Shown here: one piece after another, positions 1-64,000 of the stretch
Layout: the number at the start of each line of letters is the position of its first letter
Position numbering within the stretch: position 1 is the stretch's first letter
DNA from: Flavipsychrobacter sp.
Lineage (GTDB): Bacteria; Bacteroidota; Bacteroidia; Chitinophagales; Chitinophagaceae
Direction of reading: 5' to 3'
DNA: 64,000 nt
Assembly (NCBI GenBank): GCA_021155965.1
Contig: JAJNBJ010000018.1
Span: forward strand, 1 to 64,000
Position numbers and translations under genes: made by a program
Notes under the pieces: model-generated
Databases searched by the model: none
What the model was told of the DNA's origin: nothing
The model's input: the letters and a program-made list of their open reading frames with translations, nothing else

Positions 1-822
1 CTGCCCAACAAATGTAAAGCGTATTTAGGATTAACTTATTTTTGTAAACACAGGCTAGGATTAGCCGTAAACAGTGTCAACTTTTTTCAGGACGATACAT
101 CTCTTCAACTTCTAACAAAGCAGCAAGTCTTTTCAACGTGTTGGGCTATACTCACGCATCCTACCATCCTTTCATCCTATAAATCTTAGTGCAGACAATT
201 GTGCCCACAAATTTGCTTCGAGCCTGCCAATAACCTCGCGCCGATCATGCGTTGCAAAAACAAATATTCATAAACCAAACCCGCTACCATAGCGGCTTTC
301 AAAAAGTCAAAATACCGTCACGGTACCGTTTCAGTACCGTCAAGGAAAATAGATTTGGAACCCCCTGGCCCCATTTCGTAACTTTACTTCATAACCACCC
401 AAAATTCCGGGTAAGCTCTTTGACAGATTGCATCGTGAACTTCTGCCTGCCCCTTGGCGGTGGCCGCTCTTTGCTGCCTGCCTCGCCGTGGCGGGGGTAC
501 TCATCCTGGGTTTGGCGGAGGGATGATTATTGGTCCCAAAAACCTCGAAACGCAGGGTATAATTATACCTTTTTAGGGTATAATTATACCTTTGGGGGGT
601 ATAAATATACCCTTTTATACCCCTTTATACCTTAAAATAAAAAACATAACATAATCCCATAGCGCATTACACTCACATTTAATAAAAAATATGTACCAAA
701 AACGGCACTACACGGAAATTATACCTTTCACTTGAAGAGAACCGGGGTCACAACCACCCCCAACTGCAGGAAACATAACCAAACCTTATGGCACATTTTT
801 TATTGATTAATAAATTCTTAGC
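1..822. other. Intergenic region with palindrome arrays
   Basis: No convincing gene lies here. A 127-codon open frame at 252-635 looks spurious: it has no recognisable domain and runs through repetitive DNA. The region holds an imperfect hairpin at 320-340 (arms ACGGTAC and GTACCGT), followed by CAAGG. It also holds three TATACC-type palindromes at 556-612 and a run of ATACCC units to about 630. The same motifs recur in the same order at 61833-62107, upstream of another plus-strand gene. The downstream gene here starts at 823. Confidence 0.6.
556..612. repeat. Three 21-bp-phased palindromes
   Basis: GGTATAATTATACC occurs at 556-569 and again at 577-590. A third, slightly different copy with arms GGGTATA and TATACCC lies at 597-612. 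The three centres are about 562.5, 583.5 and 604.5, exactly 21 bp or two helical turns apart. This is the geometry expected of cooperative binding by a dimeric regulator on one face of the DNA. The protein and the controlled gene are unknown. The nearest downstream gene is the AI-2E family transporter at 823. Confidence 0.6.
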
Positions 823-1929
823 ATGGAAAATCTGCCTGTAACCGTCCGCCGTTCAATAGAGGTACTGGGGCTTTGCGCCGCTGGGGCAATTGTAGTTCTT
901 GGCCAAAGCGTGCTCATGCCATTGCTCATGGCATTTTTTCTTTCCCTGCTGCTGATGCCCGTTTTCCGCTGGCTGAAAAGGCGCCACCTGCCAGAGGTAT
1001 TGTCCATCGCCCTGTGTATCATTTTGTCTTTTATTATAGTAGGCGGCATTGCGGTTTTTCTGTCGTGGCAGATCGGCCATTTTGCAAGGGATATCCAAAC
1101 CATAAAACAAAACCTGCTGGCGCACTGGGCCACACTCAGCAACTGGATAGCCGCCAAAACAAATTACAGCATGCCCCAGCTATCGGCCGCACTGAAACAG
1201 CAGATAGATAATGTAAGCAATAATGCCGGCAAATACCTGCAGGGCGCAATGGTATCGTTAACCAGCATATTCATATTCCTGGGCCTTATGCCCATCTATG
1301 TATTCCTGATGATCTATTACCGGCACCTGCTGCTGCGGTTCGTGTACCTGTGGTTCAGCGAGGATGCGCACCCCAAAGTGGCCGAGGTGGTGAATGAAAC
1401 GCAGGTAATGGTAAAGTACTACCTTGTTGGCCTGCTCATTCAAATTGCCTACCTCACTGTGCTGCTGGGCGGTATACTTTTGCTACTAGGTATTAAGCAC
1501 GCAATACTCATCGGCGTCATATTTGCCATACTCAACCTCATCCCCTACCTGGGGGCGCTCATCGGCAACCTCATAGGGGTATTGCTTACATTGACCACAT
1601 CGCAGGAGATGTGGCAGATATGGGCAGTGCTGGGCACTATAGCCTTTGTGCAATTCCTGGATAACAACATACTGATGCCACGCATAGTAGGCTCTAAGGT
1701 GAAGATAAATGCGCTCGCCAGTATAGTGGGCATTATTATTGGCGGCGCAATGGCGGGCATAACAGGCATGTTCCTGTCGCTGCCGGTAATGGCGCTGCTC
1801 AAGATCATTTTCGACAAATGCGAGCATTTTAAGCAATGGGGTGTGCTGCTTGGCGATGACCGTCCAACGCTCAACCCTATGTTCAACAGGATCTTCAGGA
1901 TCCATCATAAGGCTGCCGGGGATAAGTGA
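823..1929 (+). CDS. AI-2E family transporter (PerM/YhhT-like)
   Basis: A 368-residue inner-membrane protein with the usual length and layout of the AI-2E exporter/PerM family. Hydrophobic segments lie at about residues 14-45, 60-85 and 145-170, with a dense cluster at about 205-330 that carries the Pro/Gly-rich segment NLIPYLGALIG typical of the family C-terminal half. Some relatives export autoinducer-2 and others act as Na+/H+ antiporters, so the substrate cannot be assigned here. The gene stands alone. It is followed by a hairpin whose U-run faces the opposite strand, and the next gene is convergent. The family call is firm and the function is not. Confidence 0.85.
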   Translation: MENLPVTVRRSIEVLGLCAAGAIVVLGQSVLMPLLMAFFLSLLLMPVFRWLKRRHLPEVLSIALCIILSFIIVGGIAVFLSWQIGHFARDIQTIKQNLLAHWATLSNWIAAKTNYSMPQLSAALKQQIDNVSNNAGKYLQGAMVSLTSIFIFLGLMPIYVFLMIYYRHLLLRFVYLWFSEDAHPKVAEVVNETQVMVKYYLVGLLIQIAYLTVLLGGILLLLGIKHAILIGVIFAILNLIPYLGALIGNLIGVLLTLTTSQEMWQIWAVLGTIAFVQFLDNNILMPRIVGSKVKINALASIVGIIIGGAMAGITGMFLSLPVMALLKIIFDKCEHFKQWGVLLGDDRPTLNPMFNRIFRIHHKAAGDK

Positions 1930-1961
1930 CGGAGGAGCAATAGTTCGGTGGTCACCAGGGT

Positions 1962-1994
1962 AAAAAAGAAAGGCTGCCTTTCCGACAGCCTTTC
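1962..1994 (-). terminator. Rho-independent terminator for the PQQ lipoprotein gene
   Basis: A 9-bp perfect stem (GAAAGGCTG at 1968-1976, CAGCCTTTC at 1986-1994) is followed on the minus strand by a run of six T. It sits just past the minus-strand stop codon at 2014. It may also slow transcripts arriving from the plus-strand gene that ends at 1929, but no T-run follows it in that direction. Confidence 0.8.
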
Positions 1995-2013
1995 TAAGAT
2001 AAATGAGGTGGTT

Positions 2014-3321
2014 TTAGTTGTTATTCCCGCTGGTATTATGGCCGCTCACGCCGCTGTTATACTGGATACCGGAGTAATCCTGCACCGCAGGCGAAGATTG
2101 GATATTGCCATTTACTTTGAACTTGGCTTGCAGCGTACCAAAGGCTGAGTCAACTTTGTAGATGTAGCCATCGTAGCTGCCAATATACACGTTACCTTTA
2201 TAAGGCACCGGGCTCGATTTAACCAGGCCCGTAGTAGGGAACTTCCACTTCTGCTTGCCATTGAGGATGTTGATGGCGTACAGGCCGTAATCGTAGCTGC
2301 CTATGTAGCAAACCTGGTTGCTGATAATGGGCGATGAGTTGATCTGGCTGCCTGTCTTGAACTTCCACCGTGCAATAGCAGTCTGCGAGTCTATGCAGTG
2401 TACATAGAAATCGTTAGAGCCAACTATACACATGCCCGCATAAGCTGTCGGAGAGCTAAGGATGTTGCCATTGGTCTTGTATGTCCAGCGTAGTTTACCA
2501 AACTCAGGCACCGGCGGTGTAGTAGCCGATGGTGGCGGATTGAGGTATATGCAATAAACATTGCTATCGGTATAACCACCCACGTATATATACGGATCGC
2601 TGATGGTTGGGGACGAATTGAACGTGTTGGTCGTATCAGACAAACCTAAACCCGGATAATCCCACAGCGGATTACCCGACCCATCAGGGCCATTTGCTTT
2701 ACTCAGGCCATATATGTGCCCGTTATTGGCAATGCCCTGCGATGCTATGTATATTTTGTCTTTATAAATTACCGGCGCGGACACAAACGGAGAACCATCG
2801 GGGCAAACAAATTTCCATTGTACTGCCGCAGTACCCGTATCTATAGCAAATAAAGTACCGCCCGGACCAACACCATTAGCTGTGGGCACATAGATCATTT
2901 TACCATCAGCAATCGGCGTGCCCATCACGGTAAAGTAATGAGCAGGCGGGGAAACAGTGGTATGGCCATCGTTTATCCACATTTTCTTTACCAGCTTGCC
3001 TGTTTTGGCATTGATCTTATAGATGGTGTCGGAGTTCACCGCCGCCTGGTATATAAAGTCGCCATAAACAAGTGGTGATGGTTTCAATATCTTAACATTA
3101 GCCGGCACGGCGAACGTATCGGAAGGCATGCTGAACTCCCACAGCCTTTCCAATGTAGCCGGGTTGAGGCCGTATAGCACAAAATTATCGCTGCTTATCA
3201 CCACACACGGAAAGTAGGTATCCGGCAGCGGGTCATCCGAGCTCATTTGTTTCTTGCAAGCCCCCACCACTAGCAGGCAGGCACAGATGGTCAGTAAGGG
3301 TATCCTTAAACGATGTAACAT
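2014..3321 (-). CDS. PQQ-binding-like beta-propeller lipoprotein
   Basis: A 435-residue protein with a lipoprotein signal ending in the lipobox VGAC at about residues 19-22, so it is probably anchored in an envelope membrane. The mature part consists of repeated beta-propeller blades of the PQQ/pyrrolo-quinoline type. Recurring phrases such as SSPIISNQVCYIGSYD, SSPVPYKGNVYIGSYDG and WKF mark blades at roughly 40-residue spacing. Unlike true quinoprotein dehydrogenases it has no cytochrome domain, and no catalytic residues are evident. BamB-like scaffolding is possible but unsupported by context. The promoter side faces a 170-bp AT-rich gap. Confidence 0.8.
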   Translation of the reverse strand: MLHRLRIPLLTICACLLVVGACKKQMSSDDPLPDTYFPCVVISSDNFVLYGLNPATLERLWEFSMPSDTFAVPANVKILKPSPLVYGDFIYQAAVNSDTIYKINAKTGKLVKKMWINDGHTTVSPPAHYFTVMGTPIADGKMIYVPTANGVGPGGTLFAIDTGTAAVQWKFVCPDGSPFVSAPVIYKDKIYIASQGIANNGHIYGLSKANGPDGSGNPLWDYPGLGLSDTTNTFNSSPTISDPYIYVGGYTDSNVYCIYLNPPPSATTPPVPEFGKLRWTYKTNGNILSSPTAYAGMCIVGSNDFYVHCIDSQTAIARWKFKTGSQINSSPIISNQVCYIGSYDYGLYAINILNGKQKWKFPTTGLVKSSPVPYKGNVYIGSYDGYIYKVDSAFGTLQAKFKVNGNIQSSPAVQDYSGIQYNSGVSGHNTSGNNN

Positions 3322-3493
3322 AGCCTTGGATTTGTTTTCTACGTTGCAAGATAGGTATTTTTAAAAACTTTCTGAAAAGAATATATTAGAATTTGCCAGA
3401 CTTTTATGCCTGCTGATTTCAGTTTCTAATACATTATAATTAGAGGTTAATAAATATATGGCAGTTTGTAACAAACCATCCTACGGCAGGCCG

Positions 3494-5398
3494 CTAATAA
3501 TTTTTAAGCCTCATCAGCTCTATGGTAAAATCAGGCTTAAAACCATCCGTCATAGGGTGGAAACAGATAGCTTTTATGTTCCGGCAGCCCTTTATATCTC
3601 CTGCAAAAAAGTACATCATCTCTTCTTGTGTAAGGATGCCCTTGTTTGCCAGCGCGGGGTCTTTTAAGGAAGGTATTGATGCACGGTAATCGCTGATACC
3701 GCCATCCTCGTACCTGAAGGCAACATTCAGATTAGGTGGCTGGTAGAACATCCTCCGGAGCTTGCCTTGAAACGTGTATTCAAAATGGGCGGTAATGTAT
3801 ATGGCTTCGTCCGGCGCATAATTGAGGTGTAGGGTATCTCCCAGCTTCAGCGTTTGGGTGGCTATCTTTTCAAACTGCGGCTGCACCTGGCTGTCGCCCC
3901 TGGGTTGCAGCAGCAGGTAAGTATCGAAGTAACCATCCTTCAGCGCGCCGCTCCAATTGTTGACCCTTGCATAATCGATATAGCGGTAATTGAGCCGCAA
4001 CGCTGTTTTGCTCCTCGATTCTTCCCAGAAGAAATACTTATAGTCTATAGGGAAATTCTGGATCATCACCACCTCAGGCCGGCCAGGTTTAGTGAAAAAA
4101 TCTGCGTTCAATGAATCAAACACACCTGCATAGCCGCCGGTAACAGGCATTGGGCGGGGATGGTAATTAAGATCGTGGTAATGCAGCAATTCAACTTCCC
4201 ATGGTATAATGTCTATGGTCTTTTTATCAATGTATTCCAGCTTATCCTTATCCAGCAAACGTATCGGGTCCATCGCCTTCTCGCGCTTTTCAAAAATCCC
4301 TTTCACATACTCCAGCGGCGAATAATAGGCGAGGTAGTAATTAGCTTTTAGTTTGGGAAGAAGTGTATCATCGGTTATATCAGGCGACATGAGGTTATAG
4401 GATGAAACTAGGACAAAAACCACAACGACAACGCGTGGCAAAACGTGTTTTTGCAAACCACACAACACAACTATCGTCAGCGCCCAAAAAGGCATTGTAG
4501 CAAAGTACTCGCCATAATGATAGAAATCGGCACGGGTAAATGCATTCCTGTATAGCACAAGAGTTGTTGCCCCTATACAGCCCAGAAACAGCAATTTGTT
4601 GCGATCGAATGTTTTTTGCCTCCAGCTCCGGTATAAATAATAGCAAAGAACACCGACAAGGACCAGCAGCACAGACAACCCCGAAAGATAAATGAACTCC
4701 TTTCGCTTAATTGGCCAGTACCCCGCCTCATCATATTGCGCTGCCATTGTTAAGCTATACCTGAGGTAGCCAGCGATATCTATATGTGTGGTGAAACAAA
4801 TAGCTGCAAACAACCCACCGGACACCAAAAGCAGGAACAGCAGCCTGCGATAACTTGTAATGGCAAGCATGACCACAAAAACCGAAAGCGCAGCAATGAC
4901 AAGGACTCCATAATTGATCTTGATAAAGAACAACAAGACACCTGCCACAGCAAAGTACCCTAACTCGAAATAGCTCCTGAAATTATTCAGAAAGTTAAGT
5001 GCAGCATAAATGATAAAGATCACAAACAAACACTGCGAGAAAGCGGTAGTGCGGAAAATAAGCATTGCTACCAAAGCCAGCCAGAACCAGCCTTTGTGCC
5101 GCATTACATAGTTATAGATAAAGTGAAAACAGCCGGCAGCAAAAAACAGGTCAGCGACCAGGAAAAGGAAATTACTGGTGTATAGATTGCAACGTGTGCT
5201 GATTAATCCCAATGGCCCGTAAGTGAAAACAAAATCCCTGCCGAAAACGAGATGATCCCTTATTGCCAGGTTCAGGGAAGTCATCCAGCCGCCGTCGTAT
5301 GAATAGGGAAGCGCACGGCTGAAGTGCAGCGGCAGGCTATAAACAGCAATAATAAAGGAAAGTATTTTTAATTTATGTTGCTCCCAGAAACGCGGCAT
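3494..5398 (-). CDS. Polytopic membrane protein, GT-C-like, unknown function
   Basis: A 634-residue protein with an N-terminal hydrophobic half (about ten predicted membrane spans between residues 10 and 350) and a soluble C-terminal part of about 280 residues. The layout, with an early loop containing SYDGGWMTSLN and a periplasmic C-terminal domain, resembles GT-C glycosyltransferases and related Bacteroidota envelope proteins. No diagnostic motif fixes a function. Similarly built proteins occur at 41582-43909 and 46866-48443. It is transcribed alone and is followed by the beta-propeller gene on the same strand after 172 bp. Confidence 0.65.
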   Translation of the reverse strand: MPRFWEQHKLKILSFIIAVYSLPLHFSRALPYSYDGGWMTSLNLAIRDHLVFGRDFVFTYGPLGLISTRCNLYTSNFLFLVADLFFAAGCFHFIYNYVMRHKGWFWLALVAMLIFRTTAFSQCLFVIFIIYAALNFLNNFRSYFELGYFAVAGVLLFFIKINYGVLVIAALSVFVVMLAITSYRRLLFLLLVSGGLFAAICFTTHIDIAGYLRYSLTMAAQYDEAGYWPIKRKEFIYLSGLSVLLVLVGVLCYYLYRSWRQKTFDRNKLLFLGCIGATTLVLYRNAFTRADFYHYGEYFATMPFWALTIVVLCGLQKHVLPRVVVVVFVLVSSYNLMSPDITDDTLLPKLKANYYLAYYSPLEYVKGIFEKREKAMDPIRLLDKDKLEYIDKKTIDIIPWEVELLHYHDLNYHPRPMPVTGGYAGVFDSLNADFFTKPGRPEVVMIQNFPIDYKYFFWEESRSKTALRLNYRYIDYARVNNWSGALKDGYFDTYLLLQPRGDSQVQPQFEKIATQTLKLGDTLHLNYAPDEAIYITAHFEYTFQGKLRRMFYQPPNLNVAFRYEDGGISDYRASIPSLKDPALANKGILTQEEMMYFFAGDIKGCRNIKAICFHPMTDGFKPDFTIELMRLKNY

Positions 5399-5450
5399 AC
5401 ACAGTTGCGTGGTTTATAGTGTAATAGTACAACATTTATCGGGAAGAGGA

Positions 5451-5681
5451 TTACAGATAGCGCAGCGGGTTCCTCCTGCGTAGCAGGATGTAACGCTTGA
5501 TGTTCATCCAGAAAGCGAGCACCATGTAGAGGATAACAGGAGATCCCAGCGTAAGAAAAGAGATATAAATGAACCACAAACGTATGCGCGAAGTAGCCAC
5601 CCCTATCCTATCGCCGATAGCGGAGCACACCCCGAAAGCATGCCATTCTATAAAGTTCTTTATGTGATATAGTTTACGCAT
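5451..5681 (-). CDS. PspC domain protein
   Basis: A 76-residue protein that is almost entirely a PspC domain: a short N-terminal helix, the phrase AFGVCSAIGDRIGV that matches the PspC signature, then a hydrophobic span at about 36-60 and a basic tail. Family members are small inner-membrane proteins linked to phage-shock or envelope-stress responses. A competing reading frame at 5368-5577 overlaps it and is rejected because only this frame carries the domain. The gene is divergent from the lipoprotein at 5800, with about 118 bp of shared upstream DNA. Confidence 0.8.
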   Translation of the reverse strand: MRKLYHIKNFIEWHAFGVCSAIGDRIGVATSRIRLWFIYISFLTLGSPVILYMVLAFWMNIKRYILLRRRNPLRYL

Positions 5682-5799
5682 ATTTGGATAATCACCCTTA
5701 CCTTTAGCAAAACTGCATGGAAATAAATGCCAGCAGATTCATTTGTAAATTAAATAAAATACTTTTAACAAACAAAAATAAAATCTCATTTACAACAGA

Positions 5800-6876
5800 A
5801 TGATAACCCATTATTTGAGAATACCTTTTCTTAACCTGTACCTGGTATCTCTGCTCATGCTTCTTGGCTGCAATTCATCGAACGGGCAAAAGAAACCGGC
5901 AGAGAATAAAAAAAACAAGAAGGACACAACTGCCTTAGCGCAAGCCCCACAGCCAGCTCCGCCACCGTCGCCCCCTGCACCACCTGCCGTATTGGATACT
6001 GCTTTGTACAATAAAGCAGTAATGCACTTGTTGAATGATTCGCCTAAGTTGGGATGGCCGCCCAAAACGCCATATCCATTACCGGGCGCTATACTTCCAT
6101 TCAAGCGTATTATAGCCTATTATGGCAACTTTTACTCTACGAAAATGGGTATACTTGGCGAATTGCCCCCTGACGAAATGCTGAAGAAATTTGCAGGTGA
6201 GGTAAAGAAATGGGAGCAGGCAGATCCGCAAACACCCGTAATGCCTGCCATACATTATATAGCTGTAACCGCGCAAGGCGCACCCGGCAAAAGCGGCATG
6301 TATCGTGCGCGTATGCCTTTCACGCAGATAGATAAAGCACTGGAATTGGCTAAGAGAATAAACGGCATTGTGTTCTTGGATGTGCAAGTGGCTTTGAGCA
6401 CGTTGCAGCAGGAGATACCACTGCTTGATACCTATCTCGCCATGCCACAGGTGCATTTAGCAATAGACCCGGAGTTCTCGATGAAATCGGGAAAGAAGCC
6501 GGGCACTGTTATAGGCACATTTGATGCAGCTGACATTAATTATGTGACCAACCATCTTACAGAACTGGTGAAGAAACATAACCTGCCGCCAAAAGTATTT
6601 GTGATCCACCGTTTCACCAATGGCATGATGACCAACTACAAGAATATAAAGACGCCGCCTGAAGTGCAGTTGGTGATACATATGGACGGATGGGGCTTCC
6701 CGGCGAAGAAGGTGAACTCGTACAAGCTGGCAGTAGTGCGTGAGCCGGTGCAGTTTGCAGGGTTTAAGCTATTCTATAAGAACGACATCAAAACACCGCC
6801 ATGGAAGACTATTATGACGCCGGAAGAGGTATTGAAGAAGTTGTATCCGAAGCCGATTTATATACAATATCAGTAA
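5800..6876 (+). CDS. Conserved lipoprotein of unknown function
   Basis: A 358-residue lipoprotein with signal peptide and lipobox LLGC at about residues 21-24. A low-complexity Lys/Ala/Pro linker follows (about 30-65, including a polyproline stretch), then a globular domain of about 290 residues. The domain has alternating strands and helices (IIAYYGNFYS, GIVFLDVQVALS, VHLAIDPEFSM, KVFVIHRF, VQLVIHMDGWG) that look like a TIM-barrel glycosidase-type fold with acidic residues at strand ends. No family name can be given. The catalytic-looking positions D and E in AIDPEFS and D in HMDGWG are only suggestive. Confidence 0.7.
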   Translation: MITHYLRIPFLNLYLVSLLMLLGCNSSNGQKKPAENKKNKKDTTALAQAPQPAPPPSPPAPPAVLDTALYNKAVMHLLNDSPKLGWPPKTPYPLPGAILPFKRIIAYYGNFYSTKMGILGELPPDEMLKKFAGEVKKWEQADPQTPVMPAIHYIAVTAQGAPGKSGMYRARMPFTQIDKALELAKRINGIVFLDVQVALSTLQQEIPLLDTYLAMPQVHLAIDPEFSMKSGKKPGTVIGTFDAADINYVTNHLTELVKKHNLPPKVFVIHRFTNGMMTNYKNIKTPPEVQLVIHMDGWGFPAKKVNSYKLAVVREPVQFAGFKLFYKNDIKTPPWKTIMTPEEVLKKLYPKPIYIQYQ

Positions 6877-6911
6877 AGAAAAGAGCCACACAATATGTGG
6901 CTCTTTTCTTT
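6875..6911. terminator. Bidirectional terminator
   Basis: A 15-bp perfect stem (6876-6890 with 6896-6910, loop CAATA) sits between the stop codon of the plus-strand lipoprotein gene at 6876 and the minus-strand aconitase stop at 6930. The arms carry A-rich and T-rich ends, so it has a U-tract in both directions. Confidence 0.9.
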
Positions 6912-6929
6912 TATCATTCTATAATTCCA

Positions 6930-9200
6930 TTACACAGCGGCGGCTACATCCCTGCGGATAACATTTAATGCGCCACCGGCTTTGAACCATTCTATCTGCT
7001 GATCGTTGAAGGTATGGTTCACGATTATTTCTTCGCTGATGCCGTTTGCGTGGTTTAATACGACTGTCAATGGCACGCCGGGAGCGAATGTTGTTAGGCC
7101 GTTGATATCAATGTTATCGTCTTCCTGTATCTTGTCGTAGTCTGCTTTGTCGGCGAAGGTGATGGCGAGCATACCTTGCTTTTTCAGGTTGGTCTCGTGG
7201 ATACGGGCGAAGCTCTTCACCAATATCACGTTCACACCCAGGTGGCGTGGCTCCATTGCTGCGTGCTCGCGGCTGCTGCCTTCGCCATAGTTCTCATCGC
7301 CTACTACTATGCTGCCAACGCCATGCTTTTTGTAGTCGCGCTGAACTTTCGGCACTTCGTCATAAGCACCGGTGAACTGGTTCTTCACTTTGTTCACTTC
7401 CATGTTGAAAGCATTGATAGCGCCTATCAGCATGTTGTTAGAGATATTATCCAGGTGGCCGCGGTATTTAAGCCATGGGCCTGCCATTGATATATGATCT
7501 GTAGTACACTTGCCGAAAGCTTTTATCAGCAATTTCAAACCTTTCATATCCATGCCATTCCATGGAGCGAACGGTTCCAGCAATTGCAGACGGTCGCTTT
7601 CAGGGTTTACTATCACCTGAACTTTAGAACCATCAACAGCAGGAGCTATGTAGCCGGGGTCTTTTACATCGAACCCTTTTGGAGGCATTTCATAACCTTC
7701 CGGTTCATCCAGCATCACTTCTTCACCTTTCTCGTTCACCAGTTTGTCTGTAAGCGGATTGAACGACAGTTTGCCTGCAATTGCAAAAGCAGTAACTATT
7801 TCAGGAGAAGCCACGAATGCGTGCGTAGATGACAAGCCATCGTTACGTTTTGCAAAGTTGCGGTTGAAAGAAGTAACGATCGTATTTTTCTTAGCCGGGT
7901 CGTTCACGTGGCGCGCCCACTGGCCAATACATGGTCCACAGGCATTAGCCAGCACCACACCACCCATCTGGGCGAAGGTCTTCAGCATGCCATCGCGCTC
8001 AATGGTATAACGCACCATCTCAGAGCCCGGAGTAATGGTAAACTCGCTCTTAGATTTCAGGCCTTTTGCCATTGCATCTTTAGCGATGAATGCAGAACGG
8101 GAAATATCCTCGTATGAAGAGTTGGTGCAAGAACCTATCAACGCAACCTCCACATCATCTGGCCAGCCGTGCTCTTTCACTGCCTCAGCCATTTTGCTGA
8201 TTGGTGTTGCAAGATCGGGAGTGAACGGGCCATTTACATGTGGTTCAAGATCAGTGAGATTTATTTCTATTAGCTGATCATAGAAAGTATCCGGGTTATC
8301 GTACACTTCCTGGTCAGCGCGGAGGTGCTCTTTCACGCTGTCGGCAAGTTGAGCTATATCAGCACGGTTGGTACCTTTCAGGTAGTCGGCCATTTTGCTA
8401 TCGTACGGGAATACGGAGCAGGTTGCACCTATCTCAGCGCCCATATTACAGATAGTACCTTTACCTGTGCAGCTCAGACTATCTGCACCTTCGCCAAAGT
8501 ATTCAACAATAGCGCCGGTACCACCTTTCACGGTCAGGATACCTGCCACTTTCAATATCACGTCTTTTGCCGATGCCCAGCCATTCAGTTTGCCGGTAAG
8601 CTTCACACCTATGATCTTTGGCATTTTCAGCTCCCATGGCAGGCCTGCCATTACATCCACAGCATCTGCACCACCAACTCCTATCGCTGCCATACCCAGT
8701 CCACCTGCGTTAGGTGTGTGGCTGTCGGTACCGATCATCATACCGCCGGGGAATGCATAGTTTTCCAGCACTACCTGGTGAATGATACCCGCACCTGCTG
8801 CCCAGAAACCAATGCCGTATTTATTGGAGATAGAAGCAAGGAAATCGTACACTTCTTTATTCACATCGAGCGCGGTAGCAAGGTCTTGCGCAGCGCCTGT
8901 TTTTGCCTGAATGAGGTGGTCGCAATGCACAGTGCTGGGCACTGCAACTTTATCGCGGCCGCAAGTGCTGAACTGCAACAGCGCCATTTGCGCCGTAGCA
9001 TCCTGCATAGCCACACGGTCGGGAGAGAAATTCACATAATCTTTCCCGCGGCTATATGCTGATGTAGGAGCATCGTAACTGTGGGAATACAATATTTTTT
9101 CCGCCTGTGTAAGAGGACGGCCCAACAATTTGCGCGCTGCTTCTACTTTACCCGGTAATTGGTCATAAACTTTCTGGATGAGGTCGATATCAAATGCCAT
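6930..9200 (-). CDS. acnA: Aconitate hydratase
   Basis: A 756-residue TCA-cycle enzyme that isomerises citrate to isocitrate through a [4Fe-4S] cluster. The three cluster cysteines are visible at C358 (GSCTNSS) and at C421 and C424 ([10 protein letters not shown]). The swivel domain contains [15 protein letters not shown] near the C terminus. Length and sequence style match the mitochondrial-type aconitases common in Bacteroidota rather than AcnB. It is monocistronic: a terminator follows at 6875-6911, and a -7 box plus a phased motif array lie upstream. The symbol is given by family; the mitochondrial-type enzyme is sometimes simply called acn. Confidence 0.97.
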
Positions 9201-9237
9201 TTCTAAAAAGGAGTTATTTAATTTTTTAATGAGGGTG

Positions 9238-9245
9238 CAAAATTA
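9238..9245 (-). promoter_or_regulatory. Candidate -7 box for aconitase gene
   Basis: On the minus strand the sequence TAATTTTG matches the Bacteroidota -7 consensus TAnnTTTG, about 38 bp before the start codon at 9200. No clear -33 TTTG is seen at the expected spacing. Confidence 0.45.
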
Positions 9246-9321
9246 TTATATTTTACCGTTTTTTTGTTCCCACGGGTGTTTTATTATATTCCGCTTATTT
9301 TCAAACACATTTACATATTTT

Positions 9322-9393
9322 TTTGCGCACTATTTGCGCATTTCTTGCTCACTTTTGCGCATTATTTGCGCATTTTTTCTTGATTTTTGCGCA
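9322..9393. repeat. Helically phased TTTGCGCA array
   Basis: Perfect TTTGCGCA octamers start at 9322, 9333, 9354, 9365 and 9386. Degenerate copies near 9344 (CTTGCTCA) and about 9376 fill the gaps, so the steps are 11, 11, 10, 11, 11 and 10 bp, about one helical turn each. Each unit begins with a T-tract, so the DNA should also be intrinsically curved. The array lies 120-190 bp upstream of the aconitase start. The same motif with the same 11-bp spacing recurs at 35406-35437. Confidence 0.7.
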
Positions 9394-9659
9394 TCTTATA
9401 TTAGAAAAATAGCCATTGTAGAAAGTGTACAATACGGGCTGAAAAAGCAAAAAAAGCCTGTATGTTGTAAAGTTACGACCGTGGGAAAACGGTTCCAAAT
9501 TTATTTTCCATGATGGAAAAAAGTTTCCGCTGTGGGCGCGGGTTTGGCGGATTTTTAGTGTTTGAAAAAATTATTTTAACAGTTTGTTGCTAACGATTTG
9601 TCCTGAACCAGGGATTTATAGGATTAGCATTAGCAGGATAGCTTTTGCAAGAGAGGCCC

Positions 9660-10175
9660 CTAATCAACCCGCCTACCCATTTTCCGCCACTCCTCTAACA
9701 CGTTTGCCTCAATTTTTTTGTCAACATCGTCCCAATAGCTTTTGCATATTTCATTTAGTTGGCCGACTGTGAGCATGCGCTTGCCTTCGTCAAAAACAAC
9801 AACACCGCTGCAATTGACAAATAATTCTCCACCCCAGTAATCAACAAGATGAGACGGACCATTGCATACGACTCTCACGGCCTCATTTTCTACATTTGCC
9901 TCTAAGAAAGTCAGTTCGGCCTGGAATACTTCGCTGATCTCTGTCAGAACAATTTTGGGCAGGCTTTCTACACGCCAGGGATGAAGCTCAAGCCTGCTAA
10001 CATGCCGCATTTCAATAAAAAAGCTTTTGTAGGACGGATCGATCCGACTGGCAAGGTATTCGCAATCAACTTCAAGCACCAGCAATTCTTTATCGCCTAT
10101 CCAGGCAGCAGTAGACCCATCATGCAGAATAGAGAATATGTCGCAAAGGTTTTGAAGGGTATCAGATGCTTCCAT
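9660..10175 (-). CDS. Hypothetical protein
   Basis: An acidic, soluble protein of 171 residues from the preferred start at 10175; in-frame ATGs at 10199 and 10211 are possible. The later start is preferred because the terminator of the upstream glutamate dehydrogenase gene (10205-10235) overlaps the first possible start. No signal peptide, membrane span or known motif was recognised. Predicted secondary structure alternates strands and helices, ending in a Lys/Glu-rich helix. Function unknown. Confidence 0.6.
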   Translation of the reverse strand: MEASDTLQNLCDIFSILHDGSTAAWIGDKELLVLEVDCEYLASRIDPSYKSFFIEMRHVSRLELHPWRVESLPKIVLTEISEVFQAELTFLEANVENEAVRVVCNGPSHLVDYWGGELFVNCSGVVVFDEGKRMLTVGQLNEICKSYWDDVDKKIEANVLEEWRKMGRRVD

Positions 10176-10204
10176 GGGAAGTAAAGATAAATGAACCATG
10201 AATA

Positions 10205-10235
10205 AGTACAAAAAAGGCTGCCTTTCGGCAGCCTT
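10205..10235 (-). terminator. Terminator of glutamate dehydrogenase gene
   Basis: A 9-bp perfect stem (AAGGCTGCC at 10214-10222, GGCAGCCTT at 10227-10235, loop TTTC) is followed on the minus strand by a T-run. It lies 26 bp past the glutamate dehydrogenase stop. The stem resembles the one at 1968-1994. Confidence 0.85.
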
Positions 10236-10261
10236 CTAAAATCCAGTATCCAGCATCACTA

Positions 10262-11701
10262 TTATGGGAAGATACCCAGTTCTTCGTAAGATACGCCTAC
10301 TTTGTTGATGGCTACGGTGAATGCAGCAGTACGCATATCGGCAGCACCATCGAGGCTTAACCATGCATCGCGGATCTCGTGGTAAGAACCGATCATGGTG
10401 TCCTCAAGGCCTGAGTAAACCAGGTCAACCTCATCAGGGCCATGGAGTATTGCTTTCCTTTCAATATCGCCTACTTTTTTACCGGTAAGATTCTCGAAAG
10501 AACGGAGGATGTTATCGTTCTGGTTTTCGCTGAAACGTTTGTCCATACGGCCAAAACGCACGTGGCTCAGGTTCTTCAGCCACTCGAAATAAGATACGGT
10601 TACACCACCTGCATTCAGGTACATATCCGGCACTATTATCGCACCTTTCCTGTTCAGTATATCGTCTGCTTCCGGGGTTAGCGGGCCGTTAGCTGCTTCG
10701 CCTATTATCTTGGCCTGTATGCGGTCGGCATTGCTTGCGTTGATCACGTTCTCTAACGCCGCAGGTATCAGGATATCGCATGGCAGTTCCAGTGTAAGAG
10801 CACTGCTGTCTATATTCTTAGCACCGGGGAAATTGTGCAGGTGGCCTGTAGCTTTACGATGGTCAACCACATCATGCAGGTCGAGGCCATTCTCATTGTA
10901 AATACCGCCTTCATGCTCTGCAAGGCCAACAATGATAGCGCCATTCTCGTAAAAGAACTTAGCCGCATGGAAACCCACGTTGCCCAAGCCCTGTATCACC
11001 ACTTTCTTTCCCTCAAGGCCGGGAGTAAGGCCCAGCTTCTTCATATCTTCTGCTATGCTGCACATCTCGCGGATACCGTAGTAAACGCCAAGGCCGGTAG
11101 CTTCTGTACGGCCACGCACACCACCCTGTGTTACGGGCTTACCTGTAACACATGCCAGCGCATCTACTTCACCGGGCTTCAGTGAAGCATAAGTATCCAC
11201 TATCCAGCTCATTTCGCGGCCGCCTGTACCATAATCAGGGGCAGGAACGTCGAGGCCGGGGCCAATGAAGTTCTTCTTCACCAGCTCGCTTGCATAACGG
11301 CGGGTAATTTTCTCCAGCTCGAATGCAGTATATTTCTTAGGGTTGATCTTGATACCACCTTTTGCACCGCCAAAGGGCACGTTAACAATGGCACATTTAT
11401 AGGTCATCAGTGACGCCAGCGCCATCACCTCGTCCTGGTTCACATCCATGCTGTAACGGATACCACCTTTACAGGGCAGTTTGTGATGAGAGTGCTGTAC
11501 GCGATAGGCTTCTATAACCTCGATCTTATCACCGATACGAACCGGGAATTTCATACTATAGATCGAGTTACAGGCCTTGATCTGCTCAAGGATACCCGCT
11601 TCGAAGCGAGTGAATTTTGCAGCTTTGTCGAAGTTGCGTTCTACCCCCTGGAAAAAGCTGTAATGAGCTTCCTGTGTTGGCTTAGCAGTTACTGTTTCCA
11701 C
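10262..11701 (-). CDS. gdhA: Glutamate dehydrogenase (Glu/Leu/Phe/Val family)
   Basis: A 479-residue NAD(P)-dependent dehydrogenase interconverting glutamate with 2-oxoglutarate and ammonia in the cytoplasm. The substrate-binding segment [11 protein letters not shown], the active-site lysine segment [11 protein letters not shown] and the Rossmann motif GLGNVG are all present in the usual order. The N-terminal 20 residues are variable. Length is slightly above that of typical bacterial enzymes (about 420-450). The gene has its own terminator; the next gene upstream on the same strand is the small CcmD-like gene, ending 27 bp before this start. Amino-acid specificity (Glu versus Leu/Phe) is inferred from overall similarity. 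Confidence 0.92.
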
Positions 11702-11727
11702 CTTTGTGTTTTAATTTTTATTAGTGA

Positions 11728-11940
11728 TCAATTATGATTTTTTTCCTTTTCTAACCGGCTTATTTTGCGATCGAGATACACGAGGTATGCGAAAATTCCC
11801 GCAAAGATAACGGCTAATACTGTAACAACAACGTATATTTTACCATTGGAGCGCATAGTATCCGCCATTTCGGTTTCTGCGGTTGCCAATAAGGGAGTTA
11901 CCAGCAATAAAAGAATGATCGTTACTATACGTTTAGCCAT
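11728..11940 (-). CDS. CcmD-like small membrane protein
   Basis: A 70-residue protein with a cleavable-looking N-terminal hydrophobic segment (about 5-20), a second membrane span at about 34-54 and a charged tail (RKISRLEKEK). This is the pattern of CcmD family proteins in Bacteroidota. It starts 11 bp after the stop of the CcsA/CcmC-like gene, so the two are almost certainly one transcription unit for cytochrome c haem delivery. The call rests on size, topology and neighbourhood. Confidence 0.75.
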   Translation of the reverse strand: MAKRIVTIILLLLVTPLLATAETEMADTMRSNGKIYVVVTVLAVIFAGIFAYLVYLDRKISRLEKEKNHN

Positions 11941-11951
11941 TGGGTCTCTTA

Positions 11952-12614
11952 TTAAGAATTTTCGTTTTGGTATTTTAATAACGCGGTCCTTATCTGCAAT
12001 GAGGCTATCCAGACCCCAAACAATATCCAGCCTAAAGACGCAGGGTAAAATACCGCCCTCATCGTATTATCAAGGTCGTATTTGCCGAATGCCGGGTTGC
12101 CGCCATTGCCGGGATGAAGGGAATCGACCATTCGTGGCAATACGTAGATAAGCGGAACTATCATAGCAAATGCGAATATGTTGTACACTGCGCTGATCTT
12201 GGCCTTTTTTTCCTCGTCTTTGATACCGCCACGCAATATGATATATGCAAAATAAATAAGCATGCAGAGGGCTGTGCCCAACTGCTTGGGGTCATTGCTC
12301 CAGGCCGTGCCCCAGGTATATTGCGCCCATATCATGCCGGTAAGCATACCTAATATGCTGAAAACGATGCCTGTATTGGTGAACTGCACGGCATAAATGT
12401 CGTGCTTCATGTCGGCTGAACGGAGGTATTTTATAGAGTAAACGAAAGCGCAGGTAAACAGTACCATCATCACAAACCACATGGGCACATGAAAATAGAG
12501 ATTACGTATGGTTTCATTAACTATATCCATCCGTGGAACGGCCATCAAGAAGCCACCAACTATGGTATATACCAATAACAGGAGTGACAGTATTTTCCAC
12601 CACCAGCTACGCAT
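11952..12614 (-). CDS. Cytochrome c biogenesis protein CcsA/CcmC type
   Basis: A 220-residue inner-membrane haem-handling protein with six predicted spans. The tryptophan-rich periplasmic segment WAQYTWGTAWSNDPKQ at about residues 118-133 is the haem-binding WWD-like motif of the CcmC/CcsA family. Conserved histidines lie near residues 42 and 168. It is paired with the CcmD-like gene downstream. The short length favours CcmC over the longer CcsA of system II, but the family names are used interchangeably in this phylum. Confidence 0.88.
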   Translation of the reverse strand: MRSWWWKILSLLLLVYTIVGGFLMAVPRMDIVNETIRNLYFHVPMWFVMMVLFTCAFVYSIKYLRSADMKHDIYAVQFTNTGIVFSILGMLTGMIWAQYTWGTAWSNDPKQLGTALCMLIYFAYIILRGGIKDEEKKAKISAVYNIFAFAMIVPLIYVLPRMVDSLHPGNGGNPAFGKYDLDNTMRAVFYPASLGWILFGVWIASLQIRTALLKYQNENS

Positions 12615-12634
12615 CAGTGATTTTAAAATTTTTG

Positions 12635-12642
12635 CAAAAGTA
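12635..12642 (-). promoter_or_regulatory. Candidate -7 box for cytochrome c maturation genes
   Basis: TACTTTTG on the minus strand matches TAnnTTTG and lies about 21 bp before the start codon at 12614. No convincing -33 element was found. Confidence 0.45.
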
Positions 12643-12753
12643 GTGCTTTACAAGACAATGAGAAAATGAATATTGCTGAAGTAGTATGTATATAACTTTA
12701 TTACACTAAAATGGTGTTGCACGCAAGGTCATATCCTCTAATTTTACTATCGG

Positions 12754-13170
12754 ATGAACAGGATATATAAATATTGCATATTGCTGCTTGTAGTGGTTAT
12801 AACGGGCCAGCGATCGTATGCCCAGCAGAAATATGCCAGCCCGGAGGATAGTATTGCCATATCAAAAGTGCTGCAAATACCCGTAGTGGACTTTTTGGTG
12901 AAGGATGATGAGTATAAAGCAGCGCATGTACGCTATAGTTACCGGGAGCATACTTACATCAGGATAATAGCCCGCCCTAATGACACACAACTATATTATT
13001 GCATCACTGTATCAGACAGCGGGTGGAGGCGGGCAAATGAGTTATACACTTTTGTTGTGAGGCCTGGTGTATGGACAGTGCGGTATGCCGACCCGGAATT
13101 ACGCAAGATCATTACGCTGGAAGAATGGGACGAGCGAAATAGAAAGAAAGCTAAAACAAAAAAGGATTAG
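12754..13170 (+). CDS. Hypothetical secreted protein
   Basis: A 138-residue protein with a Sec signal peptide (hydrophobic 8-19, cleavage after SYA at about 23). The mature part is about 115 residues, rich in strands, and ends in a strongly basic tail (ERNRKKAKTKKD). No known domain was recognised. Its stop overlaps the stop of the convergent acyl-CoA dehydrogenase gene by four bases, leaving no room for a terminator between them. Confidence 0.65.
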   Translation: MNRIYKYCILLLVVVITGQRSYAQQKYASPEDSIAISKVLQIPVVDFLVKDDEYKAAHVRYSYREHTYIRIIARPNDTQLYYCITVSDSGWRRANELYTFVVRPGVWTVRYADPELRKIITLEEWDERNRKKAKTKKD

Positions 13171-14945
13171 AAAGGATAGTGCCCCTTTTCTACCAGTTTT
13201 GCAGCTATCCTGCGCCTCGCTTCTTTAGTATTATACGCAGCAACTTTACTGAAACGCTTAACACCCATCAGCATCATGCGCTGCTCATCGCCATCGGCAA
13301 AGGCATTGATTGCATTCTTGCCCGCAATGTTTATACGGTCACCTGCATCGAAGATGAATGTGCGGGCAATGTCTGCTGCAATAGCAGCGTTTTCATTACC
13401 GGCAGCCTGCATCTTCATAGCGCGTATGAGTATTGATTCGGCCTGGAAGGTATCTATAAGCATATCGGCAAGGTTCATCAGTATTTCCTGCTCGTATTCC
13501 AGTTGCATCATCAGTTTTTGCGCGGCAGCACCTGCGCACATCAGTATCGCCTTCTTAAAGTTGGCAATAACTTTCAGCTCTGCGGCAAATGGTGCATCAT
13601 CCGTATCAAAGTCAGGGATGCTCATGAGCTCTTTCTGTATAGCCATTGCGGGAGCCATGATATTCAGCCTGCCCTTCATGGCACGCTTCAGGTACATATC
13701 TATTACCAGCAGCCTGTTTATCTCGTTCGTGCCTTCAAATATGCGGTTGATACGGCTGTCGCGGTAAGCGCGGGAGATATTGTATTCATCAGAGAAGCCG
13801 TTACCACCGTGTACCTGCACGCCTTCGTCCACTACAAAATCCAGGTTCTCTGAGCCCAGCACTTTCAGCATAGCACATTCTATGGCATATTCCTCAGCAG
13901 CGCCCAGCACCGCATTATCATGACCTGTGCTTTTCAGTTCCTGCTCTTTCTTTTCAATCCAATCGGCAGTGCGATAAAGTGCGCTTTCAGAAGCAAATAT
14001 CTTTATTGCCATCTCTGCCAGCTTGTGCTGCACTGCACCAAACGAAGCAATAGGCACTTTGAACTGCTCGCGGGTCTTAGCATAGTTGATGGTTGTCTTT
14101 AATGCCAGTTTTGCACCACCTGTAGCTGCTGCAGCCAGCTTGAGCCTGCCTATGTTGAGGATATTGAAAGCTATGACGTGCCCCCTGCCTATCTCGCCCA
14201 GCAGGTTCTCTTTAGGAATGGCACAATTCTCGAAAAACAACTGGCGGGTGCTGGAGCCTTTAATGCCCATCTTATGCTCTTCCTCACCGAAAGAAAGGCC
14301 GGGTGTATTGCGCTCAACTATGAATGCGCTGAAGTCTTTGCCATCTACTTTTGCAAATACAGTAAATACATCGGCAAAACCCGCATTGGTGATCCATATT
14401 TTCTGGCCATTCAATACCCAGCTTTTGCCATCTTCACTGAGCTTTGCTGTGGTTTTTGCTGCCAGTGCGTCAGATCCTGAACCGGGCTCGGTAAGGGCAT
14501 AGGCGCCTTTCATTTCGCCGGCCGCCAGTTTGGGAATGAATTTATCTTTCTGTTCCTGTGTACCGAAATATAAAATAGGCAATGACCCTATGCCATTATG
14601 CGCTGCCATAGCCACAGCGAAAGAATGGCCACCACCGAGACATTCGTTAATGATGGTAGCTGTTACAAAATCTTTGCCCAACCCTCCATACTGCTCGGGA
14701 AAAGCAGCACCCAGCAAACCTAACTTACCTGCTTCATCCAGCAGCGATTGCATCAGCCCTTCTTTCTTTGCATCAAGCTCAATGAGATGGGGTATTACAT
14801 CTTTATTCAGGAACTCATTGCACATGTCTATGATCATGCGCTGCTCGTCGTTGAAGTTTTCGGGAGTAAATGTATCTTCCGGTGCGGATGCCTGTAACAG
14901 GAAGCCACCACCCGGTATTGCTGAAGAAAGTGTTTGTGTGCCCAT
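13167..14945 (-). CDS. Acyl-CoA dehydrogenase
   Basis: An FAD-dependent dehydrogenase of about 592 residues catalysing the first step of fatty acyl-CoA beta-oxidation. It has the standard N-terminal helical, middle beta (YALTEPGSGSDA) and C-terminal helical domains. The catalytic base sits in RIFEGTNEI. A C-terminal extension of about 170 residues is typical of the long VLCAD-like family. The start at 14945 (MGTQTLSS) is preferred over the upstream ATG at 15002 because conserved sequence begins there. The gene follows the DUF4292 gene on the same strand with a 64-bp gap. Chain-length specificity is unknown. Confidence 0.92.
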   Translation of the reverse strand: MGTQTLSSAIPGGGFLLQASAPEDTFTPENFNDEQRMIIDMCNEFLNKDVIPHLIELDAKKEGLMQSLLDEAGKLGLLGAAFPEQYGGLGKDFVTATIINECLGGGHSFAVAMAAHNGIGSLPILYFGTQEQKDKFIPKLAAGEMKGAYALTEPGSGSDALAAKTTAKLSEDGKSWVLNGQKIWITNAGFADVFTVFAKVDGKDFSAFIVERNTPGLSFGEEEHKMGIKGSSTRQLFFENCAIPKENLLGEIGRGHVIAFNILNIGRLKLAAAATGGAKLALKTTINYAKTREQFKVPIASFGAVQHKLAEMAIKIFASESALYRTADWIEKKEQELKSTGHDNAVLGAAEEYAIECAMLKVLGSENLDFVVDEGVQVHGGNGFSDEYNISRAYRDSRINRIFEGTNEINRLLVIDMYLKRAMKGRLNIMAPAMAIQKELMSIPDFDTDDAPFAAELKVIANFKKAILMCAGAAAQKLMMQLEYEQEILMNLADMLIDTFQAESILIRAMKMQAAGNENAAIAADIARTFIFDAGDRINIAGKNAINAFADGDEQRMMLMGVKRFSKVAAYNTKEARRRIAAKLVEKGHYPF

Positions 14946-15009
14946 GGGAATACTTTGCGTAAATCTAATAAATCCTGTATTAATACCTGTTACAACAATC
15001 AAGCCAGTT

Positions 15010-15888
15010 TTAATTTTTATCCGGCGGCGGATTGATGGCGTAATTCTTAGGGACAGAGAACGGGAATTCGAGGTTCTCGTCGAAATTCACCTTATTAAAG
15101 TTCATATCAAGGGTATAAAAGTCGTTGCCGTTCTGCAGGTTCAGCACCCTGTCGGTAGATACGCGTTTTCCGTCTGCCTTTTCATATTTGCCATACCTGG
15201 TTATCGCTTTTGGGCCGTTAGGCTGGTAGGTGAGCAACTGTGCAGCGCTCATAGTGCTATCGGCCTTGTTGTAGGTTATTTCCTGCATATAACTGGTATC
15301 TTCTACATGCAGCACCCATTTATCCCCGGCATTGGCAACGCCCGTAATGTCACCGTCACGGAGGGGTTCACCAATTATCAGGTTTTGCAGGGATGCGAAA
15401 TCTATACGGGCAGGCAATATTCTGGCTGCATTTGCCAGGGGGATGCACATGGCGGTCTTCTGGAGATGGTTAAGCAGGAAAAAACTATCGGGCGTAACAT
15501 AAACACGTGCAAAGGAGATACCACCCAGCGCGGTTATGTTTATCCATATTATGCTGTCTTTCTTCACCCTGAAATGGGCAGTGAACTCCTGTTTATCATC
15601 AGGCGCTTCCATATGCATCTTCGCCTTGCCCGAGAATGTCCTGTACTGCAGCCTGGTTGTCCATAAAGGGGTAACCTCCTCTATCATTTTTTTTATAACA
15701 GCTATGCTGTCCACAGTATTTGCGACAGAATCGCCCGCAGATAATATTCCCGAATCGATACGGGCTACAGAATCTGCCTTGAATACATATACCTCGGGCT
15801 TTTTACCCGCCACCAGCTTACGGAACGAACACGAATACAGTGAACAAGCGAGAATAAACAATACTGTCCCGGGAATAAACCTATTCAT
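15010..15888 (-). CDS. DUF4292 lipoprotein
   Basis: A 292-residue lipoprotein (from ATG at 15888) with lipobox LYSC at about residues 17-20. The mature protein has the strand-rich sequence and the closing FPFSVPKNY segment of the DUF4292 family, which is structurally akin to LolA/LolB lipid-carrier folds. It overlaps the stop of the upstream TPR gene by 8 bp, so the genes are translationally coupled. An outer-membrane lipoprotein or lipid handling role is a family-level inference only. Confidence 0.85.
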   Translation of the reverse strand: MNRFIPGTVLFILACSLYSCSFRKLVAGKKPEVYVFKADSVARIDSGILSAGDSVANTVDSIAVIKKMIEEVTPLWTTRLQYRTFSGKAKMHMEAPDDKQEFTAHFRVKKDSIIWINITALGGISFARVYVTPDSFFLLNHLQKTAMCIPLANAARILPARIDFASLQNLIIGEPLRDGDITGVANAGDKWVLHVEDTSYMQEITYNKADSTMSAAQLLTYQPNGPKAITRYGKYEKADGKRVSTDRVLNLQNGNDFYTLDMNFNKVNFDENLEFPFSVPKNYAINPPPDKN

Positions 15889-17626
15889 ACAATTTTCCTT
15901 CGCTAATTTTTTTATCAAGCATTGCATCATCTCCCCCGCCTATCGCTTTCGCTTTTTTCCAGTATTCGAGCGCTTTGTCTTTTTCATTAAGCTGGTAACA
16001 TATATTCCCAAGATGGTCGTAAAGGGTTGCATCTACATTATCACCGGCAAGCTTAATGGCCCGCTCGATATAGTCTTTTGCTTTCAGGTAATTCCCCTTC
16101 TTGTACTGTATCCAGCCATAGGTATCCAGGTATGTACCCTCATTGGGCTTTTGATCCAACGACTTCTGCGACATACGCTCTGCTTCGTCCAGTTTCTTGC
16201 CGCGTTCAGAAAGGTAATAAGCGTAGTTGTTCAAAACACCGGCATTACCCGGGTCATAAGAAAGTGCCTTTTCAAAAGACTTATCCGAAAGGTCGTCCTG
16301 CTTGTTGGAATGATAGATATCTGCCAGCAGTGCATGCATATCAGCAAGCATACGGTTATCGTTCTCCGGCTGCAGGTCTATAGCGCGTTTAACGGCATTG
16401 ATCGCCTGGGGGTATTGCTTCTTATTCATGTAACCAATGCCATTGAAGTAACTGTACAGCGCCATATTAGGGAACAGCCGCATAGCCCGTTCACTGGTTT
16501 TGATCAATGAATCAGCATACTTCTTATCGCCATAGCCCACCAGCAGCTTGCCCCAAAGGTTTGGGTTATTGGGTTTTATGCGCAGCGACCTACTATACAT
16601 CATCATCGCACTATCATGCTGACCGTTCAACTGGAGCATATCCCCCCAGAATGCCATTACCAGGTCATCATCAGGGTATTGCTCGGCAAGCTGCCTTATT
16701 ATCGGCGATCCTTCCCTGCTCATTATTGAATCATTGGGGAACTTTTGCAGGAATGTCTGGAATACACCCAATTGGTCTTCAGGTTCCAGGCCCTTATCCA
16801 GTATCACATTCATGATATGCTTCCTGTACGCCAGAGTATCTCCTGTTCTCAGGTATCCTTCTGCAATGCCAAATTTTATCAACGGGTCATCGGGGATGAC
16901 CTTCGCAGCCTGACCATAGACATCGGCAGCCTTTCCCGGCTGCTTGTTGCTCTCGTAAATATCAGCAAGCAGCTTGTAGTATTTGGCATTCCTTGGGTCT
17001 TTAGCTATCATTTCCTGCACAACAGTTGCAGCCTTCTCCACATTGTTCATTTCCAGGTACAATTGCATTTTGCGCATCTGTATCTCCTCATCGCCCACAT
17101 GCTGCACCAGGGCCTTATCAAAATAACTTACCGCCTCATCATATTTCTTCGCCTTTGCAAAATATTCAGCCGCCACAACCAGGTAGTTGACCTCGCGGGG
17201 CTCCGCTTTGCTTAATTCCACCACAATATTGGCGGCCTCCAGGAACTTGCCTTTGTCTGCCAGTAGCGCAGCCTGCTGCTCTTTATACCATTTATTACCG
17301 GGATCTAGCGAGATCGCTTTCTTAATATATTCGTCCGCCTTATCCATGCGCCGCTCGGCATGGTTTATTTTAGATAATTCATACCATCCGTAGGAAACCT
17401 CGGGACGGGCATCCACATATTTTTGAAGCAATTCAGCAGCCAGCTTATCATCATTGTGCGAGCGGGCCTTCATGGCGTCAAAATAAAATTTATCGGCAAT
17501 GGCATTCTTACCGGCCCTCGACATTTCATTCAACGTATCAGTAGTTTCCTCCTGTGCATGAACAGAAGAGACAATGCCGGTTGATAGGAATAAGGCAAGA
17601 TATATGCTAAGATGTTTCAATCTCAT
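15881..17626 (-). CDS. Tetratricopeptide repeat protein, secreted
   Basis: A 581-residue protein with a signal peptide ending VHAQ at about residue 25, followed by some twelve to thirteen TPR helical hairpins spanning nearly the whole mature chain (for example YGWYELSKINHAERRMDKAD and YDHLGNICYQLNEKDKALEYW). It is a periplasmic or outer-membrane-associated scaffold. It overlaps the nucleotidyltransferase stop by 4 bp (ATGA-type coupling) and the DUF4292 gene by 8 bp. The dut, nucleotidyltransferase, TPR, DUF4292 order is one I associate with this phylum. Confidence 0.88.
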   Translation of the reverse strand: MRLKHLSIYLALFLSTGIVSSVHAQEETTDTLNEMSRAGKNAIADKFYFDAMKARSHNDDKLAAELLQKYVDARPEVSYGWYELSKINHAERRMDKADEYIKKAISLDPGNKWYKEQQAALLADKGKFLEAANIVVELSKAEPREVNYLVVAAEYFAKAKKYDEAVSYFDKALVQHVGDEEIQMRKMQLYLEMNNVEKAATVVQEMIAKDPRNAKYYKLLADIYESNKQPGKAADVYGQAAKVIPDDPLIKFGIAEGYLRTGDTLAYRKHIMNVILDKGLEPEDQLGVFQTFLQKFPNDSIMSREGSPIIRQLAEQYPDDDLVMAFWGDMLQLNGQHDSAMMMYSRSLRIKPNNPNLWGKLLVGYGDKKYADSLIKTSERAMRLFPNMALYSYFNGIGYMNKKQYPQAINAVKRAIDLQPENDNRMLADMHALLADIYHSNKQDDLSDKSFEKALSYDPGNAGVLNNYAYYLSERGKKLDEAERMSQKSLDQKPNEGTYLDTYGWIQYKKGNYLKAKDYIERAIKLAGDNVDATLYDHLGNICYQLNEKDKALEYWKKAKAIGGGDDAMLDKKISEGKLYE

Positions 17627-18627
17627 ATTTGCGAGAAATCACCGATGCTTAGTTCACTCGGTTTATCCGTGTAAGTTACGCTTTTCCCAAGGATCGAATT
17701 ATCGATCACCGCATTTTTAACAATACTATCTGACTGGATAATGCTGTTCGTGATACGGGAATTCTCGATAGCAGCACCTTTTTCCAATGAAACGTGCGGG
17801 CCTATAACAGAATTTTTCACCACTACCCCATCTGCCAAAAAGCAAGGTGCAATGATCACAGAATGTTCAATAGTAGCCTTTTGTGAAACCAGTTGCTCTG
17901 AATTCTGCTTTATTTCCAGGATACGTTTGTTCGTATAAACGGCAGCATCCTTATAACCGCAATCGAACCACTCCTGCACCTGGTCGGTATAGAACTTAAC
18001 GCCATTCTTCAGCATGTGCTCCATGGCGTCGGTTATCTGGTATTCGCCCTTCAGCTTTATGTCGTTGTCTATCAGCCTTTGCAGCTCTTTTTTCAGATGG
18101 TCCCCATCCCTGAAGTAATACACCCCTATTATAGCCAGGTCTGAAACGAATTCCGCCGGTTTTTCTACAAATGCTTCTATTTCATTGTTTGCACTCAGCT
18201 TCACCACACCATAAGCACGCGGGTCTTCTACCTTCTGCGTCCATACTATAGCATCCTTATTTTTATCAATACTGAATTTGGCATTGAACAGCGTATCGGC
18301 AAACGCAATAAATACATTGCCCGAAAGCGTTTCTTTTGCGCATAGTATAGCATGTGCCGTACCCAAAGCCTGCTCCTGGTAGCATATTTTGCCTTTTGCA
18401 CCCAATGCCTCAGCAACACTGCATAAATGAGCTTCCACGTCCTTGCCGAATGATGGCGCTATAACAAAAGCTATTTCTTCTACTTTTTCGTTGCAGGTAG
18501 CCAGTATATCCTCTACAAGACGCTGTACTATTGGCTTACCTGCTATTGGCAATAATGGTTTCGCTGTGGTTAATGTGTGGGGGCGCATCCTTTTCCCCAT
18601 GCCCGCCATTGGTATAATAATGTTCAT
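17623..18627 (-). CDS. Sugar-phosphate nucleotidyltransferase
   Basis: A 334-residue cytoplasmic enzyme. The N terminus carries the nucleotidyltransferase signature (GMGKRMRPHT followed by AKPLLPIAGKP), with the catalytic Arg and Lys. The C-terminal third shows a left-handed beta-helix with isoleucine-led hexapeptide-like turns (ENSRITNSIIQS, KNAVIDNSILG). It transfers a nucleotide to a sugar-1-phosphate for envelope polysaccharide synthesis. Whether the sugar is glucose, mannose or another cannot be read. It is coupled to the TPR gene. Confidence 0.85.
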   Translation of the reverse strand: MNIIIPMAGMGKRMRPHTLTTAKPLLPIAGKPIVQRLVEDILATCNEKVEEIAFVIAPSFGKDVEAHLCSVAEALGAKGKICYQEQALGTAHAILCAKETLSGNVFIAFADTLFNAKFSIDKNKDAIVWTQKVEDPRAYGVVKLSANNEIEAFVEKPAEFVSDLAIIGVYYFRDGDHLKKELQRLIDNDIKLKGEYQITDAMEHMLKNGVKFYTDQVQEWFDCGYKDAAVYTNKRILEIKQNSEQLVSQKATIEHSVIIAPCFLADGVVVKNSVIGPHVSLEKGAAIENSRITNSIIQSDSIVKNAVIDNSILGKSVTYTDKPSELSIGDFSQI

Positions 18628-18664
18628 ATCTGTTTATCTAAATAAATTTATAATTCTTTCGTTA

Positions 18665-19105
18665 TCAATGAGTACCGGAATGACCAAAACCACCCGCTCC
18701 TCTTGCTGTTTCTTCCAGCACTTCCACATCATCCCATTCCACATTTTCATACTTCGAAATGACCATCTGGGCTATGCGCTCCCCGTCGTTGATCACCTGT
18801 TCTTCACCTGATAAGTTGATCATGGCTATCATGATCTCCCCACGATAATCGCTGTCTATAGTCCCGGGCGTATTGATTAACGTCAGTCCTTTTTTTATAG
18901 CCATGCCGCTGCGCGGGCGTATCTGCGCCTCGTAACCTGCCGGTAAAGCTATGTATAACCCGGTCGGTATTAGCTTGCGGGCCATTGCGGGCAGCGTAAT
19001 CGGTTCCCGCAACCATGCCCGGAGGTCCATACCACTTGAACCGGTAGTTTGGTATGCCGGTAATTCGTGTGGAGACTTATTAATTATCTGGACCTTTACA
19101 CTCAT
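18665..19105 (-). CDS. dut: dUTP diphosphatase
   Basis: A 146-residue homotrimeric enzyme converting dUTP to dUMP. All five dUTPase motifs are visible: [33 protein letters not shown] and the C-terminal [11 protein letters not shown] that closes over the active site. Length matches bacterial Dut exactly. It is the first gene of the run that continues with the nucleotidyltransferase, and a -7 box lies about 40 bp upstream. Confidence 0.96.
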
Positions 19106-19145
19106 ACTTTAATTTATCAATCCAACGGTTTTCGATCAAGGCAGG

Positions 19146-19153
19146 CAAAGGTA
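19146..19153 (-). promoter_or_regulatory. Candidate -7 box for dut operon
   Basis: TACCTTTG on the minus strand matches TAnnTTTG, 40 bp before the dut start codon. It would drive the dut to DUF4292 run. Confidence 0.5.
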
Positions 19154-19228
19154 AGTAGCAAGGACTAAAATAGGGTTAAAGAACGGTCATTTTAAATAAA
19201 TTTCTATGAGTTGAATTGATCAACTCCC

Positions 19229-19414
19229 TCACTGATCTTTTTTTTGTGTTCCTTTTACAATAAAAAATACGCCCACAGCCATCCAGAGCAAGCAGGCAAA
19301 CTGCACCAACGCAGGAGATATGTTCTTTATGGCGGCTTTATTGGCAGTTACAGTATATAGTTCCATCATGCCAACTATTAATAATATTAAACCTACTATG
19401 ACTCTCCAGCCCAT
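19229..19414 (-). CDS. Small two-span membrane protein
   Basis: A 61-residue protein from the ATG at 19414 (MGWRVIVGL), with two hydrophobic spans (about 3-18 and 32-54) and a basic tail. An upstream in-frame start at 19507 would overlap the divergent oxidoreductase gene at 19481 and add a non-hydrophobic leader, so it is not favoured. No family recognised. Confidence 0.6.
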   Translation of the reverse strand: MGWRVIVGLILLIVGMMELYTVTANKAAIKNISPALVQFACLLWMAVGVFFIVKGTQKKDQ

Positions 19415-19480
19415 ATTTAAAAATTCAGGCTGCCAAATTAGTTCTTTTTCCCTGACGGAGATGGTTAGTATCTTGCAGCG

Positions 19481-20557
19481 ATGAATACCTTTTATTCTTA
19501 CGAGCATTTATATCAATTCACATACAGCATTTTTACAAGTATTGGTTGCAGCGTTACAGATGCGGAAACTGCAACCAAAACACTATTATCCGCCGACCTG
19601 AGAGGTATAGACAGCCATGGCGTAGCCCGCCTTAGCGGCTATGTGCGGCTGTGGGAGGCAAATAGGATAAATGCAACGCCGAACATAAAAATAGTACATG
19701 AAACCCCATCCACCGCTGTAGTGGACGGCGATGCAGGTCTTGGACTGGTTGTTGCCCCATTTGCTATGCATGTGGCTATCGAAAAGGCGAAGAATGCGGG
19801 CACCGGCTGGGTAAGCGTGTGCAATACCAACCACTTTGGCATAGCGGGTTACCATGCCATGATGGCGCTGCAACATGATATGATAGGTATGGCAATGACC
19901 AATGCCAGCGCACTGGTTGCCCCAACATTTTCCATAGAACGGATGCTGGGCACCAACCCCATAGCCGTAGCCATACCCGCTTGTGAGCAGCCCCCTTTTG
20001 TAGCAGATTTTGCCACAACCACAGCCGCAAACGGCAAGCTGGAAATACTGCAACGCAAAAATGCCGAGGCTCCTTTGGGATGGGTACAAGACAAAGAAGG
20101 CAATGCATCAACCGATGCCAACGAACTGAAAAAAGGAGGCGCACTGCTGCCCCTGGGCAGCGACCGTGAACACGGCAGCCATAAAGGCTATGCCCTGGGC
20201 AGTATAGTAGATATTTTCTCTGCCGTACTGAGTGGAGCAAGCTACGGCCCGTGGGCGCCACCCTTCCCTGCCTATGTGCCTATGCCACAGAATATGCCCG
20301 GCGTTGGATTGGGCCATTTCTTTGGGGCAATGCGGATAGATGCCTTCCGCCCTGCGGCTGCATTCAAAGAGCATATGGATAACTGGATAACACGCTTCAG
20401 GAATGCAACACCGGCACCGGGATGTGAAAGAGTATTAATACCCGGCGATCCTGAAAGAGAGATGGAAGCAATACGGATAAAGGAAGGGATACCTGTAGTG
20501 CAAAGTGTGGTGGAAGACCTTGTGAAAGTGGGTAAGCAGTTCAACATTCAATTTTAA
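19481..20557 (+). CDS. Ldh family oxidoreductase (malate/lactate dehydrogenase type 2)
   Basis: A 358-residue NAD(P)-dependent oxidoreductase of the MDH2/YlbC/ureidoglycolate dehydrogenase superfamily, not the Rossmann-type Ldh. Family hallmarks include RGIDSHGVARL near residue 40, VCNTNHFGIAGYHAM near 115, MTNASALVAP near 140 and HKGYALGSIVDIFSAVLSGA near 230. The substrate could be malate, lactate, ureidoglycolate or another 2-hydroxyacid. It stands alone, with two hairpins after its stop. Confidence 0.88.
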   Translation: MNTFYSYEHLYQFTYSIFTSIGCSVTDAETATKTLLSADLRGIDSHGVARLSGYVRLWEANRINATPNIKIVHETPSTAVVDGDAGLGLVVAPFAMHVAIEKAKNAGTGWVSVCNTNHFGIAGYHAMMALQHDMIGMAMTNASALVAPTFSIERMLGTNPIAVAIPACEQPPFVADFATTTAANGKLEILQRKNAEAPLGWVQDKEGNASTDANELKKGGALLPLGSDREHGSHKGYALGSIVDIFSAVLSGASYGPWAPPFPAYVPMPQNMPGVGLGHFFGAMRIDAFRPAAAFKEHMDNWITRFRNATPAPGCERVLIPGDPEREMEAIRIKEGIPVVQSVVEDLVKVGKQFNIQF

Positions 20558-20565
20558 AAGGTTAC

Positions 20566-20617
20566 TTATTATCAGATAATAAAAGTGACTATTGATTGTG
20601 TGCCTTAACCAATCAAT
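20566..20617. other. Two adjacent hairpins after the Ldh-type gene
   Basis: An 8-bp perfect hairpin (TTATTATC / GATAATAA, 20566-20582) and a second 8-bp hairpin (ATTGATTG / CAATCAAT, 20591-20617) follow the stop at 20557. No clear U-run follows either, so they may be a weak terminator or a leader structure of the histidine kinase gene at 20705. Confidence 0.4.
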
Positions 20618-20704
20618 AAAGCACGGAATAACGAAAAAGGGATGGTTGCCGTAGGCATAATCGAGCCAGACAACTATCTTTATGCCAAACAGAGGACTAA
20701 ATAA

Positions 20705-21880
20705 ATGGAATTGGCCCCGGTGCAGACAAGCGGAAAGGAAATATTGCGTACAGGGGGGGAATTTCATTTTCCCCGTATAATAGATGAGGCTTTTTTTGAG
20801 CATGCTTTTATTTTGGCTGCGCAAATACTGGATAACCCATCTGCCCTTGCAGGTATTATAGATACACACGGAAAATGTTTCAAAGTACAGGAAGGCATAC
20901 CTGCTGTTAACGATGTTTTTGCCTTTGCAGTTGATGAGATGCAGGTAGTCAGCAACCTTGCAAAGGATAAAAGGTTCAACTACAACTCCTTGGTTACCGG
21001 CGCCCCGAATTTTGTTTTTTATGCCGGCTTCCCCATGCTGCACCAAAACGGTGGCGCACACTGTACTTTTTGCATCTGGGCTACCCAACCCGTAAAATTG
21101 AGTGATGCACAAACCAAAGCGTTGCAATCATTGGCAGGGATCGTTGGCGAACATTATGAGCAGGCTAAGAAAACAGCATGGCAACACCAGAAGATAGAAG
21201 AACTGAAAGTAGCCAATGCAGAACTGGACAGCTTTGCCGGCATTGCCGCCCATGACCTGAAGAGCCCGCTGAATGCGATCATATCGCTCACCCACCTGCT
21301 GAAAAACAACTACGGCAACGCTCTTGATGAAGAGGGCAATGAGTATATCAGCTTTCTGGGCATGGCAGCTAGTAATTTAACAGAGCTCATTTCCGGCATA
21401 CAGAAGTATTCAAGGTCAACGCAGGTATTGTCTGAGCAAAAAGACATGATCAATTTCACAGACCTGGTGGAAGAAGTGACCATGTTGCTGGAGATACCGG
21501 CCAACGTATCTATACAATATGAGAAAAACGAGCGGAAAATAAGCAGTTCACACATAGCCCTGAAACAGATATTGCTGAACCTTGTGGATAATGCTATCCG
21601 TTATAATGATAAAGAGCAAATAAAAATTGAGATCACGCTGGAGGAAGAAAAGAGTTCTTATACCATCAGCGTAAAAGACAATGGCCCCGGCATTACAGGG
21701 TACTCGAAAGACAAAGTATTTGACCTGTTCAAAACCCTGCAGAAAAAAATAAAAGAGAAAAAGGACATTACCATTGGCCTCGCCATTGTAAAGAAACTCG
21801 TAGAGAAATTAAAGGGGGCCATTCATATCCAGTCGGATGAAGCGACAGGCACTACTTTTATTATTACAATTCCTAAATAA
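20705..21880 (+). CDS. GAF domain sensor histidine kinase
   Basis: A 391-residue cytosolic sensor kinase without membrane spans. Residues 1-155 form a GAF-type sensor domain. The HisKA domain has the phospho-acceptor in GIAAHDLKSPLNAI at about residue 183, and the HATPase_c domain has N-box LLNLVDNAIRYND and G-box VKDNGPGI. No receiver or response regulator neighbours it, so its partner is elsewhere. The stop abuts the stop of the convergent lptC with no gap. The ligand of the GAF domain is unknown. Confidence 0.9.
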   Translation: MELAPVQTSGKEILRTGGEFHFPRIIDEAFFEHAFILAAQILDNPSALAGIIDTHGKCFKVQEGIPAVNDVFAFAVDEMQVVSNLAKDKRFNYNSLVTGAPNFVFYAGFPMLHQNGGAHCTFCIWATQPVKLSDAQTKALQSLAGIVGEHYEQAKKTAWQHQKIEELKVANAELDSFAGIAAHDLKSPLNAIISLTHLLKNNYGNALDEEGNEYISFLGMAASNLTELISGIQKYSRSTQVLSEQKDMINFTDLVEEVTMLLEIPANVSIQYEKNERKISSSHIALKQILLNLVDNAIRYNDKEQIKIEITLEEEKSSYTISVKDNGPGITGYSKDKVFDLFKTLQKKIKEKKDITIGLAIVKKLVEKLKGAIHIQSDEATGTTFIITIPK

Positions 21881-22483
21881 CTACTTAGGCACTTCCCCTT
21901 TGTTTACAGCAACAGTTCCTCTTGGCCTTAATATCTGGTACCAGCTAAAATCGCTGTTGGCTTCCAGGCCTTCGCCATAAAGCACTTCGCTGGCAGAAGC
22001 TATTTTCACTGGCTTCTCTGTAAAGAATTTCTGTATGCTGTTGCTCCATATCAGTTCGGGTGTGGTCAGTTCCTGCCCTGTGGCGCTCAATACCTTCACG
22101 CTATCCCATACTATCACATCGCCCTTATCAGTATAATATCTCGAAGAATCGGCTGTAAGCACATGTTCTACCTTGCCGCTGCTGTCAAAGAACTCAGCTT
22201 TCAGGTCCCTGTTCATATCTATAAATGCAGGGTTGGCACTTTCATTGCGGATGAAATACTTTGCGTATGCCCGTAATTTCACTTTGCCATCTTTGCTGTA
22301 GATCAGTGTTACGTTCTCTGCCTTATCTTCCTGCTTGCTGCCCCTGCCCGTAAGCGCGTCTATCTCGCCTGGATCATTTTTACATGAGGCAATTGCTATA
22401 AACAAAACACCCGGAACCAGGATCCGGGTAATGTTATTGAGATGATATTTGCGCAGCAGGTTAATCATATTTTTTGCGGACAA
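21881..22483 (-). CDS. lptC: LPS export protein LptC
   Basis: A 200-residue lipoprotein-type LptC with lipobox AIASC at about residues 30-34 and the strand-rich beta-jellyroll periplasmic domain that receives LPS from LptBFG and passes it to LptA. A second possible start at 22468 (MINLLRKYH) gives a shorter leader. It overlaps the upstream outer-membrane protein gene by 8-23 bp. The lipoprotein form, rather than a single-span anchor, is common in Bacteroidota. Confidence 0.88.
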   Translation of the reverse strand: MSAKNMINLLRKYHLNNITRILVPGVLFIAIASCKNDPGEIDALTGRGSKQEDKAENVTLIYSKDGKVKLRAYAKYFIRNESANPAFIDMNRDLKAEFFDSSGKVEHVLTADSSRYYTDKGDVIVWDSVKVLSATGQELTTPELIWSNSIQKFFTEKPVKIASASEVLYGEGLEANSDFSWYQILRPRGTVAVNKGEVPK

Positions 22484-23753
22484 ACCACCTGTCGTTAATA
22501 GACACTCCTAATGTGAACCTGACATAAGTATGCTGCATCAGGTTTTTTTCTGTCGTACCTAACCTGCCCACATCAACCGCAAAGTGAAGCTGCGATTGCG
22601 ACCGCCTGAACGGGAGGCTTGCACCTGCAGTAACGCCATAGCAAGGCAGCGCGGTATTATTCAGTTTCAGGTAGTCTGTGCCGTAATACATGCCTAAACG
22701 GTAAGTTACCCGTGCCAGGTAGTTGCGGATACTGTTCACATCAGGGGTAAGCTCCCCGCCAAGGCTTAATTTATAAGAGCTGGAGCCCACACCGGCGGCC
22801 ATTAATGTGTCGGGTGTGCTTTTGTAACCGCTCCATTGCGCTAACGAAAAGTCTATACCTGCACCCCATTTGTTATTCTTTACAAGCATAGCACCGATGC
22901 TGAATGACATGGGCAAAGTAAGTTTCCCTTGCTGCTCGCCAGAATTATAAAGTGTATCGTAGATCAGCGTATCCGGAAGATAATAATGGCTTATCTGGTA
23001 GGCATTCAACCGTTCAAACAGGTTCTGGTTCAGGGCAAATGTCCCGCCAAGCCTGAGCGTATAATTAGAATCCAGTTTGCGCTCATACATTACGCCAACT
23101 TTCCAGTTAAGCCCGCCAATGCGGGTATAATTATTGAAAAAGGAAGTATACGTAGTTCTTGTATAAGGCGTATCAATGGGCGATGCACGGGTTATACTGC
23201 GGATAGTGCCAAACATATAACCCAGGTTAAAGCCAATGCTCAATCCCTTGTATTTTGCCGCCCCGCCCAGGTAGGCATAATTGATACCGCCATCACCATT
23301 ATACCTTCTTTCCAAACGGCCAACAGGCGATGAACCAGCATCAAGGGTATCCACCATGGTATAGTAGGTATAGGCATATGGCTTAAACCCAAAGCTAAGG
23401 CCGGCATTCTTGCCAATGGGGAAACCCATGTTCACATAAGCCAACTTTGCCGTACCTGTATTATAATTGAACCCGGAACCGGATATTGCGCGGGTGCTTG
23501 CCGTACCTCCTATCTCGAACGTGGTATGCTGCATAAAAGCATAAGACGAAGGGTTATCCGAATTGAGCACATTGGGGTTCTTATAGGCAGAGGTGATGTT
23601 GCCCATAGCCCTCAGTGCAGCGTTATTACTGTTAACCAACTCTCCGATACCATATTTAGAATACGGATTGTTTTCGCCTGTAAGTTGCGCAGAAGCTTTT
23701 ACGCCCAATAAGATGAAAAAAAAGAAGAAAAGCTTAGCGCGGCAATGCAACAT
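22461..23753 (-). CDS. Outer-membrane beta-barrel protein
   Basis: A 430-residue protein with signal peptide (hydrophobic 8-20, cleavage near ASAQ) and a mature chain of alternating amphipathic strands with many Gly/Tyr/Asn, typical of porin-like barrels (NPYSKYGIGELVNSNNAALR at the N terminus recalls FadL/PorV-type openings). It overlaps coaX by 20 bp and lptC downstream. The genes coaX, this barrel and lptC form a translationally coupled unit. Cargo or transport role unknown. Confidence 0.75.
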   Translation of the reverse strand: MLHCRAKLFFFFFILLGVKASAQLTGENNPYSKYGIGELVNSNNAALRAMGNITSAYKNPNVLNSDNPSSYAFMQHTTFEIGGTASTRAISGSGFNYNTGTAKLAYVNMGFPIGKNAGLSFGFKPYAYTYYTMVDTLDAGSSPVGRLERRYNGDGGINYAYLGGAAKYKGLSIGFNLGYMFGTIRSITRASPIDTPYTRTTYTSFFNNYTRIGGLNWKVGVMYERKLDSNYTLRLGGTFALNQNLFERLNAYQISHYYLPDTLIYDTLYNSGEQQGKLTLPMSFSIGAMLVKNNKWGAGIDFSLAQWSGYKSTPDTLMAAGVGSSSYKLSLGGELTPDVNSIRNYLARVTYRLGMYYGTDYLKLNNTALPCYGVTAGASLPFRRSQSQLHFAVDVGRLGTTEKNLMQHTYVRFTLGVSINDRWFVRKKYD

Positions 23754-24477
23754 TATAGTTGAGAATTAAATTTAATCCCTTCAGTAGCAGATCCGGGTCG
23801 GCAAATATCTTACTTTTAATCTTGCTTGCAAAGAAAGGGGCATCGCCGCCAGTTAAGATGGCGTTAAAATCCGGATATTGCCCTGCATACTCTCTTATCA
23901 TACCATCTATTTCCGACGCCATGCCATATATCGCGCCGCTGCGCATACACGTCTCAGTATCATAGCCTAACAACATCAGGTCGCCGTTCGCACTCACTTC
24001 GGGCAATTTATCAGTAAGGGTGTTCATTGCCTTCAGCCTCATTTGCAGGCCGGGCGAAATTGCGCCACCCCTGAACGTCTTTGTTTTTTGCACCAGGTTG
24101 TAGGTGATGCAGGTACCCAGGCAGATGACCAGGTTATTGTTAGTGGGATACTGCATATGCGCCCCAACCACCAGCGCCAGCCTGTCGGGGCCAAGTGATT
24201 CGGGAGAGAGGTACGCGTTGTTGATAGGTGTGCGTGTATAACCATCCAGCACTACCAGCGTCCTTATTTTGGATTTGATCAAATGCTCTACCTCATCATC
24301 ATGATTGGTAACTGAGCAAAGGATAGTCTTTACAGGTTTGTAGGTATTAAGCAAATAGGTAACCTTTTCGAGCGCCTGCTCACCGGAAAAAGTATATTGT
24401 TTCTGCAAAGTGTCATTATCAAATATTGCAGCCTTGATACTGGAATTACCCCAATCGATACAGAGATTTACGGACAT
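23734..24477 (-). CDS. coaX: Type III pantothenate kinase
   Basis: A 247-residue kinase for the first step of coenzyme A synthesis. Family motifs are visible: DWGNSSIKAA (phosphate-binding), GPDRLALVVGAH, CLGTCITYN, FRGGAISPGLQMR and the late SGAIYG segment. CoaX enzymes are insensitive to CoA feedback and need a monovalent cation. It is the first gene of the coaX-OMP-lptC unit. Confidence 0.95.
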   Translation of the reverse strand: MSVNLCIDWGNSSIKAAIFDNDTLQKQYTFSGEQALEKVTYLLNTYKPVKTILCSVTNHDDEVEHLIKSKIRTLVVLDGYTRTPINNAYLSPESLGPDRLALVVGAHMQYPTNNNLVICLGTCITYNLVQKTKTFRGGAISPGLQMRLKAMNTLTDKLPEVSANGDLMLLGYDTETCMRSGAIYGMASEIDGMIREYAGQYPDFNAILTGGDAPFFASKIKSKIFADPDLLLKGLNLILNYNVALPR

Positions 24478-24629
24478 CGGTTATTTTTTTCGTGAAAGGT
24501 TGCCAAGTTAATAAAAAATCGTTCTAATCCATAGTTAGCATCGTTTTTAAAATATATCCCCATTCTATTAAAATTAAGAACCATAACTCCCATCCTCATA
24601 TACTCTATCTTTATCAAAAAAATAAAACC

Positions 24630-25478
24630 ATGATAGCATATCTCGGCACAGGGCACCTCGGCGCAAACTTTGTAAAGGCATTCCTGCAGCGCGAGGAGGA
24701 AGTACAGGTTTGGAATAAGACCGCAGCCAAGGCAAAAGCACTGGAAGAATTTGGCGCAAAAGCGTTTGAGGATGTGGTGGAAGCGGTGCGGGGCGCATCA
24801 AGGATTCACCTCACGCTTAAAGATGATACCTCTGTGAACGAGGTGCTTGAAAAAGCGAAGGCAGGTTTTGAACCGGGTGTACTGATCATAGACCACACCA
24901 CTACATCGGCACAGGGCGCGGCAGAGCGCACAGAACTATGGAAGGGCCGGGGCTATACCTACCTGCATGCACCCGTTTTCATGGGGCCGGTAAATGCGCT
25001 GGAAAGCACAGGCACCATGCTGGTATCCGGCGACCCCGACATTATTAATGCAGTAGAACCCGAGCTTGCAAAAATGACGGGTGTTGTGCTCAACTTCGGG
25101 CCAAAGAACAATACTGCCGCGGGCATGAAACTCATAGGCAACCTCTTCCTGGTTGCCATGACAGCAGGCCTTACCGATGCACTCACACTTGCCAAAGCCA
25201 TGGATATATCACCTGATAACCTCACCACGCTTTTTGAAACCTGGAACCCGGGCACGGCTGTATTGGGGCGGCTATACAAAATAACTTCCGGCACATTCGA
25301 CCAGCCCACATGGGAACTGGACATGGCCCGCAAAGACACCCAACTAATGATGGAAGAAGCCACCCACGGAGGCCAATCCCTTAAAGCTATACCAGCCATT
25401 GCCGCAGAAATGGATAGATGGATAGCACGCGGCGAAGGCAAGAGCGACTGGACAGTGATTGGGAAGGATGTGATCTAA
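24630..25478 (+). CDS. NAD(P)-dependent oxidoreductase, 3-hydroxyisobutyrate dehydrogenase family
   Basis: A 282-residue beta-hydroxyacid dehydrogenase. The Rossmann motif is GTGHLGANFVKAF at the very N terminus, and the substrate-binding segment ending in VFMGPVNALESTGTM holds the family glycine/serine loop. The catalytic lysine lies in GMKLIGNLF, about residue 170. Related enzymes act on 3-hydroxyisobutyrate, tartronate semialdehyde or succinic semialdehyde. The specificity here is unknown. Confidence 0.88.
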   Translation: MIAYLGTGHLGANFVKAFLQREEEVQVWNKTAAKAKALEEFGAKAFEDVVEAVRGASRIHLTLKDDTSVNEVLEKAKAGFEPGVLIIDHTTTSAQGAAERTELWKGRGYTYLHAPVFMGPVNALESTGTMLVSGDPDIINAVEPELAKMTGVVLNFGPKNNTAAGMKLIGNLFLVAMTAGLTDALTLAKAMDISPDNLTTLFETWNPGTAVLGRLYKITSGTFDQPTWELDMARKDTQLMMEEATHGGQSLKAIPAIAAEMDRWIARGEGKSDWTVIGKDVI

Positions 25479-25505
25479 AGCTGCTTTTTTCTACATTTAC
25501 CAATT

Positions 25506-25967
25506 ATGAAAATATACCTCTTACTACTCCTTAGCATCTTCACATTATCCGCACACTCACAGGGTTTATTTGAAGAGAAATATGATGACTGCTCCTCCAT
25601 TAAACCTTGCCGGTATTGTGGAGATACACTTCCCCGGCCACCTATTAATTTCAGGGAGAAGATAGCGCAGAAAATTGAGACCAGGCCTTCAGGATATAGT
25701 TGGATTAAACCTGGCAAGTTACTTTATGAGATACTCATTGATTCTACTGGCCACTCATGTATAGTTAGCATAGACGACCAACTTCTTTGCTACGAAATGA
25801 AACAAGATATCCTTGAAGTTATAAACGATATGTTCAGGTGGAAGCCGGCTGTATTGTTTGGCCGGCCTATAAATGCTACAATGGTCCTGCAGTTCGACTT
25901 TGGGAAAACCACCTATCGTATGCGCTTTTTAGAACGCAATGAAGTGCCTATAAAAAAAGAAGAGTAA
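25506..25967 (+). CDS. Secreted protein with TonB C-terminal-like domain
   Basis: A 153-residue protein with signal peptide (cleavage near AHSQ, residue 19), two early Cys pairs (CSSIKPCRYC), and a C-terminal domain of about 75 residues. That domain reads like a TonB C-terminal fold: LLYEILIDSTGHS, a helix, then FRWKPAVLFGRPINATMVLQFDF. It lacks the N-terminal membrane anchor of TonB, so it is not an energiser. Placed 28 bp after the oxidoreductase gene. Confidence 0.6.
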   Translation: MKIYLLLLLSIFTLSAHSQGLFEEKYDDCSSIKPCRYCGDTLPRPPINFREKIAQKIETRPSGYSWIKPGKLLYEILIDSTGHSCIVSIDDQLLCYEMKQDILEVINDMFRWKPAVLFGRPINATMVLQFDFGKTTYRMRFLERNEVPIKKEE

Positions 25968-25970
25968 CTG

Positions 25971-26483
25971 CTACAAATACCACGCCTTTATCACCTTCAT
26001 GTGGTGCAGCATATGCCCTACTATAATGTAGCCCAGCGCCCGTGCTGTAATTGGTCCCGCTTTCGTTTTTGCTTTAAATTCGCTTTGCTGTTCAGAAAGC
26101 GACTCAAACAGTTTCTCAGTAGCGCCTCTTACTGCTTTGAACTCAGCTACCAGGTCCTCATACACCCTGCCCGCTACTATTGCATTCTGCACATACAAAT
26201 GATCATCCATTGGGTGTAGTATTGTTTTGCCATCACCACGTGCGGCCACCAGCGCACGGTAGCAAAACACACGCTCAGCATCAGTAATATGCATCAGCAG
26301 CTCCTTTATGTTCCACTTGTCCTTGTCGTAGCGGTAATTATGTTTATCTACCGGTATACCCTCAAAAAAAGCTGTAGCCGCTTTCGTGTTTTCGTGCAGT
26401 ATATCTAAAAAATCCCCCTCCGGAACCATATCTATATACCCCTGGAAGTATGGGTTGTATTCTCCTTGTTGTGGTCTTTGCAT
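25971..26483 (-). CDS. DinB family protein
   Basis: A 170-residue four-helix-bundle protein of the DinB/DUF664-like superfamily. Candidate metal-ligand histidines lie at about residue 66 (LLMHITDAERVF) and near the C terminus (VGHMLHHMKVI). Members are often thiol-dependent metalloenzymes. Its stop lies 4 bp from the convergent preceding gene. The function is unassigned. Confidence 0.85.
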   Translation of the reverse strand: MQRPQQGEYNPYFQGYIDMVPEGDFLDILHENTKAATAFFEGIPVDKHNYRYDKDKWNIKELLMHITDAERVFCYRALVAARGDGKTILHPMDDHLYVQNAIVAGRVYEDLVAEFKAVRGATEKLFESLSEQQSEFKAKTKAGPITARALGYIIVGHMLHHMKVIKAWYL

Positions 26484-26518
26484 ACCACTAATATAGAAAT
26501 ATTTCGTAAACTTGTAGT

Positions 26519-26722
26519 ATGGTACGAACAGTGATAACCCCGGATAAAGGCAATATCTCTATTGAATTGCCTCAGAATTATATCGGCAAGCAGGTGGAAA
26601 TTATCGCTTTTACTATTGAGGAAGCCACAAAAGATACGCCGCTTACGCATTATGCTTCAGAGCAATCGTTAGCTAAAGACTGGCTGGCCAAAGAAGAAGA
26701 CGACGCATGGAAAAATTTATAA
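26519..26722 (+). CDS. Type II antitoxin (MazE/DUF2281-like)
   Basis: A 67-residue protein. The N terminus has a short strand-rich DNA-binding segment of AbrB/MazE character (ITPDKGNISIELPQNYIGKQVEI), and the acidic C-terminal tail (AKEEDDAWKNL) is expected to wrap the toxin. It overlaps the toxin gene by 16 bp in a different frame, which is typical of toxin-antitoxin pairs. Likely autoregulates. Confidence 0.8.
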   Translation: MVRTVITPDKGNISIELPQNYIGKQVEIIAFTIEEATKDTPLTHYASEQSLAKDWLAKEEDDAWKNL

Positions 26723-27039
26723 AAGGCGATGTAATAGTTATTCCATTCCCGTTTTCTGACCTTTCAGGTTCAAAACGCCGACCTGCATTAGTACTTTCTG
26801 ATTTACCCGGTGAGGACATTATACTTTGCCAAATAACGAGCCAACACAAGGATGATAATGCAGTAACTCTGGATAAAACAGATTTTGAATCAGGTTCGCT
26901 CCCGGCATTATCGTACATCAGGCCAACAAGGATTTTCACTGCCGACAAGAGTATCATTATCCGTAAGGCGGGACACATAAAAGCAACTGTTCACAATGTA
27001 GTTGTGAACAAAATTATTTCTTTGCTTACCACCAACTAA
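26707..27039 (+). CDS. PemK/MazF-type toxin
   Basis: A 110-residue endoribonuclease toxin. The opening GDVIVIPFPFSDLSGSKRRPALVLS is the PemK/MazF beta-barrel signature with the catalytic Arg, and the later CQITSQ and KAGHIKATVHNVV segments match the family. It is expected to cleave mRNA when the antitoxin is degraded. It is coupled to the antitoxin and followed by a hairpin terminator. Stability function or phage defence cannot be separated by sequence. Confidence 0.88.
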   Translation: MEKFIKGDVIVIPFPFSDLSGSKRRPALVLSDLPGEDIILCQITSQHKDDNAVTLDKTDFESGSLPALSYIRPTRIFTADKSIIIRKAGHIKATVHNVVVNKIISLLTTN

Positions 27040-27063
27040 AAATGCCAGGTTGCCCCGGCATTT
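27040..27063 (+). terminator. Weak terminator after the toxin gene
   Basis: A 7-bp stem (AAATGCC / GGCATTT) with a GC-rich 10-base loop begins directly at the stop codon. The following T-run is short. Confidence 0.5.
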
Positions 27064-27088
27064 AAAGCTTATCTTCAATTATCTTCCT

Positions 27089-27128
27089 GAGCCCAGTCGA
27101 AGGGCTCCCTCTCCACCTGTGGAGAGGG
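27089..27128. repeat. REP-like double palindrome
   Basis: GAGCCC (27089-27094) and GGGCTC (27102-27107) form one small hairpin. The adjoining CCCTCTCCAC (27107-27116) and GTGGAGAGGG (27119-27128) form a perfect 10-bp hairpin with a two-base loop. This GC-rich element lies between the toxin gene and the atpC stop. Similar sequences are common interspersed elements in Bacteroidota genomes, and it may also serve as the atpC terminator. Confidence 0.6.
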
Positions 27129-27139
27129 CCGGGGTGAGG

Positions 27140-27394
27140 TTAGTCGAGCGCTGTTGCGCCTTCTATCAGCACACTAGCTTTGTTGTTCAGCATTTCCACA
27201 AATCCACCCGTTATTTCGTAGGTCTCGGTAGTGTTCTTGTCCTTCAGGATCTTCATCCTTCCCTTACCCAGGGAAGCGATGATAGGCGCGTGGTTCTCCA
27301 GTATCTCGAACGCGCCCGATGTGCCCGGCAAATAAACGCCATACACTTTGCCGCTGAATACCTTACGCTCCGGTGTTAATATGTCTAGTTGCAT
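27140..27394 (-). CDS. atpC: ATP synthase F1 epsilon subunit
   Basis: An 84-residue epsilon subunit consisting of the N-terminal beta-sandwich domain (MQLDILTPERKVFSG, GTSGAFEILENHAPIIASLGKG) and lacking the C-terminal helical hairpin found in many bacteria. This short form is common in Bacteroidota. It is transcribed after atpD with a 123-bp gap holding AT-rich, repetitive DNA. Confidence 0.93.
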   Translation of the reverse strand: MQLDILTPERKVFSGKVYGVYLPGTSGAFEILENHAPIIASLGKGRMKILKDKNTTETYEITGGFVEMLNNKASVLIEGATALD

Positions 27395-27517
27395 GTTTTT
27401 TTAGTCTAAAGTCAAAAGTATAAAGTCTAAAGCTGTTATTACTAAGCCCGGAGCATTGAATAGATTTATTACTCCCGACTTTCTACTTTCTACTTACTAC
27501 TTTCTACCCAAAAAAAA

Positions 27518-29032
<1,515 letters not shown>

Positions 29033-29066
29033 TTATAATTAGATTTGAACCCTGCTAAATTTTGCG

Positions 29067-29097
29067 CAAAGGTAAGGGTTGTGTACTATAATACAAA
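29067..29097 (-). promoter_or_regulatory. Promoter of atpD
   Basis: On the minus strand TTTG (29094-29097) and TACCTTTG (29067-29074) are separated by 19 bp, matching the Bacteroidota TTTG/TAnnTTTG consensus. Predicted start is about 29060-29063. A palindrome TTTGCGCAAA (29061-29070) overlaps the -7 box and the predicted start. Confidence 0.7.
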
Positions 29098-29168
29098 AGA
29101 GAAAAAAGGAAATTATCCAGTTATGAACATCATACCTATAATACTGTGTGGATAAGTTATTTTCCTCA

Positions 29169-29198
29169 TTTATAAACATATTAAGTATCGTATCTTTG
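29169..29198 (+). promoter_or_regulatory. Candidate promoter of the RT-associated RNA
   Basis: TATCTTTG at 29191-29198 is a perfect TAnnTTTG -7 box, with TTTA in the place of the -33 TTTG 18 bp upstream. The predicted start falls at about 29202-29206, practically where the first 99-bp repeat begins. Confidence 0.5.
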
Positions 29199-29205
29199 AA
29201 TTCTG

Positions 29206-29304
29206 CCAGACAGAGGTGCTATGCGCCTCAAGATGGCTAAAGCCTTTGAGCGACTGAAGCATCTAAAGATATTTGTTATTGTATCTATTTGTTTCATGAA
29301 CTCT
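29206..29304 (+). repeat. 99-bp direct repeat, copy 1
   Basis: Identical over 99 bp to 29516-29614. The transcript would fold into GAGGTGC / GCGCCTC (7 bp including one G-U pair, loop TAT). An alternative or following hairpin is CTCAAG / TTTGAG enclosing GGCT / AGCC, and a weaker AGATAT / GTATCT hairpin lies near the 3' end. Confidence 0.95.
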
Positions 29305-29515
29305 CACCACGGTTATTTGCAGGTTCAGGACTTCCATTTCAGTGGATGTGGGTCTTTTAAAAGCAGGGGAGCGGCGAGCAGTAACTAATTCAAAAAAAGT
29401 TGCATAAGTCGAAAAAAGTAGTAAATTTGACTAAACACCTTAATGGAATGAAGACTATTGCTAAAAAACAACACGAAGAAGCGCAAAACCGCAAAATTTA
29501 GCGCCTGGCTTATCT

Positions 29516-29614
29516 CCAGACAGAGGTGCTATGCGCCTCAAGATGGCTAAAGCCTTTGAGCGACTGAAGCATCTAAAGATATTTGTTATTGTATCTATTT
29601 GTTTCATGAACTCT
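29516..29614 (+). repeat. 99-bp direct repeat, copy 2
   Basis: Exact copy of 29206-29304, offset by 310 bp. The flanks are unrelated apart from a few bases before the repeat. Confidence 0.95.
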
Positions 29615-29685
29615 TTCTCTGCTTTAAGGGTAAAACCTGCAAAAGTTGTTGCAGAACAGCTAGGAACCTGAAACTCAACTAATCC

Positions 29686-31065
29686 ATGAACCAAGAATCT
29701 TCGCTGCTATCGGAAATAGCATCTATAGAGTGTTTAGGTAAAGCCTGGAAAGCTCTAAACAAATCAAATTTATCTTCTCGCGGCCTTTCAAATATTTCGA
29801 TAAAAGAATTTGAATATAGCTTAGATGCAAACCTGATTTCAATTTCCCAATCTCTCCTTGCAGGAAAATATCGTTTTTCTAATGTTAGAGCAGTGACAAT
29901 TCCCAAAAGTAATGGCAATGGTTTGCGACCATTACGAGTCGGTGAGGTAAAAGATAGAATTGTACAAAAAGCTCTGTCTATGAAAATAGATTCATTATTA
30001 ACTGAAAAATTTAATCTAAATAATGAATGTAGTTTTGCATACAGAAGAAAGAAAAATGTTAGAAATGCAATTGACAAAATGGTTGAGTATTATAATCAAG
30101 GGCACACAATAATTTTAGAAGCTGACATACAAAAGTTTTTTGATACAGTTAATAAAAGCGAACTATTAAAACAAATTCAACAATCCTTACCAGATTCCAG
30201 CATAAATGAATTATTAGCAACAGCAGTAAAACAGGAGATTGGTAACGCTAATGATATCCCTAAAGAAATATTTGAAGAGTATTTTTCAAATAGCGAGAAT
30301 GGCATTCCTCAGGGAAATGCTCTTTCTCCTCTTTTGGCTAATATTTATTTAGCAAGCTTTGATGCCCGCATTATCGCAGATGGCATTAAGATGATAAGAT
30401 ATGCTGACGACTTTATTATTATGTGCAAAAATCAAGCAGATGCGGAATCAGCTTTGGCAATTGCAAAAGAAGAATTGGAAAATAAACTTCATCTAACCCT
30501 ACACCCATTAGGAGATGCGAAGGACGAAAAGGCGAAAACTCGAATCGTGAATCCTAAAATGCATAAGTTTTCATTTTTGTCAATTCGTTTTGATGGCAAA
30601 AGATGTTGGGTAAAAGAGAAAAAAATAGAATCCATTCTTGAAAAAATAAAACAGCTTACTGATGTTCAAAAAATAAGAACACAGCTAACAACTGTCGGCC
30701 TTCTTCCATTAATGAGCTCTTTAAAAAATACAATTGAAGGTTGGATTGCGGCGTATCACTTTGTTGATTTAGATACCGCATTAATTGAAATTGACAAATC
30801 AATCAACCGGAATTTGTATTTAGCGTTTTTAGAATTAGACTTTAAACTTGAGAAAAAATCATTAGAAAAGATTTCTTACAAAGGGAAGAGCAATGAAATA
30901 TTTGCATTAAACAAGCAGCAAAGAATCAATACAGGCATTCCATACTGCCACAAAGTTTGGGAGAGAATGAATAAACAAAATGAGATTAAGAAATTATATC
31001 TTGACGAAAAACCATTACTCAATAAACCAACCAATAAAGCCACAAAATGGAAAGAAGTATCATAA
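29686..31065 (+). CDS. Reverse transcriptase, group II-like, no endonuclease domain
   Basis: A 459-residue RNA-directed DNA polymerase. Visible motifs are RT1 (VTIPKSNGNGLRPL, about 70-83), RT3 with the first catalytic Asp in EADIQKFFD (D147), RT4 GIPQGNALSPLLANIYL (206-222), RT5 RYADD (238-242) and an RT7-like FSFLSIRFDG (about 295-304). A thumb/X-like helical segment (TIEGWIAAYHFVD, about 349-361) follows. There is no HNH domain, no Cas1 fusion and no retron NAXXH/VTG signature, and the motif 4 sequence is not the DGR type. The gene is visibly AT-richer than its neighbours, indicating transfer. A repeat-bounded RNA region precedes it. Relatedness to the unknown-group/defence RTs is possible but unproven. 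Confidence 0.9.
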   Translation: MNQESSLLSEIASIECLGKAWKALNKSNLSSRGLSNISIKEFEYSLDANLISISQSLLAGKYRFSNVRAVTIPKSNGNGLRPLRVGEVKDRIVQKALSMKIDSLLTEKFNLNNECSFAYRRKKNVRNAIDKMVEYYNQGHTIILEADIQKFFDTVNKSELLKQIQQSLPDSSINELLATAVKQEIGNANDIPKEIFEEYFSNSENGIPQGNALSPLLANIYLASFDARIIADGIKMIRYADDFIIMCKNQADAESALAIAKEELENKLHLTLHPLGDAKDEKAKTRIVNPKMHKFSFLSIRFDGKRCWVKEKKIESILEKIKQLTDVQKIRTQLTTVGLLPLMSSLKNTIEGWIAAYHFVDLDTALIEIDKSINRNLYLAFLELDFKLEKKSLEKISYKGKSNEIFALNKQQRINTGIPYCHKVWERMNKQNEIKKLYLDEKPLLNKPTNKATKWKEVS

Positions 31066-31204
31066 ATGAAGGTAGCATCGTGTCCCTCCTGTTGTTCCGG
31101 ATTAGGCAATATGCAAAATATTGAAAGTAATGAATAACTTTCAACTCATGCCATTTGTAAAAGCCGCGTATGAATACTGATATTTTAAAATTCGTTCCGG
31201 ATTC

Positions 31205-31339
31205 TGGCTGGGTTGTAGAAAATCAGATTTAGTCTGATTTGCTTTGATGAAAGCAATGGTGAGTCTTTAAAGGCATCCCGTACAGAATAGTTTATAAGTT
31301 ATAAAGTACAACCCCTGATGGCATTTAAATCCATATTTT
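31205..31339 (+). ncRNA. Candidate IS110 bridge RNA segment
   Basis: The left-end non-coding segment folds into consecutive hairpins: AAATCAGA / TCTGATTT (31220-31240), TTGCTTT / AAAGCAA (31239-31256), and TTTATAA / TTATAAA closed by an outer GTAC pair (31280-31309). IS110-group elements encode a bridge RNA in this position that pairs with donor and target DNA. The guide loops were not assigned. Confidence 0.5.
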
Positions 31340-32686
31340 ATGTCACAGAAAAAAGTAAATCTTCCCGTTGTCAATCCTCATGCGGCAGGTATTGACATTG
31401 GTTCACGAGTACATTTCGTGGCTGTCGGGCAAAATTCCGAAGACGTTAAGAGTTTCGGTTGCTATACCAATGATTTGGTCAGACTGTCGCGATGGCTAAA
31501 ATCAGAAGGTGTCACATCTGTTGCGATGGAAAGCACTGGCAGCTATTGGAAAGGCGTCTTTCAGCAACTACAGCATGATGGCTTTGAAGTTATCCTGGTT
31601 AATGGCAAGCATACCCATAATGTAAAAGGCAAGAAAACGGATGTGCTCGATTGCCAATGGATACAAAGACTACACAGCCTGGGCTTGCTTAGCGGCAGTT
31701 TTTTACCTGATGAATTTACCACTGAGTTAAGACAGTATGCTAGAAACAGGGAACAGCTCATTGAACAAGCCGGCGCTTATGCCACGAAAATGAAACAAGC
31801 TTTGAGGCTCATGAATATCCGCCTCGATGTTGCAATAAGGGACATTACAGGAGAATCCGGCAGAGCGATTGTCAGCGCGATTCTTCAAGGCCAGAGAGAT
31901 CCCGCAGCCTTAGCATCGCTGGCAAACTTCAGGGTTAAAAAGAGTAAACAAGAGATTGCATCTTCTTTGGAAGGAAATTGGAGAGAAGAATATCTGTTTG
32001 AACTCAGGTTAAGCCAGGAGCTTTTCGATATTTTTCAGCAGAAAATTGCAGAATGCGACAAACAAATAGACCAATTGTTAAAGAAACATTTGCAAGAAAA
32101 AGCAGCTGCATCAGCAAACACCAGTGTAGCTATTGTAAAAAAGAAGATCAACAAAAATGCTCCAAAGCTACCGTTACAACAATTAAGCATACAATTGACT
32201 GGAGGGATCAATCTGTATGAAGTAGAGGGTGTTTCTGATGCTACAGTTTTAGCAATATTATCAGAAACCGGATTTGATTTAAGCAAATTTCCAACCGCAA
32301 AACACTTTTCAAGTTGGATGGCTTTATCACCCAACAATAAAATATCCGGCGGCAAAATCCTTAGTAGCCACGTAGCTCATCACAATAATAAGCTGGCGCA
32401 AGCCCTGCGTAGAGCCGCAAATGCTATTGGCAATATGAAGACAGGTAAACTCAACCAGTTCTTTAAGCGAATCGCATTTAAATATGGGAGGATGGCGGCG
32501 ATCACAGCTACAGCAAGAAAATTATCCGTAATAATCTGGAATATGCTTACAAAAAAAGAGCCTTACCGCTACGAAGAAACAACGATTTATGTCGCAAAAT
32601 TACGCAGGCTGCAGTTAAAAAGTATTCAACGGAAAATTCGAGCGCTCAACATTCAACAAAATGAACTGAATTTTGTAAACGTATGA
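31340..32686 (+). CDS. IS110-family transposase
   Basis: A 448-residue bridge-RNA-guided recombinase. The N-terminal RuvC-like DEDD domain shows D19 (AGIDIG), E64 (AMESTG), D101 and D104 (KTDVLDCQW). The C-terminal Tnp domain contains LSPNNKISGGK with the candidate nucleophilic serine S336. A coiled-coil linker rich in Gln/Lys connects them (about 225-260). The reading frame is intact, so the element may be active. It is inserted between the RT gene and a small membrane protein gene. Confidence 0.93.
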   Translation: MSQKKVNLPVVNPHAAGIDIGSRVHFVAVGQNSEDVKSFGCYTNDLVRLSRWLKSEGVTSVAMESTGSYWKGVFQQLQHDGFEVILVNGKHTHNVKGKKTDVLDCQWIQRLHSLGLLSGSFLPDEFTTELRQYARNREQLIEQAGAYATKMKQALRLMNIRLDVAIRDITGESGRAIVSAILQGQRDPAALASLANFRVKKSKQEIASSLEGNWREEYLFELRLSQELFDIFQQKIAECDKQIDQLLKKHLQEKAAASANTSVAIVKKKINKNAPKLPLQQLSIQLTGGINLYEVEGVSDATVLAILSETGFDLSKFPTAKHFSSWMALSPNNKISGGKILSSHVAHHNNKLAQALRRAANAIGNMKTGKLNQFFKRIAFKYGRMAAITATARKLSVIIWNMLTKKEPYRYEETTIYVAKLRRLQLKSIQRKIRALNIQQNELNFVNV

Positions 32687-32866
32687 TAATCAGCAAATCG
32701 AGTGTCAGTTATACAGAATTTATATCCGGAACTGCTAATAAGCCCCGTTCTACGAACGGTATTTAAAATACTAACCCATCATTTAAGGTTCATTAGCACA
32801 ATCGAATATTTGCTTACTTTTCAACAAGATTTTTTATATATTGTGTGTGTCTTCTAAAAATTACCA

Positions 32867-33286
32867 ATGAGTGAAAAAGAAAATTCGCAGATGCAGAATC
32901 TAATGGCATATACTGTATTTCATATTGGTGTTTACATTTCCATACTCGGTGTTATTCTTGGAGCCCAGATCGCAGACAGCATTAACTACAGCTTTTTTAA
33001 AGTACCCTTCGCTTTTTTACTCATAGCCGGATTATGCGGCGGCGTTATCGCTAGTAATATTCCCGAAACAGATGACTTCGACACCTTTAAAGAAAAGAAA
33101 ATTGGTCCGTGGGGAATGGAACTATTTAAATATCGTGTTTGGGCAACAGTAGAACATGTTACTTTTTGGTTCGCAGTACTTTATATCGCTTTGCCTGCTT
33201 TATTCTGTGATGGCAAACCATATATGCAAGATAAGCCTGCTCACAAATCGGACACTGTATGCAATTGCAGTCACTCTAAACAATAA
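32867..33286 (+). CDS. Small three-span membrane protein
   Basis: A 139-residue protein with predicted membrane spans at about 17-36, 45-62 and 96-114 and a Cys/His-rich hydrophilic tail (KPAHKSDTVCNCSHSK). No family recognised. It lies on the same strand as the RT and IS110 genes, 180 bp after the transposase stop. If the IS inserted into a pre-existing operon, this could once have followed the RT gene directly. Confidence 0.6.
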   Translation: MSEKENSQMQNLMAYTVFHIGVYISILGVILGAQIADSINYSFFKVPFAFLLIAGLCGGVIASNIPETDDFDTFKEKKIGPWGMELFKYRVWATVEHVTFWFAVLYIALPALFCDGKPYMQDKPAHKSDTVCNCSHSKQ

Positions 33287-33330
33287 ACAAAGTTTCCCGT
33301 CCTCGTCTGTCCTAATAAAAAAGCAACACT

Positions 33331-33459
33331 CATCCTCGTTTGCAACGGGTAAGGGCTAGCACACACGCAATAGAACCCCACTAGTCCTCGTTTGTACTAA
33401 AAAAAACAAAACTCATCCTCGTTTGCAACGAGGATGAACCGGAACAGCGTTTGCAACGC
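33331..33459. repeat. REP-like palindromes with TTGCA loop
   Basis: A perfect 9-bp hairpin CATCCTCGT-TTGCA-ACGAGGATG lies at 33414-33436. Related units are a partial copy at 33331-33347, a degenerate GTCCTCGTTTGTAC at 33384-33397 and GCGT-TTGCA-ACGC at 33447-33459. A further degenerate TCCTCGT copy occurs near 33300. These resemble the REPs accompanying RAYT transposases in Bacteroidota. Confidence 0.6.
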
Positions 33460-33508
33460 GACTACGGGATATACATAACGAGGAAAAAAAATCACTACAT
33501 TAGCCATA

Positions 33509-33652
33509 ATGTCGGGCGATAGATATTTTATTACAGACGCCCTGCGCGAGCATGTTGGTCGGAAAATAAGACCAACACGGGCTAAAAAAAAATATTGCCT
33601 GCTGCATCGCCATAGTTACGAGACAAATATAATAATTTCATTCAGAGTTTAA
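33509..33652 (+). pseudogene. Possible remnant of a REP-associated (RAYT) transposase
   Basis: A 47-codon open frame starts MSGDRYFITD, similar to the amino end of IS200-like RAYT transposases of this phylum, and then leaves that pattern. A hairpin (TGTTGGTC / GACCAACA) lies inside the divergent part. Its position directly after the REP array supports a deleted RAYT gene. Similarity is from memory of the family and rests on about ten residues. Confidence 0.4.
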
Positions 33653-33773
33653 GTATTCCTGTCTCTCTCCGCCTGCATTGGTGTCCTCTCCAACACGCTC
33701 GTGGAGGGTAATCACTCCCCGTTAATGTCCCCCGGCCTGCGTTATGCAGTTGCGGAACACACGGGAATCAGGG

Positions 33774-35102
33774 TTATTGTTTTACGAACTTCCTGACCAC
33801 AACACCATCGTCCTTTTGCAGCCTGATGAAATATATGCCTGGTGGCAACTGTGCTATGGGAACAACATTCAATTCCATTATTACCGGCTGCTGCATTACC
33901 GTATTACCTGCAATACCTGTAATGCTGAATGACCGGTATGTGAAGGGCGAGGCTATAATGGAAAGTTCATTGGTAGCGGGATTGGGGAACATAGACAACT
34001 CATCATTTGCATATGCGCTAATGCCGGTAGATGGGGGCGCAGGTATCTTACGGATACGATCGTTTAGCCAATCTGCGATATAAGCACTGCCGTCGCTTGC
34101 AAAGGCAATACTCGCAGGCCTATCCACCTTGGCTGCAGTAGCAGGCCCGCCATCGCCGGAGAAACCACAGACACCCGTGCCAACATAAGTGCTGATAATA
34201 CCCGCCGTATTTACTTTGCGTATTTTGCAGCCAAGCCCGTCTGCTATATACAGGTTACCGGCTGCATCAAAAGCAACATTACCGGGATTATTCAATAGTG
34301 CTGCTGTTGCCGGACCTCCGTCACCACTGCTACCAGATGTGCCGTTACCTGCAATAGTAGTGATGATCCCGGCAGTGCTTATCTTCCGTACCCTGCGACC
34401 ACCTACCTCCCCTACAAATATATTGCCCGCCCCATCCAGGGTAAGACCCAACGGACCATTTATCATAGCTGCGGTTGCAGCCCCGCCATCGCCCGAAAAC
34501 CCGGCTGTGCCTGTGCCTGCAACAGTGCTTATAACACCAGATGTATTTACCTTGCGTATTCGATGCCCGTTGGCCTCGGTAATGTACATATTGCCCGATG
34601 CATCAAAGACAACACCCGAAGGAGCATATAACTGCGCTGTAGTGGCAGGCAGGCCATCGCCGCCTGATGATGCAGTACCATCACCCGCTACTGTAGTAAT
34701 AATACCGGAAGTACTTATTTTCCGTACCCTATGGTTGGCCCTGTCGACAACATAAACATTCCCTGCAACATCTAAACACAGATCGAACGGCTCCAAGAAC
34801 CTAGCCGCAGTTGCGGGACCACCGTCGCCAGAGAAGCCTGAAGTACCATCGCCGGCTATTGTACTGATGATTCCTGATGAATTAACTTTGCGTACGCGAT
34901 AGTTGCCGTCATCTGCGATATATACGTTACCTGAGCCGTCAGTTATTACGCCCGACGGAAGATTTATTGCAGCGGCTGTGGCAGCACCTCCATCTCCGCT
35001 AAAAGATGCTGCACCAGTGCCTGCATAGGTGTAAATATTCTGGGCTGTGGCATTATGTAAAAAACTGGACAGCACAAAGGCTGCAAGGAGGTATTTCTTC
35101 AT
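33774..35102 (-). CDS. NHL-repeat protein with type IX secretion sorting tail
   Basis: A 442-residue secreted protein. The signal peptide ends ATAQ at about residue 21. Six near-identical repeats of about 55 residues follow, each with a SGDGG.ATAA core and a GNVYIADxxNxRVRKV strand, forming an NHL-type six-bladed propeller. The C-terminal 80 residues are a type A sorting domain (MFPNPATNELSI, ending PGIYFIRLQKDDGVVVRKFVKQ), so the protein is exported by the type IX system that contains SprA. Ligand unknown. Confidence 0.92.
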   Translation of the reverse strand: MKKYLLAAFVLSSFLHNATAQNIYTYAGTGAASFSGDGGAATAAAINLPSGVITDGSGNVYIADDGNYRVRKVNSSGIISTIAGDGTSGFSGDGGPATAARFLEPFDLCLDVAGNVYVVDRANHRVRKISTSGIITTVAGDGTASSGGDGLPATTAQLYAPSGVVFDASGNMYITEANGHRIRKVNTSGVISTVAGTGTAGFSGDGGAATAAMINGPLGLTLDGAGNIFVGEVGGRRVRKISTAGIITTIAGNGTSGSSGDGGPATAALLNNPGNVAFDAAGNLYIADGLGCKIRKVNTAGIISTYVGTGVCGFSGDGGPATAAKVDRPASIAFASDGSAYIADWLNDRIRKIPAPPSTGISAYANDELSMFPNPATNELSIIASPFTYRSFSITGIAGNTVMQQPVIMELNVVPIAQLPPGIYFIRLQKDDGVVVRKFVKQ

Positions 35103-35575
35103 ATTGTTTCATTTAAGGTGTATTCAAATATAAGAACAGAAATATTGAAATCCTAATCCCGCATCTCCTGATTTATAGAATTTTCGGTTGTTGGTGTTGA
35201 GGCGTAGCTTTGCGAGTAGCCCACAACAACTCTCGCGCAGGATAACCTCGCAGGAAACAGAGCTATACAGCGTTTAACAAAACTGCAACACTTCCCTGCC
35301 AACCATCAATGTGTTTACCCTGTCTTATTACAGGCCTGCCCTTTATATTCAGTACTGGCAGGCAAAAGTTCTTTGAGAGATTCGTTTATTGATAATCAAT
35401 ACTTATTTGCGCAAACCGTGCGCAAATAGTGCGCAAAAAATATTGTGAAATATACTTTGGTTCAACCAGTTATACATAGCACTGTTGTTACAAAAAAATG
35501 TACAAAATGCGCAGTGAAAACACGGCAATCGGGACAGCAGGATCAACCACAAAACAAAATTTTTCGTTAACGTAC
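35103..35575. other. Intergenic region with phased motifs
   Basis: No gene supported. An inverted repeat with GTTGTTGG and CCACAACAAC arms flanks about 25 bp near 35186-35230, and the phased TGCGCAAA array lies at 35406-35437. The rest is AT-rich DNA without recognised features. Confidence 0.5.
35406..35437. repeat. Second phased TGCGCAAA array
   Basis: The palindrome TTTGCGCAAA (35406-35415) contains one TGCGCAAA at 35408. Further copies start at 35419 and 35430, giving exact 11-bp steps. The motif is the complement of that in the array at 9322-9393. It lies about 300 bp upstream of the NHL gene start. Confidence 0.65.
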
Positions 35576-36076
35576 TCAATACTGCTTTACAGATACAGAC
35601 ACTTCGCCATTGGCAATAGTAACAATGAATATCCTGCCAAACTCATCATCCGGCAGGTCGGTATAAGTGTCCTTGCCGGTTATAACGTTTACGAGTTGCG
35701 GTATGGTATTGGAGTGGCCAACAACCACTATTGTTTTGCCTGCCTGCTGTTTCAATAGCTGGGCAAATGTGTGCTGGTCTGCTGCGCTGTAAGTTTGTAT
35801 TGGCTTGCCATATTGCGTGGCAAGCGGCGTGAGGGTTTGCATGGTGCGCGTTGTGGCAGTGCTGTAGAACAGGTCGGGCTTCCATGCTGCCAAGGTGGTT
35901 TTCAGCCGCTGGGCACGCTGCTTGCCTTTCTCAGTAAGGGCAGGGTCTTTTCCCGTCAGCTCTTTTTCGGCATGGCGCAGCAGTATTATGGTGACAGGTT
36001 TGTTCTGCTGCGCGTGCAGCGGTGTTAGCGCCACGCTTATTAAAACCAGCAATATGGATGCAAATGAAAGCCTCAT
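35576..36076 (-). CDS. Histidine phosphatase family protein, secreted
   Basis: A 166-residue phosphatase of the SixA/phosphoglycerate-mutase superfamily. Signal peptide to about residue 22 (PLHAQ). The catalytic LLRHAEK motif (RH plus the variable third residue Ala) is at 34-40, and the second histidine is in VVVGHSNTIPQLV. The periplasmic location and small size suggest a SixA-like or lipid phosphatase role. Substrate unknown. Confidence 0.88.
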   Translation of the reverse strand: MRLSFASILLVLISVALTPLHAQQNKPVTIILLRHAEKELTGKDPALTEKGKQRAQRLKTTLAAWKPDLFYSTATTRTMQTLTPLATQYGKPIQTYSAADQHTFAQLLKQQAGKTIVVVGHSNTIPQLVNVITGKDTYTDLPDDEFGRIFIVTIANGEVSVSVKQY

Positions 36077-36156
36077 ACGTCAAATATACGGCAGTAGAAC
36101 ATTAACTATATCTTCAGATATAAGTTGTTTAATTTACTGCTGTTTAACGAGGGAAT

Positions 36157-36546
36157 ATGAAGCTGAAGCTACTTAATGCAGCGCTCATCGTCACATCTGT
36201 AATGGCCTACCTGGAATGGGGGCAGGGCAATAGTATGTTTTTACTAACCGGTGAAGCTGATATTATTAAAGGGCTTTTTACTGACCCTGCTTCTGTGGTA
36301 CATCCTTTTACTTTGATACCGCTTGCGGGTCAACTCATGCTGCTGGCTACCCTTTTCCAGAAGCATCCCGGCAAGGTCTTGACGTTTTTGGGCATGGGCT
36401 GTATAGCGGTGCTGTTGCTGTTCATTTTTGCTATCGGTATAATGAGCCTGAATATAAAGATCTTTGCATCCACACTGCCATTTGTTGTTACCTGTGTACT
36501 CACCGTTATCACCCACAGGAAACAGCGCACCACAGCGCAGGCATAA
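36157..36546 (+). CDS. Hypothetical four-span membrane protein
   Basis: A 129-residue integral membrane protein with spans at about 5-20, 50-66, 76-95 and 100-118, short loops and a basic C terminus. No family recognised. Divergent from the phosphatase gene and followed 71 bp later by the DinB gene. Confidence 0.65.
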   Translation: MKLKLLNAALIVTSVMAYLEWGQGNSMFLLTGEADIIKGLFTDPASVVHPFTLIPLAGQLMLLATLFQKHPGKVLTFLGMGCIAVLLLFIFAIGIMSLNIKIFASTLPFVVTCVLTVITHRKQRTTAQA

Positions 36547-36617
36547 CTTATCCTTATAGCATTATTTAGCGTGTTTTGTTGTGTTGGATTACTTTTAATG
36601 CAACAAACACAAAATAT

Positions 36618-37109
36618 ATGGAAGCGCAACTGAATATAGCCATAAATGTAGTATTGAACAGCTGGAATACAATCCTTGGAATGACCATCGGTGTGCTGGA
36701 CAATGTAACTGATGAAGACATGATGCGCGAAGTATCACTTGGAAGAAATACAGGCATCTACCTGCTGGGGCACCTTGTAGCAGTGCATGACAGGATGCTG
36801 CCATTGCTTGGCATTGGTGAGCGTAAATATCCGGAACTGGACGATATCTTCCTGAATACACCCGATAGATCGGGCAAAACAATGCCCCCGGTACAGGAAC
36901 TGCGCGCAAAATGGCTGGAGACAAATAATGCGCTGAATACAGCATTCAGCGCCATGCAACCCATAGACTGGCTGAGCAGGCACACATCAATATCGGAAGA
37001 GGATTTTGCCAAACAGCCGCACCGCAATAAGCTGAATGTGCTTGCCAGCCGCACCACCCACCTTGCCGAACATTATGGCCAGCTGCTATTTTTAAAGCCA
37101 AGAGCGTGA
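36618..37109 (+). CDS. DinB family protein
   Basis: A 163-residue DinB-like four-helix bundle from ATG 36618. The histidines in GHLVAVHDRML (about 53-59) and near the C terminus (THLAEHYGQLLF) are arranged as in the metal site of the family. An earlier in-frame ATG at 36576 adds an unrelated leader. It differs clearly from the DinB protein at 25971. Function unassigned. Confidence 0.85.
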   Translation: MEAQLNIAINVVLNSWNTILGMTIGVLDNVTDEDMMREVSLGRNTGIYLLGHLVAVHDRMLPLLGIGERKYPELDDIFLNTPDRSGKTMPPVQELRAKWLETNNALNTAFSAMQPIDWLSRHTSISEEDFAKQPHRNKLNVLASRTTHLAEHYGQLLFLKPRA

Positions 37110-37165
37110 GCCTATAAGCTAACACGAGGCGGTATAAGAGAAATGCCGTAACTTTAAGTACTGAT

Positions 37166-38452
37166 ATGTGGCTACAAAAAAACAAAGTACACCCGGTACT
37201 TGCCGGACTATTATTATTTACCTGTTACTCCAGCGCCCAAACAGCTATACTACAGAAACCGCTTTGCCTTTTGATCTTCAACACACCGCAACAAAAAGGG
37301 TATGATTGGTCGAAGATCATCAAAATAGATATTGACCGGGATAAATATCCCGGAAAATTCAAGGCTATTGCAGATATACTGCACCACCTGTCAGTTGATG
37401 CAGCAGGGAGGGAGATATTTGAAAACATAGCCAGGAACAACCAGGGCATACTAAGTATAAGAGATAAAGAAGATGTTGTAAGCGCTAACACAGTTGCAGG
37501 TGTTGACGCCATGTTTGCCGCAGATTATGGGGTAAAGCTCATAAAACAGGATATGAAGTATGACCCTATAGACAATGACCTGGTGATCAACTTCACCAAA
37601 TCGGGAGAGATGCTGAGCTTTGATGAGGGAACGCACCACTTTTTTAAAGTGAGCCTGAACAACATAGTTGCCACAGAGCTGGAGCGTGCGGGCCAGGAAC
37701 GAACAGTTGCAGAAAAAAACTGCAGGGCACTGATAGCAAAGATGAACCAGAAGGAAAATTACCTTTTCAACAATTACAAAGACCTGTTTGGCGAAAAATT
37801 CACCATCGCTGAAATTGAGCTTTGCAGGAAAAAACAGGTTACCATCCACAATATAAAAACAAACACAAAAGATACTTATACCTATACAGATGTAGTTGCC
37901 GATGCGCTGAAAGAATACAGGAGGTATGCTGAAGAACGCAAAAAAAATGCTTACGAACTGGACGCAAGGGAAATGCCGCTATCCAGGAAGTATACAGATA
38001 AACTGGGCGAGCCACACAGGTCAAGAGAGCCTGTCTTTAATGTGCGGCTGGGTGAGAACCGGTCGAGGGACCTGCAGTTTGGACCAGCTACCGGCACAGA
38101 CTATATAGCACTGAGCGGAGCGCAGCAAAATGAGTATAAGAACCTGACAGTTTATTACGATAATGAAAAGCAGGAGCATGTGGACAATGCAACGGTTTTA
38201 ACGAGAATAAAGGAAGAATACGCTGCGCAGCTGAAATTTGATACACGGGCGCTGAACTCGAAGAAATTGCTGGAGTATGTGGACAGGATAAAAACATACT
38301 TCGATAAGAACTACAAGCCCACTAAGGACTATGAAGCACTGGCAGAACGTGAAGTGGAACAGGTGATGAAAAGAAATCCCTATCTGGAAGGGGCGAACGA
38401 TGTGATAATGGCCGAAACTATGTACCAGCAAACAAAGAAAAGCAAGAACTAG
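37166..38452 (+). CDS. Hypothetical secreted protein
   Basis: A 428-residue protein with an N-terminal hydrophobic segment (about 10-22) ending near SSAQ, so probably exported. The mature chain is charged and mostly helical (long Lys/Glu stretches near 255-275 and 320-400). No domain recognised. A cluster of tyrosines and aspartates at 258-345 gives no motif. Confidence 0.6.
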   Translation: MWLQKNKVHPVLAGLLLFTCYSSAQTAILQKPLCLLIFNTPQQKGYDWSKIIKIDIDRDKYPGKFKAIADILHHLSVDAAGREIFENIARNNQGILSIRDKEDVVSANTVAGVDAMFAADYGVKLIKQDMKYDPIDNDLVINFTKSGEMLSFDEGTHHFFKVSLNNIVATELERAGQERTVAEKNCRALIAKMNQKENYLFNNYKDLFGEKFTIAEIELCRKKQVTIHNIKTNTKDTYTYTDVVADALKEYRRYAEERKKNAYELDAREMPLSRKYTDKLGEPHRSREPVFNVRLGENRSRDLQFGPATGTDYIALSGAQQNEYKNLTVYYDNEKQEHVDNATVLTRIKEEYAAQLKFDTRALNSKKLLEYVDRIKTYFDKNYKPTKDYEALAEREVEQVMKRNPYLEGANDVIMAETMYQQTKKSKN

Positions 38453-38530
38453 CGCGGCTGCCTGCATTCAGGGGAATAACTTACATTATCATAACCATTA
38501 GTTATTTTTGTTTTACTGAAAATATGCTTT

Positions 38531-38947
38531 ATGAACAAATACGTACAATTATTCGGCATTTTACTGATTACCGCTTTTGCCATAGCTGGCTGCCAACCCC
38601 AAATAGAGGATAGCGTAGACCCGGCCATATTCGGCGGCACATGGAACGGCGCGCTAACTTGCAATGGTCTGGCGCCAAGGCAAACCACGATCACAATTGG
38701 CATGGATGGCAACAATGCTAACCTGGAAAGCCAGACAGGCGGTGGCACGTGTGGCAAAACCACAACTTATACCGGCACATTGTTCAACGATCGTATTGAA
38801 TTTAAACCTCAGCAAGCTACCGATGCGTGCGGTAATGCCAACTCTTTCAGTGGCTCTGCCTATGTTCATAATAATGCATTGATACTGAGCGAATCTTTCT
38901 CAGGGCCAAACTGGACCACTACCTGCAAGTTTGAGGGAAGTAAATAA
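38531..38947 (+). CDS. Hypothetical lipoprotein
   Basis: A 138-residue lipoprotein with lipobox IAGC at about residues 17-20. The mature domain is strand-rich (GGTWNGALTCN, LFNDRIEFKP) with several cysteines and looks like a small beta-barrel or lipocalin-like fold. Family unknown. Confidence 0.65.
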   Translation: MNKYVQLFGILLITAFAIAGCQPQIEDSVDPAIFGGTWNGALTCNGLAPRQTTITIGMDGNNANLESQTGGGTCGKTTTYTGTLFNDRIEFKPQQATDACGNANSFSGSAYVHNNALILSESFSGPNWTTTCKFEGSK

Positions 38948-38984
38948 GCAGGGGGTTGTATCTGCAAGCTGCTAAGTAAGAATT

Positions 38985-39185
38985 TCAGGCGCGTTTCCTG
39001 TCTAAGAATGTATCCACCAGGCTATCAGCAATAACCAATGCTTCCTCGTTGTTAATAGCACAAACCACCAACCATTGTATATTGCCGTTGGCGATCATCT
39101 TGGCCTCATAACTGAAACCAGGGCTTCCCTCTATGGCATATACTGCCTTATTATTTTCGAAGTAGACTATATATTGTTTCATCAC
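38985..39185 (-). CDS. Hypothetical small protein
   Basis: A 66-residue protein with two beta-strand pairs (KQYIVYFENNKAVYAIE and NIQWLVVCAINN) and a C-terminal helix. It has no signal, sits between two larger genes on different strands, and cannot be assigned. Confidence 0.5.
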   Translation of the reverse strand: MMKQYIVYFENNKAVYAIEGSPGFSYEAKMIANGNIQWLVVCAINNEEALVIADSLVDTFLDRKRA

Positions 39186-39261
39186 CAGTACAAAAATTGC
39201 ACATAATGCGAAACATATGAGTGTCTGCTGTCAGCCTGCACCCTGATTTTAGTCACACTCC

Positions 39262-40680
39262 CTATTCTTTAACAAACCGTTGCACTACACTGCCGCCTGC
39301 GCCTCTTAGCCTTATGTAATACATACCTGCAGGAAGCACCTTGATATCCACCTTTGTTTGCAGGATATTCAAAGGCGCCTGGATGAGGGATTGTCCTAGT
39401 TCGTTGGTGATGTCATAGTTAGTAAATGCGTTCTGCGTAATGCTAATTATCAACTCATCATTTGCAGGATTCGGGAATATTTGTGCTGTAGAATTATTGC
39501 CATTCATTTCCACAATACCCAGCGTGCAGGGTGTTGGGTGCACAGTCATAGAGTAGGTAGCATAACAACCTGAAGAAAGCGAATAAGTAATAGTAGTGGC
39601 ACCTACGGCTACACCTGAAACTATTCCCGTAGAGGAGCCAACCGTTGCTATTGATGTGGAAGCACTGGTCCACGTGCCGCCGGATACAGCGTTAGTGAGC
39701 GGTGTAGTGATGCCGACACAAACAGCATGCGCACCTGCAATGGCTGCAGGCGCGGGGTTCACCGTTACCGTGCGCGTAGTAGTATATGGTGTGCCTGATT
39801 TATATACGGTCAGCGTTATGGGGAAAGTCCCTGATGCCATATAGCACATGGTCATAGTGTCAGTTGCAGCCATTAAGCCACCGCTCCAACTCCACCTGAG
39901 GCTATCGATAGCCCCCGTGGTCGTATTGTCAAAGAAAAGGCAACTACCCTCGCAAACAGTCAATCCCGGTGTCACTGTGTATGAAGGGACAGGAGTGGCT
40001 GTTGAAGTTGCTGCAGAAAGGTTAATACTATCTACTGCAAATGAAGGATCATTTCCTAATCCGTCATTATTATTTATCCACCTGAATCCGATCTTCACAT
40101 TTGGGTTATTATTAGCAGTGCTAGGAAGCGCAACGGAATGAAAGTTCCATATTCCCTGACCTCCGCCACAAGTTGTTGTTACCGCCGGTGAGGTTAATAA
40201 AGCCCAGCCAGTCCCATCATTATACCACACATTAGCATAATCAATCCCAGTCTGTCCGGTCAAAATATAATAGAACCGAAGCGTGATGGTATATCTCCCG
40301 GTGCAGTTAATTGTGGGAGATTCAGCACGTCGGTCCGTTGTTGGATTTGTTAACCCCCCTGCATCGTAAGATGCCCCCCAATCGCCAAGTGTAGTAGAAC
40401 CAACATGTAAAGTAGCCCCAATATCTCCAGATGCCCCGCAAGTTGAACCGCAACCACCGGTTATGTGTCCTGCTTCTTGACAGCTTACATACCATTGGTT
40501 ATAATTTGGCCCTTCAGTTGTGAGACCTGTAGTTAACCCCCAGGCCCCGTTTGGACCTGAATAGCTTGAAACTACAGTTCCCGTACCAACCGAACTACCC
40601 GTAAAATTTTCTGTCCAGAATATCTGTGCGTTTGTGTTTAACGCAATGAAAATCACAAAAACCGTAAGTATATTTTTCAT
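39262..40680 (-). CDS. Secreted protein with PKD/Big-like domains and type IX sorting tail
   Basis: A 472-residue protein from ATG 40680 (MKNILTVFVIF, signal peptide ending NTNAQ). The N-terminal 200 residues form a Gly/Thr-rich beta-sandwich adhesin-like domain. A PKD-like domain (about 235-315) and a Big2-like domain (SGGTWTSASTSIATVGSSTGIVSGV) follow. The C-terminal type A sorting domain (IFPNPANDELIIS to YYIRLRGAGGSVVQRFVKE) sends it through the type IX system. The longer upstream reading frame to 40848 lacks any signal and is not preferred. Confidence 0.88.
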   Translation of the reverse strand: MKNILTVFVIFIALNTNAQIFWTENFTGSSVGTGTVVSSYSGPNGAWGLTTGLTTEGPNYNQWYVSCQEAGHITGGCGSTCGASGDIGATLHVGSTTLGDWGASYDAGGLTNPTTDRRAESPTINCTGRYTITLRFYYILTGQTGIDYANVWYNDGTGWALLTSPAVTTTCGGGQGIWNFHSVALPSTANNNPNVKIGFRWINNNDGLGNDPSFAVDSINLSAATSTATPVPSYTVTPGLTVCEGSCLFFDNTTTGAIDSLRWSWSGGLMAATDTMTMCYMASGTFPITLTVYKSGTPYTTTRTVTVNPAPAAIAGAHAVCVGITTPLTNAVSGGTWTSASTSIATVGSSTGIVSGVAVGATTITYSLSSGCYATYSMTVHPTPCTLGIVEMNGNNSTAQIFPNPANDELIISITQNAFTNYDITNELGQSLIQAPLNILQTKVDIKVLPAGMYYIRLRGAGGSVVQRFVKE

Positions 40681-40747
40681 CATAATCATTTTTTTGAAAG
40701 ATAATGAAAAAATAATACAATTAGAAAAAAATGTCATGGAATAACCT

Positions 40748-41098
40748 TTATCTGCCGTCAACGTGCAGCTTATGGAACAGGCGGTGTATTGCAGGAGCAA
40801 GGATAAAACCAATGTTAGTGATAAATACAACCCCGCTGAACAGCGCATATGCCGACGAAAATACCTTCCCGCTGAAGTTATCTATCTGTACTACGGGGCC
40901 CATACCACTGAGTATCATAGAAGCGTTGTGCAATGCATCTATCCAGGGCACGTCTGCGATATAATGGTATCCGAATACACCCAGCAACAGGCAGAATGAC
41001 AACACACCTATGGCGATCAGGAGGTTAATAAGTATCCGGCTGTAGTAGACTTTTACGGGAGCTAAAGGCTCGGTCTTTTTTTCGTACCTCCTCTTCAT
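40748..41098 (-). CDS. Ion-channel-like two-span membrane protein
   Basis: A 116-residue protein from ATG 41098, two bases after the paaD stop. Two hydrophobic spans (about 22-45 and 84-104) flank a re-entrant-looking segment (PWIDALHNASMILSGMGPV) arranged like the pore helix and filter of a small K+ channel, but with SGMGPV in place of the TVGYG filter. Function inferred from shape only. It closes the paa-containing minus-strand run. Confidence 0.55.
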   Translation of the reverse strand: MKRRYEKKTEPLAPVKVYYSRILINLLIAIGVLSFCLLLGVFGYHYIADVPWIDALHNASMILSGMGPVVQIDNFSGKVFSSAYALFSGVVFITNIGFILAPAIHRLFHKLHVDGR

Positions 41099-41100
41099 GA

Positions 41101-41592
41101 TCAATGGCATTTAAAATGTTCAAAGGGCTCTTTGCAGGAATTACATTTATACAGCGCTTTGCATGAAGTTGGCCCAAACTGGCTGACAAGTTCTGTTTCT
41201 TCCGAGGCACAGCGGGGACAACTTACCTTATCTTCCTCAAACAAACCTAATGGCTGAAACGCCTTCCTGTTGGGCGGGGCTATACCGTATTCTTTCAGTT
41301 TGACCTTACCTTCCTCCGTCATCCAGTCGGTTGTCCATGCAGGGCTAAGTTGCGGCTCAATGGTGACGTTCTTTACCCCATGGCTTAATAGTGCCATCCT
41401 TATACCCATAGCGATCACATCCATAGCAGGGCAGCCACTGTAAGTAGGTGTTACAGTTACCTTTACCCCATGCTGGCCGCTTTGCTCCAATATCTCCACA
41501 TTGCGCACAATGCCGAGGTCGAGGATTGTGAGCACCGGCACCTCCGGATCTGTAACTGCTGACAGCCAACCCATTACTTCTTCACTGGTCAT
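41101..41592 (-). CDS. paaD: Phenylacetyl-CoA epoxidase subunit PaaD
   Basis: A 163-residue protein. The N-terminal MIP18/DUF59 fold (MTSEEVMGWLSAVTDPEVPVLT, TPTYSGCPAMDVI) is followed by a C-terminal zinc-ribbon-like segment with Cys pairs (CPRCASEE and CNSCKEPF). PaaD is thought to help assemble metal centres of the PaaABCE complex. It overlaps the 802-residue membrane protein gene by 11 bp and is separated from paaC by about 3 kb. paaE is absent from the window. Confidence 0.92.
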   Translation of the reverse strand: MTSEEVMGWLSAVTDPEVPVLTILDLGIVRNVEILEQSGQHGVKVTVTPTYSGCPAMDVIAMGIRMALLSHGVKNVTIEPQLSPAWTTDWMTEEGKVKLKEYGIAPPNRKAFQPLGLFEEDKVSCPRCASEETELVSQFGPTSCKALYKCNSCKEPFEHFKCH

Positions 41593-43909
41593 ACTGCTTT
41601 TGTTTTGTTTTAAAAAGATGGTTGTTCACCATTACGCTTCCATCCGGCGCCCTGGATATAACCAGTGCTTTGGCGGGGCGCAGCACCAATTCATCCATTG
41701 CAAGGTAAGTGGGTTTGGGAACATTCGTCAATTTATACCTGATCTCTCTCGTGCTATTCTTTACAGTGAAATACCTGGACGCCCTGAACCACATGCCATG
41801 ATTATCCACACTTTTGGTAGACAGGGCATCGTATGCAGTATCTTTTTTTCCATCAGCATTCACCAGTTCCAGCGTCATATATGGCGAACGATAATCCTTA
41901 TTATCCAGCAGGAACCAGCATGAGAATTCATATACCTCGCTGTCTTCAGCTGGGCGCATTGGAATTACCGCCAGCACAGAGCTGTCCTTGTCAATTGCAG
42001 CAATACCTCCATTCCCAAAAACATGCGCCGCATGGCCACTTTCAAAATGGTCGATATATGTCGTCCCATGATCATTGATAATGGTATCCTGCCCGCTCAT
42101 CAACGTCAATATCGCTTCAATACTGTCTGCATGCTTTCTGTCATTAGCGACTAGCCTTTCAGGGTAAAAAGCATAAACCAGGCATTGCGAAAAATGTCCC
42201 AAATACTCTGCGGCCTCCAGCAAATACCTTTGGTCATCATTTATAGGGTATTCGTCAAAGCGCAACATTAATAATGGTTTGGCACTCTTAATATCGCGCA
42301 GCACGGGCTTGTCTGCAAAAGGCCCTCCATCTATCTTCACCTGCTTCATAGCCTGGGACCATGACGAACGCGACATCATTACATCCATAACAGGCAAATG
42401 TAACTGCAACGACGCTTTTGCCGCCAATGTTATCATCCAGTCAGGGTTTCCTGCCCACAGCTTTTCGGTGCCCGTATGGAAGAACGGCTCCATGAGTATT
42501 GCCTGGAAATCAGTTCCCGCAAATTGATGTTCTTTCAGAAAACCCGCCCAATTTTGCTCATGCATTGAGAACCACATGTCATAGTTGTACAATGCCGACT
42601 TCGACAGCCTGCGTGCGTATTGCACGTATCCGGAAGCTTCATATGCCCAGAAACCTGCCGCCAGCGCAACTACCCCATACGCCACAACCATTTTTTTCCT
42701 TGCAGCCATGTGTTCATAGAACTGGTACAGCACTACAACAACATAAACAGCGGCTATGTAATAAAATATCCAGCTAAACCTGCCCAGCGACCTGAACTGC
42801 TTAAAGATGCCCATATATTGCATCAGCCGCTCCATATGCCACTTAAAAGGGATACCCATACTGAACAGCAGTATGGTAAAGGCCATAAACAACCACACCG
42901 GCGAAAAACCTGATCGCCCGGCGATAATATTGAGCCGCCGCTCCTTTATGCTTTTCATAACGCCAGCCACCAGGCAAATGCCCAGCGTTATGATCATGAC
43001 CATGCCAATATACACATAGCCCTCACCGCCGTCTGCGATCAGGTAAGGCCTTTTGGTATCCACAAACGGTTTCCACACCGGCGAATGGACAGAGGTAACA
43101 ATTTGCTTTAACCGTGTACATGTTTCGTATATGGTGTTAAACGGCGTGGCTGGCCTGTCGGTCACGGGGTCGGTCAGTTTCATAATTACCCCCATCACCG
43201 CGAGTACAAGGATGGCCGAAGCGAACAAACGGCCCGTATGTTTCAGTGTGTCCGAAAGCGGCCCTTTTCTGAAAATAAAACAGCCAGTCATGTAAGCTGT
43301 AACCCACACCAGCAACATGGCCGCATAGTAAGGATGTATAAAGGCCATTATACAACCTGTAACAAAGAAGTAGACACAGTAGCGCCAGTGCGGGGCGTCA
43401 TTATACCTGGCAGTCCAGTAGAACAGCATGGGTATGATGCAGGTATAAGATAACGCATAATGGCCCTGCAAACGCAGCAACTGCGGGGTGAATATGCCTA
43501 TGATACATGCAAACACCATAGAAACAAAAGGGGACACTTTGAAATGCAACAGTGTTTTATACAGGTAGAGAACAGACAGCACATAACTAAGCCCAATAAG
43601 CCACCACATCACGGTTAATGCGGTGCCGGCATTTATACCATTGCGGCTTGCCAGCAATACGGAAATAACAGGTTGCCCATCTGTGAAAACGATGTGTTCG
43701 CCGTACGGGTAATTCATGCCTTCGAACCAATATCCCTTCCCGTACAGGCTGTGGTAGAGGTAGGTAAAACTGTTTTTAGCCCCATCGCCCCCAAGCTCTG
43801 CTATCACCCTGTCTGCATGTATAATGAAGTTTTCCAGCGAAAACACAACGAGGGCCACGGCAACAGCAGTTGTTACCGCAAACCATACATTCATGCGCAT
43901 TTTACTCAT
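41582..43909 (-). CDS. Large polytopic membrane protein inserted in the paa cluster
   Basis: About 775 residues from ATG 43909. The N-terminal half has about eleven predicted spans, including GGDGAKNSFTYLYHSLYGKG and NYPYGEHIVFTDGQP loops, and is followed by a soluble C-terminal domain of about 350 residues. The layout recalls GT-C glycosyltransferases and DUF6311-type proteins. Function is uncertain. It starts 5 bp after the glycosyltransferase gene stop and overlaps paaD, so all are likely one transcript. Confidence 0.65.
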   Translation of the reverse strand: MSKMRMNVWFAVTTAVAVALVVFSLENFIIHADRVIAELGGDGAKNSFTYLYHSLYGKGYWFEGMNYPYGEHIVFTDGQPVISVLLASRNGINAGTALTVMWWLIGLSYVLSVLYLYKTLLHFKVSPFVSMVFACIIGIFTPQLLRLQGHYALSYTCIIPMLFYWTARYNDAPHWRYCVYFFVTGCIMAFIHPYYAAMLLVWVTAYMTGCFIFRKGPLSDTLKHTGRLFASAILVLAVMGVIMKLTDPVTDRPATPFNTIYETCTRLKQIVTSVHSPVWKPFVDTKRPYLIADGGEGYVYIGMVMIITLGICLVAGVMKSIKERRLNIIAGRSGFSPVWLFMAFTILLFSMGIPFKWHMERLMQYMGIFKQFRSLGRFSWIFYYIAAVYVVVVLYQFYEHMAARKKMVVAYGVVALAAGFWAYEASGYVQYARRLSKSALYNYDMWFSMHEQNWAGFLKEHQFAGTDFQAILMEPFFHTGTEKLWAGNPDWMITLAAKASLQLHLPVMDVMMSRSSWSQAMKQVKIDGGPFADKPVLRDIKSAKPLLMLRFDEYPINDDQRYLLEAAEYLGHFSQCLVYAFYPERLVANDRKHADSIEAILTLMSGQDTIINDHGTTYIDHFESGHAAHVFGNGGIAAIDKDSSVLAVIPMRPAEDSEVYEFSCWFLLDNKDYRSPYMTLELVNADGKKDTAYDALSTKSVDNHGMWFRASRYFTVKNSTREIRYKLTNVPKPTYLAMDELVLRPAKALVISRAPDGSVMVNNHLFKTKQKQYDQ

Positions 43910-43913
43910 GTGC

Positions 43914-44612
43914 TTACTTGAAAAGCAATTGTATAAAATTGAACATTTCAGGCAATAAGATACGATAATCCATTTTCCTGAAACGGACATTTTCTTTTAA
44001 AGCAATGGGAATGGCTTTAATTCTGAATTTTTTACTTTTAAAGCTATTACGGATAAATTCGAGGTCGAATAAATATCTGTCGATGGTTGTTTTGAGGAAT
44101 ATCTCCGCAACCGGCTTTCTGAAACCTTTTAGTCCGCATTGTGTGTCTGTAATGGGGATGGATAAAAACAGCCGTATCAACATTCTTAAGAAACGAGAAA
44201 TGCCCCTGCGCAAGGGTGGGATGTGCGTATAGTATTGTTCATTTTTTACGCCTACGCCGAGATCATATTCATTCCTGTTTAACCCGTCATGAACAGCAAA
44301 CAGACTTTCCATTGTATATGGGAAATCAATGTCTGTGTAGATAATAATATCACCGGAGGCTTTACTAACGCCCTGTCTTAAGGCATAGCCCTTGCCCCTG
44401 TTATTCCCGTACCGTATTATGCGCAGGTCATCTATTGCCGGCACCAGGAAATCCAATGCAGCTTCAATTTCATCATTTATTGGGCCATCCAACACTATGA
44501 TCAACTCTACGGGCCCATCCACTTTATCGCAAAAAGTGCGGTAGGCCGTACTTACAACCTGCTCCCAGCCGGGAGGCGGATTGTAACAGGGCAGTACTAG
44601 TGAAGTGGCCAT
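43914..44612 (-). CDS. Family 2 glycosyltransferase
   Basis: A 232-residue GT-A fold glycosyltransferase. SLVLPCYNPP at the N terminus, the LIIVLDGP and IIIYTDIDFPYTMES segments holding the DXD-type Asp residues, and TDTQCGLKGFRK near residue 155 match dolichyl-phosphate-mannose synthase-like GT2 enzymes. It lacks membrane spans and a C-terminal domain. It probably cooperates with the following polytopic protein in envelope glycan synthesis. Confidence 0.85.
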   Translation of the reverse strand: MATSLVLPCYNPPPGWEQVVSTAYRTFCDKVDGPVELIIVLDGPINDEIEAALDFLVPAIDDLRIIRYGNNRGKGYALRQGVSKASGDIIIYTDIDFPYTMESLFAVHDGLNRNEYDLGVGVKNEQYYTHIPPLRRGISRFLRMLIRLFLSIPITDTQCGLKGFRKPVAEIFLKTTIDRYLFDLEFIRNSFKSKKFRIKAIPIALKENVRFRKMDYRILLPEMFNFIQLLFK

Positions 44613-44655
44613 TCAGTGAAATTAGATAAATATAAACGGATAATGCGGCATTATA

Positions 44656-45504
44656 TTACCACTCCATACCAGGGTATGCACGCTGCATGAATTGAAGTTC
44701 GGCCAGAATATAGCCAAGATGCTCGGAATGGCGGCCTTCCTTGCCACCCTGCTGCATCCATACAGTTTGCGGCATAGTTATATTGGCTTCGGCAAACACA
44801 TTGCGCACACATTCCGTCCATGGCTGCAATAATGAGTTAACGTCAACACCAATGCCTCCCTGATGGGCAGCTTTGTCTGTTTCGTTCGCGGTGAACAGTT
44901 CACCGGTATAGCTCCACAATTCATTTATTGCTTTTTGCATACGCTGATGGCTCTCGTCAGTACCATCGCCCAGCCGAACTACCCATTCGCTGCTCCACCT
45001 CAAATGATAGGTTACCTCCTTCAGAGATTTCTCTGCGATAGCAGATAATGTTTCATCCTTGCCTTTTACCAGTTCTGTAAAAAAGAAATAATTGAAGGCA
45101 TCATAAAAGAAAGCACGTGCAATGGTATATGCCCAATCGTTATTAGGCTGCTCTACCAGCAATACATTCCTGAAATCCCAGCCATCGCGCAGGTAGGCAA
45201 GGTCATCTTCATCAACATTGGTTTCTGTATTCAGCACCTGCTGCAGTGCCACCGAGGTAAATACATCTTTCTTTTTTTCAGCAGGCAGCGCATTGAATTG
45301 TTCTGCCGCGTATTGATACAAACTGCGCGCACGGCCCAGATGGTCGAGCGATGTATTGGTCAATGCAATATCCTGCTCCAGTATAGGGCCATGGCCGCAC
45401 CATTCGCTCAGCCTGTGCCCTATTATCAGGGCATCGTCAGCAAGACGAAGCGTATAATCCAGTAGCAGGGATTTGGGAATTGGAGATTGGGAATTAGATT
45501 CCAT
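44656..45504 (-). CDS. paaC: Phenylacetyl-CoA epoxidase subunit PaaC
   Basis: A 282-residue ferritin-like structural subunit of the PaaABCE monooxygenase. The helical sequence including IGHRLSEWCGHGPILEQDIALTN and EVTYHLRWSSEWVVRLGDGT is characteristic. It forms the PaaA-PaaC core. The gene follows paaB with a 45-bp gap. Confidence 0.92.
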   Translation of the reverse strand: MESNSQSPIPKSLLLDYTLRLADDALIIGHRLSEWCGHGPILEQDIALTNTSLDHLGRARSLYQYAAEQFNALPAEKKKDVFTSVALQQVLNTETNVDEDDLAYLRDGWDFRNVLLVEQPNNDWAYTIARAFFYDAFNYFFFTELVKGKDETLSAIAEKSLKEVTYHLRWSSEWVVRLGDGTDESHQRMQKAINELWSYTGELFTANETDKAAHQGGIGVDVNSLLQPWTECVRNVFAEANITMPQTVWMQQGGKEGRHSEHLGYILAELQFMQRAYPGMEW

Positions 45505-45549
45505 CGGTATCGCAGTAAGTTTAAACGATCATAAATCAAAAATCACAGA

Positions 45550-45849
45550 TCACATATATTTTACCTCATCAGGCAAATTGTAAAATGTGGGGTGGCGATA
45601 TATTTTGTCATTTGCAGGATCATAGAGCGAATCAGCTTCACCGGGATCTGATGCATGGATATATTTGCTCTCCACCACCCATATACTCACCCCTTCCATT
45701 CGGCGCGTATATACATCGCGTGCATTTTCTATAGCCATTTGCTCATCTGCCGCATGCAGGCTGCCTGCATGTTTGTGATCGAGCCCTGCCTTGCTGCGAA
45801 TAAATACTTCCCATAAAGGCCATTCGCTTTTCTTCATTTCTTTTTCCAT
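45550..45849 (-). CDS. paaB: Phenylacetyl-CoA epoxidase subunit PaaB
   Basis: A 99-residue small subunit with the typical opening (WPLWEVFIRSKAGLDHKHAGSLHAAD) and ending, of usual family length. It is 12 bp from the paaA stop and bridges PaaA-PaaC units in the complex. Confidence 0.93.
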   Translation of the reverse strand: MEKEMKKSEWPLWEVFIRSKAGLDHKHAGSLHAADEQMAIENARDVYTRRMEGVSIWVVESKYIHASDPGEADSLYDPANDKIYRHPTFYNLPDEVKYM

Positions 45850-45861
45850 ATAGTTATGAAA

Positions 45862-46803
45862 CTATGCTGCTTTAGCAGCTTTTGCTTTTCTTTTTTCGGC
45901 ATGCGCCATGGCTGCATCGCGCACCCACTGTCCCTTTTCCCATGCCGTTTTACGGGCATCGAGGCGTTGCTTATTGCAGGGGCCATTGCCCTTTACCACA
46001 TTCCAGAACTCATCCCAGTTTATTGAGCCAAAGTCATAATGCCCGCGCTCCTCATTCCACTTTAGATCTTTATCCGGCACTTCCAGGCCAAGTACTTTTG
46101 CCTGTTCGGTAGTCACATCTACAAATTTCTGCCTTAGCTCATCATTAGTGAACCGCTTGATACGCCATCTTACACTTTGCTCGGTATGCGGACTTTCCGC
46201 ATCGGGCGGGCCAAACATCATGAGCGACGGCCACCACCAGCGATTGAACGCATCCTGCGCCAGTTTCTTTTGCACAGCAGTGCCTTTAGAAAGTGTAAGC
46301 ATTATTTCAAAACCCTGGCGCTGGTGGAAACTTTCCTCTTTGCACACACGCACCATAGCCCGGGCATATGGCCCATATGATGTACGGCACAGGGGCACCT
46401 GGTTCATTATTGCCGCGCCATCAACCAGCCAGCCTATAGCTCCCATATCTGCCCAGGTGAGTGTGGGATAATTGAATATAGATGAATATTTTGCTTTGCC
46501 TGTATGCAACTGGTCATATAGCTCATCACGGCTAATGCCTAACGTCTCTGCTGCACTATATAAATACAGCCCGTGGCCTGCCTCATCCTGCACTTTTGCC
46601 AGCAATACCGATTTACGGCGCAGGCTTGGGGCACGGGTTATCCAGTTGCCCTCGGGCAGCATACCTATTATTTCGCTGTGTGCGTGCTGCGATATCTGCC
46701 TGATGAGTGTTTTACGGTAATCATCCGGCATCCAGTCCTTAGGCTCGATGGTAATATCCTTATCTATCATCGCATCGAAATGCTCCTGCAGGGATTGGCC
46801 CAT
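45862..46803 (-). CDS. paaA: Phenylacetyl-CoA epoxidase catalytic subunit PaaA
   Basis: A 313-residue di-iron oxygenase subunit that epoxidises the ring of phenylacetyl-CoA. Two ExxH iron-ligand motifs are visible: DEAGHG near residue 74 and EESFHQ near residue 157. It begins the paaABC group. Its promoter region is the 62-bp gap after the membrane protein gene at 46866. Confidence 0.95.
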
Positions 46804-46865
46804 TTATAATAAAATTTATAGCTACAAATATACGATAATCCGCCTAAAAGGTTTCCTGATGCTGG

Positions 46866-48443
46866 TCATTTGCCATACAATATAACACGTCCGGTGGGCG
46901 ATGTATATATTATATTATATCCTGAGCTTATCTCACCATAAAACCTGCGGAAATTTTCATTCTGCAATGCAGCGCTGTCATAGCACCACATCAATATATA
47001 GTCTATATCTACCCCCGACTTTTGTTTGTATACAGCTATGTTCCCATATGGGGGCAAATCCTCAAGCGGGCCAAAATGCTGGTATGGGCTAATGCCTTCT
47101 TTCCACTTTATGGGAAAATAGCCGGTATTTGCCTCGTAATTGTCCAGCACAATAAGTGGTTTTGCAGTGGCAAGGTATTGTGCGCCATGCCGGAAAGAGG
47201 CATTCCAGTCGGCAAGTGGTTTGCCGGTCTCATCTGCTCCTTCTACATTAAAGCAAAGCGGCAAGAGCACCGTATTGGGCTTTAGATATTTCCCTACGCT
47301 CAATAATTCCTTTTCTGTTCCAGAAATTCTGCCTATGCTGCCAAAACGCAATCCACTTAAAACAATAAAACATCCGAATAAAACAAACGCTCCTGCGCCT
47401 AATATTTTTTCTGAACGCAACCTGTACGCTATTATCAATACTGTCAGCACCATTACAAATAATTGTGTCCTCACGCTCATATCCATTGCCCTGCCTATTA
47501 TATCTTCGGGGAAGAACAAATACACCAGCATCACGAATATCCATGTGTACAATAACCCGTCATACCTATGCACCTGCCGCAGTCCCCTGAACTTTATTAC
47601 AACCAATACAAAAAGCAATAAAATTGTACTGCCGGCAATGGTCGTCCAAAGCAATTCGTTGTGGTCAAAATTCACGCCATGCTTGAATTGCGCCAGTTCT
47701 ATCATGCGATACGGATGGGGCGAAAATTGCAACTGCAAGCCACCCTCTTTATTGGCAAACCATAACATAATTGCCACAAACGGCGCTGCAAGCAGCAGCA
47801 ATTGCAATATAGCAGCTACCATTCCTTTTTTATTCTTTAAGGCTATACCGCCCGATACTGTGATCGCAGCACAGGAAACCATTGTTATACCAAAGGATAA
47901 GAGGTGCGTAAAAAACACCAGGAATAGGAACAGGAAGAATAGTAAGCCAGTCTTTAACCTTCTTTCTTCCAGGTATTGTAGCCATGCCCAGACCGTCCAG
48001 AAATAAAATGCTATACTGAATGAGAAATTATAAAACCCCTTTGTGAGCGCATGTGTGAAAACAAATAAGAAAACCGCAAGCAGCAACCACGAAACTTTAC
48101 CGCTTACCTTCTTAAGCAGTACATAAAATCCACCCACATACACAAGCACATACAGCGTAAGAAATATTTTCTCGGCAACAACTCCATTCACAACGAACAT
48201 GAGCAGCGCCAGCACCATTGTAGTAAACCAGTTTGGGTTTGGCTGCCACAATATTTCGTAGTAGCGGGAGTAAAATTCCGTATTCCTGCCAGCAACAAGG
48301 TCGTGCAGTATTTGTGCATTATACACGTGGCAAGGCCCATCGCCCGTAAGGTAATAACCGGGAAGCCATATCATAGCCATGCTAGCAACAATACCGGCAG
48401 CAAATAATAATACGGGAAGTTTTGCGGGGGTCATACTAGTCAT
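46866..48443 (-). CDS. Polytopic membrane protein, GT-C-like
   Basis: A 525-residue integral membrane protein with about ten spans over the first 390 residues and a short periplasmic C-terminal part. An early loop contains LTGDGPCHVYNAQ, recalling the acidic loop of GT-C enzymes. No family is certain. It lies 28 bp after the sprA stop on the same strand. Confidence 0.65.
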   Translation of the reverse strand: MTSMTPAKLPVLLFAAGIVASMAMIWLPGYYLTGDGPCHVYNAQILHDLVAGRNTEFYSRYYEILWQPNPNWFTTMVLALLMFVVNGVVAEKIFLTLYVLVYVGGFYVLLKKVSGKVSWLLLAVFLFVFTHALTKGFYNFSFSIAFYFWTVWAWLQYLEERRLKTGLLFFLFLFLVFFTHLLSFGITMVSCAAITVSGGIALKNKKGMVAAILQLLLLAAPFVAIMLWFANKEGGLQLQFSPHPYRMIELAQFKHGVNFDHNELLWTTIAGSTILLLFVLVVIKFRGLRQVHRYDGLLYTWIFVMLVYLFFPEDIIGRAMDMSVRTQLFVMVLTVLIIAYRLRSEKILGAGAFVLFGCFIVLSGLRFGSIGRISGTEKELLSVGKYLKPNTVLLPLCFNVEGADETGKPLADWNASFRHGAQYLATAKPLIVLDNYEANTGYFPIKWKEGISPYQHFGPLEDLPPYGNIAVYKQKSGVDIDYILMWCYDSAALQNENFRRFYGEISSGYNIIYTSPTGRVILYGK

Positions 48444-48470
48444 AAATATAATGTACCTCGCTCCATTTAT

Positions 48471-51400
48471 CTACTGTGCGAACAGGAACCTCAAGGTTAC
48501 ACCGGCACGGGTAGTGGTAGACGGGTAAGAATTGGATACATACGGGATGGTCTGCTGGCGGTCGTAGTAAAAATGCAGTGTCAGTTTCTGCGAAACTGAG
48601 TAGTCAATGGTTGGCGAGATACGTATCACCTTCTGCCCACGCGACACAACGCTGATATTATTAGCAAGGAATGTATTGCTCGACTTATCGTCCCGTATGC
48701 CTACGTCCATTTTGCAGATCAGTTCATTCTTCAGCCTCTTCACACCAAATACTGTGAAAGGCAGTCTAATACCTTTCTTACGGTACCCCAGGCCAAACAC
48801 ATATTCCGTGCTCACGTTCTCGCTTATCTGGTAATCGATAAGGCTGAGGCTCTGCATTTTCGATTTACGTATGTCGAATTTGGCAGTTACATTACTTTTG
48901 AACGCCACATCAATTCCTATAAGCGGGTTGAATGCCTGTGACATGGTTACATTGGGCACCTGGAAGAATGGTATATAGTTATGAGAGTTGGAGTCAAGGA
49001 ACGACGGGAACCCTAGGCCATACAGGTCGTTAAACAGCAGGTTCGAATTGAACGAATTCATCGACATTGTACCCGTATAGGTATGGTTCAGGATGAAGTT
49101 CGAGAAGACTTTCTGGAACAATGGCAGCTTGCTAAGCCCGTTATAGGTAACCTTCCAGTTAGGCAGCGGGGTATAATACCTGAACGGGTTGTCGCTTACT
49201 TTGTCGTGCTTGTAATCCAGGAGCGCCGCGCTCTCTGCATTCTTACCCGAATATGCGGCAATAAATGCAGGTATCAGCACATCCTGCGAGAATGGTCCAT
49301 ATCCCTTATAGTAGCCGGGATTGAGCGGATCCGGCACACCCTTTGTGTATGGGTTGCTGAAACCAAGCCTGCGTGAGATTACGACCCTGTTGGCCAGGAA
49401 TTCGTTGTAAGTAGGCGAGTTCACAGCAGTATTCTTGAACATGGTCTTCATTGTTACATTGGAGATATTGAACGAGCCACCCTCATAAGGGTTCAAATGA
49501 TAGAAATCACCACCCCTGCGGTAGTTGGTATCGGCATATAATTCATTATGCGTTTTACTGAATGTCTTTGTCAACGTAAGGTCTATCCGCAGGTCTCTGT
49601 GCGGTATCACGGTCGCCTGGGCGTTCAGGTTGGTCGAATAATTCTGCTGGAACTGCGAGTTGAAGAACGTATCCCTGGAAAGCCTTTCTGCACTTGCCTG
49701 CCGTGCAAGCCAAGCTGCATCGGGCTGATAGCCATATACAAAGTCGAAACCCGGCGCCCCATTATAGTTGTTCACTCCCAGGAAGCGGGTGCTGTCCATA
49801 TATCCCGGTAAAATAGTACCTGCCGACTGCGAGTAGTTCACCGTCACACGGTTCACCATAGTAAGGATATGGCCCACTATCTCCTCCGTGGTCGATAATT
49901 CCGGTACCTTGCTCCGCCTTAATTTCCGGGCTGCTTTACGTTCAGCTTTTTTCTTCTTTTTCTCTGCCGCGATCTTCTCTTTTTCCTTCGCCTTAAGCAC
50001 TTTCACCAGCGAGTCAAGTTGCTTATCGGTCATGTTTGCAGTGTTCACGTTCTGCAACATCGAACTGTATTTTTCAGGCACGCGGCTTTTTACCGTATCC
50101 TTTTCAGCATGGCTTTTGCTTTTTGATACCGCAGGCCCAGGACGGGTACCAGCGCTGTCCTTGCTATCAGCTACATCTTTACCCGGAGATTTATCCTGGT
50201 CTTTTCCTTTTTGTTTGCGCAGGTCCTTTTCATTCCTCTTCGTATCACTCTTGCCCAACTCACTGCCAGGCGCCTTGTCCTTCATTACCTGCGAGCCCGG
50301 TTGCCTTTTCTTTTTCCTGGGACTGTTCAGCGCCTTCAGCCAGCGGTTCTTGTTATACAACTGCGTCATGTTAAATTCACCGCTCACAGTTTTGGTATTT
50401 GTATTACCAATGGTGTTACCCAACTCATGGGCTACCGGCGGTGCAGTTGTCCATGCATAAGTAGCCGAATAAGCAAGGCGGCAGTTCATCCAGTCGGTGA
50501 TCGGCAATTTTGCCAACGGAACATTGTATGATGAATTGAATGTCTGGTTGTAAGAGTTATTGCGCCCGAATGTCCCGATCTGCCGCCATAGGGAATCCCG
50601 CTTTTGTTTGGAATCAATACGCCCGTATGGCTCATCTATACGCGATATGTTAGTAGCATTGTAATCGAACGACAAAGACCTCATCAGCTCCCACCGCAAA
50701 GTATAGTTCCGGGTCCAGGTAAAATTCTTATAAAAAGAAGGGGGGATACGATAACCGCTGCCATCATTAAAATCGCGGACCTTTATCTCTTCCGTTAACC
50801 TGTTCAGGTCATTGCGCATCGTAAATGTCGATGGCAATGGTGTAATATTAATGTCCTTTATCGGCGAAAGCCAGCGCGACCTCGACTTTATCATTCTCCT
50901 GAACGGCTCGATAGGCTTTGTCTTAATACTGTACATATAACCCAGTCCGTACCTTTGGGTCTTCAGCTCGTCTTTTTCTATAGTAGGGTTACGCTTGAGC
51001 TGGTTATTGTAGGAATAACTGAAATCAAAGTTCTTAATACTCCACGGCTTGCGTGTTTTTGTTGCCGGCACAGACGGATCTCCCTGTATCCTTACGTTGG
51101 TAAAGTTGAAACTTTTGATAGAGGTAAAATCCTGTGCAACATTCTTGATCGAATCCCTTGCTGCTTTGTTCCTGGCATTACTCAATTGGTCGTCGAGCTC
51201 CACATCCTGGTTATATGGGTCATACCTCGGCGTACTTGCGCTTTGTGTATACCCTGCAAAGAATGGCAACTGCACACCCCATTTTTTCGGCACCGCCTTG
51301 CCAAGGTTCAGGTTGGTAGACACATTGTACTGGGTATATTTATCCTGCATGCGCTGGTCGATCTTCTGGTCTATGTTGCCATAGCCGGGAGAGTGCATGC

Positions 51401-54400
51401 TGCCGGATAAATTCACATTACCAAGGTCGGCCATCTGCACGGATACTTTGCCTGCTGCTGCATAGCCGGCGCGATCGTAGATACCGGCCATACGCATCTC
51501 ATCAAACCAAACCTCCACACACTTAGGCATCCCGTCATCACCTGGGGTTTGATTATTCTTCTTTGGGTTATACAATCCAAGCATTACATTCTTTGCAGCA
51601 CCTATGTTGGGGTTACCCACTACAACTATGGTATTGCCTCGTGAATCTCTTACAGAATAAGGCTTTGTATTGGTAAACCCATTCTCATCGCGTTGTTTTT
51701 TTGCATTTACAAGGTCCTGCAACAACAGGTTTACCTGGTTATTTGCCGGCCAAACCTGGTAATCAAGGTTTGCGAATGGCTGGGTAACGGTGAGGGGAAC
51801 AACGTATTCATAGTAGTTATTGGTAAAGTCGGCGCCGATACGTATAAATGCGGATACATCTCCATCCTTAATTACGGGCGACCCCACCATCGATTCAGCA
51901 TGTATGAATGTACGCAGGTAAGTGAACTGGCGCATATCCACATTCACTTCTTTATACACCCCTCGCCTGTCGCCTTCCTGCAATGCACATGCCCTTAACG
52001 ATAACGATTGCTCATTCATTTGTATCGGTCCGGGCTGGCCTGCATTACTGGCAGTAGTAAGCTGCCTGTTCACGCCGGGCGGCAGCACATAATTCACCGG
52101 TTCGCGCCTGCCGTTCTCTTCAATATTTACCGATGTCACAGTAAAATCTGTAAGCCCCTGGTTCTGCTGCGGGGTGTTCTCGTTAGGGTCGTTCAGGTTA
52201 TAAATGCAGGTCCTCCATTGGTTCCGGCCTAATTCAAGTGTGGCAAAACGAAGAACAGTACTGTCTTCCCAGCCACTGAGGAACATACGCATGAACCTGA
52301 TAGACCTGAAGTCGGGTATGCCGCCTATCCTATGGGAGAAGTTCCGCACAGGTATCTTGAACTGGTACCACTTTTCAGGCTCCGTTTGTCCGTTCGGCAG
52401 TTTTACGCCACCCGGGTTCTCCTGGATACTGATAATGTAATTTGTACCCACCTGCATATTGGGTGTAAAGTCGATACGGTACTGGAAGTAACTTTCCGAT
52501 TGGTTGAGCGTATTGTCCCTGTTTATATCTTCCGACTCCGGTATTGTTGTTGACGAAGTTGTGGTTGAAGCGGTAGGGGCCGTTATCGGTGAGTTGCCGT
52601 GCGGCCTGTTATACTTCATGTAACGGTTCGGGATGTACAGGCCGTCTCCGTTATTTGCAGCATCGTAGTCCGCGCCACGAAAGAAGTGATAGTTATCGGT
52701 GGCCGGGTCATTATATGCTGCAAGGTATGCCGGGTTGCCTGCACCCAGCCTTGTACGCAGTTTTTCCAGGTACCCGGCAAAATAGGTCCGTTCGTCCACC
52801 TGGTCGGGCGCAACAGCAGAATCCAGCAGGCCGTCGTAACCTATATCCTGCTGCTGGCGGGCAGTGGGATCATTATCGAATGCACGGGTTATCTGCTGTT
52901 CAAACCTTGGCACGTAGCCAAAAGCGGTAGTATCCAGTTTATCCCTGTCAAACGGGGAAGGGACGCCATTTTCAAAGAACATCCTGGAATCTTTCAACAC
53001 ATCTTCCGACACATTGCCGAGGTTAAAGAACAGCGAACCGCCTTTTGTGGTACCGCTTTTGTCATGCACAAAAGGGTCCATAACCCAAAACTGGATGTAC
53101 TCTACATTTGACGCCTCAAAGTCTGTATTGTCTATGGGGCGTGTGATACCTGCCCACCTGTCCTCTGGGCGAAGCAGTAAACCGTCATTATCAATATTGG
53201 TCGCATCAAAGTTATACGGGCCACGGTTTTTAGGAAAATAGCTAAGGTCAAACGTGCTCAGAATTGTCTGGTAAGTGGTCAGCCCCCTGTTAGGGAATAC
53301 GTCTTTCTGCTGCACTATCCTGATAAAGTGCTGACGTGGATCTTTGGTCACATATGCCGGGGATCCGCCACCTCCGTCAATAAGCGTCTGTTCAATGTAG
53401 TACCATCCCAGGCTTGCCCGGTTGTCATTCACCCGCAGGTTGTTCTGCAAACCTGCCTCAGGAAAAAGCTTCCTGTTGTTGATGCCAATGGCGCCAAAAG
53501 GGGTAGCCGCCAGCGACCATGCCTGCGACGGAAATTTCAGGTCATACGTGCTGCTGGTACCTTCAAAATTATCAATATACACAGCGCCTTCGGGGTCAAG
53601 TGCTGCTATTTGCCTTGGCTGCCCCGGCAATAACGCAGCAACTTCTACATTGCTGTTCAGGAAAGAAGGAGCGGTTGTGGAATACACCGGCAGCTTATCC
53701 AGTGCCCGTGTTAACGAAGGTACTTCGGTCTGGTAGTTCGCATCAACGCCAAGCACCGTATTTTTTATGGGGTCTTCCCCATAACTAACCTGTTGCGTGA
53801 ACGGCCTTTCTGTAAGCCGCATGAATGTGCCGCCCAGGGTCAGGTTTTTATTCAGGTAATAATCCAGGCGCGATCCCATAAAATTCTGCTGCTGGAAACC
53901 GAATGTTGCATTATCCTCATATTGTATGTTGATAGGTACACCTGAGTTCAGGATACCTGTGTTCAATATTTTTATCCTGCCAAGGCTGTAGTCCATAGTA
54001 TAGTCCTGGTTTTCCACCAGCCTCGTGCCACCGGCAGAAACGGAAACAGAACCCGGCGGAATATTAAAGCCACCGAGGAAGATATCGGAGGACGATGACG
54101 ACTTATAGCTGCCGCGCATGATATAGCGGTCTACCTGCTGGAATTGCTGTGCCACAACTTTGGTTGAGTCATACAACACCTGGTAAACGTATTTTTTATA
54201 CAATTGGGGATCAGGCGGAGTACCCAGTGCACTTGCAGAAAGGTCGCTGCCAAAAGGCTCCAGTACAGGGAAAATGATCTTGCCTTGCTGTGTATTGATA
54301 GTTGTGCCTTCCACAAAATCGAATATACCATCGGGTACAGGTTCATTCTGCGCATTAAGGCGGTCCAGGTTAAGCAAAGTGATAAGCGGAATACCCTTCT

Positions 54401-56072
54401 TAGGGCCATCCGGTATATACCTTAGGTCGCCACCGGCAGGTTGCTGGTACAATATGTTCAGCACAAAATTATCTTTTGAAACGCCCAGCCCACCCAATGC
54501 ATATACGTTTTTCATCATCAGGTCCCACACAGGCAGTATAGGCCGTGCTGAAGTACCTTTCAATAATTTCAGGAATATAACTTTTGAGTTGGTGGTATCC
54601 GGCGGCAGGTCTTCTGCAAACTCACCTACCTGGTAAACCTTGCCTTTGTATGTGTACCTGAATGCAACGCCCAGCACATCTTCCGGGTTCATCTGTGTAT
54701 TCAGCATGATATAACCAAGCTGTGCATTGTAGGAAAACTCCGACGGCGAAAGCTGGCGGGCTGTAGTAGCCTCAAAATCCTGCCCCTGTATCAACCCCAT
54801 GCCGGCAAGCGTGCTCACCGCAGAACTTTGCTGGCGGCTGAACTGGTTTTGCGTCACCTGCTGGTAAAGATAGTTGGCATTGTTATCTGGTAAACCTCCA
54901 CGAACCGGTGAATTAGGATTATACATCGACTGGTTGAACGGCTGCGCTTCACCAAGGTCCATAAAACACTCTACGTTACGCACCCCATTCACTACCCCGC
55001 TCCTGTTCGTTATCCAAACCTGTATCTTACTGATATTGACATTCGAATGTAATTTCGGAAAGTCCTTCAGCGCATAATTGTAGTTATTGCGGAAATATTG
55101 CGCCAGCAGGAAGTTCTTATTTTCCTCGTAGCCACTAGCCTTAATGGAGATCTGCTGAGACTGGGCGCCGCCCTGGATGGTTAAACTTTTGCGTTGCGAT
55201 TTCTGCTGGGATAGTACTGCAGTAACCCACAACCTGCCAAACTGCAATTGTGTTTTCAAACCAAACAATGACTGCACACCGTTGATAAGGTTACTCTTCA
55301 AAGGAAAGCTCACATTGCCCGCCTCTATCTTTTTGAGCATTTCATCTTCCTTGCCGTTGTAATCGAGTTTCTGTATGTTCTGGTAATCGAAAGTGGCCTT
55401 GGTGTTGTTGCTTATGTTCAGTTTCAGCTTATCGCCCACCGTTGCCAGCAGGTTGATGTTCATCTGCATGTCAAAATCAAAGATGCCATATTTCTGGGAC
55501 CGTTGCGGCAGCGTTGGGTTCTTGATGTTCTGCCAGCTGCCGCCAAAAGTAACGTCCACATTACCCTGGGGCTTTACCTGTATAGAGTTGCCGCCGAATA
55601 TGCGGTCGAAGAGCCCTTCTTTGTACATAGTGGGCAGCTCAGGCTTTTTGTTAAAGAGCATTAGCCCATCCATGCGGCGCTGCCAGTAAGCATCTTCATC
55701 TGCCTTGGCCCTGTACTTTGAATATTCATCCAGGGTCAGGTAAGTTGGGTTGCGTAAAAACTCATTGCCCAACCTGTCGCTGTAGTTATACTGCTTGGTA
55801 CGGGGATCGAAATCAAAACCGCGCTGTGCCCCCTGCGGGTCGTTAAGGTCTATGCTTTTCGGGTTATTGTAATCAGTCACAGGGTCGCCTGTTCTGTCAT
55901 AGATGGGGAACCTTAATTTTCTTGCGCTGTCATCAGGCTTTTTTGTACTGTCCGGTTCGGGTGGAAAAAATTCAAAACGCGGCCTGTAGCCACGTGCAGC
56001 GGTATTTGCTATTACCGCTACAAGCACTATCAATAATAAAATAATATATCCTAAATTACTCTTTCGCTCCAA
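48471..56072 (-). CDS. sprA: SprA, type IX secretion outer-membrane translocon
   Basis: A 2533-residue outer-membrane barrel, the SprA/Sov translocon through which type IX cargo leaves the cell; it is also needed for gliding in motile species. The N terminus has a hydrophobic signal/anchor (residues 8-25). Many amphipathic strands follow, with family phrases such as YIDNFEGT (about residue 835) and RPFTQQVSYGEDPI. A Lys/Asp/Ser-rich insertion lies at about 1917-2055. Length is normal for the family. The order ruvA-sprA is common in the phylum, and two cargo proteins are in this window. Confidence 0.97.
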   Translation of the reverse strand: MERKSNLGYIILLLIVLVAVIANTAARGYRPRFEFFPPEPDSTKKPDDSARKLRFPIYDRTGDPVTDYNNPKSIDLNDPQGAQRGFDFDPRTKQYNYSDRLGNEFLRNPTYLTLDEYSKYRAKADEDAYWQRRMDGLMLFNKKPELPTMYKEGLFDRIFGGNSIQVKPQGNVDVTFGGSWQNIKNPTLPQRSQKYGIFDFDMQMNINLLATVGDKLKLNISNNTKATFDYQNIQKLDYNGKEDEMLKKIEAGNVSFPLKSNLINGVQSLFGLKTQLQFGRLWVTAVLSQQKSQRKSLTIQGGAQSQQISIKASGYEENKNFLLAQYFRNNYNYALKDFPKLHSNVNISKIQVWITNRSGVVNGVRNVECFMDLGEAQPFNQSMYNPNSPVRGGLPDNNANYLYQQVTQNQFSRQQSSAVSTLAGMGLIQGQDFEATTARQLSPSEFSYNAQLGYIMLNTQMNPEDVLGVAFRYTYKGKVYQVGEFAEDLPPDTTNSKVIFLKLLKGTSARPILPVWDLMMKNVYALGGLGVSKDNFVLNILYQQPAGGDLRYIPDGPKKGIPLITLLNLDRLNAQNEPVPDGIFDFVEGTTINTQQGKIIFPVLEPFGSDLSASALGTPPDPQLYKKYVYQVLYDSTKVVAQQFQQVDRYIMRGSYKSSSSSDIFLGGFNIPPGSVSVSAGGTRLVENQDYTMDYSLGRIKILNTGILNSGVPINIQYEDNATFGFQQQNFMGSRLDYYLNKNLTLGGTFMRLTERPFTQQVSYGEDPIKNTVLGVDANYQTEVPSLTRALDKLPVYSTTAPSFLNSNVEVAALLPGQPRQIAALDPEGAVYIDNFEGTSSTYDLKFPSQAWSLAATPFGAIGINNRKLFPEAGLQNNLRVNDNRASLGWYYIEQTLIDGGGGSPAYVTKDPRQHFIRIVQQKDVFPNRGLTTYQTILSTFDLSYFPKNRGPYNFDATNIDNDGLLLRPEDRWAGITRPIDNTDFEASNVEYIQFWVMDPFVHDKSGTTKGGSLFFNLGNVSEDVLKDSRMFFENGVPSPFDRDKLDTTAFGYVPRFEQQITRAFDNDPTARQQQDIGYDGLLDSAVAPDQVDERTYFAGYLEKLRTRLGAGNPAYLAAYNDPATDNYHFFRGADYDAANNGDGLYIPNRYMKYNRPHGNSPITAPTASTTTSSTTIPESEDINRDNTLNQSESYFQYRIDFTPNMQVGTNYIISIQENPGGVKLPNGQTEPEKWYQFKIPVRNFSHRIGGIPDFRSIRFMRMFLSGWEDSTVLRFATLELGRNQWRTCIYNLNDPNENTPQQNQGLTDFTVTSVNIEENGRREPVNYVLPPGVNRQLTTASNAGQPGPIQMNEQSLSLRACALQEGDRRGVYKEVNVDMRQFTYLRTFIHAESMVGSPVIKDGDVSAFIRIGADFTNNYYEYVVPLTVTQPFANLDYQVWPANNQVNLLLQDLVNAKKQRDENGFTNTKPYSVRDSRGNTIVVVGNPNIGAAKNVMLGLYNPKKNNQTPGDDGMPKCVEVWFDEMRMAGIYDRAGYAAAGKVSVQMADLGNVNLSGSMHSPGYGNIDQKIDQRMQDKYTQYNVSTNLNLGKAVPKKWGVQLPFFAGYTQSASTPRYDPYNQDVELDDQLSNARNKAARDSIKNVAQDFTSIKSFNFTNVRIQGDPSVPATKTRKPWSIKNFDFSYSYNNQLKRNPTIEKDELKTQRYGLGYMYSIKTKPIEPFRRMIKSRSRWLSPIKDINITPLPSTFTMRNDLNRLTEEIKVRDFNDGSGYRIPPSFYKNFTWTRNYTLRWELMRSLSFDYNATNISRIDEPYGRIDSKQKRDSLWRQIGTFGRNNSYNQTFNSSYNVPLAKLPITDWMNCRLAYSATYAWTTAPPVAHELGNTIGNTNTKTVSGEFNMTQLYNKNRWLKALNSPRKKKRQPGSQVMKDKAPGSELGKSDTKRNEKDLRKQKGKDQDKSPGKDVADSKDSAGTRPGPAVSKSKSHAEKDTVKSRVPEKYSSMLQNVNTANMTDKQLDSLVKVLKAKEKEKIAAEKKKKKAERKAARKLRRSKVPELSTTEEIVGHILTMVNRVTVNYSQSAGTILPGYMDSTRFLGVNNYNGAPGFDFVYGYQPDAAWLARQASAERLSRDTFFNSQFQQNYSTNLNAQATVIPHRDLRIDLTLTKTFSKTHNELYADTNYRRGGDFYHLNPYEGGSFNISNVTMKTMFKNTAVNSPTYNEFLANRVVISRRLGFSNPYTKGVPDPLNPGYYKGYGPFSQDVLIPAFIAAYSGKNAESAALLDYKHDKVSDNPFRYYTPLPNWKVTYNGLSKLPLFQKVFSNFILNHTYTGTMSMNSFNSNLLFNDLYGLGFPSFLDSNSHNYIPFFQVPNVTMSQAFNPLIGIDVAFKSNVTAKFDIRKSKMQSLSLIDYQISENVSTEYVFGLGYRKKGIRLPFTVFGVKRLKNELICKMDVGIRDDKSSNTFLANNISVVSRGQKVIRISPTIDYSVSQKLTLHFYYDRQQTIPYVSNSYPSTTTRAGVTLRFLFAQ

Positions 56073-56092
56073 ACCTTATACTTTAGTGATTT

Positions 56093-56671
56093 TTACAAAG
56101 CGCGTAACGCTTGTTTTATCAGTTCTTCAACCGACAATGAAGATGCATTATCAATTTTCTTAATTGCACTTTCAGCCCCCCCCCGATTAATGCCTAAATT
56201 CACTAAAGCTATTAACGCATCTTCGTGCGTTGTATTGTGCATTACGGGCGATTTTGCACCTATATTTTTGCGCCCGGATAATTTACCTTTTAGCTCTAAA
56301 ATGATACGTTGGGCCGTTTTGCCGCCAATGCCCTTAACACGCTCCAGCGTTTTGGCGTCTTCCAGGGCTACTGCACGCTCCAGTTCATCAGGGGTAAGTG
56401 ACGATAAAATTATCCTCGCGGTAGCTGCCCCAACCCCGTTTATATTCAATAATTGCCTAAACGTAATACGCTCATCCTCATCAGCAAAACCATATAATAC
56501 CCAGGCATCCTCCCGCACCTGCAGATGGGTATAAAGCCTGCATTCTTCCAGGCCCTGGATCTTGCTGTAGGTCTGTAAAGTGATGTTTATTTCATAGCCT
56601 ACCCCATTCACTTCCAGGTACAGCAACGATGGTGATTTGTAGGAAAGCTTTCCTTCTAAATATGCAAACAT
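56093..56671 (-). CDS. ruvA: Holliday junction branch migration protein RuvA
   Basis: A 192-residue DNA-binding subunit of RuvAB. Domain I (MFAYLEGKLSYKSPS), helix-hairpin-helix domain II (NINGVGAATARIIL, VKGIGGKTAQRIILELK) and the C-terminal RuvB-contacting domain III are present. A run of nine G on the coding strand (56176-56184 complement) lies in domain III near residue 164 and would shift frame if its length changed. Confidence 0.95.
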   Translation of the reverse strand: MFAYLEGKLSYKSPSLLYLEVNGVGYEINITLQTYSKIQGLEECRLYTHLQVREDAWVLYGFADEDERITFRQLLNINGVGAATARIILSSLTPDELERAVALEDAKTLERVKGIGGKTAQRIILELKGKLSGRKNIGAKSPVMHNTTHEDALIALVNLGINRGGAESAIKKIDNASSLSVEELIKQALRAL

Positions 56672-56878
56672 TTTTACAAAAGTTTTTAACCCGCATGGAA
56701 TACATGCGATAAAAAAAGGTATGATCGCTCATACCGCCGGAAAGATACAAACTTTATACGAGCCCTGCCGGTGTTTAAAACAAAAAAACACACACTGTAT
56801 CATGATTAAGAAAATAAATATAGGTTACCGGATAAAATAAAAATTGCCATAGCGCTGTTTTGATATAAACCAAAACAT

Positions 56879-57824
56879 ATGAGATACCCCACACTTATTT
56901 TCCTGCTTGTAGCGATCGCTTTTTATGGCTGTACAAATAGTAGGCAGGCAAACACAGCCAACAGCATTAATCCCGTAATAGGCGATTATCAGTTTTGAAA
57001 AGAAATTTGGCGACAAACCCCGAACAACCTCCGATGAAAAGGCCAGGATACAAACCCACCTTGATTATGTAGAAAACCTCTTGCGCAGCAAAGATGTGAG
57101 CAACATGCTTCCTGGAGCCCGCGCTAAACGGACACATATATTGAACCTGCTGCACGAGTATAGTGCAGCAGCTAAATTCCCTGCAAACTACGACCACCCG
57201 GAGGAAAGACGGCCCTGCTTTATTGACAGGAACGGGAACATATGCGCAGTAGGGTACCTGGTAGAACAAACAGCAGGAAGGCCGCTCGCAGAAAAAATAA
57301 ACAAGCAGCACCAATACGACAAGATCGCTGATATGAAAACACCTGAACTACTTGCCTGGGTAGAAAACAGCGGCCTCACAAAAGAAGAATGCGCAATGAT
57401 ACAGCCTCAATATGGCTACATCAACCCAAAAGACCCGAACTATGTGAGTACCGAAAATGGTGTTACTACAGCGGTCTGGAGCGGGCTTAACGTCTCACTT
57501 GCGGCAACAAGCTCAATCCGCACCATCAACAACCGGCCTGCAAAAACAGCCTCGCTGCTTGGTATTATTTCAGGTGCAGGACAAATCGTCTATGGTTCGC
57601 TCACCATACCCAAAAAAGAAGGCGGATGGTCAGCGAATCAATGGAACAATTCTCAAAGATCTGTCTCATTCATCAATATCGGCGTAGGGGCAACTGCCCT
57701 TTTCCTGAATACCTTTAACTATTTCTCAAAAAAACCGGAGAGCAAAAACAGCTACGGTGTTTACAGCTTTCCTACGCAGGATAACCAGACAGGGTTGGCA
57801 TTTTCTTATACGAGAAGATTATAA
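56879..57824 (+). CDS. Lipoprotein gene with +1 frameshift
   Basis: The ATG at 56879 opens a lipoprotein signal (lipobox FYGC at about residue 15-18) and runs 39 codons to a TGA at 56996-56998. The coding sequence clearly continues in the +1 frame (EKKFGDKPRT onward) to 57824. The junction reads CAG TTT TGA A, where the P-site tRNA on TTT could slip to TTT one base on, giving GAA next. The joined protein is about 314 residues, with a helical N-terminal domain and two hydrophobic stretches near the C terminus. Function unknown. Real recoding, a mutation or an assembly error are all possible. Confidence 0.6.
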
Positions 57825-57833
57825 AATAGAGGT

Positions 57834-58616
57834 CTATTTCTTATCACCTCGTTTAGCTTCAAGCATGCTCATTTCCTTTGCTTTCACCAGGAAGTCGGAA
57901 GCAAAAATAAATGAGTTGAGGCGCTCGTTGTTGCTGAAAATGATGTCTTTGTTGCTGCCCTCCCATTCCTTATTGCCCTGGTACAGGTAAACAATGTGGT
58001 CACCGCTTTCCATTACAGTATTCATATCATGGGTGTTGATAACAGTGGTAATTTTGTATTCGAGTGTGATCTCTTTAACCAGTTTATCTATCACCAGCGA
58101 TGTTTGCGGATCGAGGCCGGAATTAGGTTCATCGCAGAAAAGGTATTTAGGATTGAGCACAATAGCCCTTGCCAGCGCTACGCGCTTTTTCATGCCCCCG
58201 CTTATTTCAGCCGGGTATTTTTTATTAGTGTCCACCAGGTTCACACGCGCCAGCACTTCATTCACGCGTTTCAGTTTCTCGCGATAACCCTGCTTCGTAA
58301 ACATATCCAGCGGGAACATCACATTGGCCTCAACGGTCTTACTATCAAACAACGCGCCGCCCTGGAACAGCATACCTATCTGCTTGCGTACTTCCTTCAA
58401 CTCCTTTACATCCATTTTTGTTATATCCTCGCCCTCATAAATCACCGAACCGGAAGTTACCGGCATCAGCCCTATCATTATCTTCATCAGCACTGTTTTA
58501 CCGCTGCCGCTGGTACCAATGATGAGGTTGGTCTTGCCTGCCTCCATCTTCGCAGAAACATCGTGCAAAACCATTTTGCCATCAAAACTCTTCTGTACGT
58601 TCCTTAACTCGATCAT
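57834..58616 (-). CDS. ABC transporter ATP-binding protein, MlaF-like
   Basis: A 260-residue ATPase. Walker A GTSGSGKT (about 34-41), signature ISGGMKKRVALARA (about 137-150), Walker B KYLFCDEPNSGLDPQT and H-loop NTHDMNTV are complete. The sequence style matches MlaF, the ATPase of the phospholipid-trafficking Mla system. No MlaE permease or MlaD gene lies in the window. The upstream intergenic region contains a large inverted repeat starting at its start codon. Confidence 0.88.
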   Translation of the reverse strand: MIELRNVQKSFDGKMVLHDVSAKMEAGKTNLIIGTSGSGKTVLMKIMIGLMPVTSGSVIYEGEDITKMDVKELKEVRKQIGMLFQGGALFDSKTVEANVMFPLDMFTKQGYREKLKRVNEVLARVNLVDTNKKYPAEISGGMKKRVALARAIVLNPKYLFCDEPNSGLDPQTSLVIDKLVKEITLEYKITTVINTHDMNTVMESGDHIVYLYQGNKEWEGSNKDIIFSNNERLNSFIFASDFLVKAKEMSMLEAKRGDKK

Positions 58617-58710
58617 ACCCCAAATCCCTAAAAGGGCTTCATTATTTTTTCGTATTCGTTCACTTTAAAAGTACACAACAAGAGTAAGCCCCTTTAGGGG
58701 TTTGGGGTAT
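58615..58710. repeat. Large imperfect inverted repeat between two genes
   Basis: Arms of 25 bp (58615-58639 and 58686-58710) match at 23 positions when one is reversed, around a 46-bp centre. Each arm contains a smaller CCCT-AAA-AGGG type hairpin. The left arm begins inside the start codon of the MlaF-like gene, and the right arm ends inside the stop codon of the carboxylase gene. It may be a REP-type element acting as terminator or stabiliser. Confidence 0.75.
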
Positions 58711-60338
58711 CACACCTGGAAAACCCCCATCTTAAATTCTTTGTTAACCTGCGAATGATTTGCCGCATTGATACCTTCAGAAATTACAGATCTTGTTTGT
58801 GCCGGGTCAATTATTTCATCCACCCAAAGCCTTGCTGCTGCATAGTATGGTGTTGTCTGTGTTTCATACCTGTCAGTTATCACTTTCAGCATTTCTTTCT
58901 CTTTCTCAGGTTCAATGGTTTCCCCTTTCGATTTCAATGCTGCTACCTGTATTTGTAACAATGTCTTCGCAGCCTGCTCACCACCCATCACCGCAATTTT
59001 TGCATTTGGCCATGCATAAATAAAACGCGGATCATATGCCTTGCCGCACATAGCGTAGTTGCCCGCACCATATGAGTTACCTATGATAATGGTAATTTTC
59101 GGAACCACTGAATTTGCCACCGCATTCACCAGTTTAGCACCATCCTTAATAATGCCCGAATGCTCACTGCGGCTGCCCACCATAAAGCCTGTCACATCCT
59201 GCAGGAACACCAGCGGTATCTTCTTCTGGTTGCAGTTCATGATGAAGCGTGCTGCTTTATCTGCACTATCGTTATAGATCACGCCACCCATCTGCATCTC
59301 ACCTTTTCCGCTCTTCACAATTTTGCGCTGGTTGGCTACAATACCCACTGCCCAGCCGTCCACACGGGCATAACCACACACAATGGTCTTGCCATAATCT
59401 TCTTTGAACTGGTCAAACTCCGAGTCATCAACAATACATTTGATTACATCCACCACATCAAAATTCTTGTTGTTCAGCGGCGATACCAACCCATAAATAT
59501 CGTTAGGGTCCTTCTTTGGCGCCTTAGCTTTCACCCTGTCATAACCCGTACGTGGCTGCTCGCCAAATTTATCAACAATGCGGCGCACCTGGTCCAGGCA
59601 TTCCTGCTCAGTTTCAAATTTATAGTCAGCAATGCCGCTTATCTCGGTATGTGTTTTAGCACCACCTAATGTCTGTATATCCACATCCTCGCCTATGGCT
59701 GCTTTCACAAGGTATGGGCCTGCAAGAAATATAGACCCATTGCCTTCTACCATCAGCGTCTCATCACTCATTATAGGCAGGTAAGCACCGCCTGCCACAC
59801 AACTGCCCATCACAGCCGCAACTTGTGGTATACCCATAGCGCTTATCTGCGCATTATTGCGGAATATCCTGCCAAAATGTTCTTTATCAGGGAATATCTC
59901 GTCTTGCATAGGCAGGTACACACCGGCACTGTCCACTATATAAATAATGGGCAAATGGTTTTCCATGGCTATCTCCTGCATGCGCAGGTTCTTCTTGCCG
60001 GTAATTGGGAACCACGCACCTGCCTTCACTGTATTGTCATTAGCAACTATTACGCACTGCCTGCCACACACATAACCCAAACCCGCAACAGTGCCACCCG
60101 CCGGGCAGCCACCATGCTCCTTATACATCTCGTAACCTGCAAAAGAACCTATCTCCGTAAACACACTACCCTTATCTATAAGGTATTGTATGCGCTCACG
60201 TGGCGGCATCTTACCTTTTTCGCGGTTTTTATCAATTGTTTTCTTCCCTCCCCCCAGGTTTATAACAGCTTGTTTCTGTTTCATCTGGCTCACCGCCAGC
60301 TTCATCCCGTCTTCATTTTTATTGAATTCCAGGTCCAT
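58710..60338 (-). CDS. Acyl-CoA carboxylase beta subunit
   Basis: A 542-residue carboxyltransferase from ATG 60338 (MDLEFNKNED). The crotonase-like fold is present, with GGTVAGLGYVCGRQ and GGAYLPIMSDE segments in the N half and GNSYGAGNYAMCGKAYDPRF in the C half. The closest style is methylcrotonyl- or propionyl-CoA carboxylase beta. The biotin-carboxylase alpha subunit is not in the window. The acyl substrate is undecided. Confidence 0.9.
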   Translation of the reverse strand: MDLEFNKNEDGMKLAVSQMKQKQAVINLGGGKKTIDKNREKGKMPPRERIQYLIDKGSVFTEIGSFAGYEMYKEHGGCPAGGTVAGLGYVCGRQCVIVANDNTVKAGAWFPITGKKNLRMQEIAMENHLPIIYIVDSAGVYLPMQDEIFPDKEHFGRIFRNNAQISAMGIPQVAAVMGSCVAGGAYLPIMSDETLMVEGNGSIFLAGPYLVKAAIGEDVDIQTLGGAKTHTEISGIADYKFETEQECLDQVRRIVDKFGEQPRTGYDRVKAKAPKKDPNDIYGLVSPLNNKNFDVVDVIKCIVDDSEFDQFKEDYGKTIVCGYARVDGWAVGIVANQRKIVKSGKGEMQMGGVIYNDSADKAARFIMNCNQKKIPLVFLQDVTGFMVGSRSEHSGIIKDGAKLVNAVANSVVPKITIIIGNSYGAGNYAMCGKAYDPRFIYAWPNAKIAVMGGEQAAKTLLQIQVAALKSKGETIEPEKEKEMLKVITDRYETQTTPYYAAARLWVDEIIDPAQTRSVISEGINAANHSQVNKEFKMGVFQV

Positions 60339-60472
60339 CCGGTTTTTTATTTTAGGGTGCAAAAATAGGTGGATAAGTTGAGAGATGCTAATAATATATT
60401 ATTTACCCTAATAAATATTATATTAATGATATTATAATCAAGTTTCAAATTATCCTGAGCCATGAATTCTTT

Positions 60473-60480
60473 TAACTTTG
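60473..60480 (+). promoter_or_regulatory. Candidate -7 box very close to cmk start
   Basis: TAACTTTG ends 4 bp before the cmk ATG, so a transcript from it would be leaderless or nearly so. No clear -33 box was found. Confidence 0.4.
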
Positions 60481-60484
60481 CTCT

Positions 60485-61186
60485 ATGTCATCCCACAAGA
60501 TCATAATTGCGATAGACGGGTACTCCTCCTGCGGAAAGAGCACGCTCGCAAAAGAACTGGGCAAAAAACTGGGATATAATTACATTGATAGTGGGGCCAT
60601 GTACCGTGCCATCACACTCTACTTCCTGCGCAACCATATTGATTATACCAACCCGGTAGCTGTGCTGGATGCTATTGCCAATATTAATTTGGGATTTGTT
60701 TTTAATGAGCAATTGGAGCGCTCGGATATAGAACTGAACGGTGAAGATGTGGAACCTTATATAAGGGACATGATCGTTTCGGAAAAAGTGAGCGAAGTTG
60801 CAGCCATACGCGAGGTGCGTGCATTTGCAGTGGCACAGCAGAAACGCATGGGCAGAAAAAAAGGGATAGTAATGGATGGCAGGGATATAGGCACAACCGT
60901 TTTCCCCGATGCCGAACTAAAGATATTCATGACCGCCGACCCTGATGTACGCGTAATGCGGCGTTTCCAGGAAATGTACGCCACCAATCCACAAATAACT
61001 ATAGATGAGGTGCGACATAACCTGGAATTACGCGACTATATAGACAGCACACGTGAAGAGAGTCCCCTGCACCGTGCTGATGATGCAATATTGCTCGACA
61101 ACAGCAACCTCACCAAGGAGGAACAACTGGAAATTGTGCTGGAATGGGTAAAAGACCGTGCAACCAATCCCCGGGTAACTCAATAG
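60485..61186 (+). CDS. cmk: Cytidylate kinase
   Basis: A 233-residue (d)CMP kinase. P-loop IDGYSSCGKSTLAKELGKKLGY at residues 9-30, the GAMYRAITLY segment, DGRDIGTTVFPDA and the LID region with RRF and the RDYIDSTREESPL motif all match Cmk. It stands alone, with a candidate promoter just upstream. Confidence 0.96.
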   Translation: MSSHKIIIAIDGYSSCGKSTLAKELGKKLGYNYIDSGAMYRAITLYFLRNHIDYTNPVAVLDAIANINLGFVFNEQLERSDIELNGEDVEPYIRDMIVSEKVSEVAAIREVRAFAVAQQKRMGRKKGIVMDGRDIGTTVFPDAELKIFMTADPDVRVMRRFQEMYATNPQITIDEVRHNLELRDYIDSTREESPLHRADDAILLDNSNLTKEEQLEIVLEWVKDRATNPRVTQ

Positions 61187-61187
61187 T

Positions 61188-61373
61188 CTATAACGACCTC
61201 AGCCACTTTATTGTTTCATCCCTTGTTTTGCCCAGCTTTTGCTGTATCCTGCCCAGCAATTCATCATCTTTCCCTTCTTCATACTGCAGGTCATCATCAG
61301 TAAGATCGCCACTGGCTTGTTTTATCTTACCTTTCCATTCGTTCCACTTGCCTTTGAATTCTAACTTATCCAT
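61188..61373 (-). CDS. CsbD family stress protein
   Basis: A 61-residue CsbD-like protein: [25 protein letters not shown]-type opening and a charged helical tail. Members are general-stress proteins of unknown mechanism. It is convergent with cmk, separated by a single base. Confidence 0.88.
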
Positions 61374-61454
61374 AAACTTTCTTTTATAGGTAGGATTAAA
61401 ATTTCATGCCACGTTCGCCCCGGTGTTCCCAACCAACAATCTCCTACAACACCC

Positions 61455-61553
61455 GTCATTGCGAGGAACGAAGCAACCTCACACAACACAGTCATTGCGA
61501 ACCCCATAGCCTGGCCCTGAGCCCGCAGGGGTAATGCAACCTCACGCAACACA
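61455..61553. repeat. Two copies of a GTCATTGCGA interspersed repeat
   Basis: Copy 1 at 61455-61490 and copy 2 at 61491-61553 share the GTCATTGCGA beginning and the GCAACCTCAC-CAACACA end. Copy 2 has an insertion in the middle. The motif is a widespread intergenic repeat in many bacterial genomes. Confidence 0.6.
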
Positions 61554-61832
61554 ACTCAAATCATTGAGACAAATGAAAAGACATTGTTAACGAAATAAAT
61601 CCCCCGAAGTAACGCAGTCTGCTGATGTATGCACTCCCTTTACATTGCGGTAGCAAACTTAGATAACACACCAACTGGTCGAAAGGTCCCGCTTGCGAAA
61701 CCGCACTGGCACGCCCCTTCAAAAATAGATACATAAACACCTATTTCGCCCTTCAAAAAATACCCTTATTTTTTGCATCCTCAGATCTTGCCAATTCGCA
61801 TCCACACTGCAATACGCCGCGAAAAATATTTT

Positions 61833-61885
61833 CCTTGACGGTACTGTTTCTGTACCTTGACGGTACTATTTCTGTACCGTCAAGG
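61833..61885. repeat. Tandem 22-bp repeat ending in a 12-bp-stem hairpin
   Basis: Units start at 61833 and 61855, each with CCTTGACGGTAC and TTTCTGTA. They differ at one position. The second unit plus the following CCGTCAAGG forms a perfect 12-bp stem (CCTTGACGGTAC, 61855-61866, with GTACCGTCAAGG, 61874-61885) with a seven-base loop. A shorter version of this hairpin lies at 320-345. Confidence 0.8.
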
Positions 61886-62083
61886 ATTTTCAATTTTTTT
61901 TGCAAAAACATGATGCAGAACTTTACACGGTTACAACCCGCTTTGCTAGGAACGTTATAAAAGATCTTTGCAGTTTATGGTGAGCTCGAACCATACGTCT
62001 CTGCGCCTTTGCGGTTAAAAAAATTACAACCAAAACTTATGACTTATGACTTACGACTTTTTATACCTTTTACCCCGTTTTTT

Positions 62084-62107
62084 ATACCCTTTTATACCCC
62101 TTTATAC
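62084..62107. repeat. ATACCC-type element shared with the left edge
   Basis: A 24-bp segment identical to 607-630. The bases that follow are also alike at both loci (AATAAAAA-ACATAA, then AGCGCATT). Confidence 0.7.
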
Positions 62108-62262
62108 ATGAACATAAAAACACATAATATCCACCACAGCGCATTTCAGCCGCATCCGCCAAAATTATTAACCGCAAACGGCATTTTCAAAAATTATACC
62201 CTCTCTGACGTTACATTTACATTGCAAATCATAAATCGCATATCGCAAATCACAAATGACAT

Positions 62263-62270
62263 TACCTTTG
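62263..62270 (+). promoter_or_regulatory. -7 box for the beta-lactamase-like gene
   Basis: TACCTTTG matches TAnnTTTG and would start transcription around 62274-62277, 12-15 bp before the ATG at 62289. It rules out the earlier in-frame start at 62256. Confidence 0.55.
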
Positions 62271-62288
62271 CACCTCAATAAAAATATC

Positions 62289-63149
62289 ATGCATAATAAG
62301 TTTTTATTCAGCATACTTGCTATTGCTATACTTGCATCCTGTTCAAAATCACGCATAAAAGAGCACCAGGAATGGGGGAAATTTTACGAGAAACACGGCA
62401 TAAAAAATGCCTGCTTCATGCTGCGCGATAACAACCACGAATCCATACACTACTATAACAAAGACCGGAACATACAGCGCATCACCCCTGCATCCACTTT
62501 TAAGATATTCCTTTCACTGGCTGCCTTAGAGTCTGCCGTAGCCCCCGATGACCAGTTGGTAATAAAATGGGACAGCGTGCAGCGTAAGCCCGACTGGGAC
62601 AAAGACATGAACCTGCGCGAGGCACTCACATCAAGCTCTGAGCCTTACTTTAAAGAACTGGCCCGCCGTATTGGCCCCACAAAGCTGCAGCACTACCTGG
62701 ACACTGTGAAATACGGCAACATGACCATGGCTGGCAACATAGATGAAGTGTGGACAAACCACTCATTGCAAATATCAGCCGATGAGCAAACCGGCTTCCT
62801 CAAGAGGCTCTACTTTGCCGAACTGCCATTTGCAGAACGCACCCAGCGTATTGTAAAAACCATGATGCTGCGTGAGCAGACACCAGGCTATAACCTTTAC
62901 TACAAGACCGGCACATGGCATACACCGGACACCACTAAATTTATATACTGGATAGTAGGATTTGCAGAGCGCATAGAGCATGTAAAAGAACCGGAAGGCT
63001 CAATGAATAAAAGTGATACACGCAACTATCCTTACTTCTTCGCGCAGAATTTTGAGATGCCAATTGCCGACACATCAAAAGACTGGTTCAAAACGCGGCT
63101 GGAGATACTGCACGATGTGTTGAAAGAATATGGTGCAATACCCAAGTAA
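62289..63149 (+). CDS. Class D beta-lactamase-like lipoprotein
   Basis: A 286-residue serine beta-lactamase/penicillin-binding fold from ATG 62289, with lipobox LASC at about residues 15-18. The STFK motif gives the nucleophile S69 and the carboxylatable lysine K72. The KTG motif is in YYKTGTW (K206). Motif II, normally SxV, reads SSE (SSEPYF). The conserved NIDEVW segment is present. Its hydrolytic activity is untested, and the motif II change makes a non-lactamase role possible. Preceded by a candidate promoter. Confidence 0.85.
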   Translation: MHNKFLFSILAIAILASCSKSRIKEHQEWGKFYEKHGIKNACFMLRDNNHESIHYYNKDRNIQRITPASTFKIFLSLAALESAVAPDDQLVIKWDSVQRKPDWDKDMNLREALTSSSEPYFKELARRIGPTKLQHYLDTVKYGNMTMAGNIDEVWTNHSLQISADEQTGFLKRLYFAELPFAERTQRIVKTMMLREQTPGYNLYYKTGTWHTPDTTKFIYWIVGFAERIEHVKEPEGSMNKSDTRNYPYFFAQNFEMPIADTSKDWFKTRLEILHDVLKEYGAIPK

Positions 63150-63187
63150 GGCTATTACAATGCGATCTTTTTGCTACTTTTAATTAT

Positions 63188-63481
63188 ATGAAATACATCC
63201 TTTTAGTTTTCATTTTTATTGTATCCCACTCGGTAAAAAGCGAGGGGCAATCATATAAAATGTCTAAACGGGATTCTTTACACAGGTTACAAGAAATAAA
63301 AAGTATTTTGGATGATACGGTACTGTGGTCAGAAAGTTTAAAAAGTATTTTAAGGTCCGACACAGGGTTTGATGCTTGGGGTAAAATGCCAATTCATATG
63401 CATCATACCGAAGACCGCCCAATAAAATTTTCTCGAGCACATAGATTTATATTAGACTCCCTTGATGAACCTGAAAAATGA
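63188..63481 (+). CDS. Hypothetical secreted protein
   Basis: A 97-residue protein with signal peptide (hydrophobic 4-14) and a short charged mature part (SKRDSLHRLQEIKSILDDTV). No motif recognised. It starts 39 bp after the beta-lactamase-like stop. Confidence 0.55.
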   Translation: MKYILLVFIFIVSHSVKSEGQSYKMSKRDSLHRLQEIKSILDDTVLWSESLKSILRSDTGFDAWGKMPIHMHHTEDRPIKFSRAHRFILDSLDEPEK

Positions 63482-63542
63482 AACTGTAATACAATCAGAT
63501 TTTCATTAATTTAGGCAGCAAGCACAACTCAAAACAACGACT

Positions 63543-64000
63543 ATGGAATTTTCAGCGCAGCAAATAGCCGGTATACTCAACGGCAAGATAGAAGGCAATC
63601 CCGATGTGAAGATCACTAAGCTTTCCCGGATAGAAGAAGGCGTACCCGGTTCTATTTCTTTTCTTGCCAACCCGGCATATACCCAATACATCTATAATAC
63701 TAACGCTTCGCTGGTAATCGTCAATAATGATTTTGCGCCAACAGCCCCGGTTTCAGCTACGCTTATCCGTGTAGAGAGTGCAGCAGCAGCATTCGCCAAA
63801 CTGCTGGAAATGTATAACCAGGTGAAGCTGAATAAAGTTGGCGTATCTAAGCTTGCATACATTTCAGAGAAAGCAACCGTCGGCAGCAACATTTATGCAG
63901 GTGAGTTTGCCGTTGTAAGCGATGGCGCTAAAATTGGCAACAATGTAAAAATGTACTCCCACGTTTTTATTGGCGAGAATGCAGTTATTGGCGACAACAC
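63543..64000 (+). CDS. lpxD: UDP-3-O-acylglucosamine N-acyltransferase LpxD (partial)
   Basis: The first 152 codons of lpxD, cut by the window end. The N-terminal uridine-binding domain (FSAQQIAGILNGKIEGNPDV, SISFLANPAY) and the beginning of the left-handed hexapeptide-repeat helix (ATVGSNIYAGEFAVVSDGAKIGNNVKMYS) are clear. It adds the second acyl chain in lipid A synthesis. The ATG at 63543 follows a 61-bp AT-rich gap after the hypothetical gene. Confidence 0.95.
   Translation, partial: MEFSAQQIAGILNGKIEGNPDVKITKLSRIEEGVPGSISFLANPAYTQYIYNTNASLVIVNNDFAPTAPVSATLIRVESAAAAFAKLLEMYNQVKLNKVGVSKLAYISEKATVGSNIYAGEFAVVSDGAKIGNNVKMYSHVFIGENAVIGDN

Follow-up and report, generated by a model that had tools for sequence, protein, structure and literature searches.

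A reverse transcriptase gene preceded by twin direct repeats

Why should a free-standing reverse transcriptase (RT) gene be preceded by two identical copies of a 99-nt sequence, and could these copies take part in what the enzyme does? We addressed this question in the window, that is the whole 64-kb stretch of DNA that was analysed, and in related loci of other genomes. The elements concerned are the following.

29206..29304, + strand: R1, first direct repeat, putative structured RNA element, 99 nt, at the 5' end of the transcript inferred from the promoter-like site P1
29516..29614, + strand: R2, second direct repeat, 99 nt, ending 72 nt ahead of the RT start codon
29686..31065, + strand: RT gene, encoding a free-standing group-II-like RT of 459 amino acids with RT palm, thumb and C-terminal extension

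R1 and R2 of the window are 100% identical, with a start-to-start distance of 310 and 211 nt intervening. The RT has the catalytic residue D147, GIPQG from residue 206 (in the sequence GIPQGNALSP), YADD from residue 239 and a Pfam RVT_1 match of 6.5e-27. The first-pass annotation had described an intact 459-residue RT with these motifs, and two identical 99-bp direct repeats around a 211-bp spacer, and both descriptions are exact. The R1/R2 pair is the sole exact direct repeat of at least 50 nt with copies 120-700 bp apart in the 64-kb window, and at E <= 1 a 496-base query that contains both repeats has a single match in the 4.25-Mb genome. In a control set of 91 loci, most of them RT loci (607,292 bases, partly overlapping, and including the clade fragments L003 and L010, which lack upstream sequence), a comparable repeat occurs in L034 and L081 alone, downstream of their RT gene, and this comparison rules out the idea that such repeats are common noise. 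L034 and L081 are two viral contigs that carry, at the same coordinates, a 62-nt exact direct repeat at 7265 with copies 558 bp apart.

A scan of genome contigs gave four relatives of the RT (L002, L003, L004 and L005), and L007, L021/L010 and L090 were added through whole-genome searches. Five relatives have upstream sequence, four from Bacteroidota and one from a Chloroflexota metagenome-assembled genome (MAG), with RTs 36-55% identical. The host of the window itself probably belongs to Bacteroidota, judging by relatives of its class and family, by secretion-tail domains and by the type of promoter. The loci are listed below with RT identity, repeat length and spacing.

Window: repeat 99 bp, spacing 310
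L002: Mucilaginibacter MAG, RT 45%, repeat 100 bp, spacing 449
L004: Chloroflexi MAG, RT 41%, repeat 117 bp, spacing 353
L007: genome G211, RT 36-37%, repeat 92 bp, spacing 381
L021 (with L010): genome G602, RT 54-55%, repeat about 111 bp, spacing 341, second copy broken by a run of N
L090: genome G1427, RT 47%, repeat 109 bp, spacing 348
L003: RT 53%, partial, taken as the same genome as L021 (G602)
L005: CRISPR-type RT in a larger protein, 34%

The repeat pair is present in six of the six clade loci that have upstream sequence (window, L002, L004, L007, L021 and L090). The first-pass annotation had also asked about homologues lacking the upstream RNA; all five relatives with upstream sequence carry the pair. 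In the five complete loci R1 and R2 are 98-100% identical inside the repeat, compared with 15-33% in the 40-nt flanks, and both pieces of R2 in L021 are exact matches to R1. The repeats diverge strongly from locus to locus. The five complete loci together hold only five R1-R2 mismatches (A/G, G/C, T/C, C/A and C/A), and R2 stops about 30-85 nt short of the RT start in the loci measured. L002 also has a third, diverged copy, R3 (4747-4802), between the leader and R2 and 111 bp from R2, which is not homogenised with R1 and R2 and, as read by eye, is followed by neither of the complementary segments a and a' described below. An assembly artefact is ruled out, because six genomes hold differing repeats and flanks in one and the same layout. 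The run of N within R2 of L021 (1282-1381) is a scaffold gap, which suggests that short-read assemblies may break at the repeats rather than invent them, and that the clade is possibly under-counted. The twin-repeat architecture is a well-supported hallmark of an unnamed RT clade.

A lineage of group-II-like reverse transcriptases

The six clade RTs form one clade (support 99/98) in a tree of 34 RTs, a small reference set that holds no named DRT or retron and which G602 enters through the C-terminal half encoded by L003. The nearest outgroup is the RT of L087, which adjoins the clade at 94/91 and whose contig holds about 250 bp upstream of the RT; group II RTs and the CRISPR RT are separate. 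The predicted structure of the window RT (mean pLDDT 83) has as its nearest folds the G2L4 and GsI-IIC RTs, the best match being 9d4s (TM 0.70 to the query, 26% identity). Beyond the thumb it has a C-terminal extension, comprising the residues past about 384, of which the final 26 are predicted to be disordered; Q412, R413 and G417, in this extension, are invariant across the six aligned clade RTs.

Profile searches gave matches that are either sub-threshold or non-specific. The window RT scores 235.4 bits with TIGR04416 (group II maturase), below the cut-off of 300, and 80 bits with the NCBI Drt2 model, whose cut-off is 390. The top PADLOC matches are RT, Cas1_IIIb and UG17, but the UG17 profile gives 148 bits for the window RT versus 153-177 for eight of ten control RTs (126 and 146 for the other two), the higher-scoring controls including group II and CRISPR RTs; since eight of ten control RTs outscore it, these best matches are unable to classify the window RT. 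At Rfam gathering thresholds no catalytic intron RNA was found in the window, L002, L004, L007, L021 or L091, while as positive controls all eight tested same-family group II-like loci (of 12), and also L024 and L008, contained intron RNA. This result, with its controls, rules out a group II intron remnant. The first-pass annotation had named, as an alternative to its own proposal, grouping with ordinary group II intron proteins beside a detectable ribozyme; the RT stands apart from them in the tree and the clade loci searched are Rfam-negative. The best reading is that the clade is an unnamed group-II-like RT lineage, absent by name from the profile sets used.

This RT clade is rare. At the limits of each search, and counting the own or centre genome, RT-positive genomes numbered 4 among the 395 of the phylum (the own genome, G211 and two that are group II-like), 12 among the 394 of the family (the own genome, G602 and ten whose matches are only 28-33% identical) and 2 among the 201 of the phylum to which L004 belongs (its own and that of the outgroup L087); further genome sets gave 1/128, 1/251, 2/325 (own and G1427) and 1/87, and the search centred on the genome of L005 covered 3 genomes. 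Three single-protein RT queries and the DNA pattern of R revealed no close relative in viral contigs, in which an alignment query retrieved 58 distant RTs (33% identity at best). On plasmids the window RT matched 59 records at E <= 1e-30, the best 20 of the 59 being 27-30% identical and the named proteins among these 20 being group II RTs; the L090 and L004 RTs had no plasmid match at 1e-45, and the upstream region had no plasmid DNA match. Phages gave 27 records at E <= 1e-10, with 34% identity the best among the matches listed. In the listed titles and abstract starts of the open-licence PMC literature we found no description of twin repeats beside an RT, which is not proof of absence.

Structure, promoter-like sites and open frames of the upstream region

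R is predicted from its sequence to be a structured RNA element with a covarying 56-nt hairpin, present in both copies.

29248..29303, + strand: 56-nt hairpin in R1, with a GAG...CUC base and covariation in the four alignable loci
29558..29613, + strand: 56-nt hairpin in R2

Folding z-scores of R are negative in all six loci (window -2.26, L021 -1.44, L002 -1.64, L004 -3.72, L090 -1.45, L007 -2.36), those of L021, L002 and L090 being individually not significant; R3 of L002 has a z-score of +0.47. The consensus hairpin of the four alignable loci has an energy of -4.5 versus -0.23 (sd 0.64) for column shuffles, a value attained by 2 of 300. When nine hits were aligned with the covariance model, 86.5% of cells were paired, versus 39-54% in slid versions, and 11 of 24 pairs showed double-sided changes, counts that lean toward the model because the nine rows represent four loci only and are aligned to the model itself. 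In a search of 28 sources, all 11 matches of the R model at E <= 1 fell inside clade loci, namely the same four from which the model had been built. This covariance search left L004 and L007 unmatched at E <= 1, R being too diverged there. No consensus structure was obtained for the spacer S between the repeats, the folding z-scores of which are 0.18 in the window, 0.07 in L002, -2.0 in L090 and -3.2 in L004.

Two promoter-like sites accompany the repeats.

29191..29198, + strand: P1, Bacteroidota-type -7 element TATCTTTG, ending 7 bases ahead of R1
29400..29429, + strand: P2, promoter-like TTG-19-TAAATTTG in the spacer

P1 was identified by means of TAnnTTTG, which we take to be the Bacteroidota -7 promoter consensus, and its start site would lie close to the first base of R1. 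P1-like elements precede R1 by 7 bases in the window, 11 in L002, 3 in L021, 7 in L090 and 42 in L007, and L004, whose sites are of the sigma-70 type, has TAGACA-16-TATAAT ending 13 bases ahead of R1; in five of the six loci R1 therefore begins 3-13 bases past a -10/-7 element, L007, at 42 nt, being the exception. Between the repeats, TTG-19-TAnnTTT occurs with equal spacing in the window, L002, L007 and L021, and L004 has TTGTCA-18-TATGAT. L090 has a near match that misses the strict pattern (by eye), so that a P2-like site is found between the repeats in six of six loci, the L090 site falling below the strict pattern. A simple sigma-70 scan of the window missed both P1 and P2, with promoters and terminators about as numerous as in shuffles.

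Each repeat is followed by a short segment complementary to the one that follows the other repeat.

29316..29325, + strand: a, TTTGCAGGTT, complement of a' past R2
29634..29643, + strand: a', AACCTGCAAA, complement of a

Within 50 nt after R1 and R2 the complement is 10-11 nt long in the window, L002 and L021 (a length reached in 0 of 500 shuffles each), 8 nt in L090 (p 0.02) and 7 nt in L004 and L007 (p 0.06), compared with 4-6 nt only in the stretches ahead of the repeats. The duplex energy of the whole segments is significant against shuffles (p < 0.05) in L002, L007 and L021 only, and no better than shuffles in the window (p 0.49), L090 (0.20) and L004 (0.07). In longer RNAs the probability of the a:a' stem is 0.96-0.99 in L002 and 0.26-0.43 in the window, and the stem is not predicted in L004, L007 and L090. 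The distance from a to a' is 318-439 nt in the five loci measured.

The first-pass annotation had called the 410-bp stretch upstream of the RT non-coding. Its account of the repeats and spacer holds, but short open frames are present in this stretch.

29318..29407, + strand: S tail, open frame CRFRTSISVDVGLLKAGERRAVTNSKKVA, read by eye, resembling the tails of L002 and L021
29448..29501, + strand: leader mini-ORF MKTIAKKQHEEAQNRKI, translated and compared by eye

By eye, the window mini-ORF is similar to MYVKKQPEEAEVTA of L021 and less so to MKGKKQTNGARA of L002. One frame is open through R in six of six loci; the frame from R1 into the spacer is continuous in the five relatives and shifted at the R1/spacer junction in the window, which leaves S out of frame. 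Compared with shuffles, open frames are in excess past R1 (Fisher p 0.004) and ahead of R2 (p 0.02), but not ahead of R1 (0.52) or past R2 (0.31). The frame-enriched pieces are those that a template jump from R1 to R2 would join, and the effect is modest. Codon-position evidence for translation is weak, and Pfam gave no match for the peptides. A hydrophobic 17-residue stretch is clear in L007 (mean 3.0), L004 (2.3) and L090 (2.0) and weak in the window, L021 and L002 (1.2-1.4). A start in frame with R, as judged by eye, is provided by the leader's own ATG in L004 only; L002 has an ATG within the third copy, L007 and L090 have GTG only, and the window has none. In L004, joining R1 to R2 would yield a single frame equipped with the start codon of the leader itself.

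A possible strand-transfer system and its rivals

The reading that we prefer, tentatively and as something short of probable, is that the locus may be a self-contained retroelement-like system, in which an RT would use its own cis-encoded RNA and make cDNA by R-mediated strand transfer. The first-pass annotation had proposed an RNA-templated system with template jumping and concatemeric cDNA, a proposal with which the anatomy agrees: the position of R1 near the 5' end of a putative transcript, its identical copy further down and the complementary segments past both would suit strand transfer. The transcripts, RT binding, priming, jump, product and function that we infer would be as follows. 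P1 would make an RNA that opens with a folded R1 and runs on into the spacer S, while P2 would make the RT message, with R2 in its leader. The RT would bind the R hairpin and copy the P1 RNA as far as R1, which forms the 5' end of that RNA; as R2 has the same sequence, the nascent cDNA end could move to R2, possibly aided by the complementarity of a and a', and would then enter the P2 leader, a transfer that we liken to the jumping of retroviral strong-stop DNA between R regions. The product would read leader-R-S or consist of tandem R-S-P2-leader units, an order that the chromosome lacks, with P2 and the leader placed ahead of the R-S frame. It could express a small peptide, clearly hydrophobic in some loci, or act as cDNA itself. 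A rather unlikely extension of this scheme is that such retrovirus-like transfer between long identical RNA repeats assembles a cDNA-only gene, to which the leader would supply the N-terminus and the sequence after R1 the C-terminus; if true, the effector would exist solely after reverse transcription. Recent work has shown that RTs of the defence type generate repeats, homopolymers and even new genes out of small RNAs, and this clade would contribute a further mode, one that relies on long RNA elements in duplicate, in a lineage near group II intron RTs. Since leader-R-S would be a diagnostic molecule that is simple to look for, the strand-transfer idea is directly testable.

The identity of about 100 nt exceeds what a template jump needs, which counts against the strand-transfer reading. 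The main rival of this reading, somewhat unlikely in our view, is that R is an RT binding site: R1 would recruit the RT, R2 would let the RT repress its own translation, and the template would be a single retron- or DRT-like RNA. The RTs of group II introns have a binding site of their own at such a position, shortly before the RT start, and LtrA shuts off its own translation via domain IVa of its intron; the covarying structure of R and the short distance from the end of R2 to the RT start (some 30-85 nt in the loci measured) agree with such autoregulation. A common structure would however suffice for binding, and 98-100% identity over 92-117 nt with abrupt ends would be unneeded. This identity is what a passive process would explain, in which an old duplication is kept identical by ordinary recombination and the RT, uninvolved in it, uses another RNA or none. 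Recombination occurs readily between direct repeats of this length (about 100 bp) and spacing (a few hundred bp), so that R-S-R arrays could expand and contract; we nevertheless regard this explanation as unlikely, since the placement of R1 close behind a P1-like site and of a P2-like site between R1 and R2 is found in two phyla, R3 of L002 stayed unhomogenised only 111 bp from R2 and without a or a', and a comparable repeat is found among the 91 controls only in L034/L081, downstream of the RT.

Passive homogenisation and copying by the RT itself come next after the binding-site explanation. In the latter case, as in diversity-generating retroelements (DGRs) or retron recombineering and without mutagenesis, cDNA of R1 would overwrite the chromosomal R2. 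Concerted identity of R1 and R2 within loci, set against their divergence between loci, is what such copying would produce, and a/a' complementarity could place a primer beside R1, but the five mismatches in the five complete loci are not consistently adenine-directed, the RT has QG...SP rather than the DGR motif and no diversified target protein was seen, which makes this process quite improbable. It appears more improbable still that the repeats mark a tandem pair of genes for small membrane peptides of one kind, a toxin and a shorter version of it, next to an orphan RT that has nothing to do with them. The frame open through R in six of six loci and the clear 17-residue hydrophobic stretches of L007, L004 and L090 point in this direction, against which stand the weak hydrophobicity in the window, L021 and L002, the weak codon-position signal, the conservation of R as an RNA structure and its linkage to a single RT clade.

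Comparison with known systems

The first-pass annotation had found no fit with any known DRT, retron or DGR signature, a conclusion that survives the tests made here. The best structural match, G2L4, is likewise free-standing, with intron RNA not detected. G2L4 carries YIDD in place of YADD (PMC4244168), whereas the window RT has YADD at 239, twin upstream repeats and a C-terminal extension past the thumb. Group II intron RTs (GsI-IIC, Marathon) share the RT and thumb fold, and there is the sub-threshold TIGR04416 match, but the window RT is without Rfam intron RNA and in a separate clade. In DRT2 (the Neo system) the promoter and the ORF arise only on cDNA (PMC12039810). The window locus resembles it in having a putative RNA adjoining the RT and, if our proposal is right, a cDNA-only promoter and ORF; it differs in that DRT2 uses ACA motifs where we find repeats of 92-117 nt, and the Drt2 model scores far under its cut-off. 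A DRT2-type endless ORF is rejected, since units of 310, 449, 353 and 341 are not divisible by 3 and those of 381 and 348, which are divisible by 3, have stops in every frame. The R-mediated transfer proposed here would share the A-B-A' logic of repeat-guided re-annealing described for DRT10, the UG17 system (PMC12632851). Membership of DRT10/UG17 is rejected, there being no SLATT gene beside the RT and the UG17 match being non-specific versus controls: SLATT was found neither in 10 further window proteins nor in 10 proteins of L002, L091, L092 and L093.

Retrons have complementary a1/a2 segments, and their RTs carry the motifs NAXXH and VTG. An RNA just upstream of the RT and complementary segments reminiscent of a1/a2 are common to both, but the window locus has direct repeats and the distance from a to a' is 318-439 nt, and by eye neither NAXXH nor VTG is seen in the 459-aa window RT. 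DGRs are characterised by adenine-directed differences between template and variable copies and by an RT motif of their own that replaces QG...SP; a DGR is rejected here, the window RT having QG...SP and the mismatches showing no consistent A-to-N pattern. The retroviral R is a repeat of roughly 100 nt that starts near the 5' end of the transcript and recurs downstream. The pair described here resembles it in length, in the position of R1 near the 5' end of the putative transcript and in the downstream copy R2; there is no RNase H or integrase here and the RT lies outside the repeats, unlike in retroviruses, so that the likeness is an analogy only.

Genomic neighbourhood

The RT locus of the window is flanked on the left by an atpD-like gene on the minus strand (by eye), and in an empty-site comparison 11 atpD loci from the genus (out of 32 other matching genomes) cease to be similar at the nucleotide level at 29075-29113; the proteins to the right of the RT had one match, an NHL-type protein in L105. 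The RT gene is directly followed, at 31066-32686, by an IS110-family transposase gene (NF033542, 219 bits). Its upstream non-coding stretch repeats GTTCCGGATT, where the bridge RNA is expected (by eye). The RT as part of IS110 is unsupported: inspection by eye of the ORFs of L002, L004, L007 and L090 revealed no IS110. The scanned neighbours in the window are mostly housekeeping-type genes, with one IS110 and a PemK/MazF-like toxin gene (26707-27039, PF02452) about 2.6 kb from the RT, and apart from this toxin gene they are not defence genes. No cas domain was found in 11 window neighbours scanned (19.5-37.1 kb) or in 10 proteins near the relatives.

Among the relatives, L002 adjoins an AbiEi/AbiEii pair and, by eye, a resolvase-like gene, the RT of L007 adjoins a type I restriction subunit and a YgjP-like metallopeptidase/protease (L092 1368-5106), and recA lies about 1.4 kb upstream of the RT of L090. 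The neighbours in two loci (L002 and L007) make a role in phage defence plausible. In L005 (1-5803) the RT is part of a 966-aa protein with TPR-like and primase-like parts (by eye) and adjoins a Cas1-like gene and a 37-nt repeat array, and this locus looks like an RT-primase CRISPR adaptation module.
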